Shown: piece after piece, positions 1 through 35,000 of the stretch
How positions within the stretch are numbered: the stretch's first letter is position 1
Layout of the letters: the number at the start of each line of letters is the position of its first letter
Position numbers and translations under genes: made by a program
NCBI GenBank assembly: GCA_943704525.1
Contig: CALSCQ010002671.1
Coordinates: forward strand, 1 to 35,000
Source of the DNA: Pigoraptor vietnamica
Lineage: Eukaryota; Opisthokonta; Filasterea
Direction: 5' to 3'
Length of the DNA stretch: 35,000 nucleotides
The notes under the pieces: model-generated
What the model saw: only the letters and a program-made list of their open reading frames with translations
Databases searched by the model: none
What the model was told of the DNA's origin: nothing

Positions 1-58
1 GGGTGGGTGGGTGTGATGTGTGCGGCGCGTGTGCTGTGAGGATGTTGTGTCTGTCCAT

Positions 59-59
59 G

Positions 60-104
<45 letters not shown>

Positions 105-131
105 GTGTGTGCGTGTGTGCGTGTGATGTGT
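59..131. repeat. (GT)n microsatellite
   Basis: Nearly pure GT dinucleotide tract with a few GC interruptions. The apparent cysteine/valine-rich reading frames across it are repeat artefacts. Confidence 0.95.
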
Positions 132-200
132 GCAACCACACATCCACACACGAACCTCTCTACAATACCTACCAAATCACGCATGCACACATACACACTC

Positions 201-304
201 ATATGAATATGTGGCTGTTATGACTTCTGTGTGTGTGTGCACGCGCACAAAAATTTATTGGCATCGCACACACATAAGTCATAACAGCCATTCATATTTC
301 ATAT
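201..304. repeat. Imperfect inverted repeat (fold-back)
   Basis: Two arms of about 40 nt flank a roughly 25 nt AT-rich centre. A perfect 15 bp stem pairs 212-226 with 276-290. It extends inward through GTGTGTGTGC/GCACACACA and outward imperfectly through ATATGAA/TTCATAT. It could be a small MITE-like relic or a palindrome formed between GT and CA tracts. I see no target-site duplication or coding capacity. Confidence 0.7.
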
Positions 305-305
305 C

Positions 306-387
306 AACACACACAAGAAACACACAAGAAACACATGTACACACAAACACACACATGCACACACAAACACACACACACACACATAGA
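306..387. repeat. (CA)n microsatellite
   Basis: Interrupted CA repeat, the opposite-strand counterpart of the GT tract at 59-131. The inverted repeat lies between the two. Confidence 0.9.
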
Positions 388-872
388 CACAAAATCCTCT
401 ACAGGACATGCGCCGCAGAGGTTCACACCACTTGCTTTGTTTGGTATCCTGTATCTGTATTCGTGTGTGGTGTGTGTTTGTTGCCGTGCGGAATGTTCGG
501 TGTACGTGCAGAAGCTCTTTAGAAACGAGGTGAACTTGCAAATTCATTTATTACTACACGCAAACTAAGTGCCAAACAATTCACAACCCTTGCTTTACAC
601 AATTTGATTGAAACAAATTATGACTGGCCTCAACTGACAGAGAAATGTTAATAAGCAATAATAGAAAATCAAGATGTTGTAGAACAGATATAAACATGGA
701 TATGTACAAATGTAGATTGAAAACTTTAAACGCAAAATCGAACATGTAAAAAACGTTTACCGCCGCCTGCGTACTTCGGGATGATGGGACAACGTCTTTC
801 TGAAACGTCAAAGCAATTCCTGCCCGCTAACTAATTATTAACATGGTTCGCCAGTTCTCATGTATTCTTCAG
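388..872. other. AT-rich non-coding stretch downstream of the GST-like gene
   Basis: No convincing coding frame on either strand. From about 540 to 840 the composition is clearly more AT-rich than the rest of the window. A minus-strand AATAAA reads from 552 to 547, about 320 nt past the stop of the minus-strand gene at 873-1679. It could serve as that gene's polyadenylation signal if the 3' UTR is long. Confidence 0.5.
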
Positions 873-1679
873 TCAAGGCTTTCCTTTTGGGCAGGGAACA
901 ACGCGAGTTCCCCGCATTGTCGCGAACATCTTCAATGCGTGCCGACCGCTTTTTGTCTCTCTAAACTCTTCAACCGCTTCTTTCATGCCGGCCGGCCAGC
1001 GGGAAGCGTGTGGAAGGTACGCGCCGTATCCTTCCTCACGCTGCACCAGTAGGATGAGCGAGGACATCGTTGCGAACGACATATCCGCCGCCGTGAATTC
1101 CTCGCCTAGAAGATAGGGACGACCATCGTCGAGCATGGCCGACACTTCGGCAAACTCCTTTCGAACAACGTCCAGCGAACGCGCGGAGCCATCTTTGGTC
1201 ACTCGCAAACCTCCGCGAAGCGCGCGCGTTATGACAGGCAAGAGCGCCATAGCCGCAGCGGCCTCGATATGGCCGAAGTTATCCTCCGCGATCTCTCTGA
1301 AGAGCTCCCGCTCCGGAAGGAGATGGTAGTACAAAATTCGCCGGGTATGCGGCCCGAGCCTAGTGCTGAACCGTTCGTCCAGCCGCTTCGCGCCGTCCGC
1401 AAAAAATGCAGCCTCTCGCCCCGCCGTTGTTGCGGCATACTTCACTATGAGCGAGCTGTCGGCGAAGACAGCATCGTCCGCAGTCACAAGCACGGGTGTC
1501 GACAAGCGTGTCGACACTGAGTCGGGACGACCAGCCTTCAATCCGACGGCTCGAAGCACTGGCACCGCGTGGAGGAAAGGCGCGTGGGGCTCCTCGTGGT
1601 ACGCAATGCGAAAGTAGTCCAACGCCCACCTCGCCTTCTCATTGTAATGAGACGGACGAATGGTAATGAGCCGATTCAT
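873..1679 (-). CDS. Glutathione S-transferase-like protein, intronless
   Basis: Single-exon frame of 268 aa. Residues 1-95 look like a thioredoxin-fold GST N-domain. SHYNEKARWALDYF near the start resembles the active-site helix of bacterial-type GSTs (usually SH[FY]CEKARWAL), but Asn sits where Cys is common. A DSSLIVKYA segment matches the glutathione gamma-glutamyl-contacting 'DS..I..Y' motif. The C-terminal helical part has LGPHTRRILYY and a LLGEEFTAADMSFA N-capping-type motif. The likely role is glutathione conjugation or stress redox chemistry in the cytosol. Its neighbours have several introns and it has none, which with the bacterial-type motif allows horizontal origin, but this is inference. 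The start ATG at 1679 lies directly before the conserved first strand. Catalytic activity cannot be read from the sequence. Confidence 0.82.
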   Translation of the reverse strand: MNRLITIRPSHYNEKARWALDYFRIAYHEEPHAPFLHAVPVLRAVGLKAGRPDSVSTRLSTPVLVTADDAVFADSSLIVKYAATTAGREAAFFADGAKRLDERFSTRLGPHTRRILYYHLLPERELFREIAEDNFGHIEAAAAMALLPVITRALRGGLRVTKDGSARSLDVVRKEFAEVSAMLDDGRPYLLGEEFTAADMSFATMSSLILLVQREEGYGAYLPHASRWPAGMKEAVEEFRETKSGRHALKMFATMRGTRVVPCPKGKP

Positions 1680-1877
1680 CTTCGTGCAGACTTTTCAACT
1701 TGTTCGGTCTTTTTTCTAGGGCCATTCGTCACGTGACGATCTCTCGATCTCTCAGTGACATCTCTTAGCGACCTTTACATCGGTACTACAGGACCTCTTG
1801 GGTTCTATTTGTACATCATTTCAGTGGTTCGCAGCAAGTCATCTACGGGACGTGCGCGTCTCAGCACACTCTCGTAC
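1680..1877. promoter_or_regulatory. Upstream region of the GST-like gene with a CACGTG palindrome
   Basis: Lies between the RCL1 stop (1878) and the GST start (1679), both on the minus strand. It contains the perfect 10 bp palindrome GTCACGTGAC at 1728-1737, an E-box type site, and a direct repeat of GATCTCTC nearby. Binding by a bHLH-type factor is only a suggestion. Confidence 0.4.
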
Positions 1878-3641
1878 TCAGGCCACCTTCTTGCTCACGT
1901 TCAAGTAGCCAATTCCAACACACGACAAAAGAAGGCTGTGCGTCTCCGCATCCGTCTCAATCTTGAAAGTCGTGCCCACAAACGTGCGAATGTCCCGGAG
2001 CAGTTGCACCCTGCGGGCGGTTACAAAAGAAAAGGCGCCTGTGAGTGCGTCGGACAACAACTGCTCGAGAGGCGGCCAACTCACGTGTGGGGTGAGAGCA
2101 TGCCCAGGCGGATGCGGGAGACGTCCTCAGGCCCAAGCGCCATGAGAAGCAGCGCGAGCCCCTGGTTTTGAGTGTCGACGCAACCGCCCTGCGGACGCAC
2201 AAGGCTCAGTGTCACGTGGACGCACCGCAGGCGCTGCCACAAGCGCCAACTCACCCGCTTGATTTCCTCGAACAAGAGGCGCGCGCATTTTTCGCCGACT
2301 TCTTCCGGCAATTGGCCCGACTGTGCGGCGGTTTCGGCGCACAACAGTACCCCAGTGGTGCTTTCCGCAACGAGCGACAGCGCGAAGCCCGGAGACCTGC
2401 GCGAACGTGCTGAGTAACCGCGCGCCACATGCAGCCGAAGCCACGCACAACACTCACAGGCCAGACTCCGCCCCCCGGTAGTGGTCCGTGTAGATGTATA
2501 CGTCGGGAATGAACGCATTGAGCAACGCACGGCTGGCATCGACAATGCGGTTTGCAGTGTGTGGGGCCACTCGGGTCGAATAGCTGCACGAGACAGTCAA
2601 GAACTACACGCAGCACGTGGATGGACAGACGGAGAGCCGACGCGCATGCATGCACTCGGCTACATGCACGAGACTGTCAAGAACTACACGCAGCACGTGG
2701 ATGGACAGACGGAGAGCCGACGCGCATGCATGCACTCGGCTACAGAGAGGGGATACGCGATGCCACGGACGCGCTTGATCTTGCCGGTGTCCAACAGCTG
2801 AACGGGCGCCAGTTTCCGCACAATGGGGCACTGCAGCGACACTTCGCCTCCTCCCAGCGGCGGCGCCCCACGCTTCACAATCTGGACGAGACGCGCTTAG
2901 CGTGTGCATTGAACCATGCCAGGGCCCAAAAGACTCTCACCTTAAGTTCAAGCCCTTCTTCAATGCCAAATCTTCGCAGCAATGGCAGAGTCACAGTGCG
3001 GAGAGTGTCCACCTGCGCAACCGTAGTTAGTCGGCGTCCAACACCTCCATCAGCCACGCAAACGACGAGAACGCACCGACGGATCTCGGTCGTCGTTCGT
3101 GATGCCACGTAGCGTCAGGCGAGTTGGCGCCTTTCCAAACAACAGAAGCGGCAGTATGCCCTCCAGATAGTACCCAATACTCCGCGCGGGGGCGCAGTCG
3201 TGCGCGGCATTCCTCGCGCCGGATATGATGCCGGGGCGTATTGACACGGACGTGCCTGCACTCGCCGGCGACAACGCTCGTGAGAAAGGCACTCTCCGGG
3301 CGGTTCAAACGGACCCAAGTGCAGACATTGCTGCACGCAGTACAGAGGGTCAGGCGCACACGCACCTGTGTAGCCAATTTCGACGACGGTGCCATTTGTG
3401 ACCTTCTCAACAAGCTGCAGGAAATTGATTTCATGTTCTGCGCACGCGTGGTAGAGCAGAGGTCATTCAAATTGCCCTCGCAGAGCCACACGCACACACC
3501 GGCATGTCGCAGCCCACCTCGCAGCCCGGGGTTGTCGTCGTGCGAGCGAATGCCTGTAATGCGCACGGGGCGCCCGCTCAGCACGGCAAGCGCAATGCGC
3601 TGCCGAAAATGGCTGGACCCCTCGAACTGGAGAACCGACAT
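1878..3641 (-). CDS. RCL1: RNA 3'-terminal phosphate cyclase-like protein (RCL1)
   Basis: RCL1 is the U3-associated endonuclease-like factor needed for 18S rRNA maturation in the nucleolus. I read nine exons: 3641-3518, 3437-3366, 3255-3077, 3012-2941, 2881-2757, 2583-2458, 2396-2255, 2188-2085 and 2010-1878, which join in frame to 358 aa (human RCL1 is 373). Family landmarks appear in order: LSGRPVRI and DDNPGLRE near the N-terminus, VEKVTNGT, IRPGIISG, SIGYYLEGILPLLLF, LRGITND, APPLGGGEVSLQCP, GKIKRVRGIAYS, ANRIVDASRALLNAF, SPGFALSLVAEST, GGCVDTQNQGLALLLM and the closing SCVGIGYLNVSKK. The absence of the cyclase nucleotidylation histidine context fits RCL1 rather than RtcA. The start at 3641 gives the short N-terminus usual for the family. 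Intron 5 is enlarged by an 80 bp tandem duplication, and intron 3 has a CTAAC branch site. Confidence 0.95.
2585..2744. repeat. Two-copy 80 bp tandem duplication inside RCL1 intron 5
   Basis: 2585-2664 and 2665-2744 are near identical (one mismatch seen, ACAG versus ACTG). They make up 160 of the 173 nt of the intron (2756-2584, minus strand). The repeat stops one base from the 3' splice site. The near-perfect identity suggests a recent event. Confidence 0.93.
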
Positions 3642-3808
3642 TCGCGCTGGGACCAGGGGCGGTTGTGTGGACGGCGTGCTGTGCTGGCTTTCAAATTGCC
3701 ACTGGCAGCCGACACGTGCTTCCGTGCATGACGTCATCGCTTGACCACTCAACCAAGGCTAAACTGAACACACGCTGGCTCCACAGCGCAGTGCCCACAG
3801 CCATTGCC
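3642..3808. promoter_or_regulatory. Bidirectional promoter between RCL1 and CCDC97, with a CRE palindrome
   Basis: This 167 bp gap separates the divergent start codons of RCL1 (-) and the CCDC97 homologue (+). It holds the 10 bp palindrome ATGACGTCAT at 3728-3737, a perfect TGACGTCA cAMP-response/bZIP-type site. No TATA box is apparent. Confidence 0.5.
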
Positions 3809-4369
3809 ATGGACGCGCCCGCACTCGACGCTGCCGCCGCCGACGCCGTGGCCCGCCGTCTCGCTGGGCTGCCTGACGACGCGGTGCACCTTCCCGGCCA
3901 GGGCCCTGACGCGGCGCCGGGAGACAAGGAGCACCGCCGCCGCGTGCTGTGCGCCACGGCCCTGCGCAGCCCGGCCATCTTCCTGGGTGGGAACAGCACA
4001 CCAATGCACTCACTGCACATGCGTGCGAAATGCGCCCCATTGCTCACCGTGGCTGTGCTGCAGAGCGTTATGGGCGCCTTCTGACTCATCAGGAGCTCGC
4101 GTTGTTTGCCGCTCTCGCCCACGGTAGGTGGCCGCGGCATGGAAGGAAGCTGTCGGTCTGCTCACAGTGCTCCCTGCAGATTACGAGGTTCGGTGGCATC
4201 TCGATGTGCTGCGCCGAGAACGGACAGCGTCAAGTGCGACGCACCGGGCGAAGGCGCGCAATCGGCGTCTTGTCTACATGCGCGGTCTGATTGAAGGTAG
4301 TGCAACAACCACTTACGAAACATTGTCGCGCGCGCACGCATGCACACACACACACACACACACACGCAA

Positions 4370-4437
<68 letters not shown>

Positions 4438-5156
4438 TCATTTCCTCACGAACGAAATTCAGAGGGCTATTTCGGCGACGCTGCCATGCGCGAGAGGAAT
4501 CCAACTGGTTTTGAAGCCTACATTGGTCGGTACATGTCTCAAGACGAGCGCCGTGGGCTCGACGCCGCGCAGATCCCTGCTCTCGCGAGGCTCCCACTAG
4601 CTGGCTTTCTAATGAATGCGCTGGGTGAGTGGCAACGCGGCACTGTAAAAGGGCTTGCCTCTCACGCTCCCTTTGACAGACGAGCGGCGACGGCGCGATG
4701 AGGCGGAGGCTGCGATGGACAGCGGCGGAGCCGACATCTACGAGGCAGCAGAGACGCCGTCGGACTCCGAGGACGAGGAAGACGTGCAGGAGGTACGAGC
4801 GCGCTCGCTAGCCTGCTCGCTGGCCGCGGCTGCTGACGCGCGTTGAGGCCGCAGGGCGTTTCCGAACAGCACAAGGCGGAATTGCGTGCGGAGTTTGTGC
4901 GGCTGATGGAGGAGCGATTTTTGGATGGCCGCGAGGCGGTGGGAGTTACTGGCAGGCATGTTGTGCGTCCACTTGCGTTGCGAACACACTGACATGACCC
5001 CCCCCCCCCCCCCCCCCCCCCCTTCTCTTCCTTCCCCAGAGCGTGGACTATGCGGCCGTCGATGGCTGTGCGGGCTTCGATGACATGGACGCCATGGCGC
5101 GAGATGCAGAGGACGCCTACTTTGACTCTGAGGAGCCCGGCGAGGACAGCTGGTGA
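3809..5156 (+). CDS. CCDC97: CCDC97 homologue (DUF2052 family)
   Basis: Seven exons (3809-3986, 4064-4123, 4180-4296, 4463-4624, 4680-4792, 4855-4938, 5040-5156) join in frame to 276 aa. Conserved CCDC97 blocks are present in order: a PAIFLERYG-like segment, [36 protein letters not shown] and [10 protein letters not shown], then an acidic Glu/Asp stretch, [36 protein letters not shown] and a final acidic EEPGED. Human CCDC97 has the same order and is reported with U2 snRNP/SF3b complexes, so a splicing-linked nuclear role is likely here but inferred. Intron 3 is dominated by a CA microsatellite and intron 6 by a run of 25 C. The gene converges with the AXDND1-like gene, with 31 bp between stop codons. 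It shares its promoter region with RCL1. Confidence 0.9.
4340..4436. repeat. (CA)n microsatellite inside CCDC97 intron 3
   Basis: About 97 nt of CA dinucleotides with a few GC interruptions, occupying most of the 166 nt intron (4297-4462). It is transcribed as CA on the sense strand and lies shortly before the 3' splice site. Confidence 0.95.
4998..5022. repeat. Homopolymer of 25 C in CCDC97 intron 6
   Basis: Uninterrupted C run just before CTTCTCTTCCTTCCCCAG. With that segment it forms the polypyrimidine tract of the intron 4939-5039. The complementary strand is G25. Confidence 0.95.
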
Positions 5157-5187
5157 GAGGGTCGTGATCCGAATTTAATACCATGCC

Positions 5188-8100
5188 TCAGTGCTGGAGG
5201 AGCAGTTGCCGCACGCGCTGCTCGAGCGAGAGCAGGCGAATGCGATCGGCCTCGACGGCGGCTGCGTCCTCCACGGGCCCCGCCGCCCCAGATGCCGCGC
5301 CCGCTGCGCCCGCCGACAGCTGCGCAAGGAGCTCACGTCGGAGGGCGAGCTCGCGCGGCAGGAAACGGCCGTGCGCCTCCGCCGCCAGACCACGGATGTG
5401 CCGCAGGGCGTTCTCTGCGAGGTGAGCGACTTGTCGGGCCAAATCCACCGCACGGGCGAGCGAAGAGCGCGCGGACAGCTCGTGCGCAAGCTTCGCGCGG
5501 GCCTCGGCGAGGTATGCCCCCTCGGCAGCAGCGTCGGGTGTGCCCACGTCGCCTAGCGAGAACAGCACGGCGTCCACGAGCGGCTCAAAGGACTGCGCCC
5601 AGTCGCGCGCCATTGCGTCAAACACGCCGCCGACATCTGGCACAGCGCGCGCGGCCAAGTCGGTGCGCGGGGGCAGGTGGAAGAGATTGAGCGGCCTGAG
5701 ATAGAGCCTACCGCGGGCGTGAAGCGCGTTTGCGAAGGACTCGACCGGGACCATCCCGGCGGTCACGTGCGCGACATGCTGCGCATCGGGTGCAATGCAC
5801 TCGTGGTCGTCGTGAATGGCAGCTGCGAGGTGTGCACCGAGCGGGTCTCGCTCTATCGTGAGACGCTGCGCCGCCTTGAAGGTATCGGCGACGTCCATGG
5901 GGCTCATGCTAGGATCGATGCGGCACACGACGCCCGCCGCAGCGCCAAAGTCCAGATAGCCGCCGTCGGACGCTTCGACCAGGTGCGTGCGCACAACCGC
6001 ATCAAGTCGATCCACGTCGCGTTCGAATGCGCGCGAGCACGCCTCTACCAGCGCCGGCAGTGCCACAATCCTTGCGGCGCGCGCGACCCCATCGCCCGCC
6101 TTGACGGCGCGGGACGCCTCGGCGATCTGGGCCGCTAGCTGCGCCCTGTCGTCGTCCGAGAGGCCCGGCAGGCACTCGTCCGCAATGCGCTGGCCAACGT
6201 CCAGCGGCACGTGCGCCACGTACTGTGTCTCGCGGTCAACCGGCTTGCGCGCAACAGACTCGATCGCGAGCAGCAGTTGCAGCCTGAGGCGGAGGCAAGC
6301 TGGCCTTACCCGACCCTCCAGCGCCTCGTCAAACATGGCCAGCCATCGGTTCGATCCTTTGTGCGCGCGGACGGCGTAAAGGAGGTCAACGGCTACGGCG
6401 TCGGCAGCGGCGCACGTTTCGTACTTTGCCAAGAGCGCGTTGTGTACGACCTGTGCAAAGGGGACGTCCACGCGGCCGGGCACAAAGTCGCCGTGACGCA
6501 GTAGCTCCCCCGTCATTGCCTCGTAACAGAGGCGCACGATGCCGCCCGCCCAGCTCGCCGATTTGGGCGCGCGGCGCGTGTCCGCAGCGCTGTCCACGGC
6601 CGCCTTCCCACAATGCAGGGCCACCGGGTGGTGCGAAATGTCGTCGGGATTGCACAGCCGAGCAAGGCGGTCGCGCTCCCCGCGCAGTAGGCGAAGCTCG
6701 ATCTCCCAATATTGCAGCTCCCGCAAGTGGCGGTGCGCAGTGGACTTGTGGTACAGCTCCTGAATTTCGGCAAGGAGCTGGAGGCGCCCAGACTCGCAGA
6801 ACATGCAGAACCGGCTAACCTTCTCGCGGCGCCACACCTGCGCCGTCTGCTTTCCGACGCAGCGCGCCTCGAATTCGGCAAACAGCTGCCGTGTCTGAGA
6901 CAGCGTCTGCGTGGCAGTCGCGAGTTTGTCGCGCGTGTCCCCGAGCTCCGCCTGCAAGCGCACGTTCGCGCCCTCCTTCTCGGCCACTTGCGATTCCAGC
7001 GCCTGGATGCGCTCCAGCTGCAGCGCGCGGTCCGTCCTCAGCTGCTGCACGACGGGCAGTTGCTCGGGGTCGACCGGTGGAGGCGGCGGCTGGTCGGGCG
7101 CGTCGGTAAAGTAAAGCAGGCTGTTCCGCCTGTTGATGCTCCCCTTGCGACCAGACGCCACCCCCTGCCCGGGCGGCGTTCCCGCGCCCGCCGGTCCCGT
7201 GCGCGCCGACAACCCAATGAAGGACGGCTTGCGCTGGCCAACCGTGGCGTGCTGCGGCGGCGGCGGCTGCTGCGCCAACGGTGTGGGCGAGGGCGGCACG
7301 GACACGCCCGGTTTGGCCCCCGACCGCGCCGCGGCCTCGAGGACCTGGATGTGCTCGACGAGGCACAGCTCGCGCTCCACCATCACGGCCTCGATGTCTT
7401 CGATGCGGGCGCGGCAGGCCTCCTCGGCTGCCTCGACGGCGTGTGCCATGCCTTCCTGTGCGCTGGCGAGCGTCTGTGCGAGCGACTCGATGCCAGCAAA
7501 AACAGACGCGAAAAGCGCCTCCTGCGTCTCGAGCAGTTCGCTCATGAAAACGCCCCGCTCGACGCTCCCAACGCATATTTGCCTCGCCATTTCGTGAAGG
7601 CCGCTGTGGAGAACCTCTTGCCGTCGCCGCCACGATGCCATGGGAAACCCAGCGACGCTCGCGGCCTCATCCTCATCGCGAACGACGTCGGCGTCCGCGA
7701 GCATGCGCTCCACGGCAGCGCGGAGGTACTGCAGCTCTTTTCGAGCGCCCGTGGGGACGCTGAGAGGAAAGCGCCGCACGACGAGTCGGCCGCCATCTGT
7801 GAAGCGCCGATCAACTGCGTCGTCGCCAGTCTCACTCGAAGTAGTGACGAGCTCCTCATTAAACACATGATACGCCTCCGGAATTCGTGACTTCGCGAGG
7901 GACGCAGGCAGCGCACCCCGCACGCCTGCCCTTCGAGCGTCGATTGCCGGTGTCGTTGCTCTATGCTCCGGGGGGGACCGCGGCGAAGGGGACGCTGTCT
8001 CGCGATCGCGTTTTGTCGTTGCACTCTTCACCCTGTGGAAACAAATAATGTATAAGTACTCCATCACCCAAGCCTTACTCGCCCTCGGTGTCAATGGGCG

Positions 8101-8549
8101 CACCTTGCGATGCCCGGAAGGGTCTTGCCTTGCGGAGGGGACTTGGGCGCGTCATCCTCATCCTGCCGACTCGCAATCAGCACGGCCTCAAGCGCGTTCG
8201 TGCGACAGCGGTCCCACATACCTTTGGCGCAGGCGCAGAGAATGGCCGAATGGAGACGCGTCGCCCCCCTTTGCCGGGCGTCTCGGGCTTGGCCCCTTCG
8301 AGAGGAGCGGCGGCGGTGGCGGAAGCCGGTGCAGCCGCAGAACTGGCGACGCTTTCACGGCGGCGCGCAAGGGGGCTCGCCGCTCTTCCGAACAGAGGGC
8401 TGGGCCCACCCCGTGTGGTGGCCGACGACGGCCCGTCTGGGCGGCCTGCGCACAGTCTGTGAGGGGATCTCGCAGGTGGCATGGCAGACACACAAGCACT
8501 CACCGCGGACGTCACCCTTGAGAATGCGCCTGAGTTCGGCGAGGTCCAT
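5188..8549 (-). CDS. Axonemal dynein light-chain-domain protein, AXDND1-like
   Basis: The main exon 8032-5188 carries 947 residues. Three short 5' exons (8549-8504, 8445-8222, 8162-8104) join in frame to give 1057 aa, close to human AXDND1. The exon 4 acceptor (TTTGTTTCCACAG) is very clear, so an ATG upstream within that intron is not the start. Exon 1-3 borders are less certain. Residues about 205-350 resemble the p28/DNALI1 axonemal dynein light-chain domain: RKELQYLRAAVERML, then ARQICVGSVERGVFMSELL followed by a long helix, matching 'CFDELIRQV.INC.ERGLLLLRVRDE'. A proline-rich linker and coiled coil (about 465-525) follow, then a large helical C-terminal half I do not recognise. A ciliary role is inferred from the domain and from the head-to-head pairing with a dynein heavy chain gene. 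Another protein carrying the same domain is possible. Confidence 0.72.
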
Positions 8550-8873
8550 AGTGGGGCGTCAGGACATGGCGCACGCCCCAGTGCAATTCGCTGAGTCTAC
8601 TGTCGCTTCACTCTCAGGCGGCGCAGAGAGACAGATCCATTTCATGCGCGGCTGAGTGTGCAAAGTGGACTCTTGTCGTCATGGAGACATCTTATAGCGA
8701 GATCTCGCTTAGCGATGCGATTGGCGCGGCAGGGGCCCTGGTCACCCTAAGCCCAATGACTGCGGAATGCCTTGCTGTCGCGCGCGAAAAGGGCTCAATC
8801 GGAGGAGTCAAGAGCCAAGAGCAGGCATGGGCGCGCCGTGCGTGTGATGCGAATTGTGTGTGGGGACGGGGCA
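8550..8873. promoter_or_regulatory. Divergent promoter shared by the AXDND1-like and dynein heavy chain genes
   Basis: This 324 bp interval separates the two start codons. GTCGTCATGGAGAC at 8675-8688 matches 10 of 14 positions of the palindromic RFX X-box consensus. A perfect 14 bp palindrome, AGCGAGATCTCGCT, lies at 8696-8709. No TATA box is obvious. The shared 5' region of two axonemal genes suggests joint control during ciliogenesis, but factor binding is unproven. Confidence 0.5.
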
Positions 8874-11800
8874 ATGGCCACTGCCGTGGAAAATGGGGCG
8901 TTAGCGCAGGACGGCGCTCACGACGACGACGGCGCACGCGAGCGCGAGGCAGTGGCGCTGGCCGCTGCCGCGGCCCGCGATGCGTTTACACAGTGGCTGC
9001 GGCCTCGTGTGGTGCTTTCGCTGCGTCCCGGTGAAGAGAGGTGGCGCAAAATGGTCAATGCGCCGGAAAGGTACGCTCCTTGCGGAGGGATTTCGATTTC
9101 CCTTTTTTGCTCTTGCTCACGTGCGTCATGTCCCGCAGTGTGGCCGCAATAGACGCGTTTGCCGGCGCATCGACTGCCGGCATTCTCGTCATGCACTATA
9201 ACCAGCGCGATGAGCTGGCGGCGTCGAATGCGTTCCCGGCATCCCTTCGCAGGAAGTGTCTTGTTCTGGCACGCCGCCCCAGCGGTGCGATACAGGAGAT
9301 GGACGTGCATCCCGCGCATCTGGAAAACCTTGACACGCTCCTTGGTCGCATCTTCCGTCCCGCTTTGGCGGAATGCAACTCTGGCGCGTGGCCACCCGCC
9401 CTCACGCAGGAAGTTGAACGGCACGTGGGGAAGCTCTCCGCCGGACTCCACGCTGCGCTGAGCTTGAGCAAGGTGTGTGCCACCGTGTCGGGTCTTCCAA
9501 GGTGCGCTTTTTGATGGCCGTCTGCCGTTCAGGGCAAGGCGACGCTCCCCATTCCGCCCGCGGAGGAACTTGCGGTGGCCAATCCGCACAAGCAGCGCGG
9601 CCTGGTGCACAGCCTCGAGTCGTGCGTCATCGAGTGGACGAACACGATCAAGGTGCGTTGGCGTGTGCCTTGCGCCTGTTCGCGGTGCGCTTAGGGGTCT
9701 TGCTGTGCAGGAAACGGTGCAATCGGCGCCGCCCTCCCTCGCGTCCGATGGGCTCTCGCTGCCGATGAACGAGGTGGAGTACTGGGTCGCCCGCGAGGGC
9801 AGGCTGCGCGCGCTCCGTGACCAGCTCCGGTCGCCGGGCGTCGTGCGCGTGGCCGAGATTCTCGCGCAGTGCAAAAGCAGCTACTCGCACTCTCTCGCAC
9901 GCATCACAAGAGACGTTGAAACTGGTGCGTTGTGGCGGTATTTGCGTTGTTGCTTATTCTGACGGTGTATTGGGCGTCGGGATCGCGTGCGGAGGTCTAA
10001 TGGCCTTATTTTGTGTTGCTCTTAATATGCAGCGTACGCGGAAGCGACGGACGTCAGCCTGCACATGCGTGCACTGCGCCCGCACTTTGAGCGCCTCTCG
10101 CAGGGCGCCGCGGGGCTCGAAGATGTGTCCGGCGCCTTTCGTCCGCTCATGCGCACCGTGCGCCTCGTGTGGCAGCACTCGGCCGTGTTGCGCGCGCCCC
10201 AGCGCACAATCCGCCTGGTTCAAATTGCCGCCGTGTGCCTGGTGGCCCAGGTGCGTACGCGGGTTTCGCTGTGCGTGCGCCACTACGCTCCTGTAACCCC
10301 TCTCTCTTTGCAGGTTCGCGAGTATCTGAACTGGGAGGCGCTTATGGGTATGGACAGCGACGACGCATTGCAAATGCTGGACGTCGCGATTGGCGCGGCC
10401 GAGCTGTTCGTTGCGGCGTACCATGAAGCGAAGAGCGGTGGCGGGGGCGACAGCGGGCGCGGGGACGCGTGGCCGTTTGCGGACGAGGCCGTCATCGGTG
10501 ATCTGCTTGTTTTTGCGTCGCAAATGGAGTCCTTGCGCGAGGCCGTGAGCACAGCCCAGGACTTTTCGAGGCTCGAGAAAATCGACGTGGGAGGGCCCAA
10601 GGTGCGTGGGGGGGGAATTGGGCACGGGTTCAGTATATTGTGGTTCTGGTGCGCAGCTGCACCGTTATTCCGCCTGACAAGCGATGTCGCAGGGGCGCGC
10701 GCTGACCGCGGACATACATGACGTCTGGCGCGATTTCGGCAAGTCTTTTGAGGCATTCCGCTGCTTCGGCGCGGATCCCTTTGGTGCGGGCTCAGCCGAC
10801 TTTGACCGGCGCGTGCGATGGTTCAGGGGGGCCGTGGCTGCGCTGGACGAGCGCGTCGGCTGCGTCATTGATCGCGGTCTCGAGGGCTGCGACACCACAG
10901 GGCACTACCTCACCATGCTCGACACGTTCTCTGCGATGGTGGGTCGTCCCGCGGTGCGGCGCCGCATCGAGGGACGCTACGAAGGCTTTGTGCGCGCCCT
11001 CTCCCGTGAGATCGGGTGGGCACACGCCGCGTTTGTGGCCGGCAAGGACAACCCGCCACTGCACCGCAACATGCCTCCCGCTGCGGGTGCTCTGCTGTGG
11101 ATTGCGCAGCTGAAAAGCGTCCTAGTCGAACCCTGGAGCCGCTTCGAACAGGTGGGAGGGTGTGCTGCAGTGGTGTGCGTCATGCATCGTCCGACAAAGC
11201 GAATGTGCGAGTGTTTGCATTGCTGAACAGTCTGTGACGGCGATTTTCAATTCGCGCCTCTCAGCTTGACGAGGCCGTGCGCACTCTGCCCGAATCGGTG
11301 GATTGCGAGCGGAAGTACCGCTACCTCCTCGGCATCATGGAACAAGAGGAAGGGCGAATCCGCGCGGCGTGGGCGCAGCAGGTGGAGCTCGACGCCCGCC
11401 GCAGTCTCGGCAAGTCGCTTTTGCGACGATCCGGCGATGATGTCGTGGCCAACTTTGACGACGCGCTTTCGGCAGCGATGCGAGAGCTCAAGTACCGCGC
11501 AATGCTGTCGCTCGACATGCCGGTCTCGGCCAGTGTCGCTGCCTTTGACGCGGAAGCGGAGCAGACTCGCGTGCTCTCCACGCGGCTCGGCATTCTCACG
11601 GCGCAGTACAACAGCGCGCGGCGCTCAGTGGGCGCACCCGAGAGGCCGCTAGTGGCGAGCTCGCTCGAGCGCATTGACGACTTGCTCTCCCGCGGCATCA
11701 ACGGCATCTGCTGGGAGAGTGCGGCCGCGCGCGAATATGTGGAGGTCGCCCAGGCCGCCGTTGCTGACTTTGCCTCTCGCACGGAGCGGCTGCAGGCCCT

Positions 11801-14800
11801 CGTGCGAGAAGTGGCAGATATCTGTGGTCGTTGGGCGGCGCCCATCATTGCGCGCCGCGTTCGCAAGGATGGCAGCCGCTACCTGCCGCTCGACGAGCGG
11901 CACGCAAGGCGCTCAGCGCGCGCGGCCGACGTGCTGTCCGGGGTGCAGCGCATATCGGCTGTGGCGGAGGACATGTTTGCCCTGTTTGGCGTGTCGACTG
12001 GCTCCGTGAGGGCGGACTATCTTGCTCATCTTGACGGAGTGGTCGTCGCGGCCGCGGAGGCCTCCGTGCGTGCCACCGGCGACTACCTCCTGGCCCAGGT
12101 GTCCGACGCCGCCGATGCTTCTCCGCTGCTCGAGGTGCAGCTGGCGATCCCCGGCGCGGCAGGGCCGACCTTTGTGCCGGAGCTTGACGGCGACTCGCCC
12201 GATTGCGTCGAGGCGCTTCTTGGCGATGTCTTCATGGACGCGGCCGGCGCGTTCCACGGGGCGCGGCGGCTCAAGGCGGGCGTTGAGGGCGACTACGCGG
12301 ACCTACTACTCGCCGACACGTCCCTCGCTGACTTGCAGCGCGAGCTCATCGCGCGCATCGACAGTGCCATTGCGTCATGCAAGGACTACTGTACTGTGTA
12401 TGCTGATTTCGAGCTTGTGTGGCAGCGCAGCGCAAGCGACGCGCTCGCCCTCTTCCTTTCCACCGGAAACGTGTTTGCGTCCTCGTCAATGGGCGACGTG
12501 TCGCCCGACGTCTCGCGCGGTGTGCTGGCCGGTGACAGCGGGCCTGACCTTGCCGACTTCGCGCCGCCAATGGACGTCGCGCTCTTCCTCTCGCAGGTTG
12601 CGGAGATTGATGCGATGGCAGCCGCGGTGCTCCGTCTGCCGTCCACGCTGGATCACGAGAGATGGCTGCGCGTCGACATGCGCCCTGCGCGCCAGGCCTT
12701 GGCCCTCGGGCTGCAGCAGTGGCGCGAAGGCCTCATTGACGTACTGCGAACTCGAGTCGGCACACTGCTCGCCGCCGTCTCTGGCTTTGTGGGTCGCATG
12801 GCGTCGCCCGAGAACGGCATCGCGGGCGAGCATGAGGACCTTGTTCGCGCAATGCACGACGTGCACGCGGTGAAGCGAGCAGCGCGCGACATGCCCGCCC
12901 GTCTTGACTGGCTCTCTGGGGCCGTGCGCGCAATGGAGCAGGCCGGCGGCGCTGCGGAGGCGGCCATCACTGCCGAGCTCGAGTCAGTACGCGCGGCATG
13001 GCAACTCGTGCTGCACGCGGCAGAGCGTCGCCAGGACACGCTGGGTCCACTGCAGGCGCAGGAGGCCGAGGCGCTGTCGGCGCGGAAGGAGGCGTACGGC
13101 GCATCGGTGGCCGCCTTTCGGTCCTCCCTGGACGATAAACTGCCCCTTCGCGACGCCTCACCGGGCGATGCATATGCCGCGATCGACGCGCTCGCCTTTG
13201 CCCTCGCACTCCTCGATCGCCAGGGCCGAGAGCTGGAAGCGCACGCCCGGATGCTGGGCGAGTCGCTGCCGCCGCACCCGGAGATTGCCGCGTGCTGGAG
13301 CAATCTGCGCGCGTGCAAGCAGCTGTGGGACGTCGTAGGCCTCGCCGAGGGGCTGCGTGCGTCCTACCGGCCCATCCTGTGGTCGGCCATCGACACGACC
13401 GTGCTCGAGCGCGACGCGAAACTGGTGCTTGCGGAGACTGCCGCTGTGGGTCAAAATGCCACGGTGAAGGCGTCGCCGGCCTTTGCCACGATGCAGGCGC
13501 GCGCCCGGGGCATGATGGACGCTGCGCGCCTCGTGTCCGATCTGTGCAACAGCGCCATTCGCCCGCGACACTGGAGCGAGTTTGCGACCGTGACGGGGCT
13601 GCGGGCCGAGGGGCCTCTCACGCTGGGCGACGTGCTCGCCGTGGACTTGCCCCGCCGCGAGGCAGACGTGGCTGCGATTGTCGACCGCGCCATCAAGGAG
13701 CAGGGCATGGAGCGCCTCCTCGCGGAGCTGTCGGCCACGTGGCGTGCGATGGAGGCGTCGTTCGAACCGCACGAGCGCACGGGCGTTCCCATTCTGCGCC
13801 TCCCCGCGGAGTTTGCCGCGGCGCTGGAGGACAACCAGGTGGCCCTGCAGACGATGCTGGCGTCGCGCTACGTCGTTCACTTCTTCGACGAAATCTCGGG
13901 GTGGCAGCGGCGTCTGCTTGCGGTCGAGTCGTGCGTCTACCTCTGGATGGACCTGCAGGGCGCGTGGACGTACCTCGAGAGCATCTTCGGGGGCTCGGCG
14001 GACATTCGAAGCCAGCTGCCGGAGGACGGCGCGCGGTTTGACCGGTGCGATGACGAGTGGCGTGCGCTGATGCAACGCGCGGCGGCGGGGTCCCACGTGA
14101 TCGCGGACCTGTGCGCGGGCGGGGCGATGCAGGCCACGCTGGAGCGCCTTCGCGCGCAGCTGTCGCTCTGCGAGAAGGCCCTCGTCAGCTACCTCGAACA
14201 CAAGCGGCGCGCATTCCCTCGCTTCTACTTTGTCTCGTCTGCCGATCTCCTGGACATCCTGGCGAAGGGCTCGTCCCCGCCCGACGTCACGTGCCATCTG
14301 GCCAAGCTCTTCGGCAGCCTCACGGACCTGGCGTTCCAGCGCGATGCATCCGGCACCCGGCAGAACGTCGTACTCGGCCTCTACAGCCGCGAGGGCGAGT
14401 ACCTGGAGCTTCCCGCGCCTTGTCGTCTGGTGGGTCCCGTGGAGGCGTGGCTCGGACAACTTGAGGGCGAAATGCGCGGCGCCGTGCGGCACGCGATCGG
14501 CGGTGCGGTGTGGTCGTACGGCGAGAAGCTTCGCGAGCAGTGGCTGCTCGACCACGCTGCCCAGGCGGGGCTCGTGGCGGCGCAGGCGTGGTGGGCCACG
14601 GAGGTGTCGGCGGCATTTGCGCAGCTCGAAGAGGGCCGCGAGGGCGCGCTGAAGGACTACCACAAGAAGATGGTGGCGCAGCTGGCGCGCCTCATCGCGG
14701 CCGTGCAGGGCGATCTGGCGCCCCTCGACCGCCAGAAAATCGTCACGGCGTGCACCATCGACGTGCATGCGCGCGACGTTGTCGCCGGGTTCGTGCGGGA

Positions 14801-17800
14801 CGGGGCGCAGAGCCAGTCGCACTTTGGGTGGCAGAGCCAGCTGCGCATGGCGTGGGACGACGGCGCGCGGGAGTGCACGGCGACCATTTGCGACGCCCAC
14901 TTTTCTTACGACTTTGAGTATCTCGGCAACACGCCGCGCCTTGTCATGACGCCGCTGACGGACCGGTGCTACATTGCGCTGACGCAGTCGCTCCGCCTGA
15001 TGATGGGCGGCGCGCCGTCGGGGCCTGCGGGCACGGGCAAGACGGAGACGTGCAAGGACCTCGGGCGCACGCTAGGCATGATGGTGTACGTGTTCAACTG
15101 CTCGGACCAGATGGACTACCGCTCGCTCGGCGACACGTTCAAGGGCCTCGCGCAGACGGGCGCGTGGGGATGCTTCGACGAGTTCAACCGCATCTCGGCG
15201 GAGGTGCTGTCGGTCGTGTCCACGCAGGTCAAGTCGATCCTCGACGCCCTGCGCGCCGGGTGCCGCACCTTCGATTTCCAGGGTGACGTCATCTCGCTGC
15301 GCGCGACCGTCGGCCTCTTCGTGACGATGAATCCGGGCTACAGCGGGCGCGTCGAACTGCCCGAGAACATCAAGGCGCTCTTCCGCCCGTGCGCCATGGT
15401 GGTGCCGGACACGGAGCTCATCTGCGAAATCATGCTTCTCGCCGAGGGCTTCCTCGAGGCGCGGTCGCTGGCGCGCAAGTTCTCGTCGCTGTACCGCCTG
15501 TGCAGCGAACTGCTCTCGCGCCAGGACCACTACGACTGGGGCCTGCGCGCGATGAAGTCGGTGCTTGTCGTCGCGGGCGCCCAGAAGCGCGCCGACCCCA
15601 GCAGCCCCGAGGAGCACGTGCTCCTCCGCGCCATGCGGGACTCCAACGTGCCGAAGATTGTCGCCGCGGATGCCGTCGTGTTTGCTGGACTGATCAACGA
15701 CCTGTTCCCGCGCACCGACATCCCGCGCCGGGTCGATGCCGCGCTCGACGCCGCCATCCGCGCGTCGCTGCGTGCGCGCTCCCTGCAGGCCGAGGACGTC
15801 TTTGTGCTCAAGATCACGCAGCTGTCGGAACTGCTCGCCGTGCGCCACTCTGTCTTCATTCTCGGCCCGGCTGGCGTCGGCAAGAGCTCTGCGTGGCGGA
15901 CGCTCGTGGACGCGTGCGAGAGGATGGGGCGGCGCGTAGTTGTGCAGGACATGAACCCGAAGGCCGTCACGGTGGACGAGCTGTTCGGGTGCGTGGACCC
16001 CCTCACGCGCGAGTGGCACGACGGCGTGTTCTCGTGTGCCATGCGCACGCTGTCGACGGCGCCCGGGGACGAGCCCAAGTGGATTGTACTGGACGGCGAA
16101 ATCGACCCAATGTGGATCGAATCGCTCAACTCTGTCATGGACGACAGCAAGGTCCTCACGCTCGCCTCGAACGAGCGCGTCGCCCACACGCCGTCCATGC
16201 GCCTCGTCTTTGAGATCGACTCGCTCGCGCACGCGAACCCCTCCACCGTCTCGCGCGCCGGCATTCTCTTCATGAGCCAGGGCGATCTCGGGTGGCGCCC
16301 AGTTGTGCAGAGCTGGGCAGACGGCCTGCCGTACTCTCCCGCCGTGCAAGCAAACCTCCTCTCCCTCGCGGATCGCTACGTTCCCACGTGCCTGGCACAC
16401 ATGCACTCTGGCCGCGCCAAAACGGCCGTGCCCATGTCGGACTGCGGCGTCCTGCAGGTCCTGTGCGTCGTTCTTGCGGATGCGCTGTCGCAGCGCGGCG
16501 CGGCGCATGCCGTGGAGGGCGATGGCAAGCTCCTCGAGGGACTTTTTGCCTACGCATGCGTGTGGGCCTTTGGCGGCGCGCTCGGCCGCGAGCACACCGT
16601 CGACCACCGCGCAGAATTCAACAGCTGGTGGCGCAATGAGTGGCGCTCGGCGCCGCCCGCGGCGCGCTTTCCTGCGGCTGGCACGGTGTTCGACTACCGC
16701 TTCGACCTCAGTGCGGGCGCATTCGTGCCGTGGGACGCGGCCGCCAAGGAAGTGGCCGCGGCCGTCGGTACCACGCCGCTTGTGCAAACCCCAGACACCT
16801 TGCGCGCGTCGCACTTCCTTCGCATGTTCGTCCTCGCTGGCCGCCCTGCTCTGATTGTCGGTCCCGGCGGTTGCGGCAAGACGTCACTGGTGCGTCAAGT
16901 GCTCGGATCACTCGGCGGCGAGCACGTCACTGTCGACGTCCCGCTGCACTATTTCTCGTCGGCCGCGACGGTCCAGGCGGAGCTCGAGCGGCCGTTGGAG
17001 CGCAAGACGGGGCGGTCGTTCGGTCCGCCCGGCCTGAAGCGGATCGTGTACTTTGTGGACGACCTCAACATGCCGCAGTGCGATGCGTATGGCACGCAGT
17101 CCCCGCACACGCTCCTGCGGCAGCACCTCGACTACGGACACTGGTACGACCGCGCCAAGCTGGCCCTCAAGCACATTTCGGGCGTGCAGTACGTCGCGTG
17201 CATGAACCCGACGGCTGGCAGCTTCCACGTGAACGCGCGCCTGCAGCGGCACTTCTGCGTCCTGGCGATGGACATGCCCGACGCAGAGTCAACAAAGCGC
17301 ATCTTTGCGACTGTGTTTGCGCCGCGGTCGTCGCAGTACCTTCCCGCGGCTGCCGCTGCCGTCGATGCCGTGCTGAAGGCGTCGGTTGCGCTCCACCGCG
17401 ACGTCGCGACGGCCTTCCTGCCAACGGCGGTCAACTTTCACTACATTTTCACGCTGCGTGACCTGGCGCGTGTGTTTGGGGGGATGGCGATGGCGTCGTC
17501 GGCATCGGTGCGCACGCCGCTGGATCTGTGCCGGCTGTGGCTGCACGAGACACAGCGCGTGTATCGCGACCGGATGTCCTCGCCTGACGACCACCGCGTG
17601 TTTGACGACATGCAGGCACGCACGCTGCGGCGCCACCTGCCGGACATCGAGCACGGCCGACTCTCGGAGGGGCCGTTGATTTTCGCGGGGTTCGCGCACT
17701 CCGGCGGGCCGGACTACCGGTGCGTGGCGAGCTGGGCGGAGCTGAAGCGACACCTGGAGGCCGCGCTGGAAGAGCACAACGAGAGCGGCCCTGCGATGGA

Positions 17801-20800
17801 CCTCGTGCTGTTTGAGGACGCCATGGCGCACGTGTGCCGCATCTGGCGCATGCTCGCAGCGCCCGGCGGTCACGCGCTGCTCGTGGGCGTGGGCGGTAGC
17901 GGCAAGCAGTCGCTGGCCCGCCTCGCGGCACACCTGGGCGGCCAGGAGGTCCACCAGATTGCGCTGCGGCGTGGCTACGAGATTGCCGACTTCCGCGACG
18001 ATCTCGCGACCGTGATGCGCGCGGCCGGCGTGAAGGAGGGCGGGGCGGTGTTCCTGCTGACGGACGCGCACATTGTGAGCGACGATTTCCTCGTGCCTCT
18101 CAACGACCTGCTCACCGGCGGGTACGTCGAGGGCCTCTACAGCGATGACGACGCGCAGGCAATCTGCGACCTTGTCCGCGCAGAGGCGCGGGCGCTCACC
18201 GGCGACGACTCGCGCGAGGGCTGCTGGGCGCACTTTGTGTCCAAGGTGCGCAGCAACCTGCACGTCGTGCTCTGCTTTTCGCCGATGGAGAGCTCGTTCC
18301 GCGCCCGCTGTCGCAAGTTCCCCTCGCTCTTCTGCGCCACGTCCATCGACTGGTTCACGGGGTGGCCCGCCGAGGCGCTGCTGTCGGTCGCGTCGCGCTT
18401 TGTTGGAGACATTCCCCTGGTTCCCGCGGACCAGCGCGACGCCCTCGTCCGCTTCATGGCGTTTGTGCACCAGAGCATCAATCACGTCGCCGCCGAGTAC
18501 GCGGAAGTGGAGCGGCGGCGCATTCATACGACGCCAAAGACGTTCCTGGAGCTCCTGCACCTGTTCCGCTCGCTGTTGGAGGCGAGGCACGCGAAGCTGT
18601 CAGTGCTGGTCGAGCGCCTCGAGGGCGGTCTCTCGCGCCTCACGGAGGCATCGCGGCAAGTGGAAGTCCTCCACGCGCGGCTGGCGGCGCAAGAGGAAGA
18701 GCTAGCCGAGAAGCGTCGCGTGACCGACGCGATGCTGCAGCAGGTGGACGCCGACAGTCGCACGGCGGAGGTAGAGCGCAAGCTCGCAGACGAGGAGGCG
18801 CGCACCGTGGATGTCATCACTCGCGATGTCGCCGCGAAGCAGCAGGAGTGCGCCGACGACCTCGCGCTTGCCGAGCCCGCGCTGCACGCGGCTGTGGCGG
18901 CGCTCAACACGCTGAACAAGCCGAATCTTATTGAGCTCAAGTCGTTCACGAACCCCGGGAAGGAGGTGCAGCAGGTGATGGCGGCGACGGCCATCATGCT
19001 CTCGCGGGGACGTCCGCTGCCGAAGGACCTCTCGTGGAGCTCGACGAAGAAGGCCGTCGGCCAGGTGGACAAGTTCCTCGAGGCACTCGTCGCCTACGAC
19101 AAGGACAACATCCCCGAGAACGTCCTCGCCGCCGTCCGTCCATACATCGAGAACGCCGAGTTCAACGGCACCATCGTGCGCACAAAATCCGTCGCCGCCG
19201 CCGGCCTCTGCGACTGGATCATCAACGTCGTGCGCTATTACGAGATATTCCGCGACGTCGAGCCGAAGCGTCAGGCGCTGCGCCAGGCGAACGCTCTTCT
19301 TGCCGAGTCGCAGGCGCGCCTGGAGGCCTGCAGGCGGCGCGTGGCGGACCTCGACGCGCGGCTGGGCGAACTGCGCGCGGCGTTTGCGGCGGCCGCTGCG
19401 GAGAAGGATCGCGTGCAGCGCGAGGCGGACGAGACGGCGGCAACCATCGCGTTGGCGGATCGCCTCGTGCACGGGCTCGCGTCCGAAAAGCTCCGTTGGT
19501 CGCAGTCCGCGGGGACGTCCCGCAGCCAGTGCCGCACGATGGCGGGGGATGTCGCGCTTGCGGCTGCGTTTGCGTGCTACCTTGGCGGCTACAACCGCGC
19601 CTACCGCGCCATGCTGCTGCGGGACCGCTGGCTGCCGTTCCTGCGCGAAGACCGCGTGCCACTCGGGGACGGCATCGACCCGCTCGCCATTCTGGCGGAC
19701 GAGCGCGACATGGCGCAGTGGCAGTCCGAGGGTCTCCCGAACGACCGCTTCTCGCGCGAGAATGCCGCCATCGTGTGCAACTGCCTGCGCTGGCCGCTCA
19801 TAGTCGACCCGCAGGCGCAGGGCATCCGCTGGCTGCGCGCCCGCGAGGGTCCCCGCGGCCTCCACGTGCTGCGCCTCGGCCACCGCGGCTTCCTCGATGC
19901 GGTGGAGCGCGCGGTGGCGTGTGGCGACCCGGTCCTCCTGGAGAGCGTCCCCGAGCGCCTCGACCCCGTCCTGGAGCCGCTGCTCTCGCGGTCCACGATC
20001 AAAAAGGGCCGCTTCATCCGCATCGGCGACAAGGAGGTGTCGTACGACCGCGGCTTCCGCCTCTTTTTGCACAGCAAGATGGCGAACCCACACTTTCCCC
20101 CGGAGCTGCAGGCGCAGGTCACCCTCATCGACTTCACGGTGACGCGCGAGGGACTCGAGGACCAGCTGCTTGCCGACGTCGTCATGCGCGAGAGGCCGGA
20201 CTTGGAGCGCACAAAGGCGGAGCTTGCGGCGCAGCAGGCGGCGTTCCGGGAGGAGCTGCGACAGCTGGAGGATGCGCTGCTCGCGCGCATTGCGACCGCC
20301 GAAGGGAATTTTCTCGGGGACACGGCACTCGTTGAAAACCTCGAGGGCACGAAGCGCACGGCGCAGGAGATTGCCGCCAAAGTGCGCGAAGCGGAGCGCA
20401 CCGAGGCGCTGATTGATGAGGCGCGCGAGAAGTACCGCCCGGTGGCCGCGCGCGCGTCGCTCATGTATTTCCTGATCAACGACCTCCACCGCATCAATCC
20501 GATGTACCAGTTCTCCCTCGCCGCGTTCCAGGCCGTCTTCGCCAAGGCCATCGCCGCCACGCCCCACACGGACGACCTCGCGCGACGCGTGGCGGAGCTC
20601 GCCGACGCCGTCACCTACGGCACGTTCCTCTACGCGTGTCGTGGACTTTTTGAGCGCGACCGCCTGACGTTTGCGGCGCAGATGACCCTGCAGGTGCTGG
20701 CGGGGCGCCCCGAGGGGGACATCGAGCCTACCAAGCTCGACTTTGTGCTCCGCGGGCCGCGCCTGCGCAACATCGCAAGCCCCTTTGATTGGATGGCGGC

Positions 20801-23374
20801 GGACGCGTGGGGGGCGGTGTCGGCGCTCAAGACGCTCGCTGGCTTTGCGGCGCTGCCCGCGGACATACAGCAGTCGGAGAAGCGCTGGAAGAAGTGGTAC
20901 GAGGCCGAGGTACCCGAGCTCGAGCAGCTGCCGCAGGACTGGAAGGCGTGCGGGTCGTTTGACCGCCTGTGCATCGTCCGCGCGCTCCGCCCGGACCGCA
21001 TGACGAGCGCCGTGTCGCTCTTCATTGGAGAGACCATGGGACGCAAGTACGTCGACCTCCCGCCCTTCCGCCTCGCCGACGCCTTGGCCGACACCGACGC
21101 CGCGTCGCCCATCTTTTTCGCGCTGTCCCCCGGTGCCGATCCCATCAAGGACGTCGAGGACCTCGCCGCTGCGACCGGGCGCGCCGCTTCACTGGCCGCC
21201 GTGTCGCTCGGCCAGGGACAGGAGGGCCTCGCGGAGGATCGGCTGCGCGCGTGCCGTGAGGGCGGCGGGTGGCTGCTCCTGCAAAATGTGCACCTTGTTC
21301 AGCGGTGGCTCCCGCGCCTGGAGCGGATGATCGACGAGTTTGCGGAGGAGGGGACGCACCCGGACGCGCGCGTGTTCCTTACGGCCGAGGCGCTGCTGGG
21401 GAACGGGGCGCTGGCCGTCCCTGCCAGCCTGCTCGAGGCCAGCGTCAAGATCACTAACGAGCCGCCCACCGGCCTGCGCGCGAACATGCTGCAGGCGCTC
21501 GACTCGTTCACCCCGGACGCGTACGAGCAGTGCAGCCACGAGGAAGCGTACAAGGGCCTGCTCTTCTCTCTCTGCTTCTTTCACGCCGTCGTCGTCGAGC
21601 GTCGCCGCTTTGGGCCGCAGGGGTGGAGCCGCGCCTACCCCTTTGGCGTGGGCGACCTCAAGATATGCCGCGATGTCCTCCTGAACCACCTCGAGGAGCA
21701 GGCGACGGTGCCCTGGACCGACCTGCGCTACATTATCGGCGAAATCATGTACGGCGGGCACGTGACGGACGCGTGGGACCGCCGTCTCTGCTCGACGTAC
21801 CTTGACGTCCTCTTCCGCCCGGAGATCCTCGACGGTCGCGCCGAGCTTGCGCCGGGCTTTGCGCTGCCGCCCGTGGGTGACCTGGCCGCGCACCGCCTGC
21901 ACGCGGAAGGCATGCCCGCGGAGAGCCCCTTCCTGTACGGCATGCACCCGAACGCCGAGATTGGCGTGTGCATGGCGCGCACGGAGCTGCTGTTCCGCAG
22001 CATCCTTGAGCTGCAGCCGCTCGTCCGTAGCGGCGGGGCCGGCGTCGCCGTGGAGCACAAGGTCAAGGCGGCGCTCGACGGCATCCTGGACCGCCTGCCG
22101 GACACGTATCCCATTGACGAGCTCACGCAGCGCGTGACGGAGCGCACGCCTTACGTGAGCGTGGCCCTGCAGGAGTGCGCCCTCATGAACAGGCTCGTGG
22201 CGGAGATTCGGCGGTCACTGACGCAGCTGGAACTCGGCCTCAAGGTTGGTTTGTGTGGCTCGTGGGGCGTTGCAAGTGTGCGTCGAGTGCTCGCCTGTGC
22301 CCGCGTGCGTCGCCCAATTATAGTCTCATTGGCCGTGTCTCCGCAGGGCGACCTGGCCATCAGTGACGTCATGGAGTCACTCATGCGCGATCTCTACCTC
22401 GATGCCGTGCCCAAGTCGTGGGCGGCGCTGGCCTACCCCTCCCTCAAGAGCCTCGGCCCGTGGGTCGACGACCTCCTCCAGCGCGCCCGCGAGCTAGAGT
22501 CGTGGATCTCGTCGTTTAGCCTGCCGGTGGCCGTGTGGCTGCCCGGTCTGTTCAACCCGCAGGCATTCCTCACGGCGGTGATGCAGGTCGCCGCGCGCAA
22601 GAACGACTGGCCGCTCGACAAAGTGAGGCGCGGTCCACTGTGTGGCCCAGTCAATTCTCATGGATGTGCTGATGGTCCCTCTCCCATCTGTGGAGTCAAT
22701 TCTCATGGATGTGCTGATGGTCCCTCTCCCATCTGTGGAGTCAATTCTCATGGATGTGCTGATGGTCCCTCTCCCACCTGTGGCTCATGGACGTGCTGAT
22801 GGTCCCTCTCCCATCTGTGGCCCAGTCAATTCTCATGGATGTGCTGATGGTCCCTCTCCCATCTGTGGCCCAGTCAATTCTCATGGATGTGCTGATGGTC
22901 CCTCTCCCATCTGTGGAGTCAATTCTCATGGATGTGCTGATGGTCCCTCTCCCATCTGTGGCCCAGTCAATTCTCATGGATGTGCTGATGGTCCCTCTCC
23001 CATCTCCGCAGCTCACTCTGCAGTGCGAGGTCACGCGAAAGGAGCGCGACACCATCGACGACAGCCCGCGCGACGGCGCCCTGCTGTGGGGCCTGCATCT
23101 CGAGGGCGCGCGGTGGGACGCGGCGCTGGGCGTGCTGCAGGACGGCGCACTCAAGGACCTCCACCCGCGCATGCCCGTCATGGGCGTCCGCGCCGTGCTC
23201 GCACAGGGCGACCGCGCGGTCGACGGCTCCGGTGCATCGCGCGGCGCGTACCGCTGCCCCGTGTACCGCACGCGCGAACGCGGGAGCACCTACGTGTGGA
23301 GCTTCAATCTGAGGACCAAGGAGTCCCCCGCCAAGTGGACGCTCGTTGGTGTCGCCCTCCTTCTCTCCGTGTGA
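8874..23374 (+). CDS. Axonemal outer-arm dynein beta heavy chain (DNAH9/11/17 class)
   Basis: Force-producing ATPase of the outer dynein arm. Ten exons (8874-9070, 9139-9472, 9533-9652, 9711-9924, 10033-10250, 10314-10601, 10693-11151, 11265-22244, 22347-22622, 23012-23374) join in frame to 4482 aa, the usual length of this class. An in-frame ATG at 8850 would add 8 residues. An N-terminal tail runs to about residue 1800. Then come AAA1 (GPAGTGKT about 1863, Walker B CFDEFN), AAA2 (GPAGVGKS about 2144), AAA3 (GPGGCGKT about 2476, VDDLNMP) and AAA4 (GVGGSGKQ about 2818). The coiled-coil stalk with microtubule-binding tip lies about 3040-3370, followed by AAA5/6 and the C-terminal domain. FYFVSSADLLDILAKG, AWGCFDEFNRIS, YGGHVTDAWDRRLC, PNAEIG and the terminal CPVYRTRERGSTYVW and WTLVGVALLL place it with the beta-type chains rather than gamma, DNAH5/8 or inner-arm chains. 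Exon 8 is almost 11 kb. Intron 9 is a minisatellite. Confidence 0.97.
22649..23011. repeat. 45 bp minisatellite filling dynein intron 9
   Basis: Eight units of a 45 bp repeat: 22649, 22694, 22739, a shortened one at 22784, 22824, 22872, 22917 and 22965. Some are separated by an extra CCC. Each contains ATGTGCTGATGG followed by a pyrimidine-rich TCCCTCTCCCATCTG. The last unit changes CTGTGG to CTCCGCAG and is itself the 3' splice site of the intron 22623-23011. The array therefore multiplies the branch-site-like CTGAT and polypyrimidine region of the intron. The open frames through it are repeat artefacts. Confidence 0.96.
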
Positions 23375-23533
23375 TGGCCCGTTGGAGGTCGCGTGCGCTT
23401 CGCTCTCTGTCTCCATCAGCTGCATGACGGCTGTGTGCCGTCCCCATTCATTCGCGCGTTTCGCAGTGTCTGTCTTCGTGCGTGCGTTGCAGCGTCCGTG
23501 TCGCCTCTCGTTCTGCAACAAGAACCATTTCAT

Positions 23534-24592
23534 TCAGAGTTTTTTTAGCGCCGCCGTGGCGTGCGCATCCAGCGCCTCTTCCGCCTTGTCCACGCTCGGC
23601 ACCGCAAGTGCCTTCGTGTACCACTCCTTCGCCTCGGCGCCCTTCTTGAGCTGCACATACGTGTCGGCAATCGTCACCATGTTGCGCTTGAACGCCGCGT
23701 CGATCGCAGACGCCTGCGCAGAAAAGGGGCAATGAGACCCAGCGACAAGCAACCGGTTGGCGCCTGTGCGGGGGTAGGCGAGCCTGGCAGCAGCAAACGA
23801 CGGGCCCTTCGCGCATACCTCGAGGAGGTGCTTGAGCGCCTCCTCCACCGTGGCTTGCGGCGGGGACGCAAACAGAGTCGCGGCCAGCTTGCGCTCCATC
23901 CACCCGATGTTGGCCACGCCGAGGCACCACTTGCCGAGAATGTGGTGCGATGTCGCGTCCTTCGGGTTGAGCTGAATGGCTCGCTCGATGTGCTCGCGAA
24001 TCTTGAACGCGTTCTGGATCTTCTCCTTTGTGCTGATAAAGTCGCCCTGCACGTGACAGCCCCGTGAGTCCATCCACTGCACCGCACACCCACAGCCCCT
24101 CTGTGCTCGCTGCATGCATCGTGTCTCCAATTGCAGACTTTCGCCGCACGATCAGCCCGCGCACAACCACCCACCAGCCCGCTCAGGAGCACCGCATACC
24201 ACTTGTGGCACGCAAAGTTCTCGGGCGCACGGGCGAGCGCCTTGCCCACGAGCTCGAACCCTGCGCGTATGTTCGTCTCCTTGCCGTGCTTGTCGGCAGC
24301 CTCTGCAGGCGACAGGCGTAAGCTGCGCACGAAAAGAGTACACGCCCGCGCGACAAACTCACCCTCGGCAAGGTTATAATAGGCGCGCCCCTGGCGCCAA
24401 AGGAGATCGGCATTCTCCGGCTCCTTTTCCAACGCGCCCTGTGAGTGCGAAGTGTGGCGAGTGTGAAGTGAGTCAGACAGTGCGTATGTGCACCGGCGAG
24501 GGCGTGTGGATAGTGACCTTGAGCCGATCAAACGTCTGCTTGTACTGGCCCTTCTCGTGCAGCTCGTCCGCCTCCTTCAGCGTCGCCTCCAT
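23534..24592 (-). CDS. Regulator of microtubule dynamics family protein (RMDN/FAM82)
   Basis: Five exons (24592-24518, 24438-24363, 24302-24175, 24046-23819, 23713-23534) join in frame to 228 aa, matching the tetratricopeptide-like helical domain of RMDN1-3. Diagnostic segments are GALEKEPENADLLWRQGRAY, ENFACHKWYAVLLS, IREHIERAIQLNPKDATS, HHILGKWCLGVANIGW, RKLAATLFASPPQATVEEA, NMVTIADTYVQL and AKEWYTKAL. Family members are tied to microtubules, mitochondria and ER contacts; the function in this organism is inferred. The N-terminal membrane anchor of animal RMDN2/3 is not visible. A further 5' exon cannot be excluded, because the chosen ATG lies in an exon with open sequence before it. The gene converges with the dynein gene (about 160 bp between stops) and diverges from the RRM-PDE gene. 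Confidence 0.88.
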
Positions 24593-25003
24593 CTTCGCAA
24601 AATGGTCTGCAGCAGCCTTCCTCGCTCACACACGCGTAATGTAAGTGTGTGTGTGTGTGTGTGTGCAGTCCATCTCAAACACAGATACACCTGGTTCCCA
24701 CACCCATGTCACCATCGCCCACAGAAATAGCCGAGATCTCGCTCACCATTTGTTTATGGCCTGCTTTTCAAAACGGAGCCTTACCTTCGACCGCTCGTGA
24801 GCCACAGCGCGCCCCGCACAACCCCGCACGCTTGGAGACGACCCGTAGTGTCGGCGTCGGGGACGACAGTTGACCTCGCACCATCAGCACATCTCGCTAC
24901 ATGCGTTGAGAGGGGCCGTGTGGATGACGGCGGCAGTGCGTCGCTAGACCCGCGTGTGCGGGGCCTGCGACCGACCTAGCACACGCGCCGACACCAGCGG
25001 CGC
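24593..25003. promoter_or_regulatory. Divergent intergenic region between RMDN and RRM-GAF-PDE genes
   Basis: About 410 bp without a convincing coding exon. It includes a short (GT)n tract near 24644-24665. CGAGATCTCGCT at 24732-24743 is identical to a 12-mer in the dynein/AXDND1 promoter. An additional 5' exon of the RMDN gene could be hidden here. Confidence 0.4.
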
Positions 25004-28000
25004 ATGCGTGCGATGGCCGCGCAGGGGTGCACGCTGTTCGTAGGCAATCTGCCCTACGACCTCAGTGCGGATGCGCTCTTTGGCCTCGTCGCAGTGGTCG
25101 CGCCCACCACCTCGGCGTCGCTGGCGGAGAAGAGCGGGCGCTCACTTGGCTATGGGTGGGAACATGGGCGCAATGTGCACGCAAACCCGCCGGCTATTTC
25201 GCATTTATGGCTTTAGGATAGTGTGTGCCCAAGCGCGGAGAGCTCAGTCGTGTCCCGCTGTCGCAGGTTTGTCGAGCTGCACAGCGCAGATGACGTGCGC
25301 GCGGCGGTGGCGCGTTTGAACACGGCTCGCATTGGCGGGCGAAGCATCATCGTAAAACCGGCGGCAATACCCGCGGCGCTGCGGGGACAGCTGCGGACAG
25401 TGTCTGGGACGGGCGCCGCGCCGTACGAGCGCCGTGTGTCGCTGTGCGAGGCGAACGGGGATCACGCAGACGCCCAGACCCACGCCCTCCCGTCGACAAG
25501 TTGTGGCGGTGCGTCGCTGCCAGCCTCTGCTGTGGTGCATGCTTGCGTACTAAGGCGCATGGCTTTTGCAGACCTGATTACGCGTTTCAGCGCGGCGTCC
25601 CTCGCACTGGCGAAAAGCGGTGCGTCCGCCGCCAATGCAGATGCGGTTCGCGCGTGCGCGTCGTCCGCGTTTGCCGCGTTGGTGCGGGGCGTTGCCGGCC
25701 CGTACTTTGCCGTTGGCGATACGAGCTGCAGGGACCTGAGGTTGATTGGAGGGAGCTCGAACGAGGGAATCGAGTCACTTGCGCGGTGGGTTGCATGTCT
25801 TCTCATCACAATTTGGTGTCATCCGACTCACCCGCGCCTTTTCTGCAGACGGGCGGCGACCACACGGCGAGTAATGACGGCGACGCCCCCGGATGTGCCG
25901 TTTCCCGCGCTATTTGTGCCGGTTGCATCGGGCAAGGGTGGCATGGACTCCGTGTACGTCGCGCGCGGCGGCGACGGCGGCTTCCCGCAGGACGTCCTTT
26001 CCTCTGTGGACATGCTGGCGGAGCACGCTGGGGCCGCTCTTGCGTCCGTTGCGGCCCGCGTCGCGGAAGGGGAGCGGCGAACCATGTCCGAGAACATGCT
26101 GAGCCTTCTCGAGGACGTGTACCGTGAGCTGGACTCGCGCGTGCTCACGGCCAAGCTGCTCGCGTATGCATCGCACCTTGTGAGCGCGGACCGGTGCTCC
26201 CTCTTCCTTGTGGACGAGACGGCCGACGAGCTATATGCGGAAGTGTTCGACGGCGACAATGGCGCCTCGGGCGGGCAGGGCGAGCAGCGAATCCGCTTCC
26301 CGCGCTCGAAGGGCATTGCGGGCTATGTGGCGCGGACGGGCGAGCCGCTCAACATTCCCGACGCGTACGCCGACGCGCGCTTCAACCAGGAAGTGGACCG
26401 CGCCACGGGCTACCGAACGCGCAGCATTCTGTGTCTCCCCATTCGCAACCAGCACAGCGCGGTGATTGGCGTCGCCCAGCTGGTGAACAAGGCGTCGGGC
26501 GCGTTCACCGTCGAGGACGAGCGGCTGTTTGCGCGCTTTCTGCTCTACTGCGGCATTGCGCTGCAGCACGCGCGCGCGTTTGAGCTCGAGCGTGCCGTCA
26601 TTGCCGAGCACGAGGTGTTGCTCAGCGTCGCGCGCGGCGTGTTCGGCCACCTGGATGTCGACAGCGTCCTCAACCACGTCATGGCCACGGCCGCCCTGCT
26701 CGTGCGCGCCGAACGGTGCTCGGTCTTCCTGGTTGATGCGCAGCGTCAGGAACTCTATGCGCGGGTGTTTGAGGTCGGGAGCCTGGACGCGAACGTGGCT
26801 GCGGCGGTGGCGCGGAGGGACAGCACGGACGAGGCCGAATCCGAGGGCCTGAAGAAGGGGCCCCCGCGCGAGGTGCGCTTCCCGATCGCGCAGGGCATCG
26901 CCGGCTACGTGGCACGCACGGGCGAAACGCTGAACATACGCGACGCCTACAGCGACCCTCGCTTCAATCGCGACATTGATCGCGAGACGGGCTTCACCAC
27001 ACGGACGATTCTCTGCGTGCCCATCGTGTTGGGCGACGGCGAGGTCATTGGTGTTACGCAGCTGTTGAACAAGGCGGGCAACGTCTGCTTCACGCCCCAG
27101 GACGAGCGGCTGCTGCGCTGCTTCAGCGTGTTTTGCGGCATTGCCATCAAGAACGCCCAGCTGTTCGACAAGGCGATCGAGAACGAGCGGCGCGCCCGCC
27201 TTGTGCTCGAGGTCATGTCGTACCACGCCAAGGCCCCCGAGGAGGACGTCGCTCTGCTCGCCGCCGCGGCCCCCGCGCCTGCATCGTCGTTTGGCGTGGA
27301 CCGCTTCACGTGCGACCCGCGCGGAATGCCGTGGCTGGACCAGTGCCGCGCCGTAGAGGCCATGTTCCGCGAGTTTGGCTTTCTCGAGCATTATCGTGTC
27401 CCCGTCGAAGTGTTCCGGCGGTTTGTGCTGACCGTGCGGCGCAACTACCGGCAGGTGCTGTACCACAACTGGGACCACGCCTTTGAGGTGACGCAGACGT
27501 GCTATGCGCTGATGAAGTCGCACACTGCGAAACTCGCGGGCGCCCTGCGAAGGCACGAGCTGTTCGGGATGCTCGTCGCCGTGCTGGTGCACGACATTGA
27601 CCACCGGGGCGTCAACAACTCGTTCCTTCGCACGGCCGAGGGCGAGCTGTGGTCACTCTACGGCGATTCGTCCATTCTGGAGAAGCACCACTTCAGCCAC
27701 TTTGTTACGCTCGTCTCGTGCGACACGCTCAACATCTTCCAGGGCCTGACGTCGCAGGAGGCGTACAAGAACATGCTCGACCGTATCCGCCCGGATGTGC
27801 TTGCGGCATGTGTGATTGTGTGCGTGTCTTTAGAGAACGGCTGCTGTTGTCCTGAGCGTCACGAATGCGCAGACATCAAGGCGTGCATCATGCACACGGA
27901 CATTGCGAACCACTTTGTCAACCGGAATGAGTTTAAGGCCATTCTCGCCGAGACAAACGGCGTGCTTGACCGCAAGAGCTCCCGTCACAGGCGTTCGCTA

Positions 28001-28498
28001 AGGTTCGTGCGTGCGCCTTCTGTCTTGCTTTCGAATGCCACATGCTCAGCACCACACGCCGTGCATGCACGCACTCACACGGGCGAGCGCGCAGTGGCAT
28101 GATCATGACGGCGGCGGACATTTCGGCGATTACCAAGCCGTGGGAGCAACAGTCCAAGGTGGCGCAGCTCGTGTACGGCGAGTTTTTCGACCAGGGCGAC
28201 CGCGAGAGCCGCATGGGCACCGTTCCGCTCGAGATGATGGACCGACACCGCGCGAGCGTACCGAAGCTCCAGCTGGGATTCATCGACTACATATGCCTCC
28301 CGTGCTTCGAGCTGCTTGCGCGCTATCTCGAGAACAGCCAGCCGATGGTCGACGGCGTCCGCGCTAACAGGGCAATGTGGCAGCGCATCTATGACGAGGT
28401 GGGTTGTGCGACGGTTTGGTGGTGGAGGTGGCGTGAGTGTGGCTTGTACTGAACCCTGATCCATTGTGCAGGAACTGGCGCGAGGTGACGCCGAGTGA
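25004..28498 (+). CDS. RRM-GAF-GAF cyclic-nucleotide phosphodiesterase fusion
   Basis: Class I phosphodiesterase hydrolysing cAMP and/or cGMP. Exons 25004-25155, 25267-25508, 25572-25785, 25849-27809, 27873-28002, 28095-28398 and 28472-28498 join in frame to 1009 aa (start at 25004 or 25013). Residues 9-85 form an RNA-recognition motif, with RNP2 LFVGNL (11-16) and RNP1 LGYGFVEL (48-55) spanning intron 1. About 133-280 looks like a degenerate GAF. GAF-A (300-446) and GAF-B (470-640) each keep the NK...F...DE signature (N416/K417/F422/D426/E427 and N610/K611/F617/D621/E622) seen in PDE2/5/6/10/11. The catalytic domain (about 690-1000) has HNWDH (H742, H746), HDIDHRGVNN (H784, D785, H788), HTDIANHF and EFFDQGDRE, plus a glutamine before GFIDYICL. 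The GAFs probably bind a cyclic nucleotide allosterically. The RRM and PDE share one uninterrupted frame in exon 2, so a separate RRM gene is unlikely but needs transcript proof. An alternative ATG at 25559 lies within intron 2. Confidence 0.85.
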
Positions 28499-28556
28499 CG
28501 CGGCGCCACCGTCTTATGTACATTTGCATTAAAATTAACAATTACGGAGACCACTA

Positions 28557-29211
28557 TTACTCGCGCGCTTTGGCCCTTGGTCGCAGCGCAAAGTGCACCG
28601 TCACGGGCCGGTCGTCCGTCACGCGCAGCACTTGCGAGCGCTCTTCGTACCCCCGCGCCGACGCCGTGACAGTGTAGGTGCCCTCCGGCACAACGAGTTC
28701 ACAGCCCCCGGGAAGTGGCGGGCGCAACACGACGCTGCACGCGCCGCAATGGTAGTGCTGTGCGTGGCAATGTGCCGGCGTATCGTCGCGCAGCCGGTCG
28801 GCGCTCGAGGCCCAGTAGCCATCGCAGGCTGCGCTCGCGCCCTCAAGTGACCGCCCCAGCGCAGCCCACGCCTCATCCAGCGTTAGCATGTTGCCGTGCA
28901 TCATGGAACGGACGTGTTCCTGCGCAAAGCAACGCTGTAATGTACGCGGCAGGAACATTCAGTCTCCTTTATGCACGTACCCTGTGCTCGGGTGGCTCAA
29001 TTGGCCGTCGCGCAAGCGTGTCCTTCCATGTCGCCGCCGCAAGCGCCTTCATGCGGCGTAAGGTATCTGCTTCCCCCGCACACTGCGAAATGAAAGAGGC
29101 TGAGCAACTCCATCTGCCGCAACGCGATATTGCACGCTCACTCACGCCGCAGGTTGCGCAGGTCCGCTCCCGGTGCACATGGCACCCGTTTGGTCCCCTT
29201 CCGCAGCACAT
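28557..29211 (-). CDS. Unidentified protein with C-terminal carboxypeptidase-regulatory/PEGA-like segment
   Basis: I do not recognise this gene. The last exon, 28919-28557, is well supported by a TTTGCGCAG acceptor and an open frame to the stop. Upstream, 29082-28981 and 29211-29146 join in frame, giving 176 aa, but the 5' end is uncertain and an exon further up (around 29330-29250) may belong. The N-terminal piece is cysteine-rich (CCGRG, TCATCG). The middle is helical (TWKDTLARRP, LTLDEAWAALGRSLEG). Then comes a His/Cys cluster (HCHAQHYHCGAC). The end, LVVPEGTYTVTASARGYEE followed by alternating hydrophobics, resembles the small beta-sandwich repeats of PEGA or carboxypeptidase-regulatory domains. 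The gene ends 58 bp from the stop of the upstream PDE gene and fits the strand alternation of the locus. Confidence 0.5.
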
Positions 29212-29825
29212 TTGCGTCCAGACAATGGGCGTCCCACAGTGGCGTGTGCGTTTTAAACAGACTTCAGTGAGGCAAGCATGGGGATGCGCTTGGCCAGCCG
29301 TTTTGGGGTAACACGTCCGTAAATATCACGTGACATTAGATCATTCGAAGTAAATCCGGGATTATTCCCGGCAACCGCAAAACGCTCTGCGTCGCCTTTC
29401 TCGGCACCAGCCACTGCGCTTGGCGGACAACACACACACACACACACACACGCACGCACGCACGCACAGCAGCCTTCTCATAATTCCTTGCACGACTTGA
29501 AGCACGCCGTTTGCAGCTTCAGAGCATTTCCCTCCCTTGTGTCTGCCTCCGACAGGCTTTGAGTGAAGCCAGAACAAATTCGCTGCGAGGGCTGTTGGCG
29601 CGTCGACTGGGGCACAGTTTTCAAATTTCGGCGTGTTTTTTTGCGCCGGAGGTCCTTTGTACGACTTGCCAGTGTGTGGTGGGCTGGTGATGCGGCCCCA
29701 CGGGCAGACGACGCTCTGACGGCCGCCCCGTAATGTGTGCGGCGCACTCTGCCCGCGCACCTGCGTGCCCCGCCGGCGCATGCGCACGCTCCTGAGTGTG
29801 TCGGACCGCCTGGCGGACGCCGAAA
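29212..29825. promoter_or_regulatory. Divergent intergenic region upstream of the H-NOX-PDE gene
   Basis: No secure exon. It contains the palindrome TCACGTGA (29326-29333), a (CA)n tract with CGCA units at about 29429-29467, and a GC-rich stretch just before the ATG at 29826. The 3' part on the minus strand (29340-29255) is open for about 28 codons from an ATG and might be a first exon of the 28557-29211 gene. Confidence 0.4.
29429..29467. repeat. (CA)n/(CGCA)n microsatellite
   Basis: Short CA tract running into CGCA tetranucleotides in the divergent intergenic region. Confidence 0.9.
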
Positions 29826-32800
29826 ATGCGCGAGCTTATCGTCGGCCTTCTCCGGAGCCTTGTGGCCGATCGCTTCGGTGAACGGGCGGTGCGCGTGGTG
29901 GATTTGCGCGCTGCTGCGCTGGCGGAGAAGATTGCGGATGAGCCCGCGTCGTGGGGCGCGTGCCCCAATGCCCTCGCCGCGGCCTACGTCTCCGTGGTCG
30001 CTGAATATGCGAACCTGCGCTCGGGCGCGCACGTGCTCGAGCTGCTCGGGCAATACTGGGTGGATTATGTGAGCCGCAACGGCCTCGGCAAGTGGGTATT
30101 GACGGGTTTTGTTCCGCATTGTCAATGTCGTATGCCACACAAACTCACTGAGTGCGACTGCTTTCACTGTGCGCTGCAGGCTCTTCCAGCAGCTGGGCGG
30201 GTCGCTCCGCGAGGCACTGCGGCACCTCAGCCGCCTGCACGAGGACCTCGTCGCCTCTGCGTCCGACGAGCGCCTCGTGTTGCCAACGCTGTACATGCTC
30301 GACACGGACGGCGTCAATTTCGAACTGCACGCCGACTTTGGTGCGCCCGGGTGCGGCCCCATTCTGAAGGGCATCGTGGACGGCCTCGCGCGCACGTACA
30401 TCAAGGCGTCGAACGTGGAGGCGTCGGTGGTGGCGCCGACGGAGGGCGACTCGCCGAATGTCGCGGTGTTGGACGTGGTGATACGGCCGAGCGACCGGCG
30501 CAGGGGGTCGCTCACGCCCATACCGCCGGGATCCCTGCGCATCTGCGGCGACAAGGTGGAGGAGATATTTCCCTTCTACATTGCGATCAACTACAAGCTG
30601 CGCATCTCGCACATGGGGGCGTCTCTGCAACGCGTGCTGCCGGACCTTCTGCTGGGGATGAACGTGTTTGACGCGTTTGAGCTCAACAGCCCTCGGCTGG
30701 CCTTCAGTGACTACACGGCGCTCGTGGACCACGCCAAGTGCCTCTTTTCGCTCTCGCGCGGCGGCATTGAGCTCGTCGGCCAGATGTTGCACCTTCCCGA
30801 GGACGAGGTCGTCGCCTTTCTTGCCACGCCTCGCATCGACTCGCTGCGCAAGGCCTCGGGCAGTACGGACGCCGCGACGCCCCTCTCGACCGCCGCGGCG
30901 TTTTCGCTGCTGAGCATTCCGATTCACTCGCGGGTGTTTGACTGTCCGTACGACAGCGACGACCTGGACCTGGACGACGGCCCCGACGAGGCGAACGGAG
31001 ATGCGCTGTCGGCCGTGCTCGCGGTGCCGGACTCTGAGCTGATCTGGACGCTGTCGCAGGGGCTGCAGAAGAAGAAGTCGAAGGAAGACCTCCTCGCGTC
31101 GATGAAGAAGGTCACAAAGTTCTTTGGGGAGGCCGATCCCTCGATCGACCACGGCTCGCAGGTGGGCGCAGTTGGATGGCCTCTATTCTGGAATGGCGCC
31201 CGCTTTCTTTGAGTGTTGCACGTGCTGTGTGCTGACGATCGATGGTGTCCCCCCTTTGCAGCTCGCGCAGAGCCAGATGGACCTCACGGCGCCCGTCGAG
31301 AAGATGCTTCTCGTGCTGCAGCGCCTGAAAAGCTCGGTCGACGTCGACCTTGCGACGGACATTGACTTTGTGATTGGCGAACTCACGTCCAACTACGACG
31401 TGTACGTTCCCAATTTGGAGGCGCGGTTGTCCATGGACAGCTCGATGGATTCCGAGTTCTCGGATTATCTCGAGTCGTTCTTCCCCCGGCAGGCGTCGCT
31501 CAAATTTCGCCAGAGCTCCACGCTGAAGCGCTCTAGCAAGAGCTCGCTCAAGAGCCTCCTCAACATTGCCGAGTCCTCGGAAACGGCGTCGCACGAGGCC
31601 ACCCCGGAGGAAGCCTCGCCCTTGCCCGGCGGCAACGTGTCGCGCCAGGCCTCGATGCGCAACTCGCAGGGCCCGCAGAGCTCGTCCGCCTCGCAAGGTG
31701 TCAAGGTGCGCTCCCCCTGTGCTCTCAGTGCGCGCCTATGCCGGGCTGTGTGACGAGGATTGGTTGATGCGGTGCACGGTATTGATCTTTTCCCGTCTCC
31801 ATCCAGACGCCCGAGTCGTCGCTGCCGTCGTCGCGATCGAATTCCATCGTGGCCGTGTCGGCGCCCGTCGACCGCGAGGGGTATATGACGAAGCGGGGCG
31901 GGCGTGGCGTGATGAAAAACTGGCGCCGGCGCTTTTTTGTGCTCAGCGGCAGCCTGATTTATTACTATAAGAACAGTCGGAAGGTGCGTGTCAGGGGTGG
32001 CTGGTGGTCCCGTGCCATGGTCCCGTGCGTGTGGATGCTGATGTGCTCGTGGTCCCGTGCCATGGTCCCGTTCGTGTGGATGCTGATGTGCTCGTGGTCC
32101 CGTGGCATGGTCCCGTGCGTGTGGATGCTGATGTGCTTCGCGCCTGCACACGCACACGCAGGACATGAAGCCGCTCGGCGTCATTGATCTGCAGGAGTTC
32201 AACACGTGCCGCGCGGTGAAGCGGAAGGACGTCGTCTGCATGGAAATTGCGCAGGCGAAGATCGACACTCGCGCTTATTATGCGCACGCCGACACTGAAG
32301 CAGAGGTGCGTGTGAGGCCTGTATCGGCGCCGTGTGTGCCAGATGCAAGTTTTGCTCACGGATTCTTTGTGCGTGCGTGTGTCACGCGTAGACGCGTGAG
32401 TGGATTGCGGTGGTATCGGCGCGCATCGCGGAGCTCCGGGCGGATGGCGGCAACGGCGCGATCGAGAGCTTTGCGGATCGCCGAAAGCGCGCGTTCAGCG
32501 AGAGCAGCAACGAGAAGACGCCGGTGTCCGATGACGACGACGACGAGGACGAGGACAACAGCGAAGACGGTGGTCGCACGCCCGAGTCGCAGAGGTGCGT
32601 GCGTTTGGAAATTGGGCCGGTTGTTCCTGAGAAGCGTGCACGTCCGTGCGCTTCGAATCTCATGTTTGCCTTTCTTTTCCAATCAGGAAATATCGGAGCT
32701 CGAACCTGGCTCCCGCACCGTCGGATGCGCCGGCGCCTGCTGCGCCGCCTCCCGCTGCCGCCGCCCCCGACGGCACTGCGACGCGGCTGGAAGCGGTGTC

Positions 32801-34005
32801 CGAGGCACTCGTGAGCGTGCAGCGGCCGCTTGGCCAGGCCGAGATTGACAGCGTGGCGCTGCAGGCGCGCACGGGATTGCTCGAGGACCTCGACTTCAAC
32901 GTGTTCAAGGCGCACGAGCTGACGAACGGCGGCAGCCTGCGCTGGGTCACGCGCGAGATCCTCAACAAGTTTGACATTATGCCGAAGCTGGGGATTGACG
33001 GCGCGCGGCTGGACCGCTTCCTGCTGGCAATTGAGCGAGGGTACAAGGCGGAGAACCCCTACCACAACGCCATTCACGCGGCGGACGTGACGCAGACGAT
33101 GTACCACTTTCTGTCGACGCTCGGCCTCGCGCAGTACCTGTCGGACCTCGACATTTTCTCTGCGGTAATTGCGGCCGCCATCCACGACTACATGCATCCG
33201 GGGCTGAACAACGCGTTCCACATCAACGCGCGGTCGCCCGAGGCGATGCTGTACAACGACCAGTCTGTGCTCGAAAACATGCACCTGGCGCGCGCCTTTG
33301 AGGTCATCTCGCGCGACGAGTGCAACATCTTCAGCGCGCTGTCTCCGGCGGACGCCCGGCACGCGCGCGGCGTGGTGATCCAGATGGTGCTGAACACGGA
33401 CATGAGCCTGCACTTTGAGCTGCTGGGCAAATTCAAGGGCGCGCTGCCGAGCCACGAGCTCAAGCCCGACGAGACGCTGCCGAACTCGACCATCCTGCTC
33501 ATCCTCGCGATGGCGCTGCACTGCGCCGACGTCAGCAACCCCGTCAAGTGCCGCGAGCTGTACCTCGAGTGGGCGCACCGCGTGATGGACGAGTTCTTCA
33601 ACCAGGGCGATATATCCGCACCCGCACTGCGTCTGTAATGTGCGTGCAGTCCCGATGCGCGTGCGTGCAGGTGTGCTGGCATGCCCCTGTGTCTTCAGAA
33701 GTCTCTTCACGCATGCGTTGACGTTGTGTGTCTGTGAACCCGCCCCCTCCCCCAAACCCCGTTCCTCCTTGACTCGGCCGCACATGGAGCGCCGTCTCGG
33801 CATGCCCATCAGCCCCTTCATGGACCGCAACTCGGCCACGATGGCCAAATGCCAGAGCTCGTTCATCGGCTACATTGTCGAGCCTCTCTACAAGCTCTAC
33901 GCCACGTTCCTCCCCCAGCTCGGCGACGCCTGCCTCGTCCACCTGCGGGACAACCGCAGGATCTGGGAGGAGAACGCCGTACCCACACCCACAGAGCACC
34001 ACTGA
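29826..34005 (+). CDS. H-NOX-HNOBA-PH cyclic-nucleotide phosphodiesterase fusion
   Basis: Exons 29826-30091, 30180-31161, 31262-31705, 31807-31983, 32162-32305, 32392-32594, 32687-33611 and 33784-34005 join in frame to 1120 aa. Residues 1-185 match the H-NOX (heme NO/O2-binding) domain of soluble guanylate cyclase: VLELLGQYWVDYV, LGGSLREALRHL and RLHEDLV, with H109 at the place of the proximal heme histidine (His105 of sGC beta1). About 205-310 is HNOBA, the PAS-like partner domain (EIFPFYIAINYKLRI, VLPDLLLGMNVFDAFEL, LVGQMLHLPEDE). About 417-470 resembles the PDE8 linker (LTAPVEKMLLVLQRL). A serine-rich stretch follows, then a PH domain (about 588-685; REGYMTKRG, NWRRRFFVL, EWIAVV) and an acidic spacer. 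The PDE domain (about 790-1115) has YHNAIHAADV (H865, H869), AIHDYMHPG (H905, D906, H909), LHCADVSNP and EFFNQGD, closest to PDE1/PDE8. No cyclase domain is present. The expected role is gas- or redox-regulated cyclic-nucleotide breakdown at a membrane. The last intron is AT-AC. Confidence 0.88.
32004..32138. repeat. Three-copy 45 bp minisatellite in intron 4 of the H-NOX-PDE gene
   Basis: Units start at 32004, 32049 and 32094 with only a few differences. They occupy 135 of the 178 nt of the intron 31984-32161. Each carries GGATGCTGATGTGC, which resembles the GGATGTGCTGATGG core of the 45 bp dynein-intron repeat. Confidence 0.93.
33612..33783 (+). other. U12-type AT-AC intron in the H-NOX-PDE gene
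   Basis: The conserved PDE frame runs to EFFNQGD at 33611 and resumes at ATG GAG CGC at 33784 (MERRLGMPISPF). No GT-AG pair fits this junction. The intron begins ATATCC, ends CGCAC, and has TCCTTGAC about a dozen bases before its end. These are the 5' site, 3' site and branch site expected of a minor-spliceosome AT-AC intron. It is phase 0 and 172 nt long. Confidence 0.88.
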
Positions 34006-34191
34006 GTCGCACTGGGGTTGACCCGATCGCCGCCTGCCGTCGTGACCGCTCTTGCGCTGTCTCGCGAGCGCGCTGTGCCGTCTGCGCTTTTTCGTCTCTT
34101 TGCTCGGATTGCGTATTGTTAAGGAGCGTTCCGTTGCGTTGCATGTCACTTTTTGTATTTTTCCGTGGTAACAAATGACAGCCGTCGCCGC

Positions 34192-34774
34192 TTATGCCGT
34201 GCCCTCGTACCGCACTTCCTTGCCCGTCTTTTGGATGGCCGCAAGCAGCGTGTCCTTGGGGGCGCTCCCCGTCACTGTCACGCGCTTGTCGGGGATGGAG
34301 CACTCGACATTCTGCACGCCTGTTGCGGAAAGAACGACGCCTGAGCGCCAAGCCGTAATAGGACAGCGCGGCTCCAGCGACTACGACGCGCACCATGCAC
34401 ACACGGCTCAAGGTCACTGCAGCCCGAAGACGACTCACGCGGCCAAAGTACAAGCGCACGCTAATGGAGTTTGACACATACTATGCACTGCGCATGCGCG
34501 CACTTCACGCTGCAAGTGCATTCAAACACGGATTCCTTCCTGCACAAACACGCCTAGCGCACCGCCGGACGCACACACACTGCCCCCGCTTCTATGCATG
34601 ACAAGGAGTGCGCATACCTTCCACTCGCTTAAGCACGCGCGTCACCGCTCCAGAGCAACCCTCGCAGGTCATTGCGACGAAAAACACGTGCTTCTGCGAA
34701 CGAAATGCAGCCGAGAAGTGTCACGCTTCGCCAGCGCAAGAAGGCGTCGGAAAACAGCCACCCACCTCCGTCAT
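34192..34774 (-). CDS. ATX1: ATX1/ATOX1-type cytosolic copper chaperone
   Basis: Small HMA-domain metallochaperone that carries Cu(I) to P-type ATPases of the secretory pathway. Three exons (34774-34766, 34693-34618, 34319-34192) join in frame to 70 aa, the normal size for ATX1. The Cu-binding motif MTCEGC (M-x-C-x-x-C) lies at residues 11-16, followed by SGAVTRVLKRVEGV, the second-strand segment KRVTVTG and the family's C-terminal KTGKEVR at the metal-site loop. The first coding exon contributes only three codons (M, T, E). Its GAG/GTGGGT donor and the TTTCGTTCGCAG acceptor are good, but a different start cannot be excluded. Intron 2 (298 nt) is long for this locus. The gene converges on the H-NOX-PDE gene with 186 bp between stops. 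Confidence 0.93.
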
Positions 34775-35000
34775 CTTCAGAAGGACGCACACCGCGACAA
34801 CGCCTTCTCTCTCCGCTTCTCAACTCTCCCCTTCTCTCTCTCTCTCTCTCTCTCTCTTTGCTCTCTTCCTTCTTCTCTTTCAAGTGCCGCGAGTGCACCT
34901 TTTGGCTCTCGCACACACAGCAAGCCCCTCGTGACCCAGTTGAATAACAGACGGTATCAACCTTAATTTAGATGGAATGCAGCTAAATTAGAAACGCACA
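34775..35000. promoter_or_regulatory. Upstream region of the copper chaperone gene
   Basis: No coding exon seen. It contains a (CT)n tract at about 34831-34858 and becomes AT-rich in the last 70 bases. It probably holds the ATX1 promoter and perhaps the flank of the next gene beyond the window. Confidence 0.4.
34831..34858. repeat. (CT)n microsatellite
   Basis: About 13 CT dinucleotides upstream of the ATX1 gene. On the gene's own strand this is a GA repeat. Confidence 0.93.

Follow-up and report, generated by a model that had tools for sequence, protein, structure and literature searches.

In a stretch of 35,000 nucleotides from the filasterean Pigoraptor vietnamica (contig CALSCQ010002671.1, positions 1 to 35,000; hereafter the window), a predicted gene joins the sensor half of a soluble guanylate cyclase (sGC) to a cyclic-nucleotide phosphodiesterase (PDE). 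As a predicted gene in the DNA, this fusion is well supported. Its product is probably a single signaling enzyme in which the sGC-type sensor half, on a PDE8-type linker, would drive a class I PDE, with a PH domain acting at the membrane. The gene occupies positions 29826-34005 of the forward strand, where eight exons rebuilt from their splice sites join into one stop-free frame of 1,120 codons plus the stop:

29826..30091, + strand: exon 1, carries the start codon and encodes the N-terminal half of H-NOX (HNOB); splice model, Pfam HNOB at aa 5-164, coding in its own frame only
30180..31161, + strand: exon 2, C-terminal half of H-NOX, with the codon of proximal His109 at 30238 and the lost YxSxR spanning 30331-30345, followed by HNOBA (aa 214 to about 309)
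31262..31705, + strand: exon 3, putative PDE8-like linker (aa 422-470, 31277-31423), then a Ser-rich stretch
31807..31983, + strand: exon 4, Ser-rich stretch, then the opening part of the PH domain (YMTKRGGRGVMKNWRRRF)
32162..32305, + strand: exon 5, second part of the PH domain; splice model and Pfam
32392..32594, + strand: exon 6, end of the PH domain and an acidic low-complexity stretch
32687..33611, + strand: exon 7, low-complexity stretch, then the main part of the PDE catalytic domain (YHNAIHAADV, AIHDYMHPG, HCADVSNP)
33612..33783, + strand: intron 7, U12-type AT-AC by its motifs (ATATCC...TCCTTGAC...AC)
33784..34005, + strand: exon 8, end of the PDE catalytic domain (MAKCQSSFIG, invariant Gln) and stop codon

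The window is free of N's, and coding bias agrees with this model. Scored by codon usage, with the dynein open reading frame of the same window as training set, all eight exons are positive in the model frame (0.22 to 0.58 bits per codon) and negative in both other frames; across the seven introns the best of the three frames ranges from -0.47 to 0.06 and exceeds zero in intron 4 only. A preliminary description of this DNA had stated that the eight exons join in frame without a stop, and both the 1,120-residue translation and the restriction of coding bias to the model frame bear this out. Introns 1-6 are GT-AG introns. Intron 7 is AT-AC, with ATATCC at its start, TCCTTGACTCGGCCGCAC at its end, and TCCTTGAC ending 10 nt before the intron end. 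U12-type AT-AC introns carry an ATATCC donor, a TCCTTRAC branch point, and an AC acceptor. Because intron 7 presents this pattern of donor, branch point, and acceptor and the genome contains a U6atac RNA (81.4 bits), the intron is classed from its sequence as U12-type.

Four Pfam profiles match the predicted protein above their curated cut-offs: HNOB (aa 5-164, 30.7 bits against a cut-off of 25.5, E 3.6e-7), HNOBA (aa 214-281, the better of two stretches, 49.4 bits against 23.4, E 5.2e-13), PH (aa 586-681, 49.1 bits, E 9.2e-13), and PDEase_I (aa 864-1095, 285.7 bits, E 4.2e-85). Among the seven Pfam families listed up to E 1 there is no match to the class III cyclase family Guanylate_cyc; PDEase_I stands in its place. 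The only stretch that exceeds a hydrophobicity threshold of 1.5 falls within the PDE domain, and no membrane anchor is predicted for that reason. The catalytic domain aligns with PDE4D over 313 residues (E 1e-67), with HNxxH, HDxxH, the metal Asp, and the invariant Gln in register. These residues lie in YHNAIHAADV (864-873), AIHDYMHPG (903-911), HCADVSNP (1017-1024), and MAKCQSSFIG (1067-1076); we take the two histidine motifs and the Asp to be metal ligands and the Gln of MAKCQSSFIG to be the invariant glutamine. Together with the PDEase_I match, they place the domain among class I cyclic-nucleotide PDEs, and judged by its motifs it is very likely an active enzyme. In the best 60 of 150 PDB matches, PDE4 scores highest at 232 bits, followed by 6ezu (named only "Phosphodiesterase," 225), PDE1 (221), PDE7 (193), and PDE8 (188), with PDE3A and PDE9 lower in the same ranking. 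Since the domain scores best with the cAMP-specific PDE4, the nucleotide under regulation may be cAMP instead of cGMP, and a cAMP preference is our guess from this similarity. The PH domain matches 34 solved sequences, the best being TAPP1 (1.9e-14), then cytohesin-2 and DAPP1, with the K...WxxR stretch aligned. TAPP1 and cytohesin-2 prefer 3-phosphoinositides, and the DAPP1 structure entry states the same preference in its own name. The order H-NOX, HNOBA, PDE8-like linker, PH, PDE proposed in the preliminary description thus holds by Pfam, with the linker at moderate strength. Its call for the four profiles is answered by scores above cut-off, its conserved PDE active site is supported by the PDE4D alignment, and its PH domain is upheld by best solved matches that include phosphoinositide binders.

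The linker between HNOBA and PH is predicted with moderate strength to be PDE8-like. A profile of four other PDEs from the same genome, two of which are close relatives (69% identical), matches aa 422-470 at a modest 12.1 bits for the stretch and 13.7 for the whole protein; the stretch scores above 998 of 998 shuffles and just below a provisional PDE8A linker sequence. Aligned directly with that provisional sequence, residues ~423-471 reach a Smith-Waterman score of 48, against a shuffle mean of 23.4 (s.d. 4.3) and none as high among 2,000. As a single-sequence query the linker finds itself as the sole match in the genome, and its best PDB match (E 0.87) is not meaningful. The genome searched comprises 32.5 Mb in 1,395 contigs (the window has 64% G+C) and yields 44 pieces of PDEase_I on 18 contigs and 96 pieces of Guanylate_cyc. 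Eight sibling PDE regions were surveyed, with a Pfam scan of nine chosen open reading frames from five of them plus the upstream PDE of the window. In two of the five scanned regions (L065, L068) an ANF_receptor reading frame lies upstream of the PDE, and in a third (L066) a periplasmic-binding match falls short of its cut-off. A hydrophobic segment and then a linker-like start were seen by eye between receptor and PDE in all three, which are separate, unspliced reading frames; on the same footing, L064 has one hydrophobic segment over threshold ahead of the linker and L067 has several. In the four PDEs of the linker profile, the linker likewise comes, by eye, after a hydrophobic segment and before the PDE. 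The sensor half, linker, and PH domain gave no tblastn match at E 0.1 against the eight sibling regions, so the linker in the siblings is visible by profile only. With receptor-type or membrane N-termini ahead of their linkers, these sibling genes suggest that joining a sensor through a linker to a PDE works as a design in this genome. Receptor-linker-PDE may be the general design in this genome, with the window gene as a cytosolic counterpart that carries an sGC sensor.

Because a PDE8-like linker follows HNOBA, one gene is favored over two. The DNA could otherwise be divided into a short H-NOX-HNOBA protein whose frame runs on through intron 2 and stops at 31212, and a second protein, linker-PH-PDE, beginning at an ATG at 31277, and indeed the exon 2 frame is open up to that stop and the ATG is in frame. 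However, the gap of just 64 bases offers scant space for a 3′ end and a promoter, intron 2 lacks coding bias and is bounded by a GTGGGC donor and a CCCCCCTTTGCAG acceptor, and in the sibling PDEs L064-L068 the linker comes, by eye, after a hydrophobic segment. We consider two adjacent genes very improbable and set them aside on codon bias, splice signals, and spacing.

What the sensor half of this one protein might detect is a finer balance. For its H-NOX, Nostoc Alr2278 gives an alignment at E 5.5e-9, and human sGC beta1, verified over residues 1-283, lines up with it start to start (M1 to M1); HNOBA matches PDB 2p04 (E 2.4e-12). The proximal histidine is kept, His109 corresponding to beta1 His105 and to the His of NLH in Alr2278, as is P124, the equivalent of the conserved beta1 P118. 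The YxSxR motif is gone: beta1 Tyr135, Ser137, and Arg139 are replaced by Ala140, Phe142, and Ala144 (A-x-F-x-A), and the alignment with Alr2278 (YQSTR) puts the loss in the same columns. YxSxR stabilizes the heme propionates, according to a review (PMC8196705). With all three residues lost, neither heme nor gas binding can be taken for granted. The preliminary description's claim that a gas or redox signal would control destruction of cyclic nucleotide is therefore not borne out as stated, since YxSxR is lost even though His109 is kept. From the aligned residues, the H-NOX may still bind heme and sense NO, CO, or O2, a possibility to which we give somewhat less than even weight. A true NO/CO/O2-regulated PDE, with His109 and other propionate contacts holding the heme, is about that tentative: His109 is retained within the alignable stretch and Pfam HNOB is above cut-off, but the Y, S, and R are all missing. 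Evenly balanced in our judgment is a pseudo-H-NOX, in which the sensor half lacks heme and would serve dimerization, contact with another protein, or a different ligand, and the PDE would be regulated otherwise, through PH or phosphorylation of the Ser-rich stretches. A-x-F-x-A in place of YxSxR speaks for it, and there is precedent in the same review (PMC8196705): moth sGC alpha lacks YxSxR, and the alpha H-NOX is without heme. The review attributes the missing alpha heme to an N-terminal extension that occupies the pocket, and the predicted protein, level with beta1 at its start, has no extension of the alpha type, which counts against the heme-free reading, as do the retained His109 and conserved P124. 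A search of the genome for NO synthase came up empty, a point for the heme-free reading from an exon-by-exon search that is a weak test. On the whole, a heme-free pseudo-H-NOX appears about as likely as heme-based sensing of NO or O2.

As a query against the genome, human beta1 gives 67 matches; residues 1-317 are reached by the window gene only (E 0.011), and the remaining 66 begin at residue 318 or later. Searches with the HNOB profile and human beta1, run exon by exon and with limited sensitivity, detect no canonical sGC. Given how poorly the window gene scores in the beta1 search, absence of sGC from the genome is not proven, and the empty HNOB profile search is weak evidence because it missed the exon-split window gene as well. 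The sensor half as a genome query has two matches, both within the window gene. Beyond the genome, a single-protein query suited to close relatives confirmed none of 10 pattern matches in viral contigs and none of 62 in prokaryote genomes. The HNOBA profile has eight matches besides the window gene, all confined to its C-terminal end (none starting before position 174 of 216). By eye, kinase-like sequence precedes the helix in four of the seven that had a locus and were inspected (L002, L003, L005, and L006, with L003 in another frame); L004, L007, and L008 gave no clear reading. The eight matches were rejected as canonical sGCs and taken as receptor-type cyclases, given the C-terminal HNOBA end and the kinase-like sequence seen by eye. 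The window also holds a dynein heavy chain gene, apparently axonemal, and its presence makes the organism probably flagellated.

Comparison with known systems helps to define what is unusual here. In sGC beta1, with its HNOB-HNOBA-coiled coil-cyclase order, H-NOX and HNOBA stand in the same sequence from the same start and the His105 equivalent is shared, whereas the predicted protein lacks YxSxR and has a linker, PH, and PDE in place of the cyclase. Like sGC alpha (PMC8196705), it has an H-NOX-like domain with an incomplete heme motif; unlike alpha, it is missing the pocket-blocking N-terminal extension and has another output domain. PDE8 is laid out as REC-PAS-linker-PDE. The likeness to PDE8 consists of a PAS-like domain, a similar linker (by the provisional PDE8A sequence), and then a PDE; the differences are H-NOX/HNOBA in place of REC/PAS, the insert of PH and low-complexity sequence, and a catalytic domain that scores higher with PDE4, PDE1, and PDE7 in the best 60 of 150 matches and so is not of PDE8 type. 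Sensors common to cyclases and PDEs include GAF domains. They were already known from rhodopsins too, through Rh-PDE in choanoflagellates (PMC7590022), which joins a PDE to a sensor also known on a guanylate cyclase, and the rhodopsin-cyclase of a fungus (PMC4046227). Rh-PDE is a light-sensing membrane protein, in contrast to the predicted soluble H-NOX/HNOBA protein with its PH domain. The diatom Seminavis robusta has a bifunctional guanylyl cyclase/PDE, mentioned in PMC5485032, in which cyclic-nucleotide enzymes are likewise recombined in one protein, though there a cyclase is combined with a PDE, whereas here the PDE carries the sensor half of an sGC. The preliminary description knew of no described eukaryotic protein with this architecture; among the matches listed in the open-licence literature, no title or start of an abstract names a fusion of a class I PDE with H-NOX or HNOBA. 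The window gene would be a variant of sensor-linker-PDE proteins such as Rh-PDE, and its priority, judged on the literature alone, is unproven.

As a working model, the enzyme would be soluble or peripheral to the membrane and is likely a dimer. Its sensor half, of sGC type and made up of H-NOX and the PAS-like HNOBA, would be mounted on a PDE8-type linker like the one that appears after membrane segments in other PDEs of the same genome, and a stimulus-driven change in the sensor could reach the class I PDE by way of the linker helices. Between linker and catalytic domain stands the PH domain, flanked on each side by low-complexity stretches of more than 100 residues, and this insert would make the relay less direct than that of PDE8. 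The output would be hydrolysis of cAMP or of both nucleotides, and the PH domain may place the enzyme at membranes rich in 3-phosphoinositides. If the H-NOX is without heme, it would be a regulatory or dimerization module, as in the sGC alpha H-NOX. A broader and rather unlikely proposal is that in this lineage the sensor halves of the two guanylate cyclase classes, the ANF-type ectodomain of the receptor class and H-NOX/HNOBA of the soluble NO receptor, moved onto PDEs through one shared linker, so that an NO/O2-type signal would be read only as nucleotide destruction, at 3-phosphoinositide membranes and without a canonical sGC.

If the architecture is as predicted, it would show that in eukaryotes the sensor module of sGC can be transferred and coupled to the destruction of nucleotides, much like rhodopsin in Rh-PDE. 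The protein would offer a natural experiment on two questions: can H-NOX/HNOBA drive outputs besides cyclase and kinase, and is YxSxR necessary where the proximal histidine stays? Together with the apparent receptor-type PDEs of the same genome, it points to cell signaling through regulated degradation.

Intron 7 of the fusion PDE gene (window 33612-33783) is an AT-AC intron of the U12 type, and the same genome carries a U6atac snRNA (G000:C932:8234-8352, locus L063). Several sibling PDE genes of this genome (e.g., those at loci L014, L015, L025, and L026) are interrupted about two codons before the position of the AT-AC intron, apparently at a CAG/GT donor, which places the minor-class intron almost at the siblings' seeming major-class site.

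Directly upstream of the fusion PDE gene and on the same strand lies another PDE gene (window 25217-28356), in which two GAF domains are followed by the catalytic domain. Two further ORFs were found in the window:
34192-34380, minus strand, ORF with a heavy-metal-associated (HMA) domain
23534-24151, minus strand, ORF with a regulator-of-microtubule-dynamics (RMD1-3) domain
Reading of the sequence and its translation also revealed two separate tandem repeats. The dynein ORF carries one at its 3′ end (window about 22650-23050), with the repeated translated unit SHGCADGPSPICG, and the other is a short repeat in intron 4 of the fusion PDE gene (window about 32000-32135).

Elsewhere in the genome, four cyclase genes (L002, L003, L005, and L006) have kinase-like sequence, recognized by eye, ahead of a signalling helix, a layout similar to that of animal receptor guanylate cyclases. 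Receptor ectodomains were seen upstream of PDE genes at three loci, L065 (contig C1379), L068 (C10), and L066 (C165), with an ANF_receptor match in two of them and a periplasmic-binding match below cut-off in one. All three also have a hydrophobic segment; L068 also has EGF, EGF-like sequence was noted by eye at L065, and L066 has an fn3 match below cut-off. With the joins read across separate ORFs, these loci are apparent receptor phosphodiesterases.
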